Shown here piece after piece: positions 1-64,000 of a stretch of DNA of 64,000 nucleotides; position 1 is the stretch's first letter; each line of letters starts with the position of its first letter. Source of the DNA: Bacteroidia bacterium. GTDB lineage: Bacteria; Bacteroidota; Bacteroidia; B-17B0; Aurantibacillaceae. The stretch is taken from contig JAGNIU010000006.1 of NCBI GenBank assembly GCA_018000995.1, forward strand, positions 1 through 64,000. The letters run 5' to 3'. A program made the position numbers and the translations under genes. Below the pieces are notes generated by a model. The model worked only from the letters and a program-made list of their open reading frames with translations. It was not told where the DNA came from and ran no database searches.

Positions 1-591
1 TTAGGATGGAATCCCGGCGATAACCGCGAAATCATGACCAAACAAGAATTGATTGAAGGATTCTCTTTTGAACGTGTAAATAAATCAGGCGCAAAGTTTG
101 ATCCTGATAAAACAAAATGGTTTAACCAACAATATTTACGTCAGCATACCGATGAAGAATTAGCGGATGCCTTAATGCCAACTTTAGGAAAGAAAAACAT
201 TAAAGCCGACAAAAAATTTGTTATTGAATTTTGCAGATTGATTAAAGAGAAAGCGCATTTCATCAATGAGTTTTACGATTTAGGGACTTACTTTTTTACA
301 GCACCAACATCTTGGGATGAAAAAGTGATTGCAAAAAAATGGAATGATACTTCTAAAGCAACTTATACGAAGCTTAACGAAAAATTATCAGCGACTTCTG
401 ATTGGACACATATAGGAATACAAAAAACATTTGATGATGCCGGTGTTGAACTAGGAAAACTCGATATGCAATTAGTCCGCGTTTTAGTAAGCGGTGTTGC
501 AGGCGGACCACAATTATTTGATATGATGGCTTTGTTGGGTAAGGAGGATTGTACGAAGCGTATTTCTACTGCTTTAAATGCTCTCAAATAA
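1..591 (+). CDS. gltX: Glutamyl-tRNA synthetase, C-terminal part (5' end outside window)
   Basis: Class I aminoacyl-tRNA synthetase charging tRNA-Glu in the cytoplasm. The reading frame is open from base 1, so only the last 196 residues are present. The visible stretch begins with LGWNPGDNREIMTKQELI and continues with FSFERVNKSGAKFD and KTKWFNQQYLR, which is the segment just after the KMSKS loop of bacterial GluRS, followed by the helical anticodon-binding region. The nucleotide-binding HIGH and KMSKS motifs must lie upstream of the window. The gene ends in TAA and is followed by a terminator-like hairpin at 656-692. Identification is firm; whether the enzyme is discriminating for tRNA-Glu cannot be judged. 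Confidence 0.93.
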   Translation, partial: LGWNPGDNREIMTKQELIEGFSFERVNKSGAKFDPDKTKWFNQQYLRQHTDEELADALMPTLGKKNIKADKKFVIEFCRLIKEKAHFINEFYDLGTYFFTAPTSWDEKVIAKKWNDTSKATYTKLNEKLSATSDWTHIGIQKTFDDAGVELGKLDMQLVRVLVSGVAGGPQLFDMMALLGKEDCTKRISTALNALK

Positions 592-600
592 AAAGCCCCG

Positions 601-627
601 CCCTTCGTCAAGCTCAGGATGACACAC
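601..627 (+). repeat. Dispersed repeat copy 1 (CTTCGTCAAGCTCAGGATGA type)
   Basis: 27 bases that recur at 3339-3365 with one mismatch (26 of 27 identical). It lies directly downstream of gltX. The motif resembles short intergenic repeats of the form TTCGACAAGCTCAGG seen in many unrelated bacterial genomes; function unknown. Confidence 0.7.
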
Positions 628-655
628 GTCTCCATAGCGATTTTCATTCCATAAT

Positions 656-692
656 AAAGCCCCGAGTTCTCAATAAGAGAAAAGGGGGCTTT
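656..692 (+). terminator. Terminator-like hairpin after gltX
   Basis: Perfect 8-bp arms AAAGCCCC (656-663) and GGGGCTTT (685-692) with a 21-base loop, followed by a short T-containing tail. It lies 65 bases after the gltX stop. Because the stem contains A and T tracts on both sides it could work in both directions. Confidence 0.6.
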
Positions 693-962
693 GTCTCAAT
701 TTCCACACGAGCTGCTCGTGGTTTCAGAAATCAGGCTTAGTATTGTACAGCCTTTTTAACGTTTTGGTACTTATGGCCAAAGGGTTTTATATAAGTCCCA
801 GGAACGCAGCTAACAATACAACGAAAAAAAATAATTTTGTCTTCATGGCTATTGTTTATTGGTTATACGCCAGTATTAGCGCGGGGTTTCAGGCTTTTTG
901 AAGTTTTTCGTTTGAGTCAAAAAAATCACTTTTTTTAGTGGGATTTGTAAGGAATATTTTTA

Positions 963-970
963 TATTTTTG
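963..970 (+). promoter_or_regulatory. Bacteroidota -7 promoter element upstream of the caspase gene
   Basis: TATTTTTG matches the TAnnTTTG -7 consensus of Bacteroidota primary sigma factors. A TTTG at 944-947 is present but only 15 bases upstream, shorter than the usual spacer. The predicted transcript start near 976 lies after the in-frame TTG at 972, which argues for the ATG at 996 as the translation start. Confidence 0.5.
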
Positions 971-995
971 TTTGTCGAATCATAAATCAAATCCG

Positions 996-3338
996 ATGTT
1001 AAAAATGAGGTGTTGGTCGTTAATCGTTGCGTTTACTTTACTTTCAGTTTTAGGGTTCTCGCAAACTGCTAAAAAATATTTTGCTGCTGCCGAAAAATTT
1101 GAGCAGGCTAACAACATTAAAGAAGCTATCGTAAACTATTCGAAAGCCATTGAAATGGACCCGGCTTTAGAAAAGGCTTATACTAACCGCGCACTCTTAT
1201 ACGAAAAAGAAAACATGAAAGCCGAAGCGGTTGAAGATTATAAAAAACTAATCGGCTTCTCACCAAAAGAAAAAGAATTGTATTACAATGCAGGTCGTTT
1301 ATCTTTTAACTTAAACAAATTTGCTGATGCAGATGGATTTTTTAGAAAAGCATTAGAGCGCGATAAAGATTATGTAGAGGTTATTGATTTAGAAATTAAA
1401 ACTCTTTACGCTACAAGAGATTATTCGTTCGGACTAACAGTTGCGCAATACGCACTCGATATTAAAAAAACAGCAGTTAATTATTATCATCACGCGGTTA
1501 TGTTTGATAGCTTAAAAAATTATATTGAAGCGGAGAAAGAATATAAAAATTCAAAATACTTCGATTCAAAATATATTCCAGCCTACGTTGGTTTAGCTTT
1601 AGTACAAGTTAAACTAAATAAAGTGAATGATGCTTTAACCACATGTGAAACTGCTTTGACTAAAGACGCTAACAACAATGATGTGTTTTGGGCTCGCAGC
1701 ATGGTTTATGTGGCGAAGAAAGATTATCAGAATGCTTTGAATGATATTACTAAAGTGATTCTGGTATCACCAACGGCGTTCAATCACAAACACCGTGGTG
1801 CTATTTATTTTAAACTCGGACAATTTCAAAATGCTGTAAATGATTACACACAAGCTCTTAAATTAAATGATAAAGATATTGATGCTTACATTGCCCGCGC
1901 CATTGCCAGCGAAGGCGCTTTAAATTACAAATCTGCCATTGCTGATTACAATAAAATTGCAAAGCTTGGCGCAGGCGATACAAAAATTGAAGGTATCGTA
2001 AAAGATGCACGCAAAAAGATTTTTGATTTAAGCCGCGAAACCAACAAACCGGAAATTGCCATTACCGCCCCTTCTGTTCCCGATAAAAATTCCATAAAAA
2101 TCATTGCTGACAAAGACACAATTATTTTTAAAGGAGCAATTAAAGATGCATCTCAAATTAAATCCATTACCATTAACAATGTTCAAGCTGAGTATTTAAA
2201 AGATTCTTTAAATCCTGAATTCGTTTGTACAGTTATTGGAATGAAAAAAGCATCGGAAGTGGTAGCACTTGTAACTGATGTATATGAAAATACAACCAAT
2301 CAAGTTTTAAAAATAGAAAAAACAGAAGCGAACAAACCTGTTATTTCTATTGAGGCGCCTGCTGCTTCTTTTGATAATGAAATTTATTTAGAGAGCAACG
2401 CTTCAGATATTTACATTCAAGGAAGAGTAAAAGACGAGAGCTTAATTCAATCAATAAGTATTGATGGTGTTTTAGCTTCATTCTCTGTTACGTCTTTAAA
2501 TCCAACGTTTAGTTCGCAAATTTCTATTGCTAACAAAACTAAAATCACAGTTACCGTTATAGATGTTAACGGTAACGAAAATGTTCAGCTATTTACTTTA
2601 AACCGTAGTGGTGCCGATCCTGCTTCTAACCCAATGGGAAATACCTGGGTAGTATTTATTGAGAATGGAAAATATCAAAACTTTGCGAGTTTAGAAGGTC
2701 CGGCAAAAGATGTACTTGCTATGAAGTCTGCATTAGCAGGATACAAAATCACAAAAATTCTTCACAAAAAAGACATGACCAAATACGATATGGAGAAATT
2801 TTTCTCTATTGAATTACGCGATCACGTTAAGAACAGTAATATTCAATCTTTAGTAATTTGGTATGCGGGTCACGGGAAATTTGTGAGTCCAACCGGTTAT
2901 TGGGTTCCTGTTGATGCAAAGACAGATGATGAATTCAGTTTCTTTGGTATTAATAATTTGAAAGCAGGAATGCAATCCTACTCCGGAAAATTATTGCACA
3001 CATTAGTGGTGACTGATGCTTGCGAATCTGGTCCGGCGTTTTTATTAGCCATGCGTGGTTCGGAAGAAGATCACCGCTGTGAGAATTGGGAATTAACTAA
3101 ATCGAAATCTGCACAGGTAATTACCTCCGCAGGTTACGAGTTAGCATCAGACAACTCTCAGTTTACAAAAACATTTTCTGCTGCTTTAATGAATAATCCA
3201 GATGCTTGTATTTCTATTGATAAAATAGCGAAGAAAGTTATTTCAGCTGTAACCTCTGCCGGTAATCAAGCACCAAAATTTGGTAAGATTAAAGATTTAG
3301 AAGATGCGGGCGGAACATTTTTCTTTATCAAGAAATAA
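996..3338 (+). CDS. Secreted TPR protein with C-terminal caspase-like (peptidase C14) domain
   Basis: A 780-residue protein with an N-terminal signal peptide (MLKMRCWSLIVAFTLLSVLG then FSQ). Residues about 20-330 are tetratricopeptide repeats, then two beta-rich repeats of about 90 residues that begin alike (KPEIAITAPS..., KPVISIEAP...), then a caspase-hemoglobinase fold domain from about residue 545. The catalytic dyad is visible: His626 in WYAGHGK and Cys676 in TDACESG. Such caspase homologues cut after basic or acidic residues, but the specificity here is unknown. The signal peptide places it in the periplasm or outside. It is followed closely by the propeller/PP2C receptor gene. The start was moved from a TTG at 972 to ATG 996 because it begins the signal peptide and follows the promoter. 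An ATG at 1005 is also possible. Confidence 0.85.
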   Translation: MLKMRCWSLIVAFTLLSVLGFSQTAKKYFAAAEKFEQANNIKEAIVNYSKAIEMDPALEKAYTNRALLYEKENMKAEAVEDYKKLIGFSPKEKELYYNAGRLSFNLNKFADADGFFRKALERDKDYVEVIDLEIKTLYATRDYSFGLTVAQYALDIKKTAVNYYHHAVMFDSLKNYIEAEKEYKNSKYFDSKYIPAYVGLALVQVKLNKVNDALTTCETALTKDANNNDVFWARSMVYVAKKDYQNALNDITKVILVSPTAFNHKHRGAIYFKLGQFQNAVNDYTQALKLNDKDIDAYIARAIASEGALNYKSAIADYNKIAKLGAGDTKIEGIVKDARKKIFDLSRETNKPEIAITAPSVPDKNSIKIIADKDTIIFKGAIKDASQIKSITINNVQAEYLKDSLNPEFVCTVIGMKKASEVVALVTDVYENTTNQVLKIEKTEANKPVISIEAPAASFDNEIYLESNASDIYIQGRVKDESLIQSISIDGVLASFSVTSLNPTFSSQISIANKTKITVTVIDVNGNENVQLFTLNRSGADPASNPMGNTWVVFIENGKYQNFASLEGPAKDVLAMKSALAGYKITKILHKKDMTKYDMEKFFSIELRDHVKNSNIQSLVIWYAGHGKFVSPTGYWVPVDAKTDDEFSFFGINNLKAGMQSYSGKLLHTLVVTDACESGPAFLLAMRGSEEDHRCENWELTKSKSAQVITSAGYELASDNSQFTKTFSAALMNNPDACISIDKIAKKVISAVTSAGNQAPKFGKIKDLEDAGGTFFFIKK

Positions 3339-3365
3339 CCCTTCGGCAAGCTCAGGATGACACAC
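3339..3365 (+). repeat. Dispersed repeat copy 2 (CTTCGGCAAGCTCAGGATGA type)
   Basis: Second copy of the 601-627 repeat with one base change. It fills the whole gap between the caspase gene stop and the start of the receptor-phosphatase gene, and contains a spurious in-frame ATG at 3357. Confidence 0.7.
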
Positions 3366-6300
3366 ATGTGCAAAAAAACCATACAACTACTTTTATTATT
3401 ACTCTTTCCTGTTTTACTTCACTCACAAACGTATCCATTTACAAATTACGGTGTGCAAGATGGTTTGGCGGAATCAAACGTCTCAGCTATTGTACAAGAC
3501 AAAGCCGGTTATTTTTGGTTAGCGAGCGAAAGCGGGATTTCTAAATTCGACGGGAAAAATTTTATTAATTACACAACAGAAAACGGATTAAGTGACAATA
3601 ACGTTGCTTGCTTGTTAGTGGATATAAAAGGTAATTTATGGTTGGCTCATGAAAATGGCTCACTCACAAAATACAGCGAAGGAAAATTTAATCCCGTAAT
3701 TTGTGCAGCGCTTCCTAAAGACAAAAAAATATTTTCTTTATCGCAAGATAAAAAGGGACAGATTTGGATTTCTTCCGGCGCAGGAGCTATTGTCATTTTA
3801 AATCCTGAAGGAAATTTAAGTGATAAAGCGAATTACAAATCTTACACATCCCAAGAAGGATTAAGTCAGTTTGTTTTATCGGCACAAGAAGATAAATCCG
3901 GTAACGTTTGGTTTTTAACCGATGTGGGGATTAAATGGATGGATGCAAAATCCGGAAAGTTTGAATTCTTCCGTCCTGAAGGCATGCCATTCGGACAAAT
4001 AACTTCCTTTTTGCTGGATGAAAACGATAATGTGATTTTAGGAACTTCCAATGGAATTGTTTACAGATATACAAACAAGCAATTTGAAATTATTTTCGAT
4101 TACCGTAATTACATCACAACAAACACCGGAGCCGTTACCAACAATTTTGTTTATACCATTTTTAAAGACAGCAAAAATAATATCTGGGCTTCGGTTCTCA
4201 ACGTTGGCTTATGCAAGATAGATGTAAAAAATAAAAGCGCCATTGTGTTTAACACCAGCAATGGTTTAGCGGCAAATAAAATCAAAAGCATTGCTGAAGA
4301 TAACGAAGGCAATATTTTAATCGCGACTTTAGGTGAAGGCTTACAGGTTTTTAAAGGTGAAAAATTTCTTTCTTACTCTAAAACAAACGGCTTAGTAAAT
4401 TCGCAAATCTGGGCTATTTGCCAGGATAATGATTCAAACTATTGGTTTGGTACTAATGAAGGATTAACAATTTACAATCCAAAAGAAACAACCTTAGAAA
4501 AGAAATTTAAAAACATTCCGCTGATTGAAGGAAGTCCTGTTAGTAGTGTCCGCTCAATAGTAAAAGATAAAAATGGAAATTTATGGATTGGGATTTGGGG
4601 CGGACGAGTTGTAAAATATACAGCAACAACAGGAAAGTTTTCGGCACAACCTCAATTGTATGAATTTGTTTATCCTTATGTAAGTTGTTTGTTTGTTGAC
4701 AGTAAAAATAAATTATGGATTGGAAGTGCTGACGGTGTAACAGTATATGATTTAAATACAGAAACTGTAAAAAGCATTCGGAATATTGATGGGTTGAGTA
4801 GTAATGATGTGACTGTTATTTTTGAAGACAGCAAAGGAAAAATTTGGATTGGCACAAAACAAAAAGGAATCACCAATATTGAAGGAGGGAAATTTACAAC
4901 CTTAAGTAAAGAGCAAGGTTTAACCTATAGCAGCATTACTTCGATTGCCGAAGATAAAAACGGAAAAATTTGGATTGGAACTGAAGGCGGCGGTGCTTTT
5001 GTTTATGAGAATTCTAAATTTAGTAAATACAAAATCAGCGATGGTTTGCTTTCTGATTTTATAACTTTGGTGACAGTGGATGAAAAAAATAATGTTTGGT
5101 TAGGGACTAATAAGGGTTTAAGTAAATTCGATCAAGCTAAAAAACAATTCTTCTCTTACCAAAAAAATGACGGCTTCACGGGAATAGAAGCCAAATCAAA
5201 AGCTGTTTTTACTGATTCCGAAAAAAACATTTGGTTTGGAACAGTGAATGGTGTTTTTAAATACAATCCTTCTTTAGATAAGGATTTAACACCCGAGCCA
5301 ACGCTTCACATCACTAATCTTAAAATCAATCTAAAAGATTATCCTGTGTCAGGAAAACTGGAACTATCTTATAAAGACAATTCTTTAAACTTTGAATACA
5401 TTGGCATTTCTCTTTCAAATCCCGATGAAATTAAATACAAAATCAAATTAGAAGGCTCTGATGAAGATTGGCGCCCCGAAACAAAACAAACTTCGGCTGT
5501 ATTTTCAAATTTAGCTCCCGGAAATTATACTTTACAAATTGTAGCTTGTAATAATCAAGGGGTTTGTAATTCAAAACCATTAAGCATTGAAATTTCTATT
5601 GCACCACCCTTCTGGAAAACCTGGTGGTTTTATGTTTTAGTGATTGTAGTTGGCGGCGCTATAGTATTAAGTTATATTAAAGTTCGCGAACGTGCTTTAG
5701 TACGTGAAAATAAAATTCTCGAAGAAAAAGTTGAAGAACGCACTGCTGAAGTTGTACAAAAAAATATTGAGCTCGACGAAAAAAATAAAGATATCACGGC
5801 AAGTATTCGTTACGCAAAAAGAATTCAGGACGCAATTTTACCTCCTGATGAATTTGTAAAAAAATTCTTGCCAAAAACATTTGTACTCTTTAAACCAAAA
5901 GATATTGTAAGTGGCGATTTCTATTGGTTAGATGATAAAAAAGATCAAGTATTATTTGCCGCTGTTGATTGTACTGGTCACGGGGTCCCTGGAGCCTTCA
6001 TGAGTATTGTTGGTCATAGTAAATTGGATCAAATTGTAGGAGAACAAGGTTTAACAAAGCCCTCTGATATTTTAAATGAATTAAATAAAAACGTTAGCGC
6101 AACACTTCGTCAATCTGTTATTGAAGATAATGCCGTGAAGGATGGAATGGATATTGCCCTATGTTCGTTCAACCGCAAAACCAATGTAATGGAATATGCA
6201 GGCGCATACAACCCCATGTGGTTAATCCGTAAAGGTGAATTAATAGAATATAAAGCTGACAAGTTCCCAATAGGAAATTTAAAAGTGGGCGAAAATAAAA

Positions 6301-6548
6301 AATTCACTAATCATAGTATTCCGCTACAAGAAGGCGATACACTTTATATTTTCTCGGATGGTTTCGCCGACCAGTTTGGCGGACCAAACGGAAAAAAATT
6401 AAAATACTCTACCTTCAAACAAATATTGCTTGATAATCAGCATTTATCTATGGAAGAGCAAGGTGTTTTACTAGAGAAAACTATTGAAGGCTGGCGCGGG
6501 ACTCTTGAGCAAGTGGATGATATTCTTGTGATTGGAACAAGATTATAA
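3366..6548 (+). CDS. Two-component-regulator-propeller / Y_Y_Y sensor with cytoplasmic PP2C (SpoIIE-type) phosphatase
   Basis: A 1060-residue membrane receptor. Order: signal peptide (MCKKTIQLLLLLLFPVLLHS), a large periplasmic beta-propeller made of repeated units with WIGT or WFGT turns (Reg_prop repeats, about residues 25-640), a Y_Y_Y domain (about 660-745), one membrane helix (about 750-772), a coiled coil (775-815), and a SpoIIE/PP2C serine phosphatase domain (about 835-1060) with GDFYW, AVDCTGHGVPGAFMS and FSDGFADQFGG metal-binding motifs. Such proteins turn a periplasmic signal into dephosphorylation of a cytoplasmic target, often an anti-sigma antagonist. No partner kinase or antagonist is next to it. 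The ATG at 3357 lies in a dispersed repeat, so ATG 3366, which begins the signal peptide, is chosen. It is probably co-transcribed with the caspase gene. Confidence 0.88.
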   Translation: MCKKTIQLLLLLLFPVLLHSQTYPFTNYGVQDGLAESNVSAIVQDKAGYFWLASESGISKFDGKNFINYTTENGLSDNNVACLLVDIKGNLWLAHENGSLTKYSEGKFNPVICAALPKDKKIFSLSQDKKGQIWISSGAGAIVILNPEGNLSDKANYKSYTSQEGLSQFVLSAQEDKSGNVWFLTDVGIKWMDAKSGKFEFFRPEGMPFGQITSFLLDENDNVILGTSNGIVYRYTNKQFEIIFDYRNYITTNTGAVTNNFVYTIFKDSKNNIWASVLNVGLCKIDVKNKSAIVFNTSNGLAANKIKSIAEDNEGNILIATLGEGLQVFKGEKFLSYSKTNGLVNSQIWAICQDNDSNYWFGTNEGLTIYNPKETTLEKKFKNIPLIEGSPVSSVRSIVKDKNGNLWIGIWGGRVVKYTATTGKFSAQPQLYEFVYPYVSCLFVDSKNKLWIGSADGVTVYDLNTETVKSIRNIDGLSSNDVTVIFEDSKGKIWIGTKQKGITNIEGGKFTTLSKEQGLTYSSITSIAEDKNGKIWIGTEGGGAFVYENSKFSKYKISDGLLSDFITLVTVDEKNNVWLGTNKGLSKFDQAKKQFFSYQKNDGFTGIEAKSKAVFTDSEKNIWFGTVNGVFKYNPSLDKDLTPEPTLHITNLKINLKDYPVSGKLELSYKDNSLNFEYIGISLSNPDEIKYKIKLEGSDEDWRPETKQTSAVFSNLAPGNYTLQIVACNNQGVCNSKPLSIEISIAPPFWKTWWFYVLVIVVGGAIVLSYIKVRERALVRENKILEEKVEERTAEVVQKNIELDEKNKDITASIRYAKRIQDAILPPDEFVKKFLPKTFVLFKPKDIVSGDFYWLDDKKDQVLFAAVDCTGHGVPGAFMSIVGHSKLDQIVGEQGLTKPSDILNELNKNVSATLRQSVIEDNAVKDGMDIALCSFNRKTNVMEYAGAYNPMWLIRKGELIEYKADKFPIGNLKVGENKKFTNHSIPLQEGDTLYIFSDGFADQFGGPNGKKLKYSTFKQILLDNQHLSMEEQGVLLEKTIEGWRGTLEQVDDILVIGTRL

Positions 6549-6597
6549 TTCCTGTAACCTTTTTTAAATTTCGCGTTATGTTTCTAAATTTTAGAAT

Positions 6598-7668
6598 ATG
6601 AAACATATCTTTACCCTGTTTTTCGCGATAATTATTTGCAGTGCAAACGCCCAAACTTATCCTTGGCTAAATCAATTCTACAACGAATTTCCTTCCCGCG
6701 GGGATCTTTTAGATTCTTCTGTTGCAGCCAACCATTACCGTTCAATGACAAGAACCATGACATTCTTTGATAAAAAAGGCACGAAGAAGAAGAGAACGGA
6801 CACATTCTTATTTCAATATGATAATAAAGGTTTTATGACTTCATATGAAAAAAGCAATTCTAAAAATAAAAAGGCTGAAAAACATGAATATACTTATAAG
6901 GACTCACTCCTCGTTGTTTACAAATATCACAAAAAGGGCAAACTGTATAAAGGTTATGAAATAACCCGTAATGGTAAACATAAAATTACAGACATAGTGA
7001 AAACGAATTCAAAGGGTGAGATGATTTCAAAACAACACAACGACTTTGATGAAAGCCTAACCATGATAACCCGTGTTACACTTTATGATAAAAAGAATAA
7101 AGAAAAAAATGCTGTAGAGTATAGCTATAATGATGGTAATAATATGAAACAAGCTAAAGAATACAGGAAAGGAAAACTAAAAAAAGTATGGAATTATAAC
7201 TGCGATGCGAAAGGTACTGATGAAAAAAAAGTTAAAGAGATAAAAGTTTGCAAAAATGTAAATGTGGATGAAAACGGAAACAGAGTTGAATCCAACCGAA
7301 TCGTGAATCATAAAGGAGAAGTTGAGCTTCGCGTGAACACATTCGATAAAAATGAGCGGATGATAAAGCAAAAAGTTTACGATGATTTAAAACACAAGTT
7401 AAAAAGTGAATTTTCAACTACGGTAGTGAACGGGATTGAGGAAACAATCTATAAGTACTACGATAAGAAAGAAAGGCCTATTTGGATAAGCACGGCCACA
7501 TACAATTCCGCACATAAAATACTGAGCAGCGAATTTGTATCGGGGAAAAAACTGAAACGCGTTTTTAAAACTACTTTTCAGTATAATGACAAGAATCTTA
7601 TGACTCGTTCTGAAGGCGTGGACAGAAAGGATAGGAAAACCTTCGAAAACACCCTCACTTATCAGTAA
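6598..7668 (+). CDS. Secreted protein with YD/RHS-like strand repeats, function unknown
   Basis: A 356-residue protein with a signal peptide (MKHIFTLFFAIIICSANAQ). The mature part is lysine-rich and built of repeated beta-strand units such as FQYDNKGFMTSYEK, YSYNDGNNMKQ and FQYNDKNLMTRSEG, which resemble the YD-type units of RHS-like or sugar-binding secreted Bacteroidota proteins. No catalytic motif is visible. It lies 49 bases after the receptor-phosphatase gene on the same strand and may be co-transcribed. Function not recognised. Confidence 0.75.
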   Translation: MKHIFTLFFAIIICSANAQTYPWLNQFYNEFPSRGDLLDSSVAANHYRSMTRTMTFFDKKGTKKKRTDTFLFQYDNKGFMTSYEKSNSKNKKAEKHEYTYKDSLLVVYKYHKKGKLYKGYEITRNGKHKITDIVKTNSKGEMISKQHNDFDESLTMITRVTLYDKKNKEKNAVEYSYNDGNNMKQAKEYRKGKLKKVWNYNCDAKGTDEKKVKEIKVCKNVNVDENGNRVESNRIVNHKGEVELRVNTFDKNERMIKQKVYDDLKHKLKSEFSTTVVNGIEETIYKYYDKKERPIWISTATYNSAHKILSSEFVSGKKLKRVFKTTFQYNDKNLMTRSEGVDRKDRKTFENTLTYQ

Positions 7669-7719
7669 AAAAAGAGCTTTCTGTTGATAAAATAACTGCC
7701 ATTTTCCCTCTTATAATTT

Positions 7720-7727
7720 TAAATTTG
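7720..7727 (+). promoter_or_regulatory. Bacteroidota -7 promoter element upstream of tex
   Basis: TAAATTTG matches TAnnTTTG and ends 19 bases before the tex ATG. No convincing -33 TTTG at the usual distance. Confidence 0.5.
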
Positions 7728-7746
7728 CTCATACACAAACTGTACT

Positions 7747-9990
7747 ATGAGCGAAGCTAAATTGTATTTCAAAATTGCCGACGAATTAAAAATTGATTCG
7801 AAGCAGGTAAAAGCAACTGTAGATTTATTAGACGAAGGAGGAACAGTTCCCTTCATTTCCCGTTATCGTAAAGAGATGACAGGAAGTTTGGATGAAGTTC
7901 AGATTCTCGCTATCAAAACTGAAATAGAGCGTTTGCGACAATTAGAGCAGCGTCGCGAAAGCATCTTAAAAGTAATAGAAGGTCAAGGTAAATTAACTCC
8001 TGAATTAAAAGAGCAAATTTTAGCAGCAGAAACTTTATCCCGTTTAGAAGATTTATATCTTCCTTACAAACCAAAACGTCGCACCAAAGCTACCATTGCG
8101 AAAGAAAAAGGTTTAGAGCCTTTAGCAATGTTAATTTTAGAACAAAAAGAAACAGATGTTTTTTCTCACGCTTTACAATTCGTGAATAAAGAAAAAGAAG
8201 TGGAAAGTCCTGAAGACGCTTTGCATGGAGCGCGCGATATTATTGCTGAGATCATAAGTGAAGAAGCAAATGTGCGTGAAAGCTTACGTCAGCTTTTTAA
8301 AACAAGCGCTATCATAAAAAGTCGCGTTATAAAAGGAAAAGAAGAAGCAGGAGAAAAATTTGAAGATTACTTTGAGTGGGAAGAAAAATTATCAAGCTGT
8401 CCTTCTCACCGTATGCTAGCCATGCGCAGAGGAGAAAAAGAAGATTTTTTAATTATTGATATTAGTGTTGATGAGGATAGCGCTCACAGCATTTTAATAA
8501 AACATTTTATAAAAAGCAGAGGCGAATGTGCCGAACAAATTAAATTAGCGATTGAAGAAGGCTACAAACGTTTATTACAACCAAGCATTGAAGCGGAGAT
8601 TCGATTATTCACAAAAGGCTTAGCTGATACAAAAGCTATTCAGGTTTTCGCTGATAATTTACGCGAGCTGTTGTTAGCTCCGCCAATGGGACAAAAAAAT
8701 ATTTTAGGTCTTGACCCGGGATTTAAATCCGGCTGTAAATTAGTTGCACTTAATGCTCAGGGGAAATTATTAGAAGAAACTGTAATCTATCCTCACGAAC
8801 CTCAGCGCAGAGTAACAGAAGCTGAAAATATTGTTTTAGCGTATTGTGCGAAACACAATATTGAAGCAATTGCTATCGGCAACGGAACTGCATCAAGAGA
8901 AACAGAACAATTCATTCGTAACATTGATGTATTACCAAAAAGTATTCCGGTTATAGTTGTGAGCGAAGCAGGCGCTTCTGTTTATTCAGCAAGCGACGTG
9001 GCCCGTGAAGAATTCCCTGATTATGATCTTACAGTTCGTGGTGCAGTTTCTATTGGCAGGCGTTTAGCGGATCCTCTTGCTGAATTAGTAAAAGTTGATG
9101 CAAAATCTATTGGTGTTGGTCAGTACCAACATGATGTTGATCAAAACGCATTAAAAAATAAATTGGATGATGTGGTAATGAGTTGTGTAAACAGTGTTGG
9201 TGTAGAATTAAACACGGCATCAAAACAATTACTTGCCTACGTTTCAGGAATTGGCGATACCCTTGCTAAAAATATTGTTGATTACAGAAATGATAACGGT
9301 GCTTTCAAATCCCGTAAAGAACTTTTAAAAGTTCCCCGCATGGGCGATAAAGTATTTGAACAGTGTTCAGGGTTTTTACGTATACGCGATGGAGTTCATC
9401 CGTTAGATAAAAGCGCAGTGCATCCGGAGAGTTATCACATCGTAGAAAAAATGGCGAAAGATTTGAATTGCGGGATTGATGATTTAATTAATGATAAAGA
9501 GCTCCGTAAAAAAATAAAACTAACCGATTACGTTACTGAAACAATTGGTCTACCAACATTAAAAGATATTATTACTGAATTAGAAAAACCAGGCCGCGAC
9601 CCGCGTAAATCATTTGAAGCATTTAGTTTTGACGAAACTGTTCATGAAATAAAAGATTTACACGAAGGCATGCGCTTACCTGGTATTGTGACTAACGTAA
9701 CTAATTTCGGAGCGTTTGTTGATATAGGCGTTCATCAAGATGGTTTAGTTCATATTTCTCAATTAAGCGATACGTTTGTTGATGACCCCAATACCATTGT
9801 AAAAGTTGGTCAGCAAGTTTGGGTAAATGTTACTGAAGTAGATGTGAAACGTAAACGTATTGCTTTATCGATGAAAGGCGAAGGATTAGTCTCCACTAAA
9901 AAAGCTGCTCCGAAAAAAGAAGAAGTAACTTACGATCCAAATGATATGAATTCGGCATTGAATGCTTTGAAGAGTAAGTTTAAGAAGTAA
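7747..9990 (+). CDS. tex: Tex-family RNA-binding transcription accessory protein
   Basis: A 747-residue cytoplasmic protein of the usual Tex length. Domains in order: Tex N-terminal helical region (1-190, with ISRYRKEMTGSLDE and LYLPYKPKRRTKATIA), YqgF/RNase H-like domain (about 320-450, ILGLDPGFKSGCKL), two helix-hairpin-helix segments (about 490-560, VSGIGDTLAKNIV), and a C-terminal S1 RNA-binding domain (about 640-710, GIVTNVTNFGAFVDIGVHQD). Tex binds RNA and affects transcription and stress tolerance in several bacteria. It has its own -7 promoter element and ends 3 bases from a convergent gene. Identification is firm. Confidence 0.95.
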   Translation: MSEAKLYFKIADELKIDSKQVKATVDLLDEGGTVPFISRYRKEMTGSLDEVQILAIKTEIERLRQLEQRRESILKVIEGQGKLTPELKEQILAAETLSRLEDLYLPYKPKRRTKATIAKEKGLEPLAMLILEQKETDVFSHALQFVNKEKEVESPEDALHGARDIIAEIISEEANVRESLRQLFKTSAIIKSRVIKGKEEAGEKFEDYFEWEEKLSSCPSHRMLAMRRGEKEDFLIIDISVDEDSAHSILIKHFIKSRGECAEQIKLAIEEGYKRLLQPSIEAEIRLFTKGLADTKAIQVFADNLRELLLAPPMGQKNILGLDPGFKSGCKLVALNAQGKLLEETVIYPHEPQRRVTEAENIVLAYCAKHNIEAIAIGNGTASRETEQFIRNIDVLPKSIPVIVVSEAGASVYSASDVAREEFPDYDLTVRGAVSIGRRLADPLAELVKVDAKSIGVGQYQHDVDQNALKNKLDDVVMSCVNSVGVELNTASKQLLAYVSGIGDTLAKNIVDYRNDNGAFKSRKELLKVPRMGDKVFEQCSGFLRIRDGVHPLDKSAVHPESYHIVEKMAKDLNCGIDDLINDKELRKKIKLTDYVTETIGLPTLKDIITELEKPGRDPRKSFEAFSFDETVHEIKDLHEGMRLPGIVTNVTNFGAFVDIGVHQDGLVHISQLSDTFVDDPNTIVKVGQQVWVNVTEVDVKRKRIALSMKGEGLVSTKKAAPKKEEVTYDPNDMNSALNALKSKFKK

Positions 9991-9993
9991 GTA

Positions 9994-10839
9994 TTAGTTT
10001 ATACTTTTGAAAACAATCTCATTGTATTTCTCCTGTAAAGGGTCACCGGGATTATAGTTTACTATTAACTTAATAGCTATTAAGTCTTTTAGAAACGTAT
10101 AGTTTTCGCTCATGCGTATAACATTATCAATTTGATATGATTCTTTGGCAATGGTCATTTTATATCCTTTATAAGATCCATTAATTTCTTCACCAATATT
10201 TGATTTCATACGCAAGTGCGGATTTTGAGATTCCATACTGGTAATATATTTCAAATCCTTTAGTGACACTTTAAATCCTTCATTCATATGAATGATAGCT
10301 ATTGTTACGCAAAAACCATTTGATAACTCTGACTTATATGAAAACGATTTATTAATGTAATTGGCAAGATAAGGCGGAAGTATGTTTACAAGCGTGTCTG
10401 TTTTTGCGGGGAGCAGTATTGCAACTTCATTATTTATGTAATGAGTGCGCCAGTTAGGTTTTTCAGGTAAATTATTTGAAGATACTTGCCCTAACAAAAA
10501 ATAAACCACAATAATTACCAGAGTAGCGCCCAATCCAATATATTTCCATTTGGCAGAAGATCTTATTTGTTGCTCTTCCTCCATTTTAATTTTCGCCTCG
10601 TATAATTTATGAACCCTGTCACGTTCCAATAATTCTTCATGTTCCTTTCTCGTTTCAGGATTCAATAATTCAGTATAGGCATTCCACATCTCTGGCTGAC
10701 GAAGTTTTAATTCTGATTCGTTTAACTGAATACCGGGACTGAATTTCAATAATTCGTTTTTAAAATTATTGAATGCCAATTCGATTTCTTCATGAGTTAT
10801 GGCCTCAGGAAGTTTTAAAAATTCGTAATAGTTTACCAT
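9994..10839 (-). CDS. Membrane protein with a degenerate J-like N-terminal domain
   Basis: A 281-residue protein. Residues 1-75 look like a DnaJ J domain in pattern (YYEFLKLPEAITHEEIELAF, then AYTELLNPETRKEHEELL) but the HPD tripeptide needed to stimulate DnaK ATPase is absent: the corresponding loop reads KFSPG (residues 32-36). A single membrane helix follows (about 100-117, IGLGATLVIIVVYFLLG), then about 160 residues probably on the outer face with no motif I recognise. It is therefore unlikely to be an active co-chaperone. Convergent with tex, ends 3 bases apart. The J assignment is by pattern and moderate. Confidence 0.7.
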   Translation of the reverse strand: MVNYYEFLKLPEAITHEEIELAFNNFKNELLKFSPGIQLNESELKLRQPEMWNAYTELLNPETRKEHEELLERDRVHKLYEAKIKMEEEQQIRSSAKWKYIGLGATLVIIVVYFLLGQVSSNNLPEKPNWRTHYINNEVAILLPAKTDTLVNILPPYLANYINKSFSYKSELSNGFCVTIAIIHMNEGFKVSLKDLKYITSMESQNPHLRMKSNIGEEINGSYKGYKMTIAKESYQIDNVIRMSENYTFLKDLIAIKLIVNYNPGDPLQEKYNEIVFKSIN

Positions 10840-10951
10840 ACCGTCACTAAGGTAAGTGTGTTTACAATATAAAAATCAGAAAAAAGAATGAAAATTTTGT
10901 GAAATCAAATGAACTTTGGAAAGGGTGAGGTGTAATCCAAAATATTTTTTT

Positions 10952-11083
10952 AACCCCGGAGGGGTTATATGTTTGTAAAAAAAACTATGCGCCCCCTTTT
11001 CTATCGCCGCAGCTGTACTACAGCTGCGGTGGAAAAATGATGTCTTGTCTGTTTGTCTACAAACATATTGTCCCTCTGGGACA
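10952..11083. repeat. 132-bp nested palindromic element
   Basis: The element is symmetric. A hairpin (AACCCC/GGGGTT, 10952-10966) is followed by an 11-base arm ATATGTTTGTA (10967-10977). A central hairpin with perfect 10-bp arms CCGCAGCTGT/ACAGCTGCGG lies at 11007-11029. The complementary arm TACAAACATAT is at 11058-11068, and a last hairpin TGTCCC/GGGACA at 11069-11083. It lies between two minus-strand genes, downstream of purD. It resembles REP- or MITE-like non-coding elements. No reading frame is supported. Confidence 0.75.
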
Positions 11084-11096
11084 AAAAGACAAACCT

Positions 11097-12383
11097 CTAC
11101 TTACCCCAATTCATCAAATCTTTGCCAATATCTTTGCGGTAATACTTTTTATCGAAAGTTATTTTCTCGGCATTCTTAAAACTTTTATTCACTGCATCCT
11201 GAATAGAATTTCCGAACGAAGTAACAGCAAATACTCTTCCTCCTGCCGTAAGAACTTTATCACCATCTTGCTTTGTGCCTGAATGAAATACATGTGAGCC
11301 TTCGTTTGAATCAATTCCGGTAACGACTTTGTTTTTTTCGTAGTCTTCAGGGTATCCTCCTGAAACAATTACTACCGTTGTTGCGGTTTCATTTACAGTT
11401 TCAAAACTTTTCTTGTCGAGAGTTTGAGTGGCCACACCTTCTAACAGATCTAAAAAATCACTTTTAATTCTTGGAATAACAACTTCCGTTTCCGGATCTC
11501 CCATTCGGCAATTGTATTCTATTACTGATGGTTCTCCATTATTATTCATCAAGCCAATAAAAATAAAACCTCTGTAATCTATATTTTCTTTTAGTAATCC
11601 GTTTATAGTTGGAATGACCACTTTCTCTTCCACTTTCCTAATGAACGCTTCATCTGCAAAAGGCACTGGACTAACAGCCCCCATTCCACCGGTATTTAAT
11701 CCTGTATCGCCCTCGCCTATTCTTTTATAATCTTTTGCGGCCGGTAATATTTTGTAAGACTTTCCATCCGTTAAAACAAAAACAGAAAGTTCGATGCCGT
11801 GTAAAAATTCTTCGATGACAACTGTTTCTGATGCTTCACCAAATTTTGCATCGAGCAACATGTTCTCTAATTCTTTTTTAGCTTCGTTTAAATCATTAAT
11901 AATTAAAACACCTTTTCCTGCTGCTAATCCACTTGCTTTTAAAACAAAAGGCGGTTTTAATGTTTCTAAAAATTTCTTGCCTTCTTCTACATTCACCTTA
12001 GTAAAACTTTGATAAGCTGCGGTGGGAACTCCATGCTTAATCATAAACTGTTTACTGAAATCTTTACTGCCTTCTAATTGAGCCCCATCTTTTTTAGGGC
12101 CAATTACCGGAATATCTTTCAATACTTCGTCTTGTAAAAAATAATCGTGTATGCCTTTTACTAATGGGTCTTCGGGACCAACCAACACCATATCAATTCC
12201 TTTTTCCCACACTAAAGCTTTTACCGCTTCAAAATCGGTTGCGCTAATATTTACATTAGTGCCACAATGAGCAGTGCCCGCATTACCCGGTGCGATATAT
12301 AAATTCTCTAATTTTTTGCTTTGTGCTATCTTCCATGCAAACGCATGTTCTCGTCCGCCGGAGCCTAATATTAAAACGTTCAT
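11097..12383 (-). CDS. purD: Phosphoribosylamine-glycine ligase
   Basis: GAR synthetase, second step of de novo purine synthesis, joining glycine to phosphoribosylamine with ATP; cytoplasmic. The 428 residues match the family length. N-terminal motif MNVLILGSGGREHAFAWKI, ATP-grasp motifs KASGLAAGKGVLI, EEFLHGIELSVF and NTGGMGAVSPVPF, and the metal-binding EYNCRMGDPETEVV are all present. It stands alone rather than in a pur operon. ATG start. Identification firm. Confidence 0.97.
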   Translation of the reverse strand: MNVLILGSGGREHAFAWKIAQSKKLENLYIAPGNAGTAHCGTNVNISATDFEAVKALVWEKGIDMVLVGPEDPLVKGIHDYFLQDEVLKDIPVIGPKKDGAQLEGSKDFSKQFMIKHGVPTAAYQSFTKVNVEEGKKFLETLKPPFVLKASGLAAGKGVLIINDLNEAKKELENMLLDAKFGEASETVVIEEFLHGIELSVFVLTDGKSYKILPAAKDYKRIGEGDTGLNTGGMGAVSPVPFADEAFIRKVEEKVVIPTINGLLKENIDYRGFIFIGLMNNNGEPSVIEYNCRMGDPETEVVIPRIKSDFLDLLEGVATQTLDKKSFETVNETATTVVIVSGGYPEDYEKNKVVTGIDSNEGSHVFHSGTKQDGDKVLTAGGRVFAVTSFGNSIQDAVNKSFKNAEKITFDKKYYRKDIGKDLMNWGK

Positions 12384-12459
12384 AAAGTTATTTTGTGTTT
12401 ATGCCGTGCTAAATCTACAAAATATAACATAAATGATTTTGCAACGGTATAAAAATAAA

Positions 12460-12488
12460 AAATCCCACGCTTATAAAGGGTGGGATTT
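12460..12488 (-). terminator. Terminator hairpin of the basic secreted protein gene
   Basis: Perfect 9-bp arms AAATCCCAC (12460-12468) and GTGGGATTT (12480-12488). On the minus strand the stem is followed by T-rich sequence. It lies 8 bases after the stop of the 12497-12871 gene and before purD. Confidence 0.75.
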
Positions 12489-12496
12489 GAGAAGTA

Positions 12497-12871
12497 TTAA
12501 TATTTTCTTCTATGGAAAGTGGCGTTGCCTCGGTTTCTCTTTCTCGCTCTCTCACGATTTAAGCGAGCCTGAATTCCATCTTTATATTTTTTGTTTTTAG
12601 TACGGTAACGTGTAAATAAATGATGTTGCTCGCGGTTTTGCTTTTTACCCGGACGAGTTGGCTTATAAACCCAACCTCCTGCTATTCTTTTTTTACCAGA
12701 AAATAATCCTGAAAAAATACCGCTTTTTTTACCTGAAAACGAATGACCTTTACGTTTACCACCACCACTACGACGTTGGTTTTTATGCTCACGTTTACGA
12801 CCTTGCGCTACGGCATCCGTAAAAGTGCCAACGGCAAATAACAGGGTGATTATTAAAATGAGTCTTTTCAA
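12497..12871 (-). CDS. Small, very basic secreted protein of unknown function
   Basis: A 124-residue protein with a signal peptide (KRLILIITLLFAVGTFTDAVAQ) and a mature part extremely rich in Lys, Arg, Gly and His (for example KREHKNQRRSGGGKRKGHSF and RERARKRNRGNATFHRRKY). No domain is recognised. The positive charge suggests binding to a polyanion such as LPS, polysaccharide or DNA at the cell surface, which is inference. No ATG is available: the frame opens with TTG at 12871, three codons inside the only open stretch. It is followed by a good terminator, so it is likely a single-gene transcript. Confidence 0.7.
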   Translation of the reverse strand: MKRLILIITLLFAVGTFTDAVAQGRKREHKNQRRSGGGKRKGHSFSGKKSGIFSGLFSGKKRIAGGWVYKPTRPGKKQNREQHHLFTRYRTKNKKYKDGIQARLNRERARKRNRGNATFHRRKY

Positions 12872-13023
12872 AAAGTAGTAATTACAATATTATTGAAATT
12901 ATGGTACAATTTCCAGTATTTTTAGACGAAAACCAAGCTTTAGGGGTTAAAATTTAAACATATAATTCTTAATAAACCCTCTATTTTGCTACGTTTTAGC
13001 TATACTTACTGAGTGAAATACTA

Positions 13024-14064
13024 ATGAAAACTGAGGCAATACCCGTTGATAACTTTCTTTTACAAAGCCCTAAAAAGCTGATCATTGACGTGCGCTCGCC
13101 AATAGAATTCAAAAAAGGACACATGCCGGGTGCTGTTAATATCCCTCTTTTTGATGATTTGGAGAGGGCCGAAATTGGCACTTTATACAAAGCTAAGGGC
13201 AAGGAAGATGCTGTAATGCGGGGACTCGAGATTGTATCGCCAAAACTCACCAACTTTATAAATGAAGCTAAAAAAAACACCCTAAATAAAGGAGTTTTAG
13301 TCTATTGTTTTAGAGGAGGAATGCGCAGTAATTCGTTTGGCTGGCTATTAAACACCGCTGGTTTAGAAACGCAAATTTTAGAGGGTGGTTATAAGGCCTA
13401 TCGCAATCATGTTTTAAAACAATTTGAAAAAAATTACAAAATTCTCCTCTTAGGAGGGCCTACCGGCTCAGGGAAAACAGAGATTTTAAAGTGTCTAAAA
13501 CAAGACGTTCCTGTTTTAGATTTAGAAGGCCTAGCGCATCATAAAGGTTCTGCCTTTGGCGGAATTGGTCAGCCCGCACAATTACCTCAACAATTATTTG
13601 AGAATAAATTTTATAATGATCTAAAAGAAGTAGATGCCTCAAAATATGTTTTAATTGAAGATGAATCGATGTCGATTGGTTATAATAAAATCCCTTATAC
13701 GTTTTGGTTACAAATGAAACAAGCTCCTATTATAAAAATAATGGTGCCTTTTGATTTAAGAGTGAATCGCTTGGTAAATGAGTACGGAAAAGAAGACGTT
13801 GAGAAATTAAAACAAAGTGTAAGAAATATCTCTCAACAACTTGGACCCAATAATGCAAAAGATTGTCTGCAATGGTTAGATGAAGGAAAATTAGCGGATG
13901 TGGCGGCCATGACTTTAAAGTATTACGACAAAGCTTACGAATACAATCACACGCAAAAAAATAAAAAAACTATTTTACCGGTTGAAACAGATACTGATGA
14001 CCCCATAGTGAATGCTGAAAAAGTAAAACGTATTTTTGCAGACTACGCTGTGCCGCACGGGTAA
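13024..14064 (+). CDS. selU: tRNA 2-selenouridine synthase
   Basis: SelU (MnmH) replaces sulfur by selenium in 2-thiouridine at the wobble position of tRNA-Lys, -Glu and -Gln, through a geranylated intermediate, using selenophosphate. The 346 residues have an N-terminal rhodanese domain (1-125) with the active Cys95 in VYCFRGGMRSNSFGW and a C-terminal P-loop domain with Walker A GGPTGSGKT at 144-152. Both signatures match the family closely. The selenophosphate synthetase selD follows 71 bases downstream on the same strand, so donor and user of selenium are paired. ATG start. Confidence 0.95.
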   Translation: MKTEAIPVDNFLLQSPKKLIIDVRSPIEFKKGHMPGAVNIPLFDDLERAEIGTLYKAKGKEDAVMRGLEIVSPKLTNFINEAKKNTLNKGVLVYCFRGGMRSNSFGWLLNTAGLETQILEGGYKAYRNHVLKQFEKNYKILLLGGPTGSGKTEILKCLKQDVPVLDLEGLAHHKGSAFGGIGQPAQLPQQLFENKFYNDLKEVDASKYVLIEDESMSIGYNKIPYTFWLQMKQAPIIKIMVPFDLRVNRLVNEYGKEDVEKLKQSVRNISQQLGPNNAKDCLQWLDEGKLADVAAMTLKYYDKAYEYNHTQKNKKTILPVETDTDDPIVNAEKVKRIFADYAVPHG

Positions 14065-14135
14065 ACAAATACCCATTATAAAAACAACATGAAACTAAAG
14101 TATGAAAATATTAATCATTAAAAGACCGATGCGGT

Positions 14136-15188
14136 ATGGAAACCGTTAGATTAACACAATTAAGTAAAGCTTCAGGTTGCGGTTGTAAAATTGCTCCTGC
14201 TGTATTACAAGAAATTTTAAAAAGTGATTTCGATTTTGTTTGTAAAGAATTATTGGTTGGAAATAAAACCAATGATGATGCCGCCGTATATGATTTAGGA
14301 AACAATCAATGTTTAATAAGCACAACCGATTTTTTTATGCCTGTTGTAGATTCCGCTTTTGATTTTGGAAAAGTAGCTGCAACAAATGCGATAAGTGACG
14401 TTTACGCTATGGGCGGAAAACCTATTATGGCGATTGCTATTTTAGGATGGCCTACCGAAAAATTAGGAACTGCCGGAGCGAAAAAAGTTTTAGAAGGAGC
14501 GCGTGAAATTTGTGCAAAAGCGGGGATTCCATTGGCGGGCGGACATAGCATTGAAAGCACAGAACCTATTTTTGGATTATCAGTAAACGGACTTGTAGAA
14601 CGGAAAAATTTAAAACAAAATAATTCCCTAAACGAAGGCGATAGTATTTATCTCACTAAATCATTAGGAACAGGAATTTATAGTACAGCTTTAAAACGTG
14701 GCGCTTTAAAAGAAGAAGATTATTCTGTATTGTTAAACTCAATGACAGAATTAAATAGTTTAGGTTTTGAATTAGGTCAATTACCTTATGTAAGTGCCAT
14801 GACGGATGTAACCGGTTTTGGGTTTTTAGGACATTTATTAGAAATGATTGGCGATAAAAATGTTACGGCTACCATTGAGAAAAGCAAAATAAAAACTTTT
14901 TCTAATCTAAATTCTTATACCGCACAATTTATTTTTCCTGATAATACCACACGTAATTTTAATGCTTACGAAAAAGAAAGTAGTGGCATGAAAGATTTAG
15001 AATTTATGACGTATTGCGATCCACAAACTTCGGGCGGACTATTGTTTACTGTGAATTCCTCCAATGAAAATGAATTTGAAAAATGGTTGAAGGAAACCTG
15101 CCCGTCAGGCACGCTGGAAAATTATTCAGCCATTAAAGTTGGAAGTGTTTCGAAAAGAAAAGAAAAGAAAGTGGAGTTTGTTGATTAA
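14136..15188 (+). CDS. selD: Selenide, water dikinase (selenophosphate synthetase)
   Basis: Makes selenophosphate from selenide and ATP in the cytoplasm. The 350-residue protein starts with the glycine-rich active loop SGCGCKIAP, where Cys15 and Lys18 correspond to the catalytic pair of E. coli SelD (Cys17, Lys20); it is the Cys form, not a selenoprotein. The AIRS/PurM-like motifs NDDAAVYDLG, STTDFFMPVVD, ISDVYAMGGKP and TDVTGFGFLGH are present. It lies next to selU and no selA, selB or selC is seen in the window, so tRNA selenation is the visible use. The 3' end overlaps the convergent gene by 4 bases. Confidence 0.96.
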   Translation: METVRLTQLSKASGCGCKIAPAVLQEILKSDFDFVCKELLVGNKTNDDAAVYDLGNNQCLISTTDFFMPVVDSAFDFGKVAATNAISDVYAMGGKPIMAIAILGWPTEKLGTAGAKKVLEGAREICAKAGIPLAGGHSIESTEPIFGLSVNGLVERKNLKQNNSLNEGDSIYLTKSLGTGIYSTALKRGALKEEDYSVLLNSMTELNSLGFELGQLPYVSAMTDVTGFGFLGHLLEMIGDKNVTATIEKSKIKTFSNLNSYTAQFIFPDNTTRNFNAYEKESSGMKDLEFMTYCDPQTSGGLLFTVNSSNENEFEKWLKETCPSGTLENYSAIKVGSVSKRKEKKVEFVD

Positions 15189-15628
15189 TCATTTGCTCTT
15201 TCAACCACCAAACTCTTACACACATAATGATTAACCGCATCTCTGAATGCTTTTTTGTGTGAAGGACGAATGCCGAATGTTGAAATTATTTCTTCATCAC
15301 CATCGTTATATATAATTTTAAATCCTTTCGGACTTACTTCTTCCACTGTTTTAATATCAATAAAATACCACTGTTTATTACTGAACATGGTTTTCTTAAA
15401 CTCAAATTTATACTCGTAAATAATAGCAAACGGATTTAACATGATCCATAAAGTTTGAAAAAACAATATCACGGTTGGAACTCCACAAATAAACATTAAA
15501 GGATTAAAATCCAGCCAAAGCGAATATGTTAAAAGAGCAAAAAGCGCTGTAATTATCACAAAAAACAGGGTAAACAATAAATTTCTCTCGAAATATTGCA
15601 ATGGAATATCTTCTTTTGGCTTCTTCAC
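15185..15628 (-). CDS. Small membrane protein of unknown function
   Basis: A 147-residue protein with two membrane helices (about residues 14-34 and 40-66) followed by a soluble cytoplasmic-looking domain of about 80 residues with strands such as FKIIYNDGDEEIISTFGI. The two-helix plus beta-rich layout resembles bacterial PH-like membrane proteins, but I cannot assign a family. Start is GTG at 15628; there is no closer ATG that keeps the polar N-terminus. It is convergent with and overlaps selD by 4 bases. Confidence 0.7.
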   Translation of the reverse strand: MKKPKEDIPLQYFERNLLFTLFFVIITALFALLTYSLWLDFNPLMFICGVPTVILFFQTLWIMLNPFAIIYEYKFEFKKTMFSNKQWYFIDIKTVEEVSPKGFKIIYNDGDEEIISTFGIRPSHKKAFRDAVNHYVCKSLVVERAND

Positions 15629-15784
15629 AGTGCTAAGTTAAAAATTATAATTCTTTAACGAGGCTTTATGGCTTTCTTTTTTTATCATTGCTTGTTGTAT
15701 TTATGCTCTTTTTTTGATATTTATGTAACTTGTTAGCACTTTAAGCGTAATAATTAAATAGAAAAGCCCCAGAACCCTGAATTG

Positions 15785-17320
15785 ATGCGGATTTTAAAAC
15801 ATATCATACTTTTTACTTTACTGACAACTTTATCGTTTTCAGCTAAAGCTCAAACTGTAATGGTAGATGATCCTGTGGCTGCTATGCTTGATAGTTTAGC
15901 AAACAAAAAAGTTTTGGAGTTCGCTTTTACAAAACCTGCTTTCCCGAAAAATAACAAATACCATTTTGAAGCCGACAGCATTCCTCGTTACGATGATTAC
16001 ACTTTTGAAGCGCGCCTTGCTAAATTAGATGCGGTTTCTCCTTTCGATTTAGTTTACAATTCTCACGTAAAAGGATTTATTGATTTATATACCGTCCGCC
16101 GTCGCACTTTAGTGAGTCGTATGATGGGATTAGCGCAATTATACTATCCTATGTTTGAGGAAGTGTTCGACCGTTATAATATTCCTCTTGAATTAAAACA
16201 TTTAGCAGTTATTGAATCTGCATTAAATCCAAACGCGCGTTCAAAAGCCGGCGCTCAAGGTTTATGGCAATTCATGTATCCAACAGGAAAAATGTACGGA
16301 CTAAGTGTTACATCTTACATTGACGAACGCAGCGACCCATACAAAGAAACTATTGCTGCAGCAGAATATTTAAAATCGCTTTACTCTATGTTTAACGATT
16401 GGCAAATGGTATTAGCTGCTTACAATGCCGGACCGGGAACCATCAGTAGAGCTATTCGCAGAAGTGGTGGTAAAAAAACATATTGGGAAATTCGTCCTTT
16501 CTTACCAAAAGAAACACAAGGTTATGTACCTGCATTTATTGCTGCAAACTATGTAATGAATTATACTGCCGAACATAATATTTACGGTGATGTTCCGCGT
16601 AAAACTTATTTTGAAGTAGATACTGTTGTTGTAAAAGAACCAATGAGCTTCGAACAAATTAGCGCTGCTTTAGATGTGACTGTAGATGAAATAAAATATT
16701 TTAATCCTCAATATCGTAAAGACATTATCCCTGCCGGCGGACATGCGTTGTGTTTGCAAAAAGATAAGATAGGAACTTTCATTACCAACGAAACTGAAAT
16801 TTATGCTGCTATAAAAGCGCAAAACACAACAAGTGCAAGTTTAGCAAATACAGCCGTAAAAGAAGTTCAGTTAACGCATGTTGTAAAAAAAGGACAACGC
16901 TTAAGTGACATCGCCCGCAAATACGGTGTAACAGTTGCTGATTTAAAAACCTGGAATTATATTGGTAAAAAAGGATTACGTCCAGGTAAAAAAATTACGG
17001 TTTACATACAAAAGCCTGCTGAAGGAAAAGCTAAAGCAGAAAACATTGAAGCTAAAGCCGGCGAACAGCAATTAGCAAATAACGACAGTACTGATAATAA
17101 AAAATTAGCCGAGAATGTTGCTTCTAAAAAAACTACTTCTACACCAAAAGCAAAAACACCTGCTCTAACCGGTAAAGAAACTTACCACAGCATTAGAAGC
17201 GGCGAAAGTTTGTACATGGTCTCCAAAAAATACGGCGTATCAGTTGATCAGTTATTAAAGATGAATGGCCTTAGCAAAAATTCTACACTGAGTATTGGTC
17301 AGAAAATTAAGATTCGTTAA
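15785..17320 (+). CDS. mltD: Membrane-bound lytic murein transglycosylase D-like protein with two LysM domains
   Basis: Cuts peptidoglycan glycan strands to 1,6-anhydro ends in the periplasm. 511 residues: signal peptide (MRILKHIILFTLLTTLSFSA), an SLT goose-lysozyme-like domain around 120-260 with catalytic Glu144 in LAVIESALNP and the downstream SKAGAQGLWQFM and AAYNAGPGT motifs, then two LysM modules (about 360-405, THVVKKGQRLSDIARKYG, and 465-510, YHSIRSGESLYMVSKKYG) joined by a Lys/Ala-rich linker. There is no lipobox Cys, unlike E. coli MltD. An in-frame TTG precedes at 15782; the ATG at 15785 is chosen. The gene ends exactly where the convergent ArsC-like gene ends. Confidence 0.93.
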   Translation: MRILKHIILFTLLTTLSFSAKAQTVMVDDPVAAMLDSLANKKVLEFAFTKPAFPKNNKYHFEADSIPRYDDYTFEARLAKLDAVSPFDLVYNSHVKGFIDLYTVRRRTLVSRMMGLAQLYYPMFEEVFDRYNIPLELKHLAVIESALNPNARSKAGAQGLWQFMYPTGKMYGLSVTSYIDERSDPYKETIAAAEYLKSLYSMFNDWQMVLAAYNAGPGTISRAIRRSGGKKTYWEIRPFLPKETQGYVPAFIAANYVMNYTAEHNIYGDVPRKTYFEVDTVVVKEPMSFEQISAALDVTVDEIKYFNPQYRKDIIPAGGHALCLQKDKIGTFITNETEIYAAIKAQNTTSASLANTAVKEVQLTHVVKKGQRLSDIARKYGVTVADLKTWNYIGKKGLRPGKKITVYIQKPAEGKAKAENIEAKAGEQQLANNDSTDNKKLAENVASKKTTSTPKAKTPALTGKETYHSIRSGESLYMVSKKYGVSVDQLLKMNGLSKNSTLSIGQKIKIR

Positions 17321-17671
17321 TTACTTCTTCCGCTTAATCAATTCTATTATTAATTCAGGTGGTCTGCCTATTACAGCTTTGTAGCCATCAATCACTATTG
17401 GGCGTTCAATTAATTCAGGATGTTCAATTAAAATCTGAATCCATTCTTCGTCTTCAAATTTTTTCTTCAGGAATTTCTTAATGAATAAAGGTTCCTTTTT
17501 GCGGATGATGTCAAGTGGTTTGCATCCCAACTTCGCTAACAATTCCCTTAATTCTTTTTTGGTGGGAGGTTTCTTTAAATATTCGCGTATAGTAAACTCA
17601 CATTTATTCCTCTCTAAAATCTGTACCGCTTCACGGCACTTCGAACATTGGGCGTTGAAATAGATTACCAT
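17321..17671 (-). CDS. ArsC/Spx-family thioredoxin-fold protein
   Basis: A 116-residue protein of the ArsC family (glutaredoxin-like arsenate reductase fold). The N-terminal CxxC is present (Cys9 and Cys12 in QCSKCREA), with the typical REYLKKPPTKKELRELLAKLG segment, and HPELIERPIVIDGYKAVIGRPPE at the C-terminal half, where the IERPI and IGRPPE motifs are characteristic of ArsC/YfgD-like proteins. Its ATG directly follows the prfB stop with no gap, so it is probably in the same transcript. Without other ars genes nearby a role in arsenate resistance is not shown. Confidence 0.88.
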   Translation of the reverse strand: MVIYFNAQCSKCREAVQILERNKCEFTIREYLKKPPTKKELRELLAKLGCKPLDIIRKKEPLFIKKFLKKKFEDEEWIQILIEHPELIERPIVIDGYKAVIGRPPELIIELIKRKK

Positions 17672-18764
17672 TTAATGTTTCCTAGCCGTACTCATTAAGT
17701 ATGCTTTTATTAATTCGTCGAGGTCGCCGTTAAGTACGCCCTCTGCATCTGTAATTTTTAATTCGGTGCGCACATCATTTACCATTTTATACGGATGCAA
17801 AACATAAGAACGGATTTGAGAACCCCACTCTATTTTCATTTTTCCATCTTCAACCGCAGCTCTTGTCTCGTTGCGTTTGCGCATTTCTAATTCGTACAAT
17901 TGTGATTTCAACATTTGCATAGCGCGTTCACGGTTTCCTAATTGGGAACGTTCTACCTGACAAACAACTGTAATGCCTGTTGGTTTATGAATGAGTTGAA
18001 CTTTTGATTCTACTTTGTTTACGTTTTGTCCACCTGCACCACCACTTCGTGATGTGCTCATTTCAATATCGTTAGGATGAATATTAATTTCGATAGTATC
18101 ATCTACAATAGGATAAACATAAACTGAAGCGAATGAAGTATGACGTTTTGCATTGGCATCAAAAGGACTAATCCTCACTAAACGATGAACACCATTTTCT
18201 CCCTTTAAATATCCGTATGCAAAATCACCTTCAATTTGTAAGGACACAGATTTTATTCCTGCCGCATCGCCATCGTTTTTATCTAATTCAGAAATTTTGT
18301 AGCCTTTTTTATCAGCCCACATCACATACATGCGCATTAACATGCTGGCCCAATCACAACTTTCTGTCCCTCCCGCGCCGGAATTGATTTGTAAGACACA
18401 ACCTAATGCATCCTCTTCATCACGCAACATGTTCTTAAATTCAATATCCTCTAATTGTTTTAGAGCAATATTAAATTGCTGAACAGTTTCCTCTTCGGTT
18501 GCATCGCCACCTTTAAAAAATTCAAATAAAGTATTAGTATCATCAACGGCGCGCGTTAATGTATCGTAGGAGTTTGTCCAGTTCTTTTTAAGTTTGGTTT
18601 CCTTTAAAATTTGTTCGGCTTTTTTCGGATCGTTCCAGAAGTTAGGGTCGCCTGCCTTCTCTTCCAGTTCTTCTATCTCGCGTTTCTTTCTATCGTAGTC
18701 AAAGAAACCCCCTTAAGGCCTTATGGCGATCGTTTAGATCTTTCAATTGGTCGGTTGTAAACAT
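17672..18764 (-). CDS. prfB: Peptide chain release factor 2, expressed by programmed +1 frameshift
   Basis: RF2 ends translation at UGA and UAA. The first 21 codons (18764-18702, [20 protein letters not shown] then Leu) run into an in-frame TGA at 18701-18699. Moving +1 at CTT gives a continuous frame from 18700 to 17672 and a 363-residue protein, the normal length. The long frame carries the tripeptide SPF ([10 protein letters not shown]) that recognises the stop codon, and the GGQ motif ([14 protein letters not shown]) that enters the peptidyl-transferase centre. The site is the classical one: an AGGGGG, then TTT CTT TGA C. A shorter start at 18430 seen without the shift would lose about a third of the protein. 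Followed directly by the ArsC-like gene. Confidence 0.97.
18699..18714 (-). promoter_or_regulatory. Programmed +1 ribosomal frameshift site in prfB
   Basis: On the minus strand: AAGGGGG (18714-18708), three-base spacer TTT, then CTT TGA C. This reproduces the autoregulatory RF2 site, where slow decoding of UGA at low RF2 and a Shine-Dalgarno-like pairing push the ribosome forward one base. The Leu codon slips from CTT to TTT. Confidence 0.95.
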
Positions 18765-18776
18765 AATGCGAATGTA

Positions 18777-19586
18777 CTAAGTTTTTTTAAATGGAGCGTA
18801 AAATGCTGCATAAGCTAATATCATTATTAATCCAAAAGATGGAAGTCCGAGTATAAAGGCTATATACAAATGCTGAAATACTCCCAAAAGCAAGTACCAT
18901 TTCTTAATTTTTTTAATCCAGACCAAAACCGGAAAAAGCAATTGGTATAAAATAACGGTATAGTTCAAAACCAAATCTATTGTGGTGTTACTCTGATACA
19001 AAAAAGGTAAACTAAACTCGTGGAGGGCCAGAGTATCACTTACTGCATTTCCATTTATCCAATCACTATCCGCCAATTTAGCAACAGCATTTAAAAAATA
19101 AACGAGACAAACCTGAATCTGTAAAGCAGTAATTCCCATATTATGGAAGGCCATATCCAAATCTCCTAATACAGAATTCTCTTTTCGTTGAGTGTTGCTT
19201 AAAAAAATGCAAAGGAATAACAATACTTGCAGCAGACTATCTCCTCCGGTTAAAGTGCAGAATGTATTATTGTTAAGATTACTAATAGCTAACCAGAGTA
19301 TAAAAAAAACTATACGATGCTGTTTATTAAAAAACACTACATACAAGGCCAATGCAATACTTAAAGCAATAAATAAACCTGAAATTAAAGGCGTAGGATG
19401 ATTAAACAAAACAAACACTACATTTTTCCAGGACGGTAGTTGCACACTATTGTGATAAATAATGTTATTATCAGAAAACAATAATTCGAAATCAATTATC
19501 CAATACAAACATTTGTATAGCACAAAAAAAGCCAACAGCTTCTTCAGCCAATTAGATTCTTTAGCATAACGGTAATCGTTAAACAA
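18777..19586 (-). CDS. HTTM-like (vitamin K-dependent gamma-carboxylase-related) multi-pass membrane protein
   Basis: A 269-residue protein with about six hydrophobic helices. The pattern SNLNNNTFCTLTGGDSLLQVL, then GITALQIQVCLVYFLNAVAKL and DWINGNAVSDTLALHEF, is that of the horizontally transferred transmembrane (HTTM) domain related to the membrane part of vitamin K-dependent carboxylase; the length fits a stand-alone HTTM domain. Enzymatic activity is not established for such short members. It lies 17 bases after the DUF5819-like gene, in the same frame, so the two are very likely co-translated. Start is TTG at 19586; no ATG precedes. Confidence 0.72.
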   Translation of the reverse strand: MFNDYRYAKESNWLKKLLAFFVLYKCLYWIIDFELLFSDNNIIYHNSVQLPSWKNVVFVLFNHPTPLISGLFIALSIALALYVVFFNKQHRIVFFILWLAISNLNNNTFCTLTGGDSLLQVLLFLCIFLSNTQRKENSVLGDLDMAFHNMGITALQIQVCLVYFLNAVAKLADSDWINGNAVSDTLALHEFSLPFLYQSNTTIDLVLNYTVILYQLLFPVLVWIKKIKKWYLLLGVFQHLYIAFILGLPSFGLIMILAYAAFYAPFKKT

Positions 19587-19603
19587 ATATGTTATTGCCT
19601 TGC

Positions 19604-20125
19604 TCAGTCTTTTAGTTTATAATAATGTGCGTAATCAGCCTCACCATAAATACTTTTTGTAACTATAATTACTTCCATGTTCACGGGAACTGCTTTTTCT
19701 TTTATTGTATAATACTGTTTGATAATTTTTTTGAGAACAACAAAATTTATGTTACTGCCATCATCTATAAAAATAGCGTTTTGTGAATCCACCGATGAAA
19801 CATAATAGCGCAATGAACTTGAAAATGCCAACATCAGATTCTCGTTACCGGCCAAACGATTCGTGTGGTGTTTAGTCACTACTGTTTGAAATACATCTTC
19901 CCAATCTTTAGAATCATGTTTTACGTAAACATTAAAATTCTCTTTCGGAACAGGCACAAATAAGCTCCAGCTCTGATGAAAATATGGGTACATATAAGGG
20001 AAAACATAATTTTTAAATTTCCCTGTTAAAACATCAGGCGAAGCATAAGCTAAAACAGCTAGAAAATGTACTGTTAAATATCCCCATAACAGGGCAGCGA
20101 TAATTATTTTATGTTTATATTTAAT
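19604..20125 (-). CDS. DUF5819-like membrane-anchored protein with probable ATT start
   Basis: The ATG at 19993 (MYPYFHQSWSLFVPVPKENF) leaves out an open, clearly coding stretch upstream that encodes a membrane helix: IIIAALLWGYLTVHFLAVLA preceded by KYKHK. The frame is closed by TAG two codons before an ATT at 20125, and no ATG, GTG or TTG lies before the helix, so ATT at 20125 is the likely start (173 residues). The W-x-LF-P-P motif (SWSLFVPVPKENF) after a membrane helix resembles DUF5819 proteins that are often found with HTTM proteins. The start lies only 27 bases from the divergent S9 peptidase gene. The function is unknown. Confidence 0.68.
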   Translation of the reverse strand: MKYKHKIIIAALLWGYLTVHFLAVLAYASPDVLTGKFKNYVFPYMYPYFHQSWSLFVPVPKENFNVYVKHDSKDWEDVFQTVVTKHHTNRLAGNENLMLAFSSSLRYYVSSVDSQNAIFIDDGSNINFVVLKKIIKQYYTIKEKAVPVNMEVIIVTKSIYGEADYAHYYKLKD

Positions 20126-20152
20126 GCTCTAATTTAACCATTAAATTTCATT

Positions 20153-22288
20153 ATGAAAAAAGCGTTTTTTCTTGTCTTAGCAATTGCTACTTCACTCACC
20201 CTTGTCTCTCAGGATAAATTATTAACTATTCAGGATGCCGTTTTAAAAGGCCGCACTACTTTGGCTCCAAAGCGTCTTCAAGGGTTAAGTTTTGTGACGG
20301 GTTCAGATAAATTTGCTTACATCGAGAACAACATTGTGAAGGTTGGCGATAACGCCACAGGAAAAATGACTGATTTCGTTAGCATGAACGACATTAATAA
20401 AATTTTAAAAGCCGAAAAAAGAGATTCGCTTAAATCGATTATAATTTTAGAATGGAAAAACGACAAACAATTTTATTTCTTAAGCGGGATTCTAGAATTA
20501 ATTTACGATGCAGGTTCCAAAAAAATATTGGATACTGACCGCAAACAAAATGACAAAACTTTAGAGTCGTATGATGAATTAAATAACGACACTTATGCGT
20601 TTACTAAAGACAATAATTTATTCATCAGTCAGAACGGAAAAGAAATTCAAGTAACAAATGATGGTTCTTATACTTTAGTGTATGGAAAAACAGTTCACCG
20701 CGACGAGTTTGGCATTCATAAAGGAACCTTTTGGAGTCCGAGTGGGAATTATTTAGCGTTTTACCGAATGGATCAAACCGATGTAACGGATTATCCAATT
20801 ATCGACTGGACCAAATATCCTGCTGAAAATAATAACATGAAATACCCAATGGCGGGAAGAAAAAGTCATTATGTTACATTAGGTATTTATGATTTAAAAA
20901 CTGGAAAAACCTGGTATGTAAAAACAGAAGGCGACAAAGAACAATATTTAACCAACATTCAATGGAGCCCAACAGAAAAGAATATTTACATAGCAGTTTT
21001 AAATCGCGGACAAAATCATATGCATTTAAATGAATACGATGTTGCAACAGGAAATTTTTCTAAAACTTTATTTGAAGAAAAAGATGAAAAATACACTGAG
21101 CCCTTAAATCCAATGTATTTTGTAAAAAACGAAAAACAATTTATTTGGATGAGTCGCCGCGACGGATACTATCACGCTTACTTATATAATATTGATGGGA
21201 CCTTAGTAAGACAATTAACCAAGGGCAAATGGGAAGTAAAAGCTGTAAATGGTTTTGATGAAAATTATTCGCGTTTCTTTTTTCACGGCAACGACCAAGG
21301 TTCCGTTAATCAGGATTTCTATTCTGTAAATATTAAAAGTGGTGAGATGACCCGGCTAACTTCAGGAACGGGTTTTCACACCGCTATGAAAGATAAAACA
21401 GGAAAATACATTATTGATAATTTTTCCTCTTGTTACGTTCCGAGAGAAAATTATGTTATCAACACAAAAACAAAAAAATCAGTTACAATATTCAAAGCGG
21501 AAAATCCAATCAAAGAATACAAAACAGGAAAATGGAGTTTATACACTCTTAAAAACAGCGAGGGTACAGATTTGAATTGCCGTATTTTTAAACCGGTTGA
21601 TTTTGATAGCACCAAAAAATATCCTGTTATTGTTTATTTGTATAATGGTCCGCACTCGCAATACGTTACTAATACCTGGATGGCCGGCGGGGAATTATGG
21701 TACGAATACATGCAACAAAAAGGTTATATCATTTACACCGTTGAAGGAAGAGGAACTTCTTACCGCGGAAAAGATTTTGAACAAGCTACGTTCCGTCAGC
21801 TAGGAACAAAAGAAATGGAAGACCAATTAAAGGGTGTTGAGTACTTAAAATCACTTGCATACGTTGATGCCAATAGAATTGGTTTATTTGGCTGGAGCTT
21901 TGGTGGATTTATGACAACAAGTTTAATGTCGAGAAATCCCGGTATTTATAAAGTTGGTGTTGCGGGCGGTCCGGTTATTGACTGGAGTTATTACGAAATC
22001 ATGTATACTGAGCGTTACATGGATTCACCACAAGAAAACAAAGAAGGCTACGAAAAAAATAATTTATTGAATTATGTAGATAAATTAAAAGGCAAATTAT
22101 TAATGATTCACGGCGCGCAGGACAATGTTGTAGTTTGGCAGCACAGTATTAAGTACCTTAAAAAAGCAACCGACAAAGGTGTGCAATTAGATTATTACGT
22201 TTATCCCGGACACGAACATAATGTGTTAGGTAAAGACCGTGCGCATTTAATGGATAAGATTTGTAATTATTTTATTGATAATTTGTAG
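20153..22288 (+). CDS. Dipeptidyl-peptidase IV-type S9 serine peptidase
   Basis: A 711-residue secreted exopeptidase removing dipeptides from peptide N-termini. Signal peptide (MKKAFFLVLAIATSLTLVSQ), an N-terminal eight-bladed beta-propeller of the DPPIV_N type (about 35-470), and a C-terminal alpha/beta hydrolase domain (about 480-711). The catalytic triad can be placed: Ser582 in FGWSFGGF, Asp657 in GAQDNVV, and His687 or His689 in YPGHEHNV. In the propeller, HRDEFGIHKGTFWSP corresponds to the region with the double-Glu or N-terminus binding motif. Such enzymes are common in peptide-using Bacteroidota. Probably a single-gene transcript. Confidence 0.93.
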   Translation: MKKAFFLVLAIATSLTLVSQDKLLTIQDAVLKGRTTLAPKRLQGLSFVTGSDKFAYIENNIVKVGDNATGKMTDFVSMNDINKILKAEKRDSLKSIIILEWKNDKQFYFLSGILELIYDAGSKKILDTDRKQNDKTLESYDELNNDTYAFTKDNNLFISQNGKEIQVTNDGSYTLVYGKTVHRDEFGIHKGTFWSPSGNYLAFYRMDQTDVTDYPIIDWTKYPAENNNMKYPMAGRKSHYVTLGIYDLKTGKTWYVKTEGDKEQYLTNIQWSPTEKNIYIAVLNRGQNHMHLNEYDVATGNFSKTLFEEKDEKYTEPLNPMYFVKNEKQFIWMSRRDGYYHAYLYNIDGTLVRQLTKGKWEVKAVNGFDENYSRFFFHGNDQGSVNQDFYSVNIKSGEMTRLTSGTGFHTAMKDKTGKYIIDNFSSCYVPRENYVINTKTKKSVTIFKAENPIKEYKTGKWSLYTLKNSEGTDLNCRIFKPVDFDSTKKYPVIVYLYNGPHSQYVTNTWMAGGELWYEYMQQKGYIIYTVEGRGTSYRGKDFEQATFRQLGTKEMEDQLKGVEYLKSLAYVDANRIGLFGWSFGGFMTTSLMSRNPGIYKVGVAGGPVIDWSYYEIMYTERYMDSPQENKEGYEKNNLLNYVDKLKGKLLMIHGAQDNVVVWQHSIKYLKKATDKGVQLDYYVYPGHEHNVLGKDRAHLMDKICNYFIDNL

Positions 22289-22346
22289 TCTGGTTAATAG
22301 TTATTAAAGGCCGTAACCGGTTTCTAATTCAAGCGTTATAAGTAAT

Positions 22347-22799
22347 ATGAGAAAATTGTTTTTAGGTTTAATAGGGGCTGTTGTTTTCTCTTCTCTCCAA
22401 ACTGTTCCGGTTGCAGGAAAGATTATGGAGTTTTGTAAAAGCAATATGGGAAAGAAAGTTGACAGAGGCGAATGTTGGGATCTGGCGAATATGGCTTTAA
22501 ATTATGCGGGTGCGGATTGGACTGGTGGCTTTAACTTCGGAGATAAAATAGATTACAAAAAAGAGAATTTGAAACCGGCGGATATATTACAATTTACCAA
22601 TGTAAAATTTATGTTTCCAAACCGCAGTATGAGTTTTCCGAAACATACAGCAATCGTTTCAAAAGCAGAAGGCGGAAAAATCTTAGTCTATCATCAAAAC
22701 TTCAATAACAAACGTTCCGTTGATACCCTAACAATAAATCTGGAAAATATTAAAAACGGAAAGATTGAAGCGTATCGCCCAAAAGGGAAATCAATGTAA
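22347..22799 (+). CDS. Small secreted Cys-His (NlpC/CHAP-like) protein
   Basis: A 150-residue protein with a short hydrophobic N-terminus (MRKLFLGLIGAVVFSSLQT) and a conserved GECWDLANMAL helix carrying Cys43, then a strand with His100 (SFPKHTAIVSK) and a polar residue after the next strand (VYHQNFN). The order Cys at a helix start, His at a strand start, polar third residue is that of papain-fold NlpC/P60 or CHAP hydrolases. A peptidase or amidase activity on cell-wall peptides is possible but not shown. It follows the S9 gene by 58 bases. Confidence 0.68.
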   Translation: MRKLFLGLIGAVVFSSLQTVPVAGKIMEFCKSNMGKKVDRGECWDLANMALNYAGADWTGGFNFGDKIDYKKENLKPADILQFTNVKFMFPNRSMSFPKHTAIVSKAEGGKILVYHQNFNNKRSVDTLTINLENIKNGKIEAYRPKGKSM

Positions 22800-22820
22800 T
22801 TTTAATTTTTTTCTTTGTTC

Positions 22821-22939
22821 TTGGCTTAGGGATGCGGAAGGTTTAGTTCTTTTGCCTTTTCGGCAAAAAACCGAAGCGAAGCGGAGCCTGTAGCAGCCCG
22901 ACCCTGTGGGATTTTTTCAATCCTACGGGGGAAGCCCCA
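22821..22939. repeat. Structured repeat element between convergent genes
   Basis: It contains the hairpin TTTTGCC/GGCAAAA (22850-22868), then a purine-rich stretch with GCGAAGCGGAGCC and AGCAGCCCGACCC, then an imperfect hairpin CCCTGTGGGATT/AATCCTACGGGG (22911-22931). The AGC-AGCCCGACCC type core recalls a recurrent intergenic element in Bacteroidota genomes. It lies between the ends of the NlpC-like gene and pyk and may terminate both transcripts. Confidence 0.6.
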
Positions 22940-22948
22940 AATAAAAAA

Positions 22949-24382
22949 CTAAATAACGTGACTCAACTTCATCATGTTAGTACGGCCTTTTTCTTTCATT
23001 GGCATACTCGCAATGTTAATTACCAAATCATCCTGTTTAACCAATTCTCTATTTTTCACAAACAGAATTAAATCGGAAATGGTCTGATCCGTACTTTCGT
23101 ATTTATCGTAATAGAAACCTTGTACACCCCACACTAAACTTAGTGTAGTGAGTAAAGATAAATTATCAGTAAAAATATAAACGTGAGCTTTCGGGCGGTG
23201 ACTTGCTAATTTAAATGCAGTGTAACCACTGTTAGTCATACTAATAATTGCCTTTACACCTGAATGATGTGCTAGTTGACAAGCGTTAAAACAAATACTG
23301 TCGGTAACATAAGTAATCGTTTTTATTTCGGGAGCATGTTCGCGGTAATAAATAGACTCCGCTCCATTTTCAACCTCTGTAATAATGCGGCGCATGATCT
23401 CAATAACTTTCACCGGATATTTTCCTACTGAAGTTTCTGCACTTAACATTACTGCATCAGCTCCATCCATTACGGCATTGGCTACGTCGTTCACTTCAGC
23501 ACGGGTTGGCGTGTAACTGGTGATCATGCTTTCCATCATTTGAGTAGCGATGATTACAGGTTTAGAAGCCTGAATACATTTTTGTACCATCATTTTTTGT
23601 AACATAGGTACTTGCTCCATTGGCATTTCAACACCTAGATCACCACGGGCTACCATTAAACCATCGGTAACATCAATAATATTATCGATTTCATTAATAG
23701 CTTCCGGCTTTTCAATTTTTGCAATAACGCGGGCGCGCTTTCCTTTTTTGTAAATGATGTCTTTTAGATCTGCAATATCTGTTACAGAACGTACAAACGA
23801 TAAACCGATCCAATCAAAATCATGGTCTAATGCAAAATCCAAATCTTTTAAATCTTTTGGTGTTAAACACGGTAATGAAATTTTTGTATTGGGAAGATTC
23901 ACTCCTTTTTTAGAAGACAAATTTCCGCCAATTTCTATTTTACATCTTACTTCGTCTTTTCCGTTTGTAGAAAGAACTTTCAAGTGTAATTTTCCATCGT
24001 CAATTAAAACTGTTTCTCCGGCTTTAACATCTCTCGGAAATTGAGGGTAGGTAATATAAATTCTGTTTTCATCACCTTCACATTCGGTTGTAGTAATGGT
24101 AATTTCTTTGTCTTCCACTAAAACAACTTTATTATCCTTTACTGTACCGATGCGTAATTTCGGACCTTGTAAATCGGCCAAAATACCCACGTGGTAATTT
24201 AATTTTTTGTTTAAAGTGCGGATGTTTTTCACGGTTTCCTCAACGGCTGAATAATCACCATGCGAGAAATTTATGCGGCAAATGTCTAATCCTTGAATAA
24301 ACATTAATTCTAAAACCGATATATCGGCTGTAGCCGGACCCATGGTCGCTACAATTTTTGTTCTGTTAAATAATGAGCTCAT
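22949..24382 (-). CDS. pyk: Pyruvate kinase
   Basis: Last step of glycolysis, phosphoenolpyruvate plus ADP to pyruvate plus ATP, cytoplasmic. 477 residues as expected. Motifs: RTKIVATMGPATADI at the N-terminus, RINFSHGDY, the phosphate/metal segment GLSFVRSVTDI, the active site IAKIEKPEAINEIDNII with the essential Lys, MVARGDLGVEMP, and ATQMMESMI. A C-terminal regulatory domain is present. Divergent from trmB with 67 bases between the start codons. Identification firm. Confidence 0.97.
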   Translation of the reverse strand: MSSLFNRTKIVATMGPATADISVLELMFIQGLDICRINFSHGDYSAVEETVKNIRTLNKKLNYHVGILADLQGPKLRIGTVKDNKVVLVEDKEITITTTECEGDENRIYITYPQFPRDVKAGETVLIDDGKLHLKVLSTNGKDEVRCKIEIGGNLSSKKGVNLPNTKISLPCLTPKDLKDLDFALDHDFDWIGLSFVRSVTDIADLKDIIYKKGKRARVIAKIEKPEAINEIDNIIDVTDGLMVARGDLGVEMPMEQVPMLQKMMVQKCIQASKPVIIATQMMESMITSYTPTRAEVNDVANAVMDGADAVMLSAETSVGKYPVKVIEIMRRIITEVENGAESIYYREHAPEIKTITYVTDSICFNACQLAHHSGVKAIISMTNSGYTAFKLASHRPKAHVYIFTDNLSLLTTLSLVWGVQGFYYDKYESTDQTISDLILFVKNRELVKQDDLVINIASMPMKEKGRTNMMKLSHVI

Positions 24383-24420
24383 ATTAGGGCTAAATTACCA
24401 AAAAGTTTGCAACAAAAATT

Positions 24421-24428
24421 TAACTTTG
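24421..24428 (+). promoter_or_regulatory. Bacteroidota -7 promoter element upstream of trmB
   Basis: TAACTTTG matches TAnnTTTG, ends 21 bases before the trmB ATG at 24450 and lies in the short pyk-trmB divergent region. The upstream TTTG at 24406 is too close to be the -33 element. Confidence 0.5.
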
Positions 24429-24449
24429 CATTATTTAATTAAGAACCCT

Positions 24450-25118
24450 ATGCCCTCAAAACAGGAGAAATTTGTTGATTTTAATAGTTTTACTAACTGT
24501 TTTACCTTGTATTTCGAAAATATACAAGCAGGTTTGCCCCTTAGTGGGAAATGGCATAAAGACTATTTTAAAAACGAAAACCCTATTGTTTTAGAATTGG
24601 GTTGCGGTAAAGGCGAATATAGTGTTGGTCTGGCCAAAAACAATCCCAACAAAAATTACATCGGGGTTGACATTAAAGGCAATCGCATTTGGACGGGTGC
24701 TAGTGAAGCTTTGAATGCTAAACTAAACAATGTTGCTTTTGTAAGAACGCGCATTGATTTTATTGACCACTGCTTTAGCGAAAATGAAGTAAGTGAAATC
24801 TGGATTACTTTCCCCGACCCTCAGCCCCAAAAAACACGCGCCAGAAAACGTTTAACCCACATGATGTTTATTAACCGCTACAAGAAATTTTTAAAACCGG
24901 GCGGCCTGGTACATTTAAAAACCGACAGCACCAGTTTTTACGAATACACTTTAGAAGTTATTGCCGAAAATAAATTTGAACTTCTTTTTCATACTAACGA
25001 CTTATATAATAATTGTCCCGCAGGAAGAGAAGAGTTGATAAACATAAAAACACATTACGAAAAACTGTTTACCGATAAAGGAGAGAAAATAAAATACTGT
25101 TGTTTTAAAATCAACTAA
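24450..25118 (+). CDS. trmB: tRNA (guanine-N7-)-methyltransferase
   Basis: Methylates G46 in the variable loop of tRNAs using S-adenosylmethionine. 222 residues. SAM-binding motif I is VLELGCGKGEYSVGL, followed by NYIGVDIKGNRI, and the family signature FPDPQPQKTRARKRLTH is intact. The upstream in-frame ATG at 24342 would overlap pyk by 41 bases and lie before the promoter element, so ATG 24450 is chosen. The small channel-like gene follows after one base, suggesting an operon. Confidence 0.95.
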   Translation: MPSKQEKFVDFNSFTNCFTLYFENIQAGLPLSGKWHKDYFKNENPIVLELGCGKGEYSVGLAKNNPNKNYIGVDIKGNRIWTGASEALNAKLNNVAFVRTRIDFIDHCFSENEVSEIWITFPDPQPQKTRARKRLTHMMFINRYKKFLKPGGLVHLKTDSTSFYEYTLEVIAENKFELLFHTNDLYNNCPAGREELINIKTHYEKLFTDKGEKIKYCCFKIN

Positions 25119-25119
25119 C

Positions 25120-25458
25120 ATGAGAAACTTAAAAGCATTACCCCATAAAAAACATTATTACAATTCTATACTAAGAAATGCATTTGTGGCTTTTGTTATA
25201 CTCTTACTTTCTCTTTTAATGGGAATGATTGGTTACAAGTATTTATTTAGTTTAAGTTGGGTAGATAGTCTTTTAAACGCGAGTATGATTTTAACGGGCA
25301 TGGGTCCTGTTGATGCTGCGCCAAGTGACGGCGCGAAAATTTTCGCATCCTTTTATGCTATTTACAGTGGCGTTGCTTTTTTAACTATTGTGGCCGTTGT
25401 GTTTGCTCCTGTGCTACATCGCTTTTTACACAAATTTCACTTGGATACAGAAGAATAA
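25120..25458 (+). CDS. Two-helix ion-channel-like membrane protein with an atypical pore motif
   Basis: A 112-residue protein with the 2TM/P layout of K+ channels: helix 1 at about 19-40, a short pore-helix-like segment (47-58, WVDSLLNASMIL), then TGMGPVDAAPSDGAKIF and helix 2 at about 72-98. In ion channels this place reads TVGYGD followed by P-x-x-x-x-G-x-x-F/I. Here the filter position is TGMGP (59-63), so K+ selectivity by the known filter is not expected. It starts one base after trmB and is followed after 11 bases by a DUF1801 gene. The function is unknown. Confidence 0.65.
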   Translation: MRNLKALPHKKHYYNSILRNAFVAFVILLLSLLMGMIGYKYLFSLSWVDSLLNASMILTGMGPVDAAPSDGAKIFASFYAIYSGVAFLTIVAVVFAPVLHRFLHKFHLDTEE

Positions 25459-25469
25459 ATTTTCAGTGA

Positions 25470-25811
25470 ATGCTTAATCCGTTAGAAAACTATTTTTTAA
25501 AACAAACCGAACCGCAACAGAGTTGCATGTTGTTTTTACGAAAATGGTTTATTGAACAAGGCCTCGACGAACAATTCAAATACATGACTGCCATGTATTA
25601 TTTTAAAGGAAAGCCATTTTGTTATTTGAGTTATTCTACAAAATCAAATAAATTGTATGTAGGATTTATAAAAGGCCATTTAATGAAACATCCAAAATTA
25701 GAGCAAGAAGGCCGTAAGCAAATAAAAGTGATTTACTTATATCCTGAGAAGGATTTGCCCATCAAAACGCTTACTGAAATTGTGAAAGCGGCGAAGAAGC
25801 TCTACAAATAA
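25470..25811 (+). CDS. DUF1801 / YdhG-like protein
   Basis: A 113-residue cytoplasmic protein of the DUF1801 (YdhG/frataxin-like) type, with the pattern MTAMYYFKGKPFCYLSYS, KLYVGFIKGHLMKHP and IKVIYLYPEKDLP. The family has no firmly established biochemical role. No signal peptide or membrane helix. It follows the channel-like gene by 11 bases and probably ends the trmB transcript. Confidence 0.75.
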   Translation: MLNPLENYFLKQTEPQQSCMLFLRKWFIEQGLDEQFKYMTAMYYFKGKPFCYLSYSTKSNKLYVGFIKGHLMKHPKLEQEGRKQIKVIYLYPEKDLPIKTLTEIVKAAKKLYK

Positions 25812-25829
25812 TCAGCATCCACATTTTTG

Positions 25830-25902
25830 CCACTAAAACTCTAAAACACAAAAATTACACCAAATGTTTAGTGGGATTTTGTGGCTTTGTGATTTCGTGG
25901 CT
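25830..25902. repeat. Inverted-repeat element, GCCAC...GTGGC family, copy 1
   Basis: Imperfect inverted repeat whose ends are GCCACTAAAAC and TGATTTCGTGGC, with A-rich hexamer-like units (CTAAAACACAAAAA) in one arm and the complementary TTTTGTGGCTTTGTG in the other. A second copy lies at 27870-27953. It sits between convergent genes. Confidence 0.65.
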
Positions 25903-25936
25903 ATTAACAACGAAAATTCAGAAGTATAAAAAGAAA

Positions 25937-26998
25937 CTAAGCCTTCCTCCCATTACTCATTGCTACCATATTAGCAATTCTGTAAAGTAAACGAGCTGCA
26001 ACATTCTCATTCCAATCGCTTCCTTTACCTGGAGTAACTTCATTAATATCAAAAGCAATAAATTGCTTGCCTGATTTTACGATTTTCTCTAGTAAGAATA
26101 AAATTTGTTCAACCTCAAAACCACCGGCTACAGGAGTTCCTGTATTCGGACATAATTTTGGATCTAATCCGTCGATATCAAAACTTAAATAAATTTTTTG
26201 TGGTAATTCGTTGACGATGCGGTTACAAATTCTATCCCAAGAATCACCATTGTACATCGTATGTTTTATGTCACGGTCGAAAAATGTTTTTACTCTGCCT
26301 TTAGAACCGTTGATGATATCTAATTCTTCCTGACAATAATCTCTAATTCCCACTTGAACTAACTTCTCAACTTCTTTTATTTTTAAAGCATTGTACATAA
26401 TAGAAGCATGTGAAAATTCAAAACCTTCGTATGCAATTCGTAAATCTGCATGGGCATCAATTTGCAATACACAAAACTTTCCGAACTTCTCCGCTAAAGC
26501 TTGCATCATACCTAATGGTGTAGAGTGATCACCGCCAATTAAACCAACAATTTTATTTTGATTTAAATAATATTCAACGCGCTCCTTAACTGTTTTGTTC
26601 ATCCACAAACAACCTTCATGAATTTCCTTTATTGATTTCTGATGAACTTTATTTTTACTGACATCTTTTCCTGCAGCCATTGCATCAATTAAAGCTTCAG
26701 CTTTTTTGCGCAATACTGTACTCTTGCTACGGATTGTTTTATTCTCTTTATCCATACCAATTCCCATTTGCCAGGCGTCTTTAACTAATGGGTCATACAA
26801 ATCCACTTGATAAGATGCTTCGTGAATGGCTTTCGGTCCGTTAGCAGTTCCGCCTCCGTAACTAACAGTTACTTCCCAAGGCACAGGAATTAAAACAGTT
26901 TCACATTCTTCTAAACTAAAAGGTAAACCAAACATCCCGGCTGTTGTATCGCCGATTCCGTTGATGTCGAAATTTTTAATCTTTTCTTTCTTTGTCAT
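25937..26998 (-). CDS. Agmatinase/arginase (ureohydrolase) family enzyme
   Basis: A 353-residue ureohydrolase. The Mn-binding motifs are all present: IGGDHSTPLG, QIDAHADLR and SFDIDGLDP. The enzyme hydrolyses a guanidino group to release urea (or formamide in formiminoglutamase). The length is above that of SpeB (about 305) and there is an N-terminal extension that carries NFDINGIGDTTAGMFGLPF, a form common in Bacteroidota. The choice among agmatinase, arginase and formimidoylglutamase cannot be made from motifs. ATG start. No polyamine genes are adjacent. Confidence 0.88.
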   Translation of the reverse strand: MTKKEKIKNFDINGIGDTTAGMFGLPFSLEECETVLIPVPWEVTVSYGGGTANGPKAIHEASYQVDLYDPLVKDAWQMGIGMDKENKTIRSKSTVLRKKAEALIDAMAAGKDVSKNKVHQKSIKEIHEGCLWMNKTVKERVEYYLNQNKIVGLIGGDHSTPLGMMQALAEKFGKFCVLQIDAHADLRIAYEGFEFSHASIMYNALKIKEVEKLVQVGIRDYCQEELDIINGSKGRVKTFFDRDIKHTMYNGDSWDRICNRIVNELPQKIYLSFDIDGLDPKLCPNTGTPVAGGFEVEQILFLLEKIVKSGKQFIAFDINEVTPGKGSDWNENVAARLLYRIANMVAMSNGRKA

Positions 26999-27050
26999 AA
27001 ATTTCTTTTGTTTAATTGTGTCATCCTACTTACAATTCGACTACAATTCT

Positions 27051-27135
27051 GGAACGCTGATAACGCTGATTTCTATGATTGATTATGATTTACGCAATCT
27101 GTGAAAATCATAATCATCTGTGTCATCTGCGTTCT
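27051..27135. repeat. Inverted-repeat element, ATCTGCG family, copy A
   Basis: Outer arms GGAACGCTGATAACGCTGAT (27051-27070) and its near complement ending in CATCTGCGTTCT (27124-27135), inner arms GATTATGATTT/AAAATCATAATC. It fills the space after the pdxH stop. Copies B (29471-29547) and C (30871-30948) are in the same 4 kb. Confidence 0.7.
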
Positions 27136-27136
27136 A

Positions 27137-27787
27137 TCAAGGCGCCAATCGTTTAATAATCCAGTTCTCTTTTTCTAATGTGTACGAAATTCTATCATGC
27201 AAACGGCTTTTTCGTCCTTGCCAGAATTCGTAATAATTTGCTTTTAAAACCCAGCCTCCCCAAAAAGGTGGACGCGTAATTTCTTTTCCTTCAAATTTCT
27301 TTCTAATATTTTCTACTGCTTCTTCTAATTCATCTCTGTTCTTTAAAACTCCACTTTGGTTAGAAGCCCACGAACCAATTTTAGAATCGGTTGGTCGGTT
27401 ATTAAAATAATTATCGCTGTAAGAAGCATCGCATTTTTGAACGGTTCCTTCAATACGAATTTGTCTTTCTAAATCAGGCCAGAAAAAATTTAAGCTCACA
27501 TTTGGATTCGCATCCATCTGCATTGCTTTTCTTGAATTGTAATTTCCGTAGATCCAGAATTGGTTATTTTCAAACTCACGTAAATAAACAATACGCGAAC
27601 TTGGTTTTCCTTCTGAAGAAACTGTACTTAAAGTAACAGCCTGCACTTCCGGAATTTTTGCTTCAACAGCCTGACCTAACCATAGTTCGAATTGCTCGAA
27701 CGGATTCGTTTTTACAGCCGCATCTGTTAAGGTTCCTTTAATAAAATCTTCTCTCAATTTTTTTATTTCGTCGCGTAAAGCTCCCAT
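27137..27787 (-). CDS. pdxH: Pyridoxamine 5'-phosphate oxidase
   Basis: FMN-dependent oxidation of pyridoxine or pyridoxamine 5'-phosphate to pyridoxal 5'-phosphate. 216 residues, the usual length. Family segments are clear: NPFEQFELWLGQAVEA, PSSRIVYLREF, YGNYNSRKAMQM, VSLNFFWPDLERQIRIEG, and the C-terminal signature YYEFWQGRKSRLHDRI ending in WIIKRLAP. A -7 promoter element lies upstream (27801-27808). Confidence 0.97.
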   Translation of the reverse strand: MGALRDEIKKLREDFIKGTLTDAAVKTNPFEQFELWLGQAVEAKIPEVQAVTLSTVSSEGKPSSRIVYLREFENNQFWIYGNYNSRKAMQMDANPNVSLNFFWPDLERQIRIEGTVQKCDASYSDNYFNNRPTDSKIGSWASNQSGVLKNRDELEEAVENIRKKFEGKEITRPPFWGGWVLKANYYEFWQGRKSRLHDRISYTLEKENWIIKRLAP

Positions 27788-27800
27788 AAAATTGTTTTGT

Positions 27801-27808
27801 CAAATGTA
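27801..27808 (-). promoter_or_regulatory. Bacteroidota -7 promoter element upstream of pdxH
   Basis: On the minus strand TACATTTG matches TAnnTTTG and ends 13 bases before the pdxH ATG. No -33 element is clear. Confidence 0.45.
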
Positions 27809-27869
27809 CAATTATTGCATGAATTTAATTACTAAAATTGCATGATTCTTATTGGTGTTTCAACAATTA

Positions 27870-27953
27870 GCCACGAAAACACTAAAGCTCTAAATCCCAC
27901 CAAACTGTGTTTGTTATTTTTTGTGGGACTTTGTGTTTTGGTGATTTTGTGGC
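27870..27953. repeat. Inverted-repeat element, GCCAC...GTGGC family, copy 2
   Basis: Left arm GCCACGAAAACACTAAAGC (27870-27888) continuing to TCCCAC, right arm starting GTGGGACTTTGTG and ending GATTTTGTGGC (27953). The arms pair with scattered mismatches. It lies in the leader of algH, 23 bases before its ATG, and creates a spurious upstream extension of that frame. Confidence 0.65.
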
Positions 27954-27976
27954 GCATTTTTATTAATTTAGCCCAT

Positions 27977-28516
27977 ATGCAAGGCGATTTTTTAATAGCA
28001 CACCCGATGTTACAAGACGGGTATTTTAAACGGGCGGTTATTTATTTAACGGAGGATAATGATGAAGGCTCGTTGGGATTTGTCTTGAATTTCAAAACAG
28101 AATACATGCTCCGAGATTTATTTCCTCATATTAAAAATGGTAATTTCCCAATTTTTGAAGGCGGGCCTGTTTCAAAAGACCAATTGTATTACGTGCATAA
28201 TTTAGGAAAGAACTTAAGTGAAAGCATTCAAATAAAAGATGATTTATGGTGGGGTGGCGATTTTTTTGAATTAGCGCACATGATTGATCACGGAAAAGTA
28301 AAAACCCACAACGTGAAATTCTTTATGGGTTATTCGGGCTGGACAGCGGGACAATTAAAAGATGAGCTCATTCAAAAAGCTTGGTTCAGCAATGACTCTG
28401 AACCGGCATTAGTTTTGCAAGGCGACCCCAAAGCCATGTGGGGTGATGAGTTGGAAAAAATAAAAGAATCTTACAAAGTGTTTTCCAATATTGGTTTTGA
28501 TCCGAATCTTAACTAA
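27977..28516 (+). CDS. algH: YqgE/AlgH family protein (DUF179)
   Basis: A 179-residue cytoplasmic protein of the AlgH family, recognised by GDFLIAHPMLQDGYFKRAV, DNDEGSLGFVLNF, IFEGGPVSKDQLYYVH, and FFMGYSGWTAGQLKDEL. The family has a conserved fold but no settled biochemical function. The frame is open further upstream to 27842, but that extension is encoded by the 27870-27953 repeat and reads as a spurious hydrophobic peptide. ATG 27977 gives the normal N-terminus. The nuclease gene follows 37 bases downstream. Confidence 0.92.
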   Translation: MQGDFLIAHPMLQDGYFKRAVIYLTEDNDEGSLGFVLNFKTEYMLRDLFPHIKNGNFPIFEGGPVSKDQLYYVHNLGKNLSESIQIKDDLWWGGDFFELAHMIDHGKVKTHNVKFFMGYSGWTAGQLKDELIQKAWFSNDSEPALVLQGDPKAMWGDELEKIKESYKVFSNIGFDPNLN

Positions 28517-28517
28517 T

Positions 28518-28545
28518 GTTTCTCACAAAGACGCTAAGGCGCAAA
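28518..28545 (+). repeat. Dispersed repeat CTCACAAAGACGCTAAGGCG, copy 1
   Basis: 28 bases recurring at 32364-32392 with a few changes, and partly at about 60873-60885. Here it fills the gap between algH and the nuclease gene. Confidence 0.6.
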
Positions 28546-28553
28546 ATAAAATT

Positions 28554-29471
28554 ATGAGGAAATTAGTTTTAGGATTTTTATTTTTCTCTTGTGTTTCATT
28601 TTCACAAACGTATTCTCTCAACAAAGTTACTGCAACAAACACCAATGAAATTTCCTTTGTAAAGCACGCCTTTTACGAAATTGGTTTCAATACCAAATAC
28701 AAATTACCGGCTTGGACTTTTTACTCGTTAACTAAAGAACATTTAGCATTAGCAAATTTAGAACGAAAAGGCTCGTTTGTGAAAGATCCGTTATTGAATT
28801 CTCCTCAGGCAAAAAGTAATGATTACTCAGCTTCAGGTTTTGATAAAGGACATTTAGTTCCTTGTGAAGACATGTCGTTTAGCGAACAAGCCATGCAAGA
28901 AACATTTTATTACAGCAACTGCGCCCCACAAACTACAGAGTTAAATCGTGGCGAATGGAAAATGTTAGAAGAGCTCGGCAGAAGCTGGGGAAAAGAATAC
29001 GGAGAAGTAATTATTATTAGTGGTCCCGTTTTTGAAATTAATTTACCAAAGTTGGGAGAAGTCCCCGAAAAAAACGGGGCAAGTAAAATTCCCATTCCCA
29101 ATTTATTTTACAAAATAATTATTCGTCATCAAGACCAAACTTACAAATCGATAAGTTTTATTTTACCGAATGTAACAACACCAATTAATGGTTTGCAGAA
29201 TTACATTTGTAATGTGGATTCGGTTGAGAAACTAACGGGCTTAGATTTTTTTAGTGATTTACCTGATAACCTGGAAGAGCAATTTGAATCTGTTTCCAAT
29301 ACAAAAGATTGGAATTTCGAATATCATCATCACAATACAAAAACAGAAAGCGATACGATTGTAAAAACAAAAACCGTTTCAGTTCAATGCTCCTCAAAAA
29401 CTAAAAAAGGGAAACGTTGTAAGAAAATGACCGCGAATCTTAGTGGCTCTTGCGAAATTCATCAAAAATAA
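28554..29471 (+). CDS. Secreted DNA/RNA non-specific endonuclease (NUC1 type) with Cys/His tail
   Basis: A 305-residue protein with a signal peptide (MRKLVLGFLFFSCVSFSQ). The nuclease signature D-K-G-H-L-V-P contains the general base His100, and the Mg-ligand Asn122 is in YYSNCAPQTTELNRGEWKML. These are the conserved parts of the Serratia nuclease/EndoG family. The last 30 residues (from VQCSSKTKKGKRCKK to SGSCEIHQK) form a C-x7-C-x11-C-x2-H motif, likely a small zinc-binding module also found in other secreted Bacteroidota nucleases. Role: extracellular or periplasmic nucleic-acid degradation. ATG 28554 is chosen since it starts the signal peptide; an earlier ATG at 28491 overlaps algH and the repeat. 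Confidence 0.92.
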   Translation: MRKLVLGFLFFSCVSFSQTYSLNKVTATNTNEISFVKHAFYEIGFNTKYKLPAWTFYSLTKEHLALANLERKGSFVKDPLLNSPQAKSNDYSASGFDKGHLVPCEDMSFSEQAMQETFYYSNCAPQTTELNRGEWKMLEELGRSWGKEYGEVIIISGPVFEINLPKLGEVPEKNGASKIPIPNLFYKIIIRHQDQTYKSISFILPNVTTPINGLQNYICNVDSVEKLTGLDFFSDLPDNLEEQFESVSNTKDWNFEYHHHNTKTESDTIVKTKTVSVQCSSKTKKGKRCKKMTANLSGSCEIHQK

Positions 29472-29547
29472 TCTGCGAAGATCTGTGTCATCTGCGGGAA
29501 ATTATTTGCAGGAGGGTTGCCCGCAGATAACGCGGATTAACGCAGAT
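29471..29547. repeat. Inverted-repeat element, ATCTGCG family, copy B
   Basis: Arms 29471-29498 (ATCTGCGAAGATCTGTGTCA onward to CTGCGGG) and 29520-29547 (CCCGCAGATAACGCGGATTA onward to GCAGAT) pair with few mismatches. It starts at the nuclease stop codon and lies between convergent genes. Confidence 0.75.
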
Positions 29548-29564
29548 AGTAGATAAATAAACTT

Positions 29565-30032
29565 CTAATTAGCCTGAGTAAAACTCTTCGAAGAAAACAA
29601 AGCACCGTTCTCATCCCATTGAATCCACGTACCAACTTTCTCGCCGTTCTTGTAATTCATTTCGAAACGTTTTTTCCCGTTATCGTCCCAAGCAATCCAG
29701 GTGCCATCTTTTTTTCCTGCATTGTAAAACGCAAGTCCAACCATAACACCGGCTTCGTTATAGGTAATCCACTTTCCGGTTTTCAATCCGTTTTCGTGAG
29801 TGCCCGTTCGCATTAATTGTCCGGTTTCGAAAAAATATTTGGCATCGCCATGTAACTGGCCATTTTTAATTTGTACGATGGCGGTTTTAATTCCGCTTTC
29901 ATTTAATTCTAATTCGCCGGTATATAAAACACCGTTAGAATTTGCATACAAACCATTTTCATTTTGTTTCACCTGCGAGATAGCGAATTGCGCTATGACG
30001 AAAAAAAGCAGGAATATTATCGATCTTTTCAT
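29565..30032 (-). CDS. Secreted MORN-repeat-like protein
   Basis: A 155-residue protein with a signal peptide (MKRSIIFLLFFVIAQFAISQ) and four or five short repeats of the type ENGLKTGKWITYNEAGVM, NAGKKDGTWIAWDDNGKK, and NGEKVGTWIQWDENGAL. These are MORN-variant units (often annotated YwqK family antitoxin). No toxin gene is adjacent, so I do not call it an antitoxin. It has an unusually strong Shine-Dalgarno sequence for this phylum (30036-30043). Confidence 0.8.
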   Translation of the reverse strand: MKRSIIFLLFFVIAQFAISQVKQNENGLYANSNGVLYTGELELNESGIKTAIVQIKNGQLHGDAKYFFETGQLMRTGTHENGLKTGKWITYNEAGVMVGLAFYNAGKKDGTWIAWDDNGKKRFEMNYKNGEKVGTWIQWDENGALFSSKSFTQAN

Positions 30033-30035
30033 GTG

Positions 30036-30043
30036 ACCTCCTT
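30036..30043 (-). promoter_or_regulatory. Unusually strong Shine-Dalgarno sequence before the MORN-like gene
   Basis: AAGGAGGT on the minus strand, ending 3 bases before the ATG at 30032. Almost no other gene in the window has such a site, in line with the weak use of Shine-Dalgarno pairing in Bacteroidota. Confidence 0.6.
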
Positions 30044-30196
30044 CCTTATATTATTACGTATGAGAATGTAAATGGTTAGGGAACAGAGTTAGTAATGAGT
30101 GAGCATTAAGTGTTAAATTATGCTGGTTTTTTCTTGTCTCTGTATAACACTGTATTTCAATGGTTTAATCTTGTTTTTAAAAGCTTAAATTTGTGC

Positions 30197-30871
30197 ATGC
30201 GAATTGATATAATAACCGTTCTGCCTGAGTTAATAAAAAGTCCTTTTGAGCATTCTATTTTAAAGCGTGCTTATGATAAAGGATTGGTGGAAGTGAATTT
30301 AATTGATTTACGCGAATACGGCGTGGGCAAACACCGACAAGTTGATGATTACGCTTTTGGCGGAGGGGCGGGAATGGTTATGATGATCGAACCTATTGCC
30401 AATTGTATTAACGAGTTAAAAAGTAAACGCACCTACGACGATATTATTTACATGACTCCTGACGGAGAAACATTGAATCAAAAAATTTGTAATCAATTAT
30501 CTCTTCAAAAAAATTTAATGGTGTTGTGCGGACATTATAAAGGTGTTGATCAACGTTTACGCGACCACTTTATTACACGCGAAATTTCTATTGGTGATTA
30601 TGTTTTATCGGGTGGGGAAATTGCTGCTGCTGCGATGTGTGATGCGGTTATACGATTAATTCCCGGTGTATTGAATGATGAAACTTCTGCGCTTACGGAT
30701 TCTTTCCAAGATAATTTATTAGCGCCTCCCGTTTATACTCGTCCTGCCGAATATAATGGCTGGGGCATTCCTGAAGTTCTATTAAGCGGACATTTACAGA
30801 ACATTGAAAAATGGCGTTACGATCAATCTGTTGAACGTACTAAAAAAAGAAGGCCCGATCTTTTAAAATAG
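30197..30871 (+). CDS. trmD: tRNA (guanine-N1-)-methyltransferase
   Basis: Methylates G37 next to the anticodon, preventing frameshifts; a SPOUT-fold knotted enzyme. 224 residues from ATG 30197: [53 protein letters not shown], and the knot [15 protein letters not shown] are all present. The frame is open back to an ATG at 30110, but that extension has no similarity to TrmD. A TAnnTTTG match (30186-30193) lies only 3 bases before the ATG; if real it would imply a nearly leaderless transcript, which I rate as doubtful. rpsP, rimM and rplS, often clustered with trmD, are not present. Confidence 0.96.
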
Positions 30872-30948
30872 AACGCAGATAACTCTGATTTTTATGATTA
30901 GCGCTGAAAATCCTAATTTATCATATTTATCTGCGTCATCAGCGTTCC
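30871..30948. repeat. Inverted-repeat element, ATCTGCG family, copy C
   Basis: Arms GAACGCAGATAACTCTGAT (30871-30889) and ATCTGCGTCATCAGCGTTC (about 30929-30947) are near-complementary. It starts inside the trmD stop codon and lies between convergent genes. Confidence 0.7.
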
Positions 30949-30959
30949 ATCGTTGCGGC

Positions 30960-32336
30960 TTATTTTTTTAAAGAAATTTTTTCATCCCCATTTTTATATG
31001 GCATGTAAGTAAAAATAAACTGAAACATTTCTTCAGTAGTTTGCATACTCTCGTTTCCTTCTCCTTGAATAATTCGTTGAGGCGGGTGAAATGGGTTGAA
31101 TGGATTTTTATCAGTGTTGTCGTATGTTCCATAAACATGAATAACTGAACCCTTCGGAATTTTTACAGGATTATTGTAAGTGTAATAATATTGCCAGCGG
31201 AAATCCCATTTATTTATTCTCACTAATTTAATTGTATCTCCTTGCGGCGGCAATGCATACGCCACAAACGTTCTTCCAATTAAGTGCATGTGCGGATTAA
31301 CTGATAAAATAGAAATATCCGTTTGAATAGTCACTTGCGTGTGAAATGTTTTTACTTCATTAGGCTCAATAATTAATTCAGGCTCAATTTTTGAAATACC
31401 AAAAGTTCCCATTTGTGTTTCGTAAACCGGTCGCTTTGGTGGCGATTTACGGAAGAACACATTGATATAACTGCTATCTAAACAATCTTTATTACTTGGT
31501 CCGTAATGAATGTTCTTTAGAAAAAATAAACCTTGCTTTGGTAATTTAAATCCTCCGATATCTTCGTTGTAAACGGGAGGAGTATACCCCGGCAAATAAT
31601 AAACTACATTCGGCAACAAAGGAGGGAGTTCCGGTTTTTTATTATCCGTATAAGTTAATCCCATTTTCGAATACGCATCTTTAAAATTATTTAAAGCGTC
31701 AGGTAAAACAGTTTCACCAATGCTATAATTATATTGACGCTGTGAATCGTAACTTAATAAATGTCCGTTTACATGATGAACTAATTTTCGCTGATTAGGA
31801 ACGAACTCAATGTATTGAACATATTCATCCTTCTCTAACTCGAAAGGAAATTTCACCATTAAAAAAGCATCTGTTCCGTTTCCTTTTATCTCAACCGGTT
31901 TTGGAAGTTTAATTACTAAATCAGGTTTGCCAAAAAAAGAGCCGGCATAAAATGTTGGAGCAACAGGTTCTTTGGTTGAATCGCCCCTTGGCATTTTATC
32001 TTCAACCCATTTCTTAATTAAACCTATTTCTGTTTCACTTAGTACACGCTCATCTGCAAAGTGAACATAACTTGGATCTGCGGGCCAAGGCGGCATGAAT
32101 TTAGTTTGTGTGGTGAATTTAATTTTGTTGGCGTTTCTTACTGCATCATCATAATTTAATAAATCAAAAGTTCCTGCTTCTCCGGGGCGGTGACATGGAG
32201 TGCAGGTTTTGAAAACTATTGGTGCTATGTGTTCGCTCCAGGTAACTGAAGTTGGTAAAACTAATTCTTCTCTCTTTTCATAAGAACAAAAAGAAAAAAC
32301 AAGAACAGTAAATAAAAGGAAAACCTTCAACCGCAT
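30960..32336 (-). CDS. Lipoprotein with cytochrome c motif and copper type II monooxygenase-like domain
   Basis: A 458-residue protein with a lipoprotein signal (MRLKVFLLFTVLVFSF then Cys17). Residues 30-115 form a small cytochrome c-like domain with the heme-binding CTPCH at 45-49 and a possible Met ligand in KFMPPWP. The rest resembles PHM/DBH-like copper type II ascorbate-dependent monooxygenases: a VHHVNGH motif, HYGPSNKDC, and the late copper motif NPHMHLIGR. This points to a heme-copper periplasmic oxidoreductase; its substrate is unknown. It follows the DUF420 gene by 61 bases, with a dispersed repeat in the gap, and may be the last gene of the long minus-strand operon. Confidence 0.8.
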   Translation of the reverse strand: MRLKVFLLFTVLVFSFCSYEKREELVLPTSVTWSEHIAPIVFKTCTPCHRPGEAGTFDLLNYDDAVRNANKIKFTTQTKFMPPWPADPSYVHFADERVLSETEIGLIKKWVEDKMPRGDSTKEPVAPTFYAGSFFGKPDLVIKLPKPVEIKGNGTDAFLMVKFPFELEKDEYVQYIEFVPNQRKLVHHVNGHLLSYDSQRQYNYSIGETVLPDALNNFKDAYSKMGLTYTDNKKPELPPLLPNVVYYLPGYTPPVYNEDIGGFKLPKQGLFFLKNIHYGPSNKDCLDSSYINVFFRKSPPKRPVYETQMGTFGISKIEPELIIEPNEVKTFHTQVTIQTDISILSVNPHMHLIGRTFVAYALPPQGDTIKLVRINKWDFRWQYYYTYNNPVKIPKGSVIHVYGTYDNTDKNPFNPFHPPQRIIQGEGNESMQTTEEMFQFIFTYMPYKNGDEKISLKK

Positions 32337-32363
32337 GGCTAAAGATAAGGATTTCCGTTAAAA

Positions 32364-32392
32364 GGTTCTCGCAAAGACGCTAAGACGCAAAG
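32364..32392. repeat. Dispersed repeat CTCGCAAAGACGCTAAGACG, copy 2
   Basis: Closely similar to 28518-28545. It fills the gap between the DUF420 gene and the cytochrome/monooxygenase-like gene. Confidence 0.6.
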
Positions 32393-32397
32393 TTAAA

Positions 32398-32991
32398 TTA
32401 GTAGTTGTAGTAAGGAGAAATCATCAAATACACTACAACGCCCGTTACAGTAACATATAACCATATAGGATAACTGAAGCGCGTTAGTTTTTTGTGTTTC
32501 TCGCGTTGGTCGGTGAGACCGTAATAAAATGACAATAGTACCATTGGAAGAACAATAACCGCTAAAAATATATGTGTTAATAGAATAATCAAATAAACAG
32601 GTTTGATTCCTGAAACGGCTGCAGATTCAGCAGCGTCCATAATTCCATTATGATCAACATCGCCGTATTTTGTATCCGGAATAAAATAATGTGCGGTTAC
32701 GTAAGAAACTAAAAACAACGAGCTTAATAAAAAAGCTGTTAAGTTCAATTTACGGTGTAAAGGAATGTTTCTTTTTTTAATAGCGAGTAAAGAAAAAATT
32801 AAAAGCACAGAGCAAGTGCCATTTAAAATGGCATTTAGCATTGGTAACTTAAAAATAAACGAAGGCGTGACATCCGGAACTGGAAGAATGTGCTGCTGCA
32901 AAAGTGTAACCGCTAAACAAATTACTATTGTTGTAATCCAAATTACCAGTTTAATTGATTTCTCGTTTTTTGCTTGTAATACGGTGTTCAT
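32398..32991 (-). CDS. DUF420 membrane protein with an EF-hand-like insertion
   Basis: A 197-residue protein with five membrane helices and the DUF420 pattern (FIFKLPMLNAILNGTCSVLL, PLHRKLNLTAFLLSSLFLVSY, HYFIPDTKYG, LLTHIFLAVIVLPMVLLSFY, WLYVTVTGVVVYLMI). DUF420 proteins (CtaM-like) are usually linked to heme-copper oxidase assembly. Between the helices, residues 111-122 (DVDHNGIMDAAE) match the calcium-binding EF-hand loop DxDxNGxxDxxE in every ligand position, in a place where other members have only a short GGEG turn. It starts 2 bases after the dehydratase-like gene. Likely helps a periplasmic heme/copper system such as the next gene. Confidence 0.85.
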   Translation of the reverse strand: MNTVLQAKNEKSIKLVIWITTIVICLAVTLLQQHILPVPDVTPSFIFKLPMLNAILNGTCSVLLIFSLLAIKKRNIPLHRKLNLTAFLLSSLFLVSYVTAHYFIPDTKYGDVDHNGIMDAAESAAVSGIKPVYLIILLTHIFLAVIVLPMVLLSFYYGLTDQREKHKKLTRFSYPIWLYVTVTGVVVYLMISPYYNY

Positions 32992-32993
32992 GC

Positions 32994-33368
32994 TTAAATA
33001 ACTTTAAATTTCCCTTTGTACTTTGTAAATGTAGTTTCTCCGAAAAATAATTTTGCTTCGCATATAATTTCTTCACCGTTCACTTTATAATTTACTGTGA
33101 AATTTACCTGCGGGTTTTGAGTAGGAATAATCATTCCTGTAAATTTGATATTATCGCCGGTGATCATTTGTAATTTCTTGCCCATCAGGTCTTCTAAAAA
33201 TTCCTTTATGATTTGCACCTGACAAACACCAGGCACAATTGGTTGCTCAGGGAAATGTCCTTTATAGATATCATGATTCACATTTAAATCAATTACCGCT
33301 TCAACATGTGATTCAGAAATTTGATTTTTCTCTTTTATAGTATAGAAACTTTCTTTTAAACTTAACAT
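32994..33368 (-). CDS. Hot-dog fold FabZ-like 3-hydroxyacyl-ACP dehydratase with altered active site
   Basis: A 124-residue hot-dog protein. The catalytic His38 lies in YKGHFPEQPIVPGVCQ, the FabZ signature. The second catalytic residue, Glu in FabZ (VLQIEAM), aligns with Gln52 here (VCQVQII), so normal dehydration may be impaired or it may act as a partner subunit or thioesterase. Its ATG overlaps the TAA of the upstream lipoprotein gene (TAATG), which suggests translational coupling. It belongs to the ACP-ketosynthase operon. Confidence 0.82.
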   Translation of the reverse strand: MLSLKESFYTIKEKNQISESHVEAVIDLNVNHDIYKGHFPEQPIVPGVCQVQIIKEFLEDLMGKKLQMITGDNIKFTGMIIPTQNPQVNFTVNYKVNGEEIICEAKLFFGETTFTKYKGKFKVI

Positions 33369-33991
33369 TAGTCTATAATTTTTTCGAGTTCAATAAATAA
33401 TTTTACAAAGCCGTACTGCTTTAATTTTATACTATTATAATTATTCGTATAAATAGTTTTTGTTTCTTTTTTATGCTTATTAAATACTTGCTGTTTTAAT
33501 GCGTAATTACCCGCATCTCTAAATACAAACAAATGATGTTTATCACTCTTCAAATGTAAGACTTCTTTGCCTGATTTAGCAGAAAGTTCAGCTGTTTTAT
33601 TGAACCAATCTATCAATAACATAGTCTTAAAGTTCCGAACCAGAGCCGTAACTAGTTTAGGCTTATTAAGGGCGTCGAACACAAATACAGGCTTCATGCT
33701 ATCCCCTTTCATCTCAAAATCGAACATGCGCATGCCTAACTCTGTTACAAAAACCAGATGTTTAGTATCGGCATCGGTTTGCTTTAAAATAATGAGTCCG
33801 GTAAAATGTTTATTTAATACGTCAATTGAAGCTTTATATTTTACAGCAACAGCTGGTGGAATTACAGGTTGTAAATTGGTTTGGGTAATTATAAGGTCAG
33901 ATTGTTTTTTATAAGAAGCTAGCTTATGATAAGCGCAAGAAGAAAATACTAAACTACTTAACAGTAAAAATATTATCCGGTAATTTCGCAT
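33368..33991 (-). CDS. Operon lipoprotein of unknown function (LolB-like context)
   Basis: A 207-residue lipoprotein: MRNYRIIFLLLSSLVFSS then Cys19. The mature domain is beta-rich (for example LIILKQTDADTKHLVFVTEL, RMFDFEMKGD) and similar in size and position to the DUF3261/LolB-like lipoproteins of aryl-polyene and flexirubin clusters; this is a contextual assignment. Overlaps the LolA gene by 38 bases and shares TAATG with the dehydratase gene. Probably outer-membrane, facing the periplasm. Confidence 0.7.
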   Translation of the reverse strand: MRNYRIIFLLLSSLVFSSCAYHKLASYKKQSDLIITQTNLQPVIPPAVAVKYKASIDVLNKHFTGLIILKQTDADTKHLVFVTELGMRMFDFEMKGDSMKPVFVFDALNKPKLVTALVRNFKTMLLIDWFNKTAELSAKSGKEVLHLKSDKHHLFVFRDAGNYALKQQVFNKHKKETKTIYTNNYNSIKLKQYGFVKLFIELEKIID

Positions 33992-34574
33992 TTTGAGTTT
34001 TTAGCATAAAATCTAACGTGGTGTAATCGTCGTTAGGTTCTATCATATCTAATTTACTCACCGAAGTTACGCTTTTATCGAAATACATGTTTATTTTTTT
34101 GAGGCTTTCTTTCATGTTTTTTTGGAGGGGAATGAGTTCCAGTTTATAGTACTTTTCACTCTCAAAATAAGCCACTTTAAACTTTCCCGACTTAAAGATA
34201 TTCCCTTGAACACAACTCATCATCACATCGTTAATCTCTTTAAAAACCTTGTTGCTGTTCATGTCGTACTTCTGGGTTTTCTTCTCGTCTTTAATCCAGA
34301 TTTTTTCTTTGTTAATCACGATTAAGTACTTGTAAGGGGTGTTGTATTCCCACCTCAACATGTTTTCTTTTTTAAACTTGAAATTTCCTTTGCTAATGAT
34401 TTTTTCGGAAAGCATACTCAGGTTTTTCTCTTGTGTGAAATCGCTTTCAATAGAATTTACCGTTTTACTCATGTTCTCAATTTTTAACTTTAAAGCAGCC
34501 GTATCTTTTACTGCTTTAAAATTTTGAGCAAAAGTTAATTGGGAAATAAATATGAGTATTAATATTTTCTTCAT
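33954..34574 (-). CDS. LolA-like outer-membrane lipoprotein carrier
   Basis: A 206-residue periplasmic protein with a signal peptide (MKKILILIFISQLTFAQ) and the LolA open-barrel pattern: NSIESDFTQEKNLSML, ISKGNFKFKKENMLRWEY, and KYLIVINKEKIWIKDEK. LolA carries lipoproteins from inner to outer membrane; LolA-like paralogs in pigment clusters are thought to carry the cluster product. It is probably such a paralog, since it sits inside the ketosynthase operon. Its ATG overlaps the TGA of the deacetylase gene (ATGA). Confidence 0.85.
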   Translation of the reverse strand: MKKILILIFISQLTFAQNFKAVKDTAALKLKIENMSKTVNSIESDFTQEKNLSMLSEKIISKGNFKFKKENMLRWEYNTPYKYLIVINKEKIWIKDEKKTQKYDMNSNKVFKEINDVMMSCVQGNIFKSGKFKVAYFESEKYYKLELIPLQKNMKESLKKINMYFDKSVTSVSKLDMIEPNDDYTTLDFMLKTQNAKLPDNIFTVK

Positions 34575-35320
34575 GCAATCGCTACAAATTCAAATTTCTT
34601 TTCTTTTAATGCAGGAATTAATTTTTCTAATAATTCAGGGGCATAATCCAATCTGTCGTGCAACAAAATTATGGAACCGTTTTTAGTTTGTTGCAATACC
34701 CGTGCCAAAATTTTGTTAATGTCGGATGAGGAAGTATCATAAGATCGTACATTCCAACCAACAGACTGCAAATTGAGATTTTTTAACACAAAAGCAAAAT
34801 TAGGAGTGGTAACGCCATAGGGCGGACGAAACAATTTTACTTCTTGTCCGGTGCAATTTTTAATGACTTCTAAACTTTGTTTAATATCCTCTTCCAGTTT
34901 TTTCTTTCCCCACATATCAATCCAAAAATGATGAGAATAACTGTGTGAACCGATACTGTGGCCGTCGCTAACAATTTGTTTCAAGATTGCTTCATTACCC
35001 GAAATACTTTTTCCAATCACAAAAAAAGTAGCTTTTACGTTATGTTTTTTGAGTGTATCTAAAACTTTTTGTGTTTGCGGATTGCAAGGACCGTCATCAA
35101 ACGTTAAAGCGATTTTATTTTCGTTTTTGTTTAAGTTATTGAGAGATGATAAATGAAAATTTAGTCCTATGAAATAAGCTCCTGCAAATTCAATACTTAA
35201 ATAAAGAAATAACAAAACTATTTGCAGCCAATAAAAACAAGGAGTGCCCAGCTTGCAGAAAATAAACACCAAGCCAATACTAATTGCAAAAAAAGCCGTT
35301 ACCAGTTTATGGTTTAGCAT
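34571..35320 (-). CDS. NodB-type polysaccharide deacetylase with N-terminal membrane helices
   Basis: A 249-residue protein with two N-terminal hydrophobic helices (about 5-25 and 30-53) and a NodB domain: LTFDDGPCNPQTQKVLDTL (catalytic Asp pair), IGSHSYSHHFW (metal His), LFRPPYGVTTP. It would remove N-acetyl groups from a sugar polymer or lipid-linked sugar on the outer face of the membrane. Overlaps the ketosynthase-like gene by 7 bases; such deacetylases recur in flexirubin-type clusters. Confidence 0.87.
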   Translation of the reverse strand: MLNHKLVTAFFAISIGLVFIFCKLGTPCFYWLQIVLLFLYLSIEFAGAYFIGLNFHLSSLNNLNKNENKIALTFDDGPCNPQTQKVLDTLKKHNVKATFFVIGKSISGNEAILKQIVSDGHSIGSHSYSHHFWIDMWGKKKLEEDIKQSLEVIKNCTGQEVKLFRPPYGVTTPNFAFVLKNLNLQSVGWNVRSYDTSSSDINKILARVLQQTKNGSIILLHDRLDYAPELLEKLIPALKEKKFEFVAIA

Positions 35321-36372
35321 TTTGTTATAAGTGTAAATGAAAAATTAATGCCGATGTAACCGTTTACAATAAGAATGGTACTAATGCTCTTTTTTGAAAC
35401 ATTATTTATTTTAACGGCGTCAGGAATTTTTTGTTTTTCGATTATTTTGTTTGCCATCCATAAAGCGAAAGCTCCAGCTGTGTGATAATCGCCACATAAA
35501 TGTTTAAAATAACCGGTTGCTGAAGTGTTAGAAACAACAGGCAACATATCTAACATGAGTTTATCAAAATCTTTATCTCCTGAAAAACCAAACAATACTA
35601 AATCAATATTGTTTAAAGTTGTATTATGGAGATTTAAGAATGAATCCAGTTTATCTAAAAATTCTTTTAAATGTCTTGGCTTATAAGAAAAGCCAATGCC
35701 TTTAATGGCAGCCGATGCGTTTTTCTTTTCGCTTGATAAAACAAAAAAAGCTGAGCCTTCGCCCATTTGCATGCCTGAGGTTTTGCCTTCGTAGTACTTG
35801 TGAGAATTATCGTTATTTAATTTTTTTGCTTTACGGTATAACTCCAAATAAATCGGCGTATGCTCTTCAATACCACCAATTAAAATGTTCTTCTTTCCTT
35901 CTTCAATACTCATCAAAGCATCCATCACACAAGTATCAAACGAAAAACCACGGTGTACGTAGGTATAATTGTATTGTTTGCATTGCATAATTAAGGCAAC
36001 CTGCGAACCAACTGTATTGTGAGTAGATTGAATAAAAGAAGTTGGTGTTAAAAATTGTTCATCGTTATTAATGATAGCCAATAAAAATTTCTCGCTGTCT
36101 TCGAAACAACCTAAACCCGTTCCGGAAATTACGGCATCTACATTTTCAACGCCCGCCTCCGCAACAGCCATTCGTGCAGCAGATGCACCCATTTTAATAG
36201 CACGCCCCATACGACGAAGCATGTTTGGATTAATATGCTCTTTGTAAGATGGTTCAACCGCTTTATAAAAATCAACTTGCGGACCATTAACAGTTTCGAA
36301 AAAATAATTTTCTTCCGTAGTATTCTGTGGTGATATACAACCTGAACCAATTATGTATGCCTTTGCTCCCAC
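35314..36372 (-). CDS. Ketosynthase-like protein lacking the catalytic Cys (chain-length-factor-like)
   Basis: A KAS-fold protein of 352 residues when started at GTG 36372, giving the N-terminus GAKAYIIGSGCISP typical of the family. The nucleophile position (TACxS in active enzymes) reads HRGFSFDTC with no Cys at the aligned place, and the first active His (HGTGT) is replaced by LFGFSGD, while the late HTxG (DYHTAGA) remains. This is the state of chain-length factors that pair with an active ketosynthase. The GTG overlaps the TAG of the upstream KAS gene (TAGTG). A TTG at 36402 would overlap by 31 bases. Likely partner of the 36372-37565 enzyme. Confidence 0.82.
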   Translation of the reverse strand: MGAKAYIIGSGCISPQNTTEENYFFETVNGPQVDFYKAVEPSYKEHINPNMLRRMGRAIKMGASAARMAVAEAGVENVDAVISGTGLGCFEDSEKFLLAIINNDEQFLTPTSFIQSTHNTVGSQVALIMQCKQYNYTYVHRGFSFDTCVMDALMSIEEGKKNILIGGIEEHTPIYLELYRKAKKLNNDNSHKYYEGKTSGMQMGEGSAFFVLSSEKKNASAAIKGIGFSYKPRHLKEFLDKLDSFLNLHNTTLNNIDLVLFGFSGDKDFDKLMLDMLPVVSNTSATGYFKHLCGDYHTAGAFALWMANKIIEKQKIPDAVKINNVSKKSISTILIVNGYIGINFSFTLITKC

Positions 36373-37565
36373 TAGGCTTTCGAAAAAATTAAAGATGAAC
36401 AATTCCCACCGAAACCAAATGAATTGGATAATACATTATTTATTTCGTGGTCGGTTACTTTTGTAACGGGCGTCAAACCAAATTCAGCAATTGGTGTTGT
36501 GAAATTTAAATTCGGGAATATTTTATTATGCTGTAATGATAACACTGAAATCACAGCTTCAACTCCAGCTGCTGCCGCTAAAGTATGCCCTGTATAAGCT
36601 TTCGTTGAACTGAATTTTGGAACTGCGTCTCCAAAAACAGTTACGGTTGCTTTACTTTCTGATTGATCGTTATTCGGCGTTCCTGTTCCGTGCATATTGA
36701 TATAATCAATCTGTGACGGAGTAAGTCCGCTCATTTCTAAGGCTTGTTTAATAGCTTCCGTTGCCCCAATTCCGTCAGGAGAAGAAGCTGTTTGATGATA
36801 GGCATCATTAGAATTAGCGTAACCCGTAACTCTTGCTAAAGCTTTACCATTTCTTTTTTTCAGAGCAGCTTCACTTTCAATAACAATAAATGCTCCGGCT
36901 TCTCCTAAGTTTAATCCTTTTCTGTTTTCATCAAATGGCTTGCACCACTCTTTATCTAAAATCATTAAGGTATTAAATCCATTGAATGTAAACTTTGATA
37001 ATGAATCCACGCCACCTACAATGGCTCTGTCTAACATTCCGTGTTTTATCATTCTGCAACCAAGCATAACGGCATTTGCTGCAGAAGAACAGGCTGTAGA
37101 AATTGTAGTTACAAAATCTTTCACGCCTAAATAATCGGCAATCTCTTCTGTACTTTCGCCGCAATCGTGAGCATCCAATACTTCTAAATGTTTTCCATCA
37201 CTTACCATTTCGCCATAAAACAATTCTGTTTTACACATTCCGGCAACAGTGGTTGAAGAGATTAATCCGGTACGTAAACCATCTTTTAAATCAATACCAG
37301 AATGCAAAACAGCTTCACGTGCCGCTGCAATTCCTAATAAAGAAGTTCTGTTTAAAGCTTGAGAATGACTGGAAATTAAATCCATTAATTGTGTATTGGA
37401 AAGCTTTACCTCGCCTAATACATATTCATCTTTATACCGGGTGTTTAAATAATTTACTTTACCGATTCCTGATTTAGCATTCGATAAATTAGCATACGCT
37501 TCCTGCACATTGTTTCCAATGGCCGAAATCATGCCGAGTCCACTTATAAATATGGGTTGTGCCAA
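36372..37565 (-). CDS. Beta-ketoacyl-ACP synthase (FabF-like), catalytically complete
   Basis: A 397-residue ketosynthase condensing malonyl-ACP with an acyl-ACP. The triad is intact: Cys159 in ISTACSSAANAV, His292 in NMHGTGTPNND, and His327 in KAYTGHTLAAAAG. The closing NSFGFGGNCSSLIF is also typical. Start is TTG at 37565, directly behind the TAG of the ACP gene; the next ATG is inside the domain. It is immediately followed by the chain-length-factor-like gene, the order seen in KS/CLF pairs of type II polyketide systems. Confidence 0.93.
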   Translation of the reverse strand: MAQPIFISGLGMISAIGNNVQEAYANLSNAKSGIGKVNYLNTRYKDEYVLGEVKLSNTQLMDLISSHSQALNRTSLLGIAAAREAVLHSGIDLKDGLRTGLISSTTVAGMCKTELFYGEMVSDGKHLEVLDAHDCGESTEEIADYLGVKDFVTTISTACSSAANAVMLGCRMIKHGMLDRAIVGGVDSLSKFTFNGFNTLMILDKEWCKPFDENRKGLNLGEAGAFIVIESEAALKKRNGKALARVTGYANSNDAYHQTASSPDGIGATEAIKQALEMSGLTPSQIDYINMHGTGTPNNDQSESKATVTVFGDAVPKFSSTKAYTGHTLAAAAGVEAVISVLSLQHNKIFPNLNFTTPIAEFGLTPVTKVTDHEINNVLSNSFGFGGNCSSLIFSKA

Positions 37566-37823
37566 CTACGATTTACCTTGGTCTTTTATAAATTGAGCCA
37601 TTGTGCGTACCGATTCAAAAATCTTTTTGCCATCGGCTGGATTTTGAATTTTAATACCATAATGTTTTTCTAACAATACAATAAGTTCTAATGCATCAAT
37701 TGAATCTAATCCTAAACCGGCACCGAATAAGGGAGCATCCGGATCAACATCAGCAGGTTTAACTTCTGCTAAATTTAATTGTTCTATAATTTGACCTTTT
37801 AGTTTTTCTATTAAAGCATCCAT
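37566..37823 (-). CDS. Acyl carrier protein dedicated to the ketosynthase operon
   Basis: An 85-residue ACP. The phosphopantetheine attachment Ser41 is in GLGLDSIDALELIV. It lies between ketosynthase genes and away from fab genes, so it is likely the carrier for the chain built by this operon and not the main fatty-acid ACP. ATG start, 5 bases after the truncated ketosynthase-like gene. Confidence 0.95.
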   Translation of the reverse strand: MDALIEKLKGQIIEQLNLAEVKPADVDPDAPLFGAGLGLDSIDALELIVLLEKHYGIKIQNPADGKKIFESVRTMAQFIKDQGKS

Positions 37824-37828
37824 ACTGT

Positions 37829-38461
37829 TTATTTATAAAATTGATTTAAAGTTACCTCGTTAAGAGGGTTAAAATTAATATTTTTAATTGAATCGGAGGC
37901 CATTTCTGTCAAATAAATAAGGGCATCTGCCATACCATTGTCATAATCCACCCATCCGCAAATAGCGGCCGCGATTGTTTGCTCGCTTAATGTTATTTTC
38001 GCCTGATTTACCAATAGTTGCGCATCAAAACTATCGTTTATAAAAAAGGCATTCTCGCCGGTAATTTTATGTTTTATGGCAATTTCGCCAATTACAATGT
38101 TTGGTAAAGTATAAACAAAAGTGGCCGGCGATGGCAAATAATGGTTTTTATCTTGAATGCTGCTTTGATGCAATCTGTCGGTATCCAAACTTGAAGACCG
38201 GTTCGCCATTATAATTGCTGTGTTTTCCGGCGAATTACGTTGCAAAAAATCGCTGCCTTTTAAAGTGGCCTCTGTTGCAATTAAACCAAGCTTCGATAAA
38301 TTATCCATTTTATGAAACTTAGGATAATTAATTTCAAAATATTTATAGGCATCAGCAAAAAAAGATGAAGGCGTATCTTGTTTGGGTAACGACAATTCCT
38401 TCCCATTCACAAAAATGTTTTTGTTTTTAATTCTGCAATATGATGTTATTACCAATTCCAT
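37829..38461 (-). CDS. Short ketosynthase-like protein (N-terminal half, no nucleophile)
   Basis: A 210-residue protein similar in layout to the first half of KAS enzymes: KFHKMDNLSKLGLIATEATLKGS, TAIIMANRSSSLDTD, PSPATFVYTLPNIVIGEIAIKH, then AAAICGWVDY corresponding to the VxxGG strand. At the nucleophile position there is no Cys (FFINDSFDAQ), and the His-bearing C-terminal half is missing. Similar short proteins occur next to ketosynthases in flexirubin and aryl-polyene clusters. It follows the KAS gene 38463-39596 by 1 base and may be its partner subunit. Confidence 0.75.
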   Translation of the reverse strand: MELVITSYCRIKNKNIFVNGKELSLPKQDTPSSFFADAYKYFEINYPKFHKMDNLSKLGLIATEATLKGSDFLQRNSPENTAIIMANRSSSLDTDRLHQSSIQDKNHYLPSPATFVYTLPNIVIGEIAIKHKITGENAFFINDSFDAQLLVNQAKITLSEQTIAAAICGWVDYDNGMADALIYLTEMASDSIKNINFNPLNEVTLNQFYK

Positions 38462-38462
38462 T

Positions 38463-39596
38463 TTATTTTACAAATAAGGCAGCGCCATTGCAACCGCCAA
38501 ATCCTGATGCTGTTTTTAAAATTGCTTTGATAGTTGAAGTTTTGTGTTCTTTTATTAATTCGATTTTTCCTGTTACACCATGTTCACTAAATCCTGCTGA
38601 TTTTAATAATTGATTATTGCTCGCGGCCTCTAAGGTTAAAACAGTTTCTAAAACACCAGCAGCTCCCAATGTATGACCATAATATCCCTTCAAACTGTTT
38701 ACTGGCACATTGGTTAATCCTGCGCGTTCAAAAGCGATTGATTCCATTTCATCATTAAATGGTGTTGCGGTGCCGTGAGCACTTATGGTATCCACTTTTA
38801 AATTACTTCCTTTCAATGTTTGAGAAACTGCTTTAAATAATCCGTCGCCGGTACGTGATGGCCCCGAAATATGATTAGCATCGTTCGCCGAAGCTCCATT
38901 TACAATTTGCATGGATGAAGATGGAAGTGCAGTTTTGTCTTTTGTAATGAGAATAGTTGAAACAGCTTCTCCTAAATTAATTCCTTCACGTTTTGCATCA
39001 AATGGTTTACATGGATTCTGACTTAAAGCATTAAATGATCTAAATCCACTCACTGTAAATTCAGTTACTAAATCTCCACCGCAAACAATAATGTTTTCGT
39101 ATTGTCCCGCTTTAATTAAACGTTGTGCAGTGATGATAGCAAGCAATCCGCTAATACAAGCGTTTGATAATACTAATGGTTTGTTAGCTGCTTTAAAATA
39201 ATCCCCAATAGCATTTGCCATTACTGATAAGTAAGTACGCTCTTTTGGAAAACTGTGTTTAACAGATGAATCTAATAAATCAATATTTCCTTTTGTGGTG
39301 GAATAAACTAAAAGTGTTTTTGAATCTGATAAAGAAATTCCTGATTGATTTAAAACATCCTGAATGGAAAGAATACTTAACTTCTCAAGTTTTGTATAAA
39401 GAGTTGCGTCCTTGATTTTTTGGGAAACAGAATTTAAATTTTGCTCATCAATAATTGACAAACAAAACAATTCATCTAATTTTCCAAAACGGCATTGTTT
39501 AACGCCGAGTTGGTTATTGAGAATGGCAGAATAATTTTCTTTAGTGTTAAATCCTAAAGGCGATATAACGTTATGATATGAAGTAAAAACTTCCAA
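38463..39596 (-). CDS. Beta-ketoacyl-ACP synthase, second catalytically complete copy
   Basis: A 377-residue ketosynthase. The triad is Cys147 (SNACISGLLAI), His274 (SAHGTATPFND) and His308 (KGYYGHTLGAAG). It is more divergent from FabF than the other copy, with a shorter N-terminus (MEVFTSYHNVISPLGFNT). Start is TTG at 39596. It lies 15 bases after the enoyl-CoA hydratase gene and is followed closely by the short KAS-like gene. Confidence 0.92.
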   Translation of the reverse strand: MEVFTSYHNVISPLGFNTKENYSAILNNQLGVKQCRFGKLDELFCLSIIDEQNLNSVSQKIKDATLYTKLEKLSILSIQDVLNQSGISLSDSKTLLVYSTTKGNIDLLDSSVKHSFPKERTYLSVMANAIGDYFKAANKPLVLSNACISGLLAIITAQRLIKAGQYENIIVCGGDLVTEFTVSGFRSFNALSQNPCKPFDAKREGINLGEAVSTILITKDKTALPSSSMQIVNGASANDANHISGPSRTGDGLFKAVSQTLKGSNLKVDTISAHGTATPFNDEMESIAFERAGLTNVPVNSLKGYYGHTLGAAGVLETVLTLEAASNNQLLKSAGFSEHGVTGKIELIKEHKTSTIKAILKTASGFGGCNGAALFVK

Positions 39597-39611
39597 CTGT
39601 AAGAGGCGCGA

Positions 39612-40400
39612 TTAATTTCCGCGGAAATTAGCTTTGCGCTTTTCTAAAAATGCAGAAACACCTTCTTTAAAATCAGATGTGCCAAAACTTTTTCCGAATT
39701 CTTCAATTTCCACTTCGTAACCATTTTGCTTGTTGTTGTAACCTGCATTAATTACTTTAATAGCAGTACGAATAGCAGTTGGTGACTTTGTAGTTATTTT
39801 TGAAGTAATCTCGAAGCATTTATTTAATAATTCTTCCTGAGTAGTTACATAATTTGCTAATCCCCATTTGTAAGCATCTTGTGCATTGATCATATCAGCA
39901 GTCACAATCATTTCGAATGCTTTTCCTTTTCCTAAAATTTGTGCTAAACGTTGTGTTCCGCCGTAACCAGGAATAACTCCTAAACTTACTTCAGGTAATC
40001 CCATCTTTGCGTTTTCACTTGCTACGCGAATGTGACAAGCTAAAGCTAATTCTAATCCACCACCTAAAGCAAAACCATTAACGGCTGCAATAACAGGCTT
40101 AGAATAATTCTCAATGAAATTAAATATTTTAAAATGTCCGGTTGAACTTAATTGTTTTCCTTGCTCAACTGAATAATCAGCGAACTCTGCAATATCAGCA
40201 CCTGCAACAAATGCTTTTGTTCCTGAACCTGTAATAATTACAGCACGAATATCTTTTTGATTTTCTGCTTCAACTAAAGTCTCATGAAGAGTTTCAATTG
40301 TTTCTCTGTTTAAAGCATTTAATTTATCGGGCCTGTTTATGGTAATAACCAAAACACTATTTTTTATTTCGGTTAAAACACTTTCTGAGGTCATGATCAT
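39612..40400 (-). CDS. Enoyl-CoA hydratase/isomerase family protein
   Basis: A crotonase-fold enzyme of about 262 residues. Oxyanion-hole motifs: FVAGADIAEFA and NGFALGGGLELALACHIR, with the catalytic Glu region LPEVSLGVIPGYGGTQRL. These are the signatures of enoyl-CoA hydratases. It is the first gene after the promoter at 40422-40429. ATG 40400 (or 40394) is the likely start; the frame can be extended to TTG 40424, but that codon lies inside the -7 element. It may hydrate the chain built by the operon or be a beta-oxidation enzyme that shares the promoter. Confidence 0.9.
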   Translation of the reverse strand: MIMTSESVLTEIKNSVLVITINRPDKLNALNRETIETLHETLVEAENQKDIRAVIITGSGTKAFVAGADIAEFADYSVEQGKQLSSTGHFKIFNFIENYSKPVIAAVNGFALGGGLELALACHIRVASENAKMGLPEVSLGVIPGYGGTQRLAQILGKGKAFEMIVTADMINAQDAYKWGLANYVTTQEELLNKCFEITSKITTKSPTAIRTAIKVINAGYNNKQNGYEVEIEEFGKSFGTSDFKEGVSAFLEKRKANFRGN

Positions 40401-40421
40401 TTCGTTTAGATTTTGTTTCAG

Positions 40422-40429
40422 CAAATATA
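40422..40429 (-). promoter_or_regulatory. Bacteroidota -7 promoter element of the ketosynthase operon
   Basis: TATATTTG on the minus strand, ending 21 bases before ATG 40400. It is the only TAnnTTTG match I noticed ahead of the run of closely spaced minus-strand genes from 40400 to 30960. Confidence 0.55.
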
Positions 40430-40464
40430 AGTGTATATAGGAAAACTGATTAAAAAGTTATCAA

Positions 40465-40551
40465 CCCCGTAGGAACTTTATTCTAAGGGAGTTGTTTATA
40501 AACTTAAGAGTTAATTTTTATTGAAGAGAGTATTGGAAAGTTCCTACGGGG
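40465..40551. repeat. 15-bp inverted repeat element
   Basis: Perfect arms CCCCGTAGGAACTTT (40465-40479) and AAAGTTCCTACGGGG (40537-40551) enclose 57 bases of AT-rich sequence. It lies between the histidine kinase and the operon promoter. The CCCGTAGG core resembles the hairpins at 22911-22931, so they may be one family. Confidence 0.75.
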
Positions 40552-40577
40552 CAGGCCCTGGATTACACTATAATGTC

Positions 40578-40598
40578 ATTCTGAACTTGGTTCAGAAT
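40578..40598. repeat. ATTCTGAAC palindrome
   Basis: Perfect 9-bp arms ATTCTGAAC/GTTCAGAAT with a 3-base loop. It lies 20 bases after the kinase stop and could serve as its terminator; the sequence is of a kind found dispersed in many genomes. Confidence 0.55.
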
Positions 40599-40618
40599 CT
40601 TTCAAAGGATGAATACTT

Positions 40619-43600
40619 TTATTTCCTAAATGTTAAATAAAATATAGTTCCCGTATTTTCCTTGCTCTCGAACCAAATTTGACCGCCAAATGCAATAATA
40701 ATATTTTTAACCATTGCTAAACCTAAACCTGTTCCTGTTGATTTAGTTGTGAAATTAGGGACAAATATTTTTTCTTTCATGCTATCTGCAATACCTGTTC
40801 CGTTATCCTTTACAGTCACTAATACCATTTCATTTTCGGATGAAATAACAATTTCTATTTTTCCTTTGCGACCTTCCGGAATTGCCTGAACTGCATTTTT
40901 TATAATGTTGTTGAAAACGCGCAGACATTGATTTTTATCCGCCAACACCACAGTTGAATCCAGTTGTGATGATAATATGATTTGCGTTTGCTCATTCTTA
41001 AATAATTCGATGGTAGATTGAATCACCTCTGTTAAATTTACTTGCTCTAAATTTACTTTTGGCATTTTTGCGAAATTAGAAAACTCATTAGCGATATGCG
41101 CCAATGTATCGATTTGCTCAATCATTGAAGAAGATACTTTTTTGAATTTACCTTCGAAATCCTCGCCACCTTCGTTCACCACTTTCTGCAAATACTGCAG
41201 ATTTAATTTCATTGGCGTTAACGGATTTTTAATTTCGTGTGCCACTTGTTTCGCCATTTCCTGCCACGCCCCTTCACGTTCCGATTTAGCTAACAACGTT
41301 GCACTCTCCTCTAACTTCACTAACATCTGATTGTACTCATTCACTAATCTTCCTATCTCATCGTTCGATTGCCATTCTATTGGCTCGTTACGTTTTCCTA
41401 AAGAGATTTTTGCTAATTGTTGCTGAACAATACGTAAAGGTTTCGTTACATAAGTGGTAACCACTAATCCTGTAAATAAACTCACCAAGAATAAAACAAC
41501 ATACACGTTTAATAAAGTAGTAATGTAGTCTGACAACCCTTCTTCCAAATCACTTTGCCGCGCAAAATAAGGCAAGTTCATGTACCCTATAAAATTACCT
41601 GTAGTATTATACAAAGGTGTATAAAGTGATAAATAATTTAGCGAGCCGATTTTATCACGCGTACTAAAATTAGAAGATTCGTTTTTAGCAAAATTAGAAA
41701 TAGCCAAAGGATTAATTAATCTGGAACACAATCCCGCATCAAACAATTGCGGACGGGAAGAAGCAAATAAAATACCTGCATTGTTATACAAACTTATATC
41801 CGAACTAAATAATGAAGCGTACTTTTTCAAAACGCTCTCTGCGTATTGTTTTCCGTTAACATCCAAACTATTTGCCTCTAACAAAACGGTATTTAATTCA
41901 TTGCTAATTTGCGTTGATTTCTCAACCAAATCAGTAACGTGGTCTGCCTCCGATTTTTTTACTACTAATTTAACAGTGAAAATACCAACAGCTAATAAAG
42001 CAAAGAATAAAATAGAAATCGTAAACACCTGAATTCTTCTATTTAACGAAAAAAACATAAGTTTTTTATTGTTGATCCTGTAAGAAACAATGACCAGGGT
42101 TAAACCTAACAAAGAATAAAATATAAAATAATACGAATTGGTGGTGAAGAAATAATTGAAGTCTTTTATTTTAGTGCTTAATACAATTAAAGTTTCTTTA
42201 TCCGGCGTTACAAAATAATGTTTGAAATTGCTCTTCACACTTTTTAATGCGACCGAATCCACATTATGCGCAGGATAATCGTAAGCGCCGTAAAATGTAG
42301 TGAGCTTGTTTTGTTTATACACCGCATATGAAATTTGTTTGTAGCGATTTTGTTTTTGCTGACCTTCATCCAATAATAAATCCGGGAAATTACCGGCGCC
42401 CGAAAATTGTTTTGGTTCTAATTGAACATATAGAACATAAGGCGCTTTGTGATTCTCAGGTTTATCAAATTCAATTTTCCCAACGTAACGCGAATTAGGC
42501 TTGTAGCCTTCCATGAAAAATAAATTATCGCTAATTGTAGAGAATCCTTCTTTTACCTGATCTTCGAAATACTCATTATTATTAAATATTAAATCCGAGT
42601 TTTTAAAATACGGCATACACACCGAATCGAAAACCGCTAGTTGAATATTAAATTTCTCGAAGTATCCGGTAAAATAATTTTGGCGTAGCTGCTGTTCTGT
42701 TTCATGTCCGTATAAAGGCAAACGGTATAATGCTTTTTTAAAACGGAGATCTTTTCTTATTTTTTTCGCGACATCAGAAAACTCGTTTTCAAGAATGGCA
42801 TCCTGACGGTCTGATAGTTTATCAGCTAAAACTTCGGTGTTTTGCTTTTCTCGGGCTGAATTGTATTCGCTAAACAACCACGATGTAATAATTGCGAAAA
42901 TCAAAACTCTAAACCCTGCACTTAAAATACTTTGCGTGAAATTATATTTTTTCAATGCGAATGAAACCAGAAATAATGTTGGCAACCAAAACCACTCAAT
43001 AGCATTAAAACTTTCTTTAAAAACAAAATACAGTACTGAATAAACCAATAAGCACATTAATAAAACAGGGATATTTTTCTTGTTTCCGGTTTCAAAAAAC
43101 AATTCAATAAATTTTTCGATGAGAATGGCGATTGAAAATCCGTTTAAAAAAACAATACTCAAACATAAAAAACTGAGTTCATTTAAATTAAAGAAATTAG
43201 AAAACTCGAAAGGAATTGTAGAGTTGAAGACTAAGTTTTTTACCGTGGCGTTTAAAAATAAAGCAAGGCCAATCAGTACAGAAAAATAAAAAACAAAACC
43301 GATTAGTTTAAGAATACTATTCTTCACATCCACCTCAACACATTTATAAAATAAACTTGCCCAGGCTAAAAACAAAAAGACATTTATTAATATATCCCCT
43401 AGAAATTCATTAAAAAACGATTGGGAGTTTCCGTAATCACCAGGCATAAAAAGCGAGGCGGAAGAAAGTAATCCGGGCCATTTAAAATAAATCATCAGGG
43501 CCCGAATACCAACAACAACCAAGGTCACCAACAAAAATATACTTAGCGAAATTTTTGAAGTGTAGGTTCTTTTTAGTGTGTAAAACACAAATATCACTAA

Positions 43601-44236
43601 TGAGATGAAGAATAAAATAACGGAACACATCGACCACTTTTCACTTTTAATAATTTTTTCGCTTATAAAAATTTCAAATAATGGTTTATTATTTATTGAC
43701 TTTACAGCGTGTGGCAAATAACTTACTGAATCGCGAAGCTCTGTTTGTGTTGGTAATTGTAACCATGAAGCAAAAGCATTATCGAAATAATTATTTTGCA
43801 CATCATACTCAGGCTTTATAAAAATTAGTGCAAGTTTTTTTAAATCGTCTCTTTCTTCTAAAAGATATTCGTACCAACCATTCCGCAAATGCAACATGCC
43901 GCCAGACTGCTTAAAATCTTGCAGCCTAATCTCCGGTATAACATTGCTCGACCAAAAAATAAGACTATCACTTTTAAAAGCGAACAAAGAAATGCCTTCA
44001 TAATCCAAATATTCCTTATCCGTTTTAGAAAACGTTTCGAATGGTTTCTTTCCATCCAAATGATCAATAACTTGTAAGCCTTGTTGTGCTTTGTTTTCCT
44101 TAGCGTGAAGATTTTTTTGAGCCGCCTCGCATAATTCGGCCGTGGTATAACTATTAAAAGCGTTAATAATAATAGCGGCGACAAGGAGAACTCCCGCTAC
44201 AATAAAACCCGATTTGTTATTTAGTTTGCCTGACAT
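40619..44236 (-). CDS. NtrY-like multi-pass sensor histidine kinase
   Basis: A 1205-residue inner-membrane kinase. The N-terminal half has an extracytoplasmic segment and many membrane helices (about ten between residues 10 and 450), then a large sensor loop (about 470-700), a helix, another extracytoplasmic region with a final helix (about 915-935), a HAMP linker (VTKPLRIVQQQLAKISLG), a HisKA domain with phospho-acceptor His1000 in KQVAHEIKNPLTPMKLNL, and a HATPase domain with N (NNIIKNAVQAIPEG) and G boxes (VKDNGTGI, GTGLGLAMVKN). The PLTPMKLNLQ H-box is that of the NtrY group. The length is above NtrY (about 750). No response regulator is adjacent. Confidence 0.9.
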   Translation of the reverse strand: MSGKLNNKSGFIVAGVLLVAAIIINAFNSYTTAELCEAAQKNLHAKENKAQQGLQVIDHLDGKKPFETFSKTDKEYLDYEGISLFAFKSDSLIFWSSNVIPEIRLQDFKQSGGMLHLRNGWYEYLLEERDDLKKLALIFIKPEYDVQNNYFDNAFASWLQLPTQTELRDSVSYLPHAVKSINNKPLFEIFISEKIIKSEKWSMCSVILFFISLVIFVFYTLKRTYTSKISLSIFLLVTLVVVGIRALMIYFKWPGLLSSASLFMPGDYGNSQSFFNEFLGDILINVFLFLAWASLFYKCVEVDVKNSILKLIGFVFYFSVLIGLALFLNATVKNLVFNSTIPFEFSNFFNLNELSFLCLSIVFLNGFSIAILIEKFIELFFETGNKKNIPVLLMCLLVYSVLYFVFKESFNAIEWFWLPTLFLVSFALKKYNFTQSILSAGFRVLIFAIITSWLFSEYNSAREKQNTEVLADKLSDRQDAILENEFSDVAKKIRKDLRFKKALYRLPLYGHETEQQLRQNYFTGYFEKFNIQLAVFDSVCMPYFKNSDLIFNNNEYFEDQVKEGFSTISDNLFFMEGYKPNSRYVGKIEFDKPENHKAPYVLYVQLEPKQFSGAGNFPDLLLDEGQQKQNRYKQISYAVYKQNKLTTFYGAYDYPAHNVDSVALKSVKSNFKHYFVTPDKETLIVLSTKIKDFNYFFTTNSYYFIFYSLLGLTLVIVSYRINNKKLMFFSLNRRIQVFTISILFFALLAVGIFTVKLVVKKSEADHVTDLVEKSTQISNELNTVLLEANSLDVNGKQYAESVLKKYASLFSSDISLYNNAGILFASSRPQLFDAGLCSRLINPLAISNFAKNESSNFSTRDKIGSLNYLSLYTPLYNTTGNFIGYMNLPYFARQSDLEEGLSDYITTLLNVYVVLFLVSLFTGLVVTTYVTKPLRIVQQQLAKISLGKRNEPIEWQSNDEIGRLVNEYNQMLVKLEESATLLAKSEREGAWQEMAKQVAHEIKNPLTPMKLNLQYLQKVVNEGGEDFEGKFKKVSSSMIEQIDTLAHIANEFSNFAKMPKVNLEQVNLTEVIQSTIELFKNEQTQIILSSQLDSTVVLADKNQCLRVFNNIIKNAVQAIPEGRKGKIEIVISSENEMVLVTVKDNGTGIADSMKEKIFVPNFTTKSTGTGLGLAMVKNIIIAFGGQIWFESKENTGTIFYLTFRK

Positions 44237-44278
44237 TAAACCAAAAGCAATTTAGGAATTTTTCCCCAAAGGGGGAAG

Positions 44279-44380
44279 GTTAGTGGTTATTAGTTATAGA
44301 GTTATAAGGTTAACAATATAGTCAGAATTGATTACTCAATAACCTTATAACGAATAACCTAGTACCAATAACTATTAACC
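44279..44380. repeat. GTTATTAGTTAT-type inverted repeat
   Basis: Inner arms GTTATAAGGTTA (44301-44312) and TAACCTTATAAC (44340-44351) are perfect; the flanks (GGTTAGTGGTTATTAGTTAT and CCAATAACTATTAACC) extend the pairing imperfectly. It lies between the divergent kinase and sigma factor genes. Confidence 0.7.
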
Positions 44381-44499
44381 TTTTTTAAGATTTAATAGCA
44401 CGATTATTGAACCTTTGCTGACTTCGCGTGTACAGTTCTATAAATAACCATGCCGCGTGAACCGGAATTTAAAAAGTAATTAAGCCATTTTCACTGTTT

Positions 44500-45090
44500 A
44501 TGCAGCATAAAAAAAGTAGATTTTCTGTTCTTTCGGATGAAGAACTGATGCTGCACTTGCGAAGCGGTGAGGTATTAGCTTTTGATGAAATTTATTACCG
44601 TTATAGCAAACAATTACTCGGTTATTTTATAAGGATGTTGAATTTTGATAAGGGATTAGCAGAAGATGCTTTGCAGGATTTATTCCTGAAAATAGCCGAA
44701 TATCCTGAGAAATTTGATGCATCACGTTCTTTTAAAACCTGGATTTTTTCAATTGCCTCCAATTCATGCAAAAACTTTTACCGTCACCAAAAAGTGGTGT
44801 TTGAAAGCAAAGAAGAGCTTAGTTATTTGGGAGAAAAAGCCAATAACGATGAGTTTTTGAAAGCCGCAAGCCGAATGGACGCGAAAGAATTCCGGAAAAT
44901 TCTGGATGAAGCCTTAAATGAATTATCACCTGAAAAAAAAGAAGCTTTTATTTTAAAATATCAGGAAGATAAAACAATTGCAGACATCGCTTTTATTCAA
45001 AATTGTCCGGAAGGAAGTGTGAAATCGAGATTGCATTACACTTTAAAAACATTAGAAGAAAAATTAAAAATATTTAATCCCTCAAATTAA
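44500..45090 (+). CDS. ECF RNA polymerase sigma factor
   Basis: A 196-residue sigma-70 family ECF factor. Region 2 is present (FDEIYYRYSKQLLGYFIR, EDALQDLFLKI, FKTWIFSIASNSCKNFYR) and region 4 near the C-terminus (LNELSPEKKEAFILKYQ, GSVKSRLHYTLKTLEEKL). There is no region 1 or 3. The two small downstream genes have the size and position of an anti-sigma factor pair: the next gene starts 5 bases after the stop. The target promoters cannot be inferred. Confidence 0.93.
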   Translation: MQHKKSRFSVLSDEELMLHLRSGEVLAFDEIYYRYSKQLLGYFIRMLNFDKGLAEDALQDLFLKIAEYPEKFDASRSFKTWIFSIASNSCKNFYRHQKVVFESKEELSYLGEKANNDEFLKAASRMDAKEFRKILDEALNELSPEKKEAFILKYQEDKTIADIAFIQNCPEGSVKSRLHYTLKTLEEKLKIFNPSN

Positions 45091-45095
45091 AAATT

Positions 45096-45509
45096 ATGGA
45101 AAATAAATTAGACCATTTTCTAAAAAATAAATTATCGGCAGATGATTTAAATCTTGAAACGCCTGATATTTCATTGGTAAATGAGGCACGCGAAAAAATT
45201 AAACTCCGCAAAAAACAAACCGTAGAAAAAGAAAGTTTTTACGATGTGATTTTCAATTTCTTTCATTTTCAACTTAAACCTTATCAAGCAGGGATAGCAG
45301 CTTTACTAATTGTTGCCGGCGTATTTTATTTTACAAATACAGAAACAGGAAAAAACGAAAGCTCATTGGTTTCTCAATCCGCTGCTAACAATTATTCTAT
45401 TAGTAGTTCAACTGTTTTGGCAAGTTTAACGCAATACACAAATAATAAAACAGCAACCAGTAGCTCAACTGTTTTAACCAGTATTATGACTTTTGTAGTA
45501 AGAAATTAA
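45096..45509 (+). CDS. Putative anti-sigma factor-like single-pass membrane protein
   Basis: A 137-residue protein with a cytoplasmic N-terminus (about 65 residues, MENKLDHFLKNKLSADDL), one membrane helix (about 67-85, AGIAALLIVAGVFYFT) and an extracytoplasmic tail containing two similar units, NNYSISSSTVLASLTQYT and NNKTATSSSTVLTSIMTF. Position right after an ECF sigma gene suggests an anti-sigma factor, but no zinc-finger HxxxCxxC motif is visible. The last base of its stop codon is the first base of the next gene's ATG. Confidence 0.65.
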   Translation: MENKLDHFLKNKLSADDLNLETPDISLVNEAREKIKLRKKQTVEKESFYDVIFNFFHFQLKPYQAGIAALLIVAGVFYFTNTETGKNESSLVSQSAANNYSISSSTVLASLTQYTNNKTATSSSTVLTSIMTFVVRN

Positions 45510-45739
45510 TGAATAAACCCATGAAATATATCCCCGTTTTATTAGCCGCAACTTTAACGGCTTGTCAACCCCAAACCGAAAGCCGCGAACGCATGGATTT
45601 GGTGGCAAACCGCATGTCGGATTCGATTCTAAAACTCATAGATAGCAGCTTGGCTCAACCGGGTAAAATTTTAGTAGCAACTGAATCTTCAACATACTCA
45701 TTTACAACTAGTTTAGCCCCTACAAGCGGCTCAAAGTAA
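45509..45739 (+). CDS. Small lipoprotein in the sigma factor operon
   Basis: A 76-residue lipoprotein. Signal sequence MKYIPVLLAATLTA (from ATG 45521) then Cys; the first ATG at 45509 overlaps the previous stop. The mature part is short and Ser/Thr-rich at the end (ATESSTYSFTTSLAPTSGS). Function unknown; linked to the sigma factor by operon context. Confidence 0.65.
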   Translation: MNKPMKYIPVLLAATLTACQPQTESRERMDLVANRMSDSILKLIDSSLAQPGKILVATESSTYSFTTSLAPTSGSK

Positions 45740-45763
45740 TTTAGGAAATTTTCTTTAAATAAT

Positions 45764-45771
45764 TATATTTG
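45764..45771 (+). promoter_or_regulatory. Bacteroidota -7 promoter element upstream of the TMTC-like gene
   Basis: TATATTTG matches TAnnTTTG and ends 22 bases before ATG 45794. It probably drives the three-gene operon 45794-50867. Confidence 0.5.
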
Positions 45772-45793
45772 TAATTCGTTTTAAAACAGAAAT

Positions 45794-48349
45794 ATGGCAA
45801 AGCAAACCAAAGGAAGTAAACAACCCGTTTTCGCGGAATTAAAGAACACTTTTAAGTACTTCCCTTTCATTAATCAGAAGCAACCCATCATAGTACTTGC
45901 TCTAATTGGTATCATTTTTTACAGCACTAGCTTGTATAACGAGTATGCCTTAGATGACGGGATTATTATCCACCAAAACGACCACGTAATTAAAGGTTTT
46001 AAAGGTATTCCTGATATTTTAACTAAGGATGCTTATGAAAGTTTCTATCGCCGAATGAATGCAACCGATCAATTAGCCGGTGGTCGTTACCGTCCATTAT
46101 CAGTTGTGAGTTTCGCTATTGAACAACAATTTATTGGTGCTTATCCTAAAGACGGACTTTATCCGCAACGCTGTTGGGATTTGAATAAAAATAATCTCGA
46201 TGATGTTGAAGAAGACTTAAACGTTGATGGTGTATTTAACGAAGTAGATTGTCAGGTGAAAGATGCTTCATGGCGTCACTTTAATAATATGTGGACTTAC
46301 GTTTTAGGTTGCATATTCTTATATCTTGTATTTAGAAATTATATGTTCAGAGATAATCAGGACATGGCCTTTTTATCTGCCCTCATATTTTTAGCGCATC
46401 CGATGCACACAGAGGCAATTGCCAATGTAAAAAGTCGCGATGAAATTTTCTCACTTATATTTATTTCACTCACCTTCCTCTACTCCTTCAGGTATTTAGA
46501 GGATAAAAAACCAATGACGCTCTTCTGGGGATGCGTTATGTTTTTATTAGCGCTCTTATCAAAAGAGTACGCTGTTGTATTATTAGGATTAATTCCTTTA
46601 GCTGTTTGGACTTTCACTAAGCACAGTTTTGATTTACAGAAATTCTTAAAACCAATTGGAGGTTTTGCTCTGATGGGTGTTGGTGGAATTATATTTTTGA
46701 AATCGGGCACTATGAGTCCGGCCACAAAAAACATTGCTATGCTTGGCGCTTTAGGCGTTGCTGCAGGTGGCGGTTATGTGTTCTGGAAGTCATGGAAAGA
46801 ATACAAAAACATTTTCGTAGTGTTTATTGTGTTTTTGATTTGTGCACTTATTATGTTGTACATAAAATACAATTTCGACGTTCATGCAAAACCGGGCGAA
46901 AAACCGGATAGAAGTTTCTGGTTATTCCCGTTCATTTATGCAGGCGTTGGTATTTTCTTTGTTGGAAAAGCGAATGCGAAAAAAGATTTCAATACACTTA
47001 TGGCTTGGTATTATTTTGTGTTGTTGTTTTATTTAGCAATGCGTTTGGTTGCCGTAAAATTAAAACCAGGTGTTCCGGATACTGAATTATTAAACAATCC
47101 ATATTTATTAGCTGACGGACAAGAACGTTTCTGTACAAAAGCATATGTATTATTTAAATATTTAACGCTTCATTTCTTCCCGCATCCTTTATCTTCTGAT
47201 TACTCTTATAACACTATTGCGTACCGTCACTTTACCGATTGGGATTTCATTGCTTCAATTGTAATTCACTTAACGTTGGTATACTTTACAGTGAAATTAG
47301 TTTTAAAGAAACACGTTTTAGGTTTTGCCTTCTCGGTGTATATAGCTTTCTTATTAATGATTGGTAACGTGTTAATGGACATTGGAGCTACAATGGGTGA
47401 ACGTTTAATGTTCCACTCCTCCATTGGTTTCTGTATGTTCCTGGCCTGGATGCTAATTGAAGGTTTCGAAAAAATGAAATCCGTTAATATTAATCTTAAA
47501 CGCACTGCCTTAATTGGTATGATGAGCGTTGTTATTTTCCTTTATGGTTGTAAAGCTTGGGAAAGAAACTGGGATTGGAAAAGTGATATCACTTTATTTA
47601 TTAAAGACGCGAACACTATGCCAAACTCAGTACTCGTGTTAGGTAATGCCGGTGCGCGTTGGATTGATTTAGCAGATACAAAATGGTTTACGCGTAAGCC
47701 AGGTGAACAAGCGAATCTTCCTTTTGCTACTTACGAAGATAAAATGCTTGAGTTCCTTATTGACACTGCTGAATTCAGAGATGGTGCTAACAAAAAAGAC
47801 ATTATGCTAAAAGCACCGGAAGGTGAGTGGAAAAATCCACAAAACCTTAACATGAAACAGCGTAGTTTGTATAAAGGTATAGCGTATTTAAAACATGCCA
47901 CCGATTTACATCCTCGTTACGTGAACGGTTACCTTAACTTAGGTTTAGCGTATTACAAATTAAAACGTGATAAAGAAGCATTATACTTCTGGAAGCACGC
48001 CGAAAGATTATATCCTAATAATCCTTATTTGAAAAACTACTACATTGTTTTCTATAACGAATTATTACAACGTGGTTATGCAAAAGCACAACGCGGCAGA
48101 TCGGATAGCGCAGCTTACGAATTAAACAAGGCAACTATCTTGGATAGATACAATCCTGAAGGATGGTATAATTTAGGAGGTGCTTATTATAACTTAGGTC
48201 AATACCGAAAAGCTAAAGATTGTTGGCAGGAAGCGCTCAAGCTTAATCCAAATCATCCGCAAGCTTTACAAGGTATGAGGGGTATTACACCTCAAATGCT
48301 TGGCGAAGCTCCGGTAGCTACAGCACAAACAATGCCAATTAAAAAGTAA
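45794..48349 (+). CDS. TMTC-like multi-pass glycosyltransferase with TPR tail and EF-hand-like loop
   Basis: An 851-residue membrane protein of the GT-C/TMTC type: a long luminal first loop, the family motif LAHPMHTEAIANVKSRDEIFS, about ten membrane helices to about residue 600, and C-terminal TPR repeats (about 690-835, NGYLNLGLAYYKLKRDKEAL and GWYNLGGAYYNLGQYRKA). Eukaryotic TMTC proteins are O-mannosyltransferases. In the first loop, residues 129-140 (DLNKNNLDDVEE) and 141-152 (DLNVDGVFNEVD) form two back-to-back EF-hand-like calcium loops. Followed after 5 bases by a cupin gene and then a T9SS cargo gene, so it may modify that cargo; this is inference. Confidence 0.82.
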   Translation: MAKQTKGSKQPVFAELKNTFKYFPFINQKQPIIVLALIGIIFYSTSLYNEYALDDGIIIHQNDHVIKGFKGIPDILTKDAYESFYRRMNATDQLAGGRYRPLSVVSFAIEQQFIGAYPKDGLYPQRCWDLNKNNLDDVEEDLNVDGVFNEVDCQVKDASWRHFNNMWTYVLGCIFLYLVFRNYMFRDNQDMAFLSALIFLAHPMHTEAIANVKSRDEIFSLIFISLTFLYSFRYLEDKKPMTLFWGCVMFLLALLSKEYAVVLLGLIPLAVWTFTKHSFDLQKFLKPIGGFALMGVGGIIFLKSGTMSPATKNIAMLGALGVAAGGGYVFWKSWKEYKNIFVVFIVFLICALIMLYIKYNFDVHAKPGEKPDRSFWLFPFIYAGVGIFFVGKANAKKDFNTLMAWYYFVLLFYLAMRLVAVKLKPGVPDTELLNNPYLLADGQERFCTKAYVLFKYLTLHFFPHPLSSDYSYNTIAYRHFTDWDFIASIVIHLTLVYFTVKLVLKKHVLGFAFSVYIAFLLMIGNVLMDIGATMGERLMFHSSIGFCMFLAWMLIEGFEKMKSVNINLKRTALIGMMSVVIFLYGCKAWERNWDWKSDITLFIKDANTMPNSVLVLGNAGARWIDLADTKWFTRKPGEQANLPFATYEDKMLEFLIDTAEFRDGANKKDIMLKAPEGEWKNPQNLNMKQRSLYKGIAYLKHATDLHPRYVNGYLNLGLAYYKLKRDKEALYFWKHAERLYPNNPYLKNYYIVFYNELLQRGYAKAQRGRSDSAAYELNKATILDRYNPEGWYNLGGAYYNLGQYRKAKDCWQEALKLNPNHPQALQGMRGITPQMLGEAPVATAQTMPIKK

Positions 48350-48354
48350 TTGGC

Positions 48355-48753
48355 TTGTTTAGATTATCGGCTATAGTATTAATTGTATTAGGTTGTACTT
48401 TCAACTTAAAAGCACAACATATTAATACGGATAGCATAGGTGTAAAGACCGTTAGCGATAATATTTATAACAAAGCGCTTTTTGGTGATAGTTTAGCCAG
48501 TAGTTTTGTAATTGTAATTAAAAAAGAAGTTAAACTGCACAAACACCTTCAGCACTCCGAACACGTTGTGGTTTTAGAAGGAAAAGGGCAGATGACTTTA
48601 GGTAATAAAGGTTTTGAAATAAAAAAAGGAGATGTTGTTTTCATTCCCAAAAACACAACTCACGCAGTAATTTCAACAGGCGATGTACCCTTAAAAGTAT
48701 TAAGTATACAAGCGCCAAAATTTGACGGAAAAGACAGAGTATTTATTGAATAG
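48355..48753 (+). CDS. Secreted cupin-domain protein
   Basis: A 132-residue protein with a signal peptide (FRLSAIVLIVLGCTFNLKAQ) and one cupin barrel. Metal-binding motif 1 is KLHKHLQHSEHVVVLEGKG and motif 2 FIPKNTTHAVIST. It could bind a metal and a small ligand or sugar. TTG 48355 is the start; no ATG is available. It lies 5 bases after the TMTC-like gene and 5 bases before the T9SS cargo gene, so it belongs to that operon. Confidence 0.82.
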   Translation: MFRLSAIVLIVLGCTFNLKAQHINTDSIGVKTVSDNIYNKALFGDSLASSFVIVIKKEVKLHKHLQHSEHVVVLEGKGQMTLGNKGFEIKKGDVVFIPKNTTHAVISTGDVPLKVLSIQAPKFDGKDRVFIE

Positions 48754-48758
48754 GAACT

Positions 48759-50867
48759 ATGAAAAGAATTTTAGTTGGCATATTAAGTTTGATTTTTGTT
48801 GGCGCGAAAAGCCAAGTTATATTTAGCGATAGTTACGGTAATTTAACTTTACAAAACGATATACAAGTTTTTGGCAGTAAAACAATTACAACTACCTACA
48901 CTACCGCACCCGCAGGTTATAGTTTAATTAACGACGGTTTTAAAAATAATGTAGGTTCAATTAATGCGCCTAATCAACCCTTTAATGTAACGGCTTTAAA
49001 AACTACCGGATGGGCCATTGGTTATAACAGTATTGAAGCTGATACTTTTTTAGTTTCTACTTCTTGGTTAGATACAACTGCAGCTGCCAGTCGGTTTATT
49101 GTTACTCCTGTCGTGAGTTCTATCACTGCAAATTCCGTTTTATCATGGAATGCAATATCACCAGATATAAATTTCCCGGAAGGCTACGAAGTTTATGTGA
49201 CAACAAACACAACAGGCACTTTAACATCAGCCGATTTTACTCTAGCCAACCGCATATTTTATTTAGCCGACGGTAACACGCCAGGACAAGGCGAAAAAAG
49301 TGTGTGGACAAAACACGGATTGTCTCTTGCCGCTTATAACGGACAAGACATAAGAATTGCTTTTAAAAATATTTCTAAAAACATGTTTCAGTTGTGGATT
49401 GATGATGTGGTTGTAGAAAACATTTCAAATTCTGTTGATGCAGCTTTAGGTAACAGTCCGCTGTTTTATAAATACAACACGCCTAACACAAATGGCGCCA
49501 TTTTTTGTTCGGTGACAAACCGTGGTAGCAGCAACATTACAGCACTTACACTTAATTATTCTGTTATTGGAGTAAGTAACGAAACGCAAGCCTTTAGCTT
49601 AGCCACACCAATGACGCCTTATGCAACAAGTGATTTTACTTTTAGCATTCCATACAACATTGCTACACCGGGTTATTACAAGTTAAAAATGTGGGTAAAC
49701 AGTGTAAACAGCGGATCAGATTCAAATGTAAATAACGACACCATCAATTCATACATCTGTATTGTTACTTCAGCACCTGCAAAAAACACTTTAGTAGAAC
49801 AATTTTTAAGTGCTTACGATGGCTATAGTCCGGATGGACAAGAAAAATTAAAAGCTTTAACAGGTAGTTCAGTTATTGCTGTGAATCATCATGATGGAGA
49901 TTCATTAAGTACGTCAACTGTTTCAAGTTTAATTGCCACCTATCGTAAAAAAACCACGACTGCAATGGTTGACAGAACTTATTTTAGTGACATCGCTTCT
50001 GTTCCTGTTGAGCGGACATCTTATGCCTCACGTATTAATCTGCGCAAAGCTGTAGTTGTTCCTGTAAGTGTAAGTATCAATAAAAATTATGATTCTATCA
50101 CTCGCATTTTAAATTTTACAGTTAGCGCCAGTTTTGTTGGTGAGGTAAAAGGAGATTACAGAATGAATGCTTTCATTACCGAAAATAATGTTTACGGACC
50201 AATTATGGATACTAGTTATAATGGCTGGAATCAATTAAGTTTCATGTATAACATTCCGTTCTCGCCGTACTTCCAACAAGGTTATTATTTATCGGCACAA
50301 GACGGATATTTATTAAATGCTCATCAATACAAACATCAAAATGTTTTAGACGCTTCGTTAGATGGTTCATTTGGTGTAGCAGGAGTTATTCCAAGTACAG
50401 GGGGAACTCAAGGACAAACTTTCACTAAAGCTTATTCATATACAGTTCCCGCTTCACCTGCGGGACAATTCAGATACACGCCTGAGAACATGTACATTGT
50501 TGCTTATGTATCGGAATACAGCATTAATAAAAATTTCAGATCTGTTTTAAATTGTACACAAGACAAATTAACTTTAAAAAGCGAATCCTTGGTTTCGGTG
50601 CAAGAACTTAATTCAAAAGCAGAATTTATTTTATACCCTAACCCATCTTTCGGCATCACTAATATTTTAATTCCTGAAAACAGTTTCAAAAAACAAGTTA
50701 ATATTAGCGTTATTGATATTTTAGGTAAAGAAGTTTACAATCAAAATGCGGGTATGTCGTTTGGTTTAATTCAACTAAACTTAAATCATTTAAATAACGG
50801 AACTTACTTTATGATAGTAAGTGATGGAAACACAAGAGCTGCTAAAAAATTAGTTATCGTAAAATAA
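48759..50867 (+). CDS. T9SS cargo protein with cleaved-adhesin-like and Omp28-like domains
   Basis: A 702-residue secreted protein. Signal peptide MKRILVGILSLIFVGAKSQ. Residues about 25-225 resemble the cleaved adhesin/choice-of-anchor J domain (DGFKNNVGSINAPNQPF, YNGQDIRIAFKNISKNMFQ, LWIDDVVVENI). Residues about 340-600 resemble an Omp28 domain (NTLVEQFLSAYDGYSPDGQE). The last about 80 residues are a type A T9SS sorting domain (FILYPNPSFGITNILIPEN, DILGKEVYNQ, NNGTYFMIVSDG, ending in KKLVIVK). In most Omp28 proteins the segment reads CGxC; here DGYS replaces it. A terminator follows. Confidence 0.9.
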   Translation: MKRILVGILSLIFVGAKSQVIFSDSYGNLTLQNDIQVFGSKTITTTYTTAPAGYSLINDGFKNNVGSINAPNQPFNVTALKTTGWAIGYNSIEADTFLVSTSWLDTTAAASRFIVTPVVSSITANSVLSWNAISPDINFPEGYEVYVTTNTTGTLTSADFTLANRIFYLADGNTPGQGEKSVWTKHGLSLAAYNGQDIRIAFKNISKNMFQLWIDDVVVENISNSVDAALGNSPLFYKYNTPNTNGAIFCSVTNRGSSNITALTLNYSVIGVSNETQAFSLATPMTPYATSDFTFSIPYNIATPGYYKLKMWVNSVNSGSDSNVNNDTINSYICIVTSAPAKNTLVEQFLSAYDGYSPDGQEKLKALTGSSVIAVNHHDGDSLSTSTVSSLIATYRKKTTTAMVDRTYFSDIASVPVERTSYASRINLRKAVVVPVSVSINKNYDSITRILNFTVSASFVGEVKGDYRMNAFITENNVYGPIMDTSYNGWNQLSFMYNIPFSPYFQQGYYLSAQDGYLLNAHQYKHQNVLDASLDGSFGVAGVIPSTGGTQGQTFTKAYSYTVPASPAGQFRYTPENMYIVAYVSEYSINKNFRSVLNCTQDKLTLKSESLVSVQELNSKAEFILYPNPSFGITNILIPENSFKKQVNISVIDILGKEVYNQNAGMSFGLIQLNLNHLNNGTYFMIVSDGNTRAAKKLVIVK

Positions 50868-50882
50868 AATTCAAATTCCTTA

Positions 50883-50917
50883 AAAAAAAGCATCAACCAT
50901 AAGTTGATGCTTTTTTT
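50883..50917 (+). terminator. Terminator after the T9SS cargo gene
   Basis: Arms AAAAAAAGCATCAAC (50883-50897) and GTTGATGCTTTTTTT (50903-50917), loop of 5 bases, ending in seven T. Works in the plus direction and plausibly in both. Confidence 0.88.
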
Positions 50918-50934
50918 GTGCGGGTGAAGGGACT
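50911..50934. repeat. Partial duplicate of the tRNA-Leu 3' end
   Basis: 24 bases (TTTTTTTG then TGCGGGTGAAGGGACT) are identical to 51012-51035, which is the poly-T plus the 3' end of tRNA-Leu. After it comes the palindrome CCGCCTAAGGCGG. The copy contains the last 14 bases of the tRNA plus its 3' flank. Confidence 0.8.
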
Positions 50935-50970
50935 TCCGCCTAAGGCGGATAAACTTCTCGTCCCTATTCC

Positions 50971-51018
50971 AAAAAAAGAAAACCTTCTGCTTTTTAGAAC
51001 AGAAGGTTTTCTTTTTTT
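50971..51018 (-). terminator. Terminator of tRNA-Leu
   Basis: Arms AAAGAAAACCTTCTG (50975-50989) and CAGAAGGTTTTCTTT (51000-51014) with a 10-base loop; on the minus strand followed by TTTTTTT. It lies just after the tRNA 3' end. Confidence 0.85.
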
Positions 51019-51019
51019 G

Positions 51020-51100
51020 TGCGGGTGAAGGGACTCGAACCCCCACGTCTTTCAACACCAGATCCTAAGTCTGGCGCGGCTGCCATTACGCCACACCCGC
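51020..51100 (-). tRNA. tRNA-Leu (anticodon TAG)
   Basis: Acceptor arms GCGGGTG (5') and CACCCGC (3') pair, discriminator A at 51020. The anticodon arm reads CCAGA-CTTAGGA-TCTGG, anticodon TAG, which reads CUN Leu codons. T loop TTCGAGT is standard, and a longer variable region is present as in class II tRNAs. The CCA end is not encoded. Length 81 bases. Confidence 0.93.
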
Positions 51101-51267
51101 AGCCTAATGCCTTACATTGTAAGGGAAGGCAAATTTACGAAATTTTTTATATAAAAAAGGAGCTTTTTAGGGTCTTTCGTGTGTAATATCGCTATTCCGC
51201 CCTCGTATAGAGGCGATTTACAAGGAAAATCGGAAAATTATTGGCAGTTTTGTAGTCCCTAAAAAGG

Positions 51268-52422
51268 ATGTCAGAAATCAAAAAAATAGCCATTATTGGG
51301 AGTACCGGAAGCATTGGTACTCAAGCCCTGGAAGTAATTAAGGAAAATCCATCGCATTTTGCAGTTGAAGTTTTAGTGGCTAATTCCAATGCCGATTTAC
51401 TAATTAAACAAGCTTTAGAATTTAAACCCAATGCTGTTGTTATTGGCGATGAATCGAAATACCAACAAGTAAAAGAGGTTTTATTAAAAGAAGATATAAA
51501 GGTTTTCGCGGGCGAAAAAGCCATCGAACAAATTGTTGAAATGGAAACCATCGATATTGTTTTGGCTTGTATTGTTGGTTATGCGGGATTAGCTTCTACC
51601 ATAAACGCCATCAAACATAAAAAAAATATTGCCCTTGCTAATAAAGAAACTTTAGTTGTTGCGGGAGATTTAGTCACCCGTTTAGCAATGGAAAACAGTG
51701 TGAATATTTATCCTGTGGATTCTGAACACTCAGCAATTTTTCAATGTTTAGCAGGCGAATGGGATAACAAAATTGAAAAAATTTATCTCACTGCATCAGG
51801 CGGTCCCTTCAGAGGAAAAACAAAATCGGATTTAGAAAAAGTCACTCGCGAACAAGCCCTCAAACATCCAAACTGGAGTATGGGCGCAAAAATTACGGTT
51901 GACTCTGCCAGCTTAATGAATAAAGGTTTAGAGGTTATTGAAGCCAAATGGTTATTTAATTTATCTCCCAAACAAATTGATGTTATTGTGCATCCGCAAA
52001 GTATTGTGCATAGTATTGTTCAATTTGAAGACGGCAGCATGAAAGCACAAATGGGTTTACCCGATATGAAGCTGCCAATACAATATGCCTTTTCTTATCC
52101 CCAAAGGGTAAAAAATAACTTCAAGCGTTTTGATTTTTTTAACTATCCTGAACTAACCTTTGAGAAGGCCGACACCGAAACTTTTGTTAACTTAGCTCTG
52201 GCGTTTGAAGCCCTGAATAAAGGCGGCAATATGCCCTGTGTATTGAACGCTGCTAACGAAATTGCGGTCAGTTCTTTTTTAGCAGATAAAATAAAATTTT
52301 TAGAAATGAGTTCGGTTATCGAAACATGTTTAAGTAAAATGTCGTTTATCGAAAAACCTAACTACGAGCAATACATTGAATGCGATAAAGAAACCAGAAA
52401 ATTAGCCTCCACTCTTATTTAA
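51268..52422 (+). CDS. dxr: 1-deoxy-D-xylulose 5-phosphate reductoisomerase
   Basis: Second enzyme of the MEP isoprenoid pathway: NADPH-dependent conversion of DXP to 2-C-methyl-D-erythritol 4-phosphate. 384 residues. NADPH loop IIGSTGSIGTQALEVI, ANKETLV, VDSEHSAIFQCL with the metal Asp, TASGGPFRG loop, and NWSMGAKITVDSASLMNKGLEVIEA match the family. Followed 16 bases later by rseP, a common pairing. Confidence 0.97.
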   Translation: MSEIKKIAIIGSTGSIGTQALEVIKENPSHFAVEVLVANSNADLLIKQALEFKPNAVVIGDESKYQQVKEVLLKEDIKVFAGEKAIEQIVEMETIDIVLACIVGYAGLASTINAIKHKKNIALANKETLVVAGDLVTRLAMENSVNIYPVDSEHSAIFQCLAGEWDNKIEKIYLTASGGPFRGKTKSDLEKVTREQALKHPNWSMGAKITVDSASLMNKGLEVIEAKWLFNLSPKQIDVIVHPQSIVHSIVQFEDGSMKAQMGLPDMKLPIQYAFSYPQRVKNNFKRFDFFNYPELTFEKADTETFVNLALAFEALNKGGNMPCVLNAANEIAVSSFLADKIKFLEMSSVIETCLSKMSFIEKPNYEQYIECDKETRKLASTLI

Positions 52423-52438
52423 AATCCACCACCACCTC

Positions 52439-53764
52439 ATGATTAAGTTTGCACAATTATTTTTAAGTTTAACTATACTAATTACCCTTCACGAATTCGG
52501 TCATTTCTTTTTTGCGAAAAAATTCAAATGCCGCGTTGAAAAATTTTATTTGTTTTTCGATTTCTTATTTCCGTTTGCGGGATTATTAAATTTCTCTTTA
52601 TTTAAAAAGAAAATTGGTGATACCGTTTATGGATTAGGTTGGTTCCCTTTTGGTGGTTATGTTCAAATTGCCGGCATGGTAGATGAACAAATGGATAAAG
52701 CTACTTTAGAAAAAGAACCGGAAGAGTGGGAATTCAGAGCGAAACCAGCTTGGCAACGTTTGTTGATTATGATGGGCGGAATTTTAGTGAATTTAATTTT
52801 AGGAATTTTAATTTACTGGATGGTGTTTTTCTTCTGGGGAAAATCATCAACACCTGCCGATAAATTAACTAACGGAATTGCTTGCGACTCAACCGCACTA
52901 AGCATGGGTTTACGCGATGGCGATAATGTTGTATCAATTGATGGTGAGCCTCTAACTAACCTACGCCGAGTTGAAATTGAAATCATCATGAACAAAGCAA
53001 CCAGCATGGTAGTAAATCGTGATGGACAAAACGTTACTATTCCAATTAGCGCTGATAACGTAAGTACAATTTTACGTAATTTAAAAAAATCTGATTTCAT
53101 TGGCGTTCGAATGCCGACTGAAGTAGCTGAGGTTACACCTACCTCCTACGCCGAAGCAGCAGGATTAAAGAAAGGCGATTTAATCGCTTCCGTTAATTCA
53201 ATGTCTACACCATTCTATCACGAGTTCAGAAGAGAGATAATTAAGAATTCAGGTAAAGAAGTTGAGTTGGTTATTTTAAGAGGTATCGATACTGTAAAAT
53301 TAAAATCAAAAGTTAGTGAAGATGGCAAGATTGGATTTGCGCCACTAGCTGATAAATATATTCCTGAACAACAATTTAAATTCGGATTTTTTGAATCGCT
53401 TGGTGAAGGTATAAAAGATGCTAAAGAAAATATTGTGATGCAAGCCAAACAGTTGGTTGTGATTTTCACTGTGAAAGATGCACACAAACAAGTAGGCGGT
53501 TTTTACAGCATGTACAAAAACATGAATGAAGAATGGGACTGGCATGCGTTCTGGATGTTCACCGGATTCCTTTCTTTAGTATTAGCATTCATGAACTTTT
53601 TACCAATCCCCATGTTAGATGGTGGCTACATTTTATTTTTATTGATTGAGATTGTGAGTCGCCGTAAAGTGCCGGAAAAAGTATTGTACTATGCTAACTA
53701 TGTTGGTTTAGTATTTATTTTAGCGTTGATGATTTATGCCAATACCGATTGGCTACGCGATTAG
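52439..53764 (+). CDS. rseP: RseP-type site-2 intramembrane metalloprotease
   Basis: A 441-residue inner-membrane protease. The zinc motif HEFGHFFFAKKF is in the first helix and the second site, MNFLPIPMLDGGYILF, in the third. Two PDZ-like regions lie between (about 140-320). RseP cleaves anti-sigma factors within the membrane and removes remnant signal peptides. The order dxr-rseP is typical in bacteria. Given the ECF system at 44.5 kb a functional link is possible but not shown. Confidence 0.95.
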   Translation: MIKFAQLFLSLTILITLHEFGHFFFAKKFKCRVEKFYLFFDFLFPFAGLLNFSLFKKKIGDTVYGLGWFPFGGYVQIAGMVDEQMDKATLEKEPEEWEFRAKPAWQRLLIMMGGILVNLILGILIYWMVFFFWGKSSTPADKLTNGIACDSTALSMGLRDGDNVVSIDGEPLTNLRRVEIEIIMNKATSMVVNRDGQNVTIPISADNVSTILRNLKKSDFIGVRMPTEVAEVTPTSYAEAAGLKKGDLIASVNSMSTPFYHEFRREIIKNSGKEVELVILRGIDTVKLKSKVSEDGKIGFAPLADKYIPEQQFKFGFFESLGEGIKDAKENIVMQAKQLVVIFTVKDAHKQVGGFYSMYKNMNEEWDWHAFWMFTGFLSLVLAFMNFLPIPMLDGGYILFLLIEIVSRRKVPEKVLYYANYVGLVFILALMIYANTDWLRD

Positions 53765-53796
53765 TAACTATTTAATTATTTAGCGTTATACTTCAA

Positions 53797-54600
53797 ATGG
53801 GAGAAAAACAGCATAGGTTCTATTTATCTGTCATTTTTCTATTCTGCATTCTTGCATTGAATGCTCAGCATACAACTATAAACAAAAGTGGCGAAAAGGC
53901 TCCTGCTCCCGGAAAACACAAAATCATGCTCATACCTTTTGAGCCACGCTTATACATGAGCGAAATTGATTATGCCTTGAATAAAGAAAGTAAACTTAGC
54001 GGCAAACAAATTAAAGCTCTGTTCCGCGATGGTATTAACGAGCAATTGTACAAATCTTTAAAAGCGCAACATCAGGTTGTGGATTTAATGGACGACACTA
54101 TTAAAACAAAAAAAGATCTCGCAGAAATTTATCAGCATTTAGTTTTGGAGTACATGAAAGTTCCTGATCAAAAAAATTACAAGCCGCCGGTTAAAGAAAA
54201 ACAAGAACAAACTATTAAGAACGGACAAATCATTGATGAATCCAATACGGATCAGCGATTCATGAACGCTAAAATTAATACGCCAGGACTTGTTCCTCAT
54301 TTATATAAAACATACAAAAGCGATATTTTTGTTTTCATTAATCAATTAGATATTAAAGCGTCGAACAGTGGCGGTCCGGCTGATGCTGCGACAACTACTA
54401 CAGATGGCTTCCGAAAATTAGTTGTGCATTATACCGTTTACACGTTTGATGCTAAAGAAATAAATTCAGGCATTGCAGAAACACAATTTCCCGCTGCTTT
54501 AAACGATCCTAAAAAAATTGTGAGTGGTTATTTTTCGAAGCTCGCACAAATTATAACCGAGCGTATTAATTTGGCACTTGCTGCACCAAAAGCTAAATAG
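53797..54600 (+). CDS. Secreted protein of unknown function
   Basis: A 267-residue protein with a signal peptide (RFYLSVIFLFCILALNAQ). The mature part begins with GKHKIMLIPFEPRLYMSEID, then a helical region, and ends with a beta/alpha segment (RKLVVHYTVYTFDAKEINSG) and a helix; the conserved IPF...YMS start resembles Bacteroidota proteins whose function is unknown. No enzyme motif is seen. It follows rseP by 32 bases on the same strand and may be part of its operon. Confidence 0.72.
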   Translation: MGEKQHRFYLSVIFLFCILALNAQHTTINKSGEKAPAPGKHKIMLIPFEPRLYMSEIDYALNKESKLSGKQIKALFRDGINEQLYKSLKAQHQVVDLMDDTIKTKKDLAEIYQHLVLEYMKVPDQKNYKPPVKEKQEQTIKNGQIIDESNTDQRFMNAKINTPGLVPHLYKTYKSDIFVFINQLDIKASNSGGPADAATTTTDGFRKLVVHYTVYTFDAKEINSGIAETQFPAALNDPKKIVSGYFSKLAQIITERINLALAAPKAK

Positions 54601-54712
54601 CTAGAGCATCCGTCACCACAAAAATAATTCCGCTAAAAGATCAAGCCTTTGCTTTTGATTCTTTATTTGCTGCACTTAAGATTTCATTCCAAGGCGTAGA
54701 TAATTATTAAAT
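54601..54712 (-). pseudogene. Decayed remnant of a folC 3' end
   Basis: The minus-strand translation of this short stretch (NEILSAANKESKAKA then a stop or frame change, GIIFVVTDAL) aligns with the last 35 residues of the intact folC 1 kb away (KEALNAAKEKVKANDLIF, GGSTFVVADALAI). At least one frame change and an in-frame stop break it, and LIF occurs in another frame. The DNA is also alike (GCATCCGTCACCACAAAA against GCATCCGCCACAACAAAA in folC). Confidence 0.65.
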
Positions 54713-54850
54713 AGCTTATCGTTACTTAATAAATTTGCTTTTCTCATTCTTGTTTTTTATCTTAGATAGGGCACCTTAACAACTTCGACCGCACTGCTTT
54801 TTTAATTCTGCCACTAACGTTTAAAAAATGAATATTTAAAACTTGTAGCT

Positions 54851-55588
54851 ATGAAAAGATTATTTTTTATTCCTGTTATTATTCTTGTTTTTTTAAACTC
54901 CTGCAAAAAGAAAGAAAATACACCTGAGCCAACTTCAACAACAACTGGCAGCACTTCAACTGCCCCTGTTATTAACGGACAGTTGCAAGCAGAGCGTTAT
55001 ATTTCGTGGAGTGCCGGTTCTCCAAGTGCTCCAGCTTATGCTTTTAAAGGTTTTCTAAGTGTTACATCAAATTCATTTATTTTAGCCAGTTCATCTAAGC
55101 AAGGTACTTTAACAGCTAATGGTGTTACATTAGGCTTCAATTCCACTATCAATATGTATTATGATTCAGTTGGTACAGTTGATTTTTCTACTCAAAGAAA
55201 TTTTCAGTTAACTTCATCTACCCTACCTTCTTTTACTTATAGTAATCCAGATACATTTCAGGTTTATCCACCATCATTAGCTATACAAGTTGAAGACAGT
55301 CTTGATAAAACAAAAAATTACGTTATTCCGCTTACAGGTTTAAATTATTATTCGGAAGCGATTTGTTTATTAAACCCAACAGGTAACTCACTTAATTATG
55401 TTGCTAAAACTGTTCCTGCAGGTTCAACGCAAATTGTCTTTACGCCTGCCGACTACTCAACTTTTACACCAGGAACGACTCTCACTTGCCGTTTAGTTTT
55501 AAAACGATACAACACACAAACATTTGGAGGGAAAAACTTTAAATTTGAATGTGATGCGTATAACGATTTTTACGTTTGGTTTTATTGA
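54851..55588 (+). CDS. Lipoprotein of unknown function
   Basis: A 245-residue lipoprotein: MKRLFFIPVIILVFLNS then Cys18, followed by a Lys and a Ser/Thr/Pro-rich linker. The mature domain is beta-rich with aromatic strands (ERYISWSAGSPSAPAYAFKG, FECDAYNDFYVWFY). No family is recognised. It stands between a folC remnant and the intact folC, convergent with the latter, so it may have been inserted here. Confidence 0.75.
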   Translation: MKRLFFIPVIILVFLNSCKKKENTPEPTSTTTGSTSTAPVINGQLQAERYISWSAGSPSAPAYAFKGFLSVTSNSFILASSSKQGTLTANGVTLGFNSTINMYYDSVGTVDFSTQRNFQLTSSTLPSFTYSNPDTFQVYPPSLAIQVEDSLDKTKNYVIPLTGLNYYSEAICLLNPTGNSLNYVAKTVPAGSTQIVFTPADYSTFTPGTTLTCRLVLKRYNTQTFGGKNFKFECDAYNDFYVWFY

Positions 55589-55654
55589 AGGGGTTAATTC
55601 TTCAACATAAAAAATTACAAGCCGTTAATCCACTTGTTTATGAAAGCCACCATG

Positions 55655-55683
55655 AACTTTGTGGTAAAATTAACCACAAAGTT
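55655..55683. terminator. Hairpin between convergent genes
   Basis: Perfect 11-bp arms AACTTTGTGGT (55655-55665) and ACCACAAAGTT (55673-55683) with a 7-base loop. Its sequence recalls the GCCAC...GTGGC repeat family; it lies between the lipoprotein gene and folC and may terminate both. Confidence 0.5.
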
Positions 55684-55704
55684 AAAACACAAAGAACATG
55701 AAGT

Positions 55705-56997
55705 TTAGATTGCAAGCGCATCCGCCACAACAAAAGTACTTCCTCCAACAAAAATTAAATCATTGGCTTTAACTTTTTCCTTAGCGGCATTCAAGGCTTC
55801 TTTTACTGTTGGATAAGTATTTCCGCTTAATCCAAACTCTTCTGATTTTAGCTTCAATTCCGATTCAGGTAATGCACGAGGAACAGAAGCCTTAGTAAAA
55901 TAATAAATCGCATCTTTTGGTAATAATTTTAAAATGGAAGAAACATCTTTATCGTTTACAACACCCAACACAAAGTGTAATTGCTTATAAGAATACAAAC
56001 TCAAATTATGCAACACTTCTTTAATACCGTCCTCGTTATGTCCGGTGTCGCAAATTACTAATGGCTTTTCACTTATGGTTTGCCAGCGGCCTAATAAACC
56101 AGTTAGCTTAATTACATTACTTAAGCCTTTTTGAATGTCATCCTCATTTATAATAAACCCGTTTTCAGTAATTACTTTTAAAGCTGCAATAACACCAACT
56201 AAATTTTTTACTTGATAGAATCCCGTTAAATCTAATTGGTAATTGGTAGTAAAATTTGTTTTTTTATCAAGCAGCTTAACCGATAACAAATTATTTTCCT
56301 TTTTACTTTCAATCACTTTAAATTCTTTACTGGCGAATTGTATGGGTGCTTTTAATTCTTTTGCTTTATCTGAAAACACTCCAACCAGCTCTGTTTGATA
56401 TTGGGAAATAACAACAGGCTTACGCGCTTTTATAATTCCTGCTTTTTCTGCAGCAATCTTTTGTAAGGTGTCGCCTAATAAATTCATGTGATCCATCCCA
56501 ATATTGGTAATCACACTCACCACAGGATTAATCACATTGGTTGAATCTAATCTCCCACCTAAACCAACTTCTATTACAGCAACGTCTACTTCTTTATTGG
56601 CAAAGTAATCAAAAGCTAATCCAACTGTCCATTCGAAAAACGAAGGTTCAATTTCCTCGAATTTAGTTTTGTGTTGTTCTACAAAATCAACAATATATTC
56701 TTTGGCAATCATCTTGCCGTTAATTTTTATACGCTCCCTAAAATCTAATAAATGTGGGGAAGTATATAATCCAACTTTGTAGCCTGCTTTTTGTAGCACA
56801 GCAGCAATCATGTGTGAAGTAGAACCTTTTCCATTTGTTCCAGCAACATGAATACACTGTAATTTATTTTGAGGATTGCCAAGAGCCTGACAAATCTTAA
56901 TGGTATTTTTTAAATCTGCTTTATAAGCAGCTGCACCAACGCGTTGATACATTGGCAAACGCGAAAACAGATAGTCAAGCGTTTGAGAATAGTTCAT
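55705..56997 (-). CDS. folC: Bifunctional folylpolyglutamate synthase / dihydrofolate synthase
   Basis: Adds glutamate to dihydropteroate and folates, ATP-dependent, in the Mur ligase family. 430 residues. P-loop VAGTNGKGSTSHM, YTSPHLLDFRERI, EVGLGGRLDSTNVI, and the C-terminal GLLGRWQTI and DTGHNEDG motifs are intact. Its ATG overlaps the TAA of the TonB-like gene (TAATG), so translation is coupled, although the genes are functionally unrelated. Single complete copy in this window. Confidence 0.96.
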   Translation of the reverse strand: MNYSQTLDYLFSRLPMYQRVGAAAYKADLKNTIKICQALGNPQNKLQCIHVAGTNGKGSTSHMIAAVLQKAGYKVGLYTSPHLLDFRERIKINGKMIAKEYIVDFVEQHKTKFEEIEPSFFEWTVGLAFDYFANKEVDVAVIEVGLGGRLDSTNVINPVVSVITNIGMDHMNLLGDTLQKIAAEKAGIIKARKPVVISQYQTELVGVFSDKAKELKAPIQFASKEFKVIESKKENNLLSVKLLDKKTNFTTNYQLDLTGFYQVKNLVGVIAALKVITENGFIINEDDIQKGLSNVIKLTGLLGRWQTISEKPLVICDTGHNEDGIKEVLHNLSLYSYKQLHFVLGVVNDKDVSSILKLLPKDAIYYFTKASVPRALPESELKLKSEEFGLSGNTYPTVKEALNAAKEKVKANDLIFVGGSTFVVADALAI

Positions 56998-57863
56998 TAA
57001 TTAAAAGCGAATACGATGGTGATTGTTCCTGTTTGCTCTTCAAACGCACCATTAACATTAAACTTAGTTGCTAAAGCTGCCATTCTTGCTTTTGATTTTA
57101 AGATAGCGCTTGATGTAGTTGTACCACGACCGTTAGGATTAGCTTCAATTACATTACCATTTTTATCAACCGTAATTTCTACAACTACCTTTCCTTCTTC
57201 CTTTGTATCCTTCGGTAATGTTGGCGGATTTACAATTGCTCGTCCTTTTAAATCGAAACCAAATTTTTTACCCGGACCACTTCCTGGTCCTGAACCCGGA
57301 CCATGACCCGGACCATCGCCTCCTCCATCACCACCACCGGTTCCACCTGTGCCATTTGTATTTGGATTACCATCAGGACTACCATCATTACCGGCGTGAC
57401 CGCTATTGCCATCGCCACCGCCTGTTTTACCTTGATTCTGTTTAAATTTTTCTGCTAATAACTCAGCTGCTGTTTTTGGTTTAGGCGTTTCAACAACAGG
57501 TTTAATAACGGTAACGTTTGTGTTATTCTTTACTTTGTTATCCTCCACTTTTACATCTTCACCTGTTTCACTTGTATAAGTAGGATCGTTTGCGCTGTTT
57601 GCTGTTGGAGGTGTTGGGGTTTGTTCTGTGATAACGCTTGTTGCTTCACCAATTCCATTTTGCTCTACATTACCTGTTCCTTCATTATAATTACCGAAGT
57701 TGATTTCCAGTCCGCCACCACCACCTACTACTTCAGGGAAAGGAGGATTAGGTGTTATGATTTTAAACAGAATTAAAAACAAAAGCAAGAGCGCCAGTAT
57801 TCCCATAGAAACTGCGGAGGCAATAGCTCTGTTCTTATTTTCTTCTGCTTGTGTTACGTACAT
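56997..57863 (-). CDS. TonB-like protein with Gly-rich linker
   Basis: A 288-residue protein with one N-terminal membrane helix (about 15-37, SMGILALLLLFLILFK), then a long Gly/Pro/Asn-rich linker (GGDGNSGHAGNDGSPDGNPN and GPGHGPGSGPGSGPG) that can span the periplasm, and a C-terminal domain of about 80 residues like TonB (FDLKGRAIVNPPTLPKD, GKVVVEITVDKNGNVIEA). It follows exbD with a TAATG overlap, giving an ExbB-ExbD-TonB order. TonB transmits the proton-motive force to outer-membrane receptors. Confidence 0.85.
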   Translation of the reverse strand: MYVTQAEENKNRAIASAVSMGILALLLLFLILFKIITPNPPFPEVVGGGGGLEINFGNYNEGTGNVEQNGIGEATSVITEQTPTPPTANSANDPTYTSETGEDVKVEDNKVKNNTNVTVIKPVVETPKPKTAAELLAEKFKQNQGKTGGGDGNSGHAGNDGSPDGNPNTNGTGGTGGGDGGGDGPGHGPGSGPGSGPGKKFGFDLKGRAIVNPPTLPKDTKEEGKVVVEITVDKNGNVIEANPNGRGTTTSSAILKSKARMAALATKFNVNGAFEEQTGTITIVFAFN

Positions 57864-58276
57864 TACTTATTACTGTTTGATGGTGCGGTTGCACAAACCA
57901 TTTTACATTTTAATCTGTCGCCAATTTGCATTACATCAATAAAATCCTGATACACTAAATCTTTATCAATATGTAAAATTACTACTGGCTCTGCTCTGCC
58001 TGCAATTTTTTCTGTTAATGCTGTTTCTAAATTTGCAACGTCTACTTCTTTACTATCGATATAATATTTACGGTCTTTTGTAACTGCTAAATTCACCGGC
58101 TTCTTGTTGTTATCAATTGGTTTATTCGCTTTTGAACTTGGTAAATTTACTTTCATGGCATTTGGACTCACCATGGTAGATAATATCAAAAAGAAAAGCA
58201 ATAGGAAGAACATGATATCGTTTAACGATTCTGTACTTACCTCAGCGTCTCTATGTGCTTTTTTTCTTAGTCCCAT
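57863..58276 (-). CDS. exbD: Biopolymer transport protein ExbD/TolR
   Basis: A 137-residue protein with one membrane helix (about 20-40, NDIMFFLLLFFLILSTMV) carrying the proton-path Asp (LNDIMFFLLLF) and a periplasmic ExbD/TolR domain (MKVNLPSSKANKPIDNNKKP, VILHIDKDLVYQDFIDVM). It energises TonB together with ExbB. It lies 77 bases after exbB and overlaps the TonB-like gene. Confidence 0.92.
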   Translation of the reverse strand: MGLRKKAHRDAEVSTESLNDIMFFLLLFFLILSTMVSPNAMKVNLPSSKANKPIDNNKKPVNLAVTKDRKYYIDSKEVDVANLETALTEKIAGRAEPVVILHIDKDLVYQDFIDVMQIGDRLKCKMVCATAPSNSNK

Positions 58277-58353
58277 TATTTGGAAATTTTAAATATTGAA
58301 TGATAAATGCTAAATTGGTTTTTCATTTATAATTTAACATCTAACATTTATAA

Positions 58354-59103
58354 TTACTTACTTGGTTCGTTTAACATGTCAAGAAAGTTAATTTGTGCTT
58401 CTTCCATGCGGTGAGATAATTTATCGATGCGTGCGTTTAACCAATGGTAAGCAACGAATGCTAATACACCAACCACTAAACCTCCGGCGGATGTCACCAT
58501 CTTTTGGTATAAACCTGTAGAGATAATTTCAATCTCAACTGTTTTTGCTAAAGAGATATCATAAAATATTTTAATTACACCGAAGATAGTTCCGATGAAA
58601 CCAAACATTGGTGCAATTCGTCCTGTAATGTTTAAGATGCTGAGATTCTTTTCAAGTTTATTTAATTCATTTGTTCCCGCTGCAGTCATGGCTTCACGAA
58701 TTTCCTGAGTGGATTGCCCGATACGAGAAATACCTTGTTCTAACATTAACGACTCAGGAGTATTTACACTTTTACACATAGCACGCGCATTAGCTATATT
58801 GCCACTGTGAATCATATCTTTTAAGCTCGGCATCAACGTTGGATTCTTTTTTGAAGCTTTGCTGATAACGAGTAAGCGTTCTACCAAAACATAAATGGCT
58901 AAGGCAAATAAAACGCCAAGGATAATCATTACCGGACCACCTTTTATAATCATATCCATCGGCGAAATTACTGTTTGAGTAATTTCAGGAGCTGCGTTTG
59001 CAACAGTTTGAATGCCTGTTGTTGCAGCATTGTTTAACGAATCGGTGGCGGCAGCAACTGTTGTTGCGGGATTAATACCTGCCTGTAAAATGAAGTTCAG
59101 CAT
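58354..59103 (-). CDS. exbB: MotA/TolQ/ExbB proton channel family protein
   Basis: A 249-residue protein with an N-terminal Ala/Thr-rich segment, a first helix (about 54-76, GGPVMIILGVLFALAIYVLVE), and the conserved helix pair with GRIAPMFGFIGTIFGVIKIF and TSAGGLVVGVLAFVAYHWLN. It forms the proton channel with ExbD. First gene of the exbB-exbD-tonB-like-folC operon. Confidence 0.93.
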   Translation of the reverse strand: MLNFILQAGINPATTVAAATDSLNNAATTGIQTVANAAPEITQTVISPMDMIIKGGPVMIILGVLFALAIYVLVERLLVISKASKKNPTLMPSLKDMIHSGNIANARAMCKSVNTPESLMLEQGISRIGQSTQEIREAMTAAGTNELNKLEKNLSILNITGRIAPMFGFIGTIFGVIKIFYDISLAKTVEIEIISTGLYQKMVTSAGGLVVGVLAFVAYHWLNARIDKLSHRMEEAQINFLDMLNEPSK

Positions 59104-59218
59104 AAATAAAAATTTACTACGAAATTAGAGTATAAAGAGGCGCGTAAATTTTATGCCATAAGGGGTTTTAAACAAGAATATGTTTATATAACGCCTGAGG
59201 ATGGAATAGTTACAAAAA

Positions 59219-59249
59219 AACCGCTGCGAGACTCCTACTCGCAGCGGTT
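59219..59249 (-). terminator. Terminator of the TonB gene
   Basis: Arms AACCGCTGCGAG (59219-59230) and CTCGCAGCGGTT (59238-59249), loop 7 bases, followed on the minus strand by a run of T. It separates tonB from exbB. Confidence 0.88.
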
Positions 59250-59268
59250 CTAAACAAACAAACACAAC

Positions 59269-60057
59269 TTATTTTAATCTAAAGGCAATAGGAATGTTAA
59301 ATATTACTTTAACGGGTTTTCCTAATGCATTCTTACCCGGTTTTTTAAATTTTGGGAGTTTATTTACAACTCTACTCGCTTCTTCATCGCACCCTGCGCC
59401 AATGCCTTTCAAAATTTTAGAGCTTTCTATTTGTCCTTTTTCATCAATGATAAAACTAACATAAACAGTTCCTTCCTTTCCAATTTCTTTTGCTAATTCA
59501 GGGTAAACCGTATTTTTTTGAATGAACTCACGTAAAGCTTTTAAGCCGCCTTCAAATTCAGGTTCTTCAACAGGTATTGCGGTTGGGGGTTCAATAATTT
59601 CTGTAGTGAAAGTAGTTGCAACTGTTCCAACACCTGTTCCTGTTAATGTGCCTGTAGCATTTGGATTCCCATTTGGGTTGGGATTAGTATTTACAATTGG
59701 ATCAAGATCAGGTTTTACGGTTGTTGTATCCCTTTCATTAATTACAGTTGCGGTTGCATTTGTTTTTTTTCCTCCGGATGGTTGTTTCGGCGGATCTTTC
59801 GGTTTTTCAAAAGGTTTAAAATCACATACGATAACTGAATCGTTAGCCCCGAAGTCAACAATTTTTTTCTCTTCAATTACTTTAGAAAAAACGTAAGTGC
59901 CAATTGTAAATAAAAACACAGTTGATATTACAATGGAAAGCGATTTAAAAATAGTTGAATTATATGCGGCTCTTAGTGCATAAGCGCCGTAACTTTTGTT
60001 GCGGTTAGCAAAAATGATGTCGTTCATTTTTTGCGAATTGTTGAATACAATTTTCAT
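59269..60057 (-). CDS. tonB: TonB family energy transducer
   Basis: A 262-residue protein: cytoplasmic start (NDIIFANRNKSYGAYALRAAYN, a motif common in Bacteroidota TonB), a membrane helix (about 38-58, LSIVISTVFLFTIGTYVFS), a Pro/Lys- and Asn/Thr-rich spacer, and a complete TonB C-terminal domain (PEFEGGLKALREFIQKN, YPELAKEIGKEGTVYVSFII, LGKPVKVIFNIPIAFRLK). It is transcribed separately from exbBD, as shown by the terminator at 59219-59249. Second TonB-type protein in this 3 kb. Confidence 0.93.
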   Translation of the reverse strand: MKIVFNNSQKMNDIIFANRNKSYGAYALRAAYNSTIFKSLSIVISTVFLFTIGTYVFSKVIEEKKIVDFGANDSVIVCDFKPFEKPKDPPKQPSGGKKTNATATVINERDTTTVKPDLDPIVNTNPNPNGNPNATGTLTGTGVGTVATTFTTEIIEPPTAIPVEEPEFEGGLKALREFIQKNTVYPELAKEIGKEGTVYVSFIIDEKGQIESSKILKGIGAGCDEEASRVVNKLPKFKKPGKNALGKPVKVIFNIPIAFRLK

Positions 60058-60154
60058 GGCCTTTAGGTTTTAAGTTAAACATTGTGTAAGGTGACATGTA
60101 AATTTTTCGCATAGATTAATTTCTTGGTATAAAGATATGGCGGGTATTGAAAAC

Positions 60155-60178
60155 AAAAAACCACCTTATTACAGGTGG
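60155..60178 (-). terminator. Terminator of the LON-domain gene
   Basis: On the minus strand CCACCT (60178-60173), a 6-base loop, AGGTGG (60166-60161) and then TTTTTT. Lies 70 bases after the 60248-60850 gene. Confidence 0.8.
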
Positions 60179-60220
60179 CTCTTTATTTTTAGTAAGTGGG
60201 GCTTTTACCCCTAAATGTGG

Positions 60221-60246
60221 CGGTTCTCGACTACGCTCGAACTGAC
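60221..60246. repeat. Short dispersed repeat (GGTTCTCGACTACGCTCGAA type)
   Basis: A 26-base element ending in CTGACA, of a kind found between genes in many bacteria (TTCGAGCGTAGTCGAG). Only one copy was seen here. It is followed directly by the stop of the LON-domain gene. Confidence 0.5.
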
Positions 60247-60247
60247 A

Positions 60248-60850
60248 TTAATTGAAGATAAATCGGTCTTTTAATTCTACTTCCTTCTCGAAGATACAAA
60301 TAGATTGACGGAAAGTGTTACACAAAAACTTCTCTTTCTCATCAAATGTTTTTACAGAAATCAATTGGTATTTTTCCTTTGATGATAACTGTAAAAGGTT
60401 GGCGATATCATATAAAGAAACAGCATCAAACGTTTCGTAGTCTACCATTTTGTTTTGCGATAAAGCCATGTATTCCATAGCTAATTCCTGCAAATAATTT
60501 GTAGCCTTTGGCATTTCCTCTTCTTCGTATTGAATAATAGCAGCGCCGTATAATTTTGGTTTTAGTGTGCTCGAATAATCTAAAATACTGAACACGCGTT
60601 CGCCTTGCACCATAATATCCATCTCACCGTTATCAAAAATCTTAATGACCTTTTTAATACTTACTTCAACACCGTAAGTTTTCACTTTTCCATTCACCGA
60701 AAATGGAATCCCGAAATGGGCTTCGTTCTCTAAACAATCATTAATGAGTTGTTTATAGCGTTCCTCATAAATATGCAACTTTACCGATTCACCCGGTAAA
60801 ACCACCATATTAAGTGGAAACATTGGTATCGTTAATTGTTTAATTGCCAT
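60248..60850 (-). CDS. LON substrate-binding domain protein
   Basis: A 200-residue protein with the N-terminal domain of Lon protease: IPMFPLNMVVLPGESVKLHI, RYKQLINDCLENEAHFGIPF, and a helical C-terminal part. No AAA+ or protease domain is present, so it is a stand-alone LON domain protein, possibly an adaptor or a ligand-binding protein. Own transcript, with a terminator. Confidence 0.88.
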   Translation of the reverse strand: MAIKQLTIPMFPLNMVVLPGESVKLHIYEERYKQLINDCLENEAHFGIPFSVNGKVKTYGVEVSIKKVIKIFDNGEMDIMVQGERVFSILDYSSTLKPKLYGAAIIQYEEEEMPKATNYLQELAMEYMALSQNKMVDYETFDAVSLYDIANLLQLSSKEKYQLISVKTFDEKEKFLCNTFRQSICIFEKEVELKDRFIFN

Positions 60851-61038
60851 AATTGAATTGCCTTATATACACTAAGACGCAAAAACCGTGCAAAAGGTTT
60901 AGCCCATGAAGGTGAAGGAAGGTTAATTGGTTGTTTTTATGCGTTTAACTAGTTACAAATCAAGGTGTTTTGATTCACTCATTTCTTTAGGGGTTTGGCC
61001 AAATCATCTTTTTCTCTAAAAACAAAGTCGAAATTGAG

Positions 61039-61410
61039 CTAGTTTTTTTTCTCTTTGATAAACTTGAGAAGAAATATTATTTCGAATGCAGTAAACAAAA
61101 TATAATGGATTAAAAAATGTGCCGCATAATGCGTGAAGCCTTGCTTGTCGAACACTTTATAAATAAGCAAGCTTATCATACACATTAATAAACGGCCCAT
61201 TGACGAAAACATAATTTTATTAGTATAATCACGTTGATCATCCGCTTTTCGAAACAATAATAAATACAACAATACGGAAACTAAAAGATGAAATCCAAAA
61301 CTAACAAACCAAGTGGCAGATTGTAATACAGAAAAATAATTCAGAAGTATAGATACACCAGCCGAAAGAATGGAAGAAATACCAATAACTTTAAAAATGT
61401 TTGGTTGCAT
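61039..61410 (-). CDS. Small membrane protein downstream of atpZ
   Basis: A 123-residue protein with four helices (about 8-27, 31-49, 64-82, 92-117). The order AtpZ-like protein then small membrane protein is typical before atpB in Bacteroidota, and such a protein is thought to help ATP synthase assembly; this is context-based. The last helix ends in KFIKEKKN. Its ATG overlaps the stop of the atpZ-like gene. Confidence 0.68.
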   Translation of the reverse strand: MQPNIFKVIGISSILSAGVSILLNYFSVLQSATWFVSFGFHLLVSVLLYLLLFRKADDQRDYTNKIMFSSMGRLLMCMISLLIYKVFDKQGFTHYAAHFLIHYILFTAFEIIFLLKFIKEKKN

Positions 61411-61631
61411 TATTTTTTCGGTTTAATAAAATCTTTTAACACCAAATACATAGCCGCGAAAATAGAGAATAGACTTAATACTACAGTGTAAACGTGATAT
61501 TTGTTTGGATACATTTGATCGAGTTTGTATCCACCCCAACATCCGAGGCCAATTGTAACGGCCATTTGTATTCCTAAATTAGAATACTTATTAAAATTAT
61601 TAGGCGGTTTTGGAGGCGATTGATTTTTCAC
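61410..61631 (-). CDS. AtpZ/AtpI-like F0 assembly protein
   Basis: A 73-residue protein of the AtpZ/AtpI family, two membrane helices (about 21-38 and 46-65) and the motif IQMAVTIGLGCWGGYKLD, typical for AtpZ. AtpI/AtpZ assist ring assembly and Mg2+/Ca2+ transport around ATP synthase. Start is GTG at 61631, inside the bactofilin gene with a 32-base overlap; no later in-frame start would keep the N-terminal part. The atpB gene does not follow. Confidence 0.8.
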   Translation of the reverse strand: MKNQSPPKPPNNFNKYSNLGIQMAVTIGLGCWGGYKLDQMYPNKYHVYTVVLSLFSIFAAMYLVLKDFIKPKK

Positions 61632-62007
61632 CGGCGGAGTTAATGTTTTTTACAATAGCGCCCATGTTACAACTTCCTGTAAACACAGCTCCCGGCTCAA
61701 TAGAAAGTTTTCCGGTAATCATATCTCCTAAAATTTTTGCGGTTGCTTTTAAAGCCAACATTTCCACAACTTCAACAGTTCCTTTTACTTCACCCGAAAT
61801 ATCTGCGTTCTGACAAATTACATTGCCTTCAATTTTACCATTAGGACCAACAACCAAACGACCGTTTAGTTTAATGTTCCCGTTTAAGCTTCCGTCAATA
61901 CGAACATCTCCGGCTGATATAATGTCGCCAATTATTTGTGTGCCTAGTCCAATTAAGTTAATGGCGCTGGCTTCTGCATTTGAATTTTTATTTCCTATTC
62001 CTAACAT
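61600..62007 (-). CDS. Bactofilin family protein
   Basis: A 135-residue polymer-forming cytoskeletal protein. The right-handed beta-helix repeats are visible (LIGLGTQIIGDIISAGDVRI, GSLNGNIKLNGRLVVGPNG, IEGNVICQNADISGEVKGTV). Bactofilins form filaments at the membrane and influence cell shape. Overlaps the AtpZ-like gene. In other Bacteroidota it also stands between porW and atpZ. Confidence 0.92.
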   Translation of the reverse strand: MLGIGNKNSNAEASAINLIGLGTQIIGDIISAGDVRIDGSLNGNIKLNGRLVVGPNGKIEGNVICQNADISGEVKGTVEVVEMLALKATAKILGDMITGKLSIEPGAVFTGSCNMGAIVKNINSAGEKSIASKTA

Positions 62008-62069
62008 AAAAAATTGTAAATAGTTAATTTAGTGCAAGTTACTGAATTTAATTAAATAAGCCAAATTAT

Positions 62070-64000
62070 TTATTTAGGCTCCTGAATCACAGTTTTATAG
62101 GCTTCATCGAAGAAAGCCTTGTAATAACTGGCGCTTGCTTTTTTATAGAAATGAGGTAGATTTTCGGCTGAGATAATAAAGAACGAAAAGGCCTCTTTTT
62201 TGATATTTCCGGTATATAATTTAGTGTCGGTTTGAAGGTTTCCGATATACTTATAGGCCTCACTTGCATCCGCAAAGGATTTCACCAAAATCATCTGCTG
62301 ACCTGTGCCAAACAAATTACTGGCAATTGAAAAGTTCTTATTGCTATAATATTCTCGGTTAAAATTATCGATAGACGATTTGTAAGGGTTCGTGATTTTA
62401 GGATCATCTACCGATACAATTAAAGCAAAATGTTCTTTCTCTAAATTAACAACAAACGTATCAACCGGTGGTTTGTTCGCTGAATTTTCGTCTGCAACAA
62501 GTGCAGGATTTCTATACTTTTTTAAAGCGTTAAATATTTCGTTGGCGCGCGGCGTAACTTCAGAGTTTGGATACATAATTAAAAATTCGTTCAGGGCCCA
62601 TGTTAAAGAATCTGGACCTTTCAATCTACCAACACACATTACACGAACTAATTCAAACTTTGCAGAAAATTCTGTTTTGCCAAACTTTTTTAAAGCATCG
62701 TTACATTGCGCATACGCCTGCTCATAATTTCCGGTCGAATATAAATCGAATGTGCTTTCATAAAAATCTTCTACCTCACCACGTTTTGCATTTAACTCCT
62801 CAGCGTATTTAGGATTTTTAATCAACTTCGCGTATTCACTTTTTGGATACTCATTTAATAATTTTTCCTTATAAAAATCCGATTGCGGTTGATTTTTGTC
62901 TGCTAAATAAGTGCGGTACAATTGATAATAACTTTGCAATCGATATTTATGTTCAGGATAACGGTTATTCAAATCTTCAAATGCGGCAATTGATCGTTTG
63001 TTATTATTTAATTCTTCTTTATAAGTAGTTCCTAATAAATAATCAGCCTCAATAATTTTCGAGTGCGATGTTTTCATCAAGGTATCCGTTAATGGTAATT
63101 GTTTTAAATAAAATTCTCTTGTTCTGCGTGGATCTTTATTTTTTGTATTGTTTTTACCATTACCTGTTGTTGTAGTTTTAGTGCCAACCGTTTCGTTATT
63201 GGTATCTGAATTTTCTATTGATAAGCCTTTGGCACTTCTTCTCCAGTTGTCTTCCAGTTTTCTATTGCCCCAACGTTTTGCAAAATCGGCAATACCAAAA
63301 CTGATTGTTGTTTGATTATAGAAATACCAGCCGCCGCCAGCACCACCAAAAATATTATCTCCGGGATTTGTTGTTGTATTAGTAAGCGGATTTTGGTTTT
63401 GAGATTTCAAATTCTCTAATTCTTCCCGTCTTCTTTCTTCATCGTATTCAAGCTTCTCGATTATATTATCAATGGCTTTATTTCTTTCTGCCTCCGATAA
63501 ACGTGCTAATTTTTGCAAACTATCTTCGCGTTGAATGGTTCTTATAAATCCAACCAAGGTTGATAAAGTGTTTTTACGATTTACAATGTTATTGTAATTC
63601 GGATGATCCTTTGGCAATACCACAATAGTACTATCATAGTACCCTTCTGATAATTGGTAATTCGATTTCTCAAAATAAATATCTCCTAATTTTAAATAGG
63701 CTAATGCTTTCTGATTTAAATTACTTACGCTGTTTGCCGCTGATTTTTTATAATAGGCGATTGCTTTGTCTTCGTGTCTTTCTTTCTCTTCAATTTCACC
63801 TAAAGTAAAATAAATAACATCCAAATACTCCGAGTTCTTACTGTCTTTTGTCATCTTCAGCAATTTGGTTTTTGTCTTCTCCGCATTTCCCCTTTTAGTA
63901 TCTACTAAACGAGCCAACTTAATGTTTGCATAAAACACCATATCATAAGCGGGCTTCAAGCTTAATGCCTTTTCGTAAAACTGACGCGCTTTCTTAATGT
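62070..64000 (-). CDS. porW: PorW/SprE-type TPR protein of the type IX secretion system (5' end outside window)
   Basis: The frame is open to the window edge (upstream codons read IKKARQFYEKALSL before KPAYDMVFY), so the N-terminal signal/lipobox is missing. 643 residues are visible, with TPR units in the first and middle parts and the family signature WYFYNQTTISFGIADFAKRWGNRKLEDNWRRS. PorW/SprE is an outer-membrane lipoprotein needed for T9SS function and gliding. The C-terminal part has beta-rich segments (TFVVNLEKEHFALIVSV and FFIISAENLPHFYKKAS). The protein gives the organism a T9SS, in line with the cargo gene at 48759. Confidence 0.9.
   Translation of the reverse strand, partial: IKKARQFYEKALSLKPAYDMVFYANIKLARLVDTKRGNAEKTKTKLLKMTKDSKNSEYLDVIYFTLGEIEEKERHEDKAIAYYKKSAANSVSNLNQKALAYLKLGDIYFEKSNYQLSEGYYDSTIVVLPKDHPNYNNIVNRKNTLSTLVGFIRTIQREDSLQKLARLSEAERNKAIDNIIEKLEYDEERRREELENLKSQNQNPLTNTTTNPGDNIFGGAGGGWYFYNQTTISFGIADFAKRWGNRKLEDNWRRSAKGLSIENSDTNNETVGTKTTTTGNGKNNTKNKDPRRTREFYLKQLPLTDTLMKTSHSKIIEADYLLGTTYKEELNNNKRSIAAFEDLNNRYPEHKYRLQSYYQLYRTYLADKNQPQSDFYKEKLLNEYPKSEYAKLIKNPKYAEELNAKRGEVEDFYESTFDLYSTGNYEQAYAQCNDALKKFGKTEFSAKFELVRVMCVGRLKGPDSLTWALNEFLIMYPNSEVTPRANEIFNALKKYRNPALVADENSANKPPVDTFVVNLEKEHFALIVSVDDPKITNPYKSSIDNFNREYYSNKNFSIASNLFGTGQQMILVKSFADASEAYKYIGNLQTDTKLYTGNIKKEAFSFFIISAENLPHFYKKASASYYKAFFDEAYKTVIQEPK

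What the first reader, a model, noticed from the sequence alone, without database searches (positions are those of the whole stretch)
10952..11083. Five-part symmetric palindromic element
Hairpin, arm, central hairpin, complementary arm, hairpin: the element folds into a cloverleaf-like figure of 132 bases with perfect 11-bp arms (ATATGTTTGTA/TACAAACATAT) and a perfect 10-bp central stem. This is more structured than a terminator and may be a MITE/REP unit moved by a transposase elsewhere, or a structured RNA.
Basis: seen in the sequence. Interest (0 to 1): 0.58.

Follow-up and report, generated by a model that had tools for sequence, protein, structure and literature searches.

The report
Symmetric REP-type mobile hairpin element
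A 132-base mirror-image DNA figure made of three hairpins proves to be one of a family of tiny, gene-free repeats that cluster around a little-studied single-strand-DNA transposase in Bacteroidota, a transposase group that the main published survey lists as having no such repeats.

Summary
The five-part figure is real (10952-11083). It lies between purD and a DnaJ-like gene. The 132-mer is single-copy, but its half-unit recurs: hairpin A plus a tail resembling AATGTTTRTAG. A model trained on 12 other own-genome copies finds the left half at E 5e-8 genome-wide.

The same anatomy surrounds Y1/HUH transposase genes with the subclass-1.2 signature (Y---Q--HH). Their flanks carry hairpin pairs A-tail-B at a fixed pitch of about 50 nt: 77 of 179 adjacent distances in family genomes, 44 of 86 in other families, against 15 and 8 by chance. 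A pattern for the whole figure, blind to genes, gave 8 places in 395 phylum genomes (reversed-pattern control 0). Six of the seven outside the window lie within 460 bp of such a gene; the seventh ends at a contig edge. Stems covary.

The survey of these transposases (PMC6006769) lists subclass 1.2 as having no REP. The pitch equals an IS608 right-end/left-end junction. Best reading: a non-autonomous REP-like element moved as ssDNA by subclass-1.2 TnpA. Mobility is inferred. The window's A-B spacing (59/58) lies outside the usual 47-54.

The parts
10952..11083 (.). Whole five-part element: A - tail - central palindrome - inverted tail - A'
   Evidence: same figure in 7 other places of 395 phylum genomes
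10952..10966 (+). Hairpin A (AACCCCGGAGGGGTT, 6-bp stem, 3-nt loop)
   Evidence: model R1 built without window sequence: 10952-10981, 42.1 bits, E 5.4e-8 genome-wide
10967..10978 (+). Tail ATATGTTTGTAA; its TA[GA] ends 19 nt from the hairpin centre; candidate cleavage/recognition site (inferred)
   Evidence: tail score 11.8 on a motif found in flanks of transposase genes; fixed offset in 92 of 95 pairs
11007..11029 (.). Central palindrome CCGCAGCTGTA-C-TACAGCTGCGG, in the position of hairpin B
   Evidence: no other copy in 8 genomes of the genus with up to 3 mismatches; spacing 59/58 instead of 47-54
11057..11068 (-). Inverted tail, read on the - strand ATATGTTTGTAG
   Evidence: tail score 12.2
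11069..11083 (-). Hairpin A' (TGTCCCAGAGGGACA on the - strand)
   Evidence: model R1 only 19.1 bits, E 0.17 genome-wide
11097..12383 (-). purD (phosphoribosylamine-glycine ligase), context: its stop codon lies 13 bases from the element
9994..10839 (-). DnaJ-like/unknown 281-aa gene, context: no Pfam match; 112 bases from the element
   Evidence: neighbour of purD in three congeners

Best explanation
The element is a non-autonomous, gene-free mobile repeat of REP/REPIN type whose cognate enzyme is a Y1/HUH transposase with the subclass-1.2 signature (IS200-like TnpA). The repeat unit is hairpin A, a tail ending in RTA[GA] at a fixed 19.5 nt from the centre of A, and hairpin B about 31 nt further on. 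The window copy is two such units facing each other and sharing one central B, so both single strands offer the same figure. Proposed mechanism (inferred): when the strand is exposed as ssDNA the hairpins fold; TnpA binds them as it binds IS608 ends, with A as the right-end hairpin and B as the left-end hairpin; it cleaves at the RTA[GA] tail and joins the ends into a small ssDNA circle that inserts elsewhere in trans. Shown: anatomy, recurrence, covariation, spacing rule, tail motif, linkage to the gene. Inferred: binding, cleavage site, movement.
For: (1) A model of hairpin A plus tail, trained on 12 own-genome copies without the window, finds the window's left half at E 5.4e-8 and also the flanks of both subclass-1.2-type genes of this genome (C14:12031, E 1.6e-4; C53:2227, E 0.003). 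In the other 7 genomes of the genus, 6 of 43 hits with E<=0.05 lie within 500 bp of one of 18 such genes, expected 0.04. (2) Flanks of these genes hold 4.69 hairpins/kb against 0.35/kb in 29 control loci. (3) Adjacent hairpins lie 46-57 bp apart in 77 of 179 cases (family set, 71 loci) and 44 of 86 (28 loci of other families); random placement 15.4 and 8.0, maxima 28 and 18. (4) The tail motif emerges de novo between the hairpins, 9.1 bits mean against 3.5-4.0 for shuffled linkers, and stands 19.5 nt from the centre of A in 92 of 95 pairs. (5) The five-part pattern gives 8 places in 395 genomes, reversed pattern 0; 6 of the 7 outside the window are 41-458 bp from a subclass-1.2-type gene, four genes in all. 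(6) Over 8 five-part elements 98.2% of cells pair and 10 of 28 pairs change on both sides, reached by 0 of 500 shuffles. (7) Three congeners with the same purD/DnaJ-like neighbours lack the element.
Against: No excision, insertion or binding was observed. The window element itself is not beside a transposase gene. Its A-B spacings (59 and 58) lie outside 47-54, the range of the 95 scored pairs, and its central palindrome is unlike other B hairpins and unique in the genus. No conserved guide tetranucleotide was found 5' of either hairpin (at most 0.26 bits per position). With strict settings only 42 of 71 family loci have a flanking hairpin. The nearest units face the gene in inverted orientation (57 against 19 flanks), which is not how IS200 ends flank tnpA. 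Without the hairpin bases the two-tail pattern is not enriched (6 places against 17 control places). The right half scores weakly (E 0.17).
Confidence: 0.68

Rival explanations
1. The hairpins serve the RNA: a bidirectional transcription terminator or mRNA-end protector for purD, kept in place for that reason, with no mobility.
For: Both outer hairpins with their T-rich tails score as terminator-like, one per strand. The element starts 13 bases after the purD stop, and in congeners G002 and G006 the same place holds other hairpin-forming sequence.
Against: A terminator does not explain the inverted 11-bp arms, the central hairpin, the conserved RTA[GA], the 50-nt pitch, recurrence beside one transposase type or absence in congeners. 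It may be a side effect of an inserted element.
Confidence: 0.12
2. Structured non-coding RNA with a regulatory role.
For: Strong folding and covariation, which do not tell RNA from ssDNA.
Against: No Rfam family at threshold. DNA parameters give the symmetric figure more cleanly than RNA. Copies lie in either orientation between unrelated genes and beside transposase genes.
Confidence: 0.05
3. The repeats are moved by another enzyme (for example the subclass-2.6-type Y1 gene on C62, or a lost transposase); the subclass-1.2 genes merely sit in repeat-rich spots.
For: The genome has a third Y1 gene with its own flanking palindromes. Insertion hot spots could collect any repeats.
Against: The C62 palindromes are of a different kind, an 11-bp stem without the tail. 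The 50-nt grammar holds around subclass-1.2-type genes in many families, and the gene-blind pattern search lands beside them.
Confidence: 0.12

Closest known systems
REP / BIME / REPIN elements with TnpAREP (RAYT) transposases
   Same: Short intergenic palindromes, singly, in inverted pairs and arrays, several per genome, gathered around a low-copy Y1/HUH transposase gene (REPtron-like).
   Different: Known REPs carry GT[AG]G 0-2 nt 5' of the hairpin foot (PMC6006769, passages). Here RTA[GA] lies 3' of hairpin A, ending about 12 nt from its foot, and a second hairpin follows at a fixed pitch. The enzyme has the class-1 signature Y---Q--HH, not class 2.
IS200/IS605 ends (IS608) and gene-free derivatives (PATE)
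   Same: Pitch and site position. The IS608 left hairpin spans about +20 to +41 (centre about +30), from positions given in PMC5934647; RE35 holds guide, hairpin and cleavage site, which puts the right hairpin centre about 20 nt before the cut (inferred from oligonucleotide lengths). A right-left junction would thus be about 50 nt, as here (19.5 + 31). No target-site duplication.
   Different: No guide tetranucleotide detected. The gene is usually flanked by inverted, not direct, units.
Cornet et al. 2018 TnpAY1 subclass 1.2
   Same: Key motifs DH[IV]H, WQ and Y---Q--HH, small size, low copy number, Bacteroidetes (PMC6006769, passages).
   Different: Their Table 1 lists REP 'no' for this subclass; here flanks are rich in patterned palindromes.
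TIRYT/TIRtrons (Di Nocera et al. 2013)
   Same: Y1 gene flanked by inverted repeats (PMC3733652, passages).
   Different: Those belong mostly to subclass 2.1 (PMC6006769, passages); no two-hairpin pitch is described in the passages seen.

Membership tests
REP (GTAG type) | GT[AG]G 0-2 nt 5' of the hairpin | tested here: not met
   RTA[GA] is 3' of hairpin A at a fixed 19.5 nt from its centre in 92 of 95 pairs; no conserved tetranucleotide 5' of A or B
REP (GTAG type) | Multi-copy intergenic palindromes | tested here: met
   19 hits at E<0.01 in own genome; 16 of the 17 inspected overlap no ORF of 80 aa or more
REP (GTAG type) | Associated Y1/HUH transposase gene | tested here: met
REP (GTAG type) | Transposase of class 2 (Y...NP) | tested here: not met
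   C53 YIKTQEDHH, C14 YVKNQEEHH read in the sequence
REPIN/BIME | Two REPs in inverted orientation with a linker | tested here: met
   A and A' inverted, tails inward
IS200/IS605-type element or PATE | Subterminal ssDNA hairpins at right-end and left-end spacing from cleavage sites | tested here: inconclusive
   19.5/31/50.5 nt matches IS608 numbers derived from PMC5934647; the cleavage site is not known here, and the window spacings are 59/58
IS200/IS605-type element or PATE | Guide tetranucleotide 5' of each hairpin, complementary to the cleavage site | tested here: inconclusive
   no conserved 5' flank across genomes; per-genome pairing not tested
IS200/IS605-type element or PATE | No target-site duplication | tested here: met
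   no direct repeat of 3-9 nt at the element's edges
MITE of a DDE transposon | Terminal inverted repeats plus target-site duplication | tested here: not met
   inverted arms yes, duplication no
TnpAY1 subclass 1.2 | Y---Q--HH signature, class-1 core | tested here: met
   motifs in C53 and C14; C53 protein is Y1_Tnp at E 1.2e-27; nearest solved chains are transposases, 2xm3 E 2.3e-11. No tree was built.
Rfam RNA families | Score above the gathering threshold | tested here: not met
Any of the mobile families above | Observed transposition | not testable with these tools
   needs strains or biochemistry

The most novel reading that the evidence does not exclude
Subclass-1.2 TnpA defines a third kind of single-strand-DNA transposition system between insertion sequences and REPtrons. 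The transposase gene has been uncoupled from its ends, and the ends persist as gene-free A-tail-B units that are frozen right-end/left-end junctions. Their 50-nt pitch records the geometry of the IS608-type transpososome, and the five-part figure is a two-strand version in which one left-end hairpin serves right ends on both strands.
Probability: 0.35. Interest if true: 0.75.

Novelty: new variant of a known kind. Interest (0 to 1): 0.6.

Why it matters
The published survey of Y1 transposases left subclass 1.2 without a substrate: its Table 1 says REP 'no' and its text says the genes are generally without typical IS200 terminal structures (PMC6006769, passages). A substrate with a strict grammar makes the function of this subclass directly testable with one protein and short oligonucleotides. 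If the match with IS608 junction geometry holds, these repeats would be an intermediate in the step from insertion sequence to domesticated REP system. The C53 protein query matched 144 of 296 sampled genomes of the phylum (E<=0.001; not all need be subclass 1.2), so a common component of Bacteroidota intergenic DNA would gain an explanation.

Tried and rejected
Structured RNA: Rfam found nothing at threshold; the best sub-threshold match, BTnc231 with 26.3 bits against 80.4, was discarded. Whole-element copies: none in the own genome or 99 relatives. A long-arm DNA pattern over genome contigs gave 3 stretches, two of them titled as other phyla and one as an uncultured bacterium; not followed. 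Loose REP patterns in the own genome are swamped by chance: 115 hits, control 114. The bare two-tail pattern is not enriched. The central palindrome as a repeat of its own: not found elsewhere in 8 genomes. A target-site duplication: none. An exact empty site: congeners too diverged; only synteny and intergenic length (257 against about 157, 157 and 118) could be compared. An integron attC site: considered from the sequence only, no GTTRRRY core at the arms (motif recalled). A guide sequence 5' of hairpins: not seen. The subclass-2.6-type gene on C62 as the mover: its flanking palindromes differ.

Selection and dropped rows: of the family's Y1 matches 81 loci were read, mostly the best E-values; 10 without the Y---Q--H motif were dropped, leaving 71. 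Of 29 phylum loci one without motif was dropped, leaving 28; these are the best-scoring relatives, not a random draw. Of 121 hairpin pairs at 46-57 bp, 95 with tail score >=6 entered the geometry counts, so the tail offset is measured on pairs selected for having a tail. In one search, 12 loci whose match read on the other strand were not scored. Paper searches were for IS608 geometry. One paper search failed and was not repeated.

Full report
Observation. The window lies in a 3.61-Mb genome (G000, contig 34). RNA folding is far below shuffles (z -8.3 and -7.0). The element lies between purD (13 bases after its stop) and a 281-aa DnaJ-like gene, both on the - strand.

Copies. The 132-mer is single-copy. 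Its half-unit is not. Two clusters on contig 19 and single places on contigs 69, 13 and 36 carry GACCCCnGAGGGGTC-like hairpins followed by WAATGTTTRTAG. In tail-plus-3'-arm matches with 0-1 mismatch read forward (8 of 8 contexts) the unselected 5' arm pairs at 5-6 of 6 positions; with 2 mismatches only 1 of 9 does (12 loci on the other strand not scored). On 12 own-genome copies 97.2% of cells pair, against 18-65% when slid, with changes on both sides at 3 of 6 pairs. A covariance model of these 12, window excluded, finds the window's left half with 42.1 bits (E 5.4e-8 for the genome) and the right half with 19.1 bits (E 0.17). Nineteen hits reach E<0.01 in the own genome; of the 17 places inspected, 16 overlap no ORF of 80 aa or more, and the other overlaps the start of one.

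The transposase. The own genome has three Y1_Tnp genes. Those on C53 and C14 carry DHVH/DHIH, WQ and YIKTQEDHH/YVKNQEEHH, the signature that Cornet et al. 2018 (PMC6006769, passages) give for subclass 1.2, for which their Table 1 says REP 'no'. The third (C62, NHIH) resembles subclass 2.6. The nearest solved structures to the C53 protein are transposases, 2xm3 first (E 2.3e-11) and the IS608 chains 2a6m and 2vhg among the eight. The same model that finds the window's half also finds C14:12031 (E 1.6e-4) and C53:2227 (E 0.003), each within 100 bp of the gene. In seven other genomes of the genus, 6 of 43 hits with E<=0.05 fall within 500 bp of one of 18 such genes; 0.04 expected.

Grammar around the genes. 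In 71 family loci (81 read, 10 without motif dropped) noncoding DNA within 300 bp has 5.19 strict hairpins/kb, against 1.94/kb beyond 500 bp and 0.07/kb in shuffled flanks; 42 of 71 loci have at least one. With the looser definition, flanks of 99 loci have 4.69/kb against 0.35/kb in 29 control loci of the own genome, which are mostly coding. Adjacent hairpins keep 46-57 bp in 77 of 179 cases, and in 44 of 86 for 28 loci from other families, against 15.4 and 8.0 by random placement (an earlier rounding gave 45 of 86). The control loci gave 4 of 16, too few to judge. Between the hairpins a tail [AC]A[TC][AG]TTT[AG]TA[GA]AAA appears de novo, the same motif or a shifted form of it from all 8 random starts (9.1 bits, null 3.5-4.0). 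In the 95 pairs with tail score >=6 the TA[GA] ends 19.5 nt from the centre of A in 92, and B follows 31 nt later (median), 50.5 in all. The nearest unit on each flank has A distal and the tail toward the gene in 57 of 76 flanks; flanks of one locus are not independent.

The five-part figure elsewhere. It was first met just upstream of a gene in G014. A gene-blind pattern (tails plus GG and CC) over 395 phylum genomes gave 8 places in 5 genomes and 0 for the reversed pattern. Every place has a GC hairpin in the middle, one of them with a mismatch. Of the seven outside the window, six are 41-458 bp from a subclass-1.2-type gene; G135 and G244 contribute two places each beside one gene, so these are four genes, and the G244 gene is a short 110-aa frame. 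The seventh has none in 1.5 kb on one side and a contig end 85 bp away on the other. The looser pattern, not enriched by itself, added G014 (46 bp from the gene) and G114 (709 bp). A scan of transposase flanks also found five-part figures in G197 (L202, two). Over eight elements 98.2% of 224 cells pair and 10 of 28 pairs change on both sides, while slid versions pair 29-50% and 0 of 500 shuffles reach the score. Some rows come from one genome (G135 twice, G244 twice).

Mechanism. IS608 numbers in PMC5934647 (passages) place the left-end guide from about +16 and its hairpin to +41, so the hairpin centre is near +30. The 35-nt right-end substrate, holding guide, hairpin and cleavage site, puts the right hairpin centre about 20 nt before the cut; that step assumes equal hairpins (PMC7290912, passages, says the sequences are the same) and is my inference. 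A right-left junction would then be about 50 nt between centres, with the site 20 nt from the first: the measured 50.5 and 19.5. I therefore read A as right end, RTA[GA] as cleavage region and B as left end, moved as ssDNA by a trans-acting TnpA. The lack of target duplication fits. Against a plain IS200 copy stand the missing guide and the inverted flanks. The window copy departs in pitch (59/58) and in its central palindrome, which is unique in the genus; it may be a diverged or inactive copy.

History. purD and the DnaJ-like gene are neighbours in three congeners, where the gap is about 157, 157 and 118 bases against 257 here; the promoter-proximal part aligns with G002 and G006, and the element's sequence is absent. 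This fits insertion but is not an exact empty site. In G002 and G006 other hairpin-forming sequence occupies the place, so a terminator role after insertion is possible.

Literature. Searches found no paper describing palindromes of subclass 1.2 or this repeat family; most subscription journals and all preprints are outside that library. Corneloup et al. 2021 (PMC8266576: outline, Introduction and first part of the Discussion read) describes REPs as preceded by a tetranucleotide, most often GTAG, which these lack. PMC3733652 and PMC4227781 were seen in passages only.

Noticed in passing
G000 contig 62, 4376-4609 (L042): A third Y1 gene (NHIH, YIHQNP; subclass 2.6 by motif) flanked by 11-bp TCCGAAGGATTnnnAATCCTTCGGA palindromes, a different repeat type in the same genome.
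   Followed up: partly
L168 (G006 contig 32) 1-620 and L169: Arrays in a congener alternate TACAAACATTTGACCCC units with CCCGGGATTTCATCCCGGG hairpins, at a contig end.
   Followed up: no
L202 (G197), 3' side of the Y1 gene: Two near-identical five-part elements, about 224 bp apart, with different tails on the two sides (CAGGTGGGTAGAAA and AATATTGGTAGAAG).
   Followed up: partly
L102 (G100) upstream of a Y1 gene; also L093, L096: A few subclass-1.2-type genes are preceded instead by one long perfect palindrome (14-20 bp stem, 2-nt loop).
   Followed up: no
3' flank of hairpin B in 95 pairs: B is followed by a weak copy of the first half of the tail without TAG, as if B were a relative of A that lost the site.
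   Followed up: no
L080 1350-1400 and L081 1345-1395: In congeners the purD 3' region carries unrelated hairpin-forming sequence where the window has the element.
   Followed up: partly
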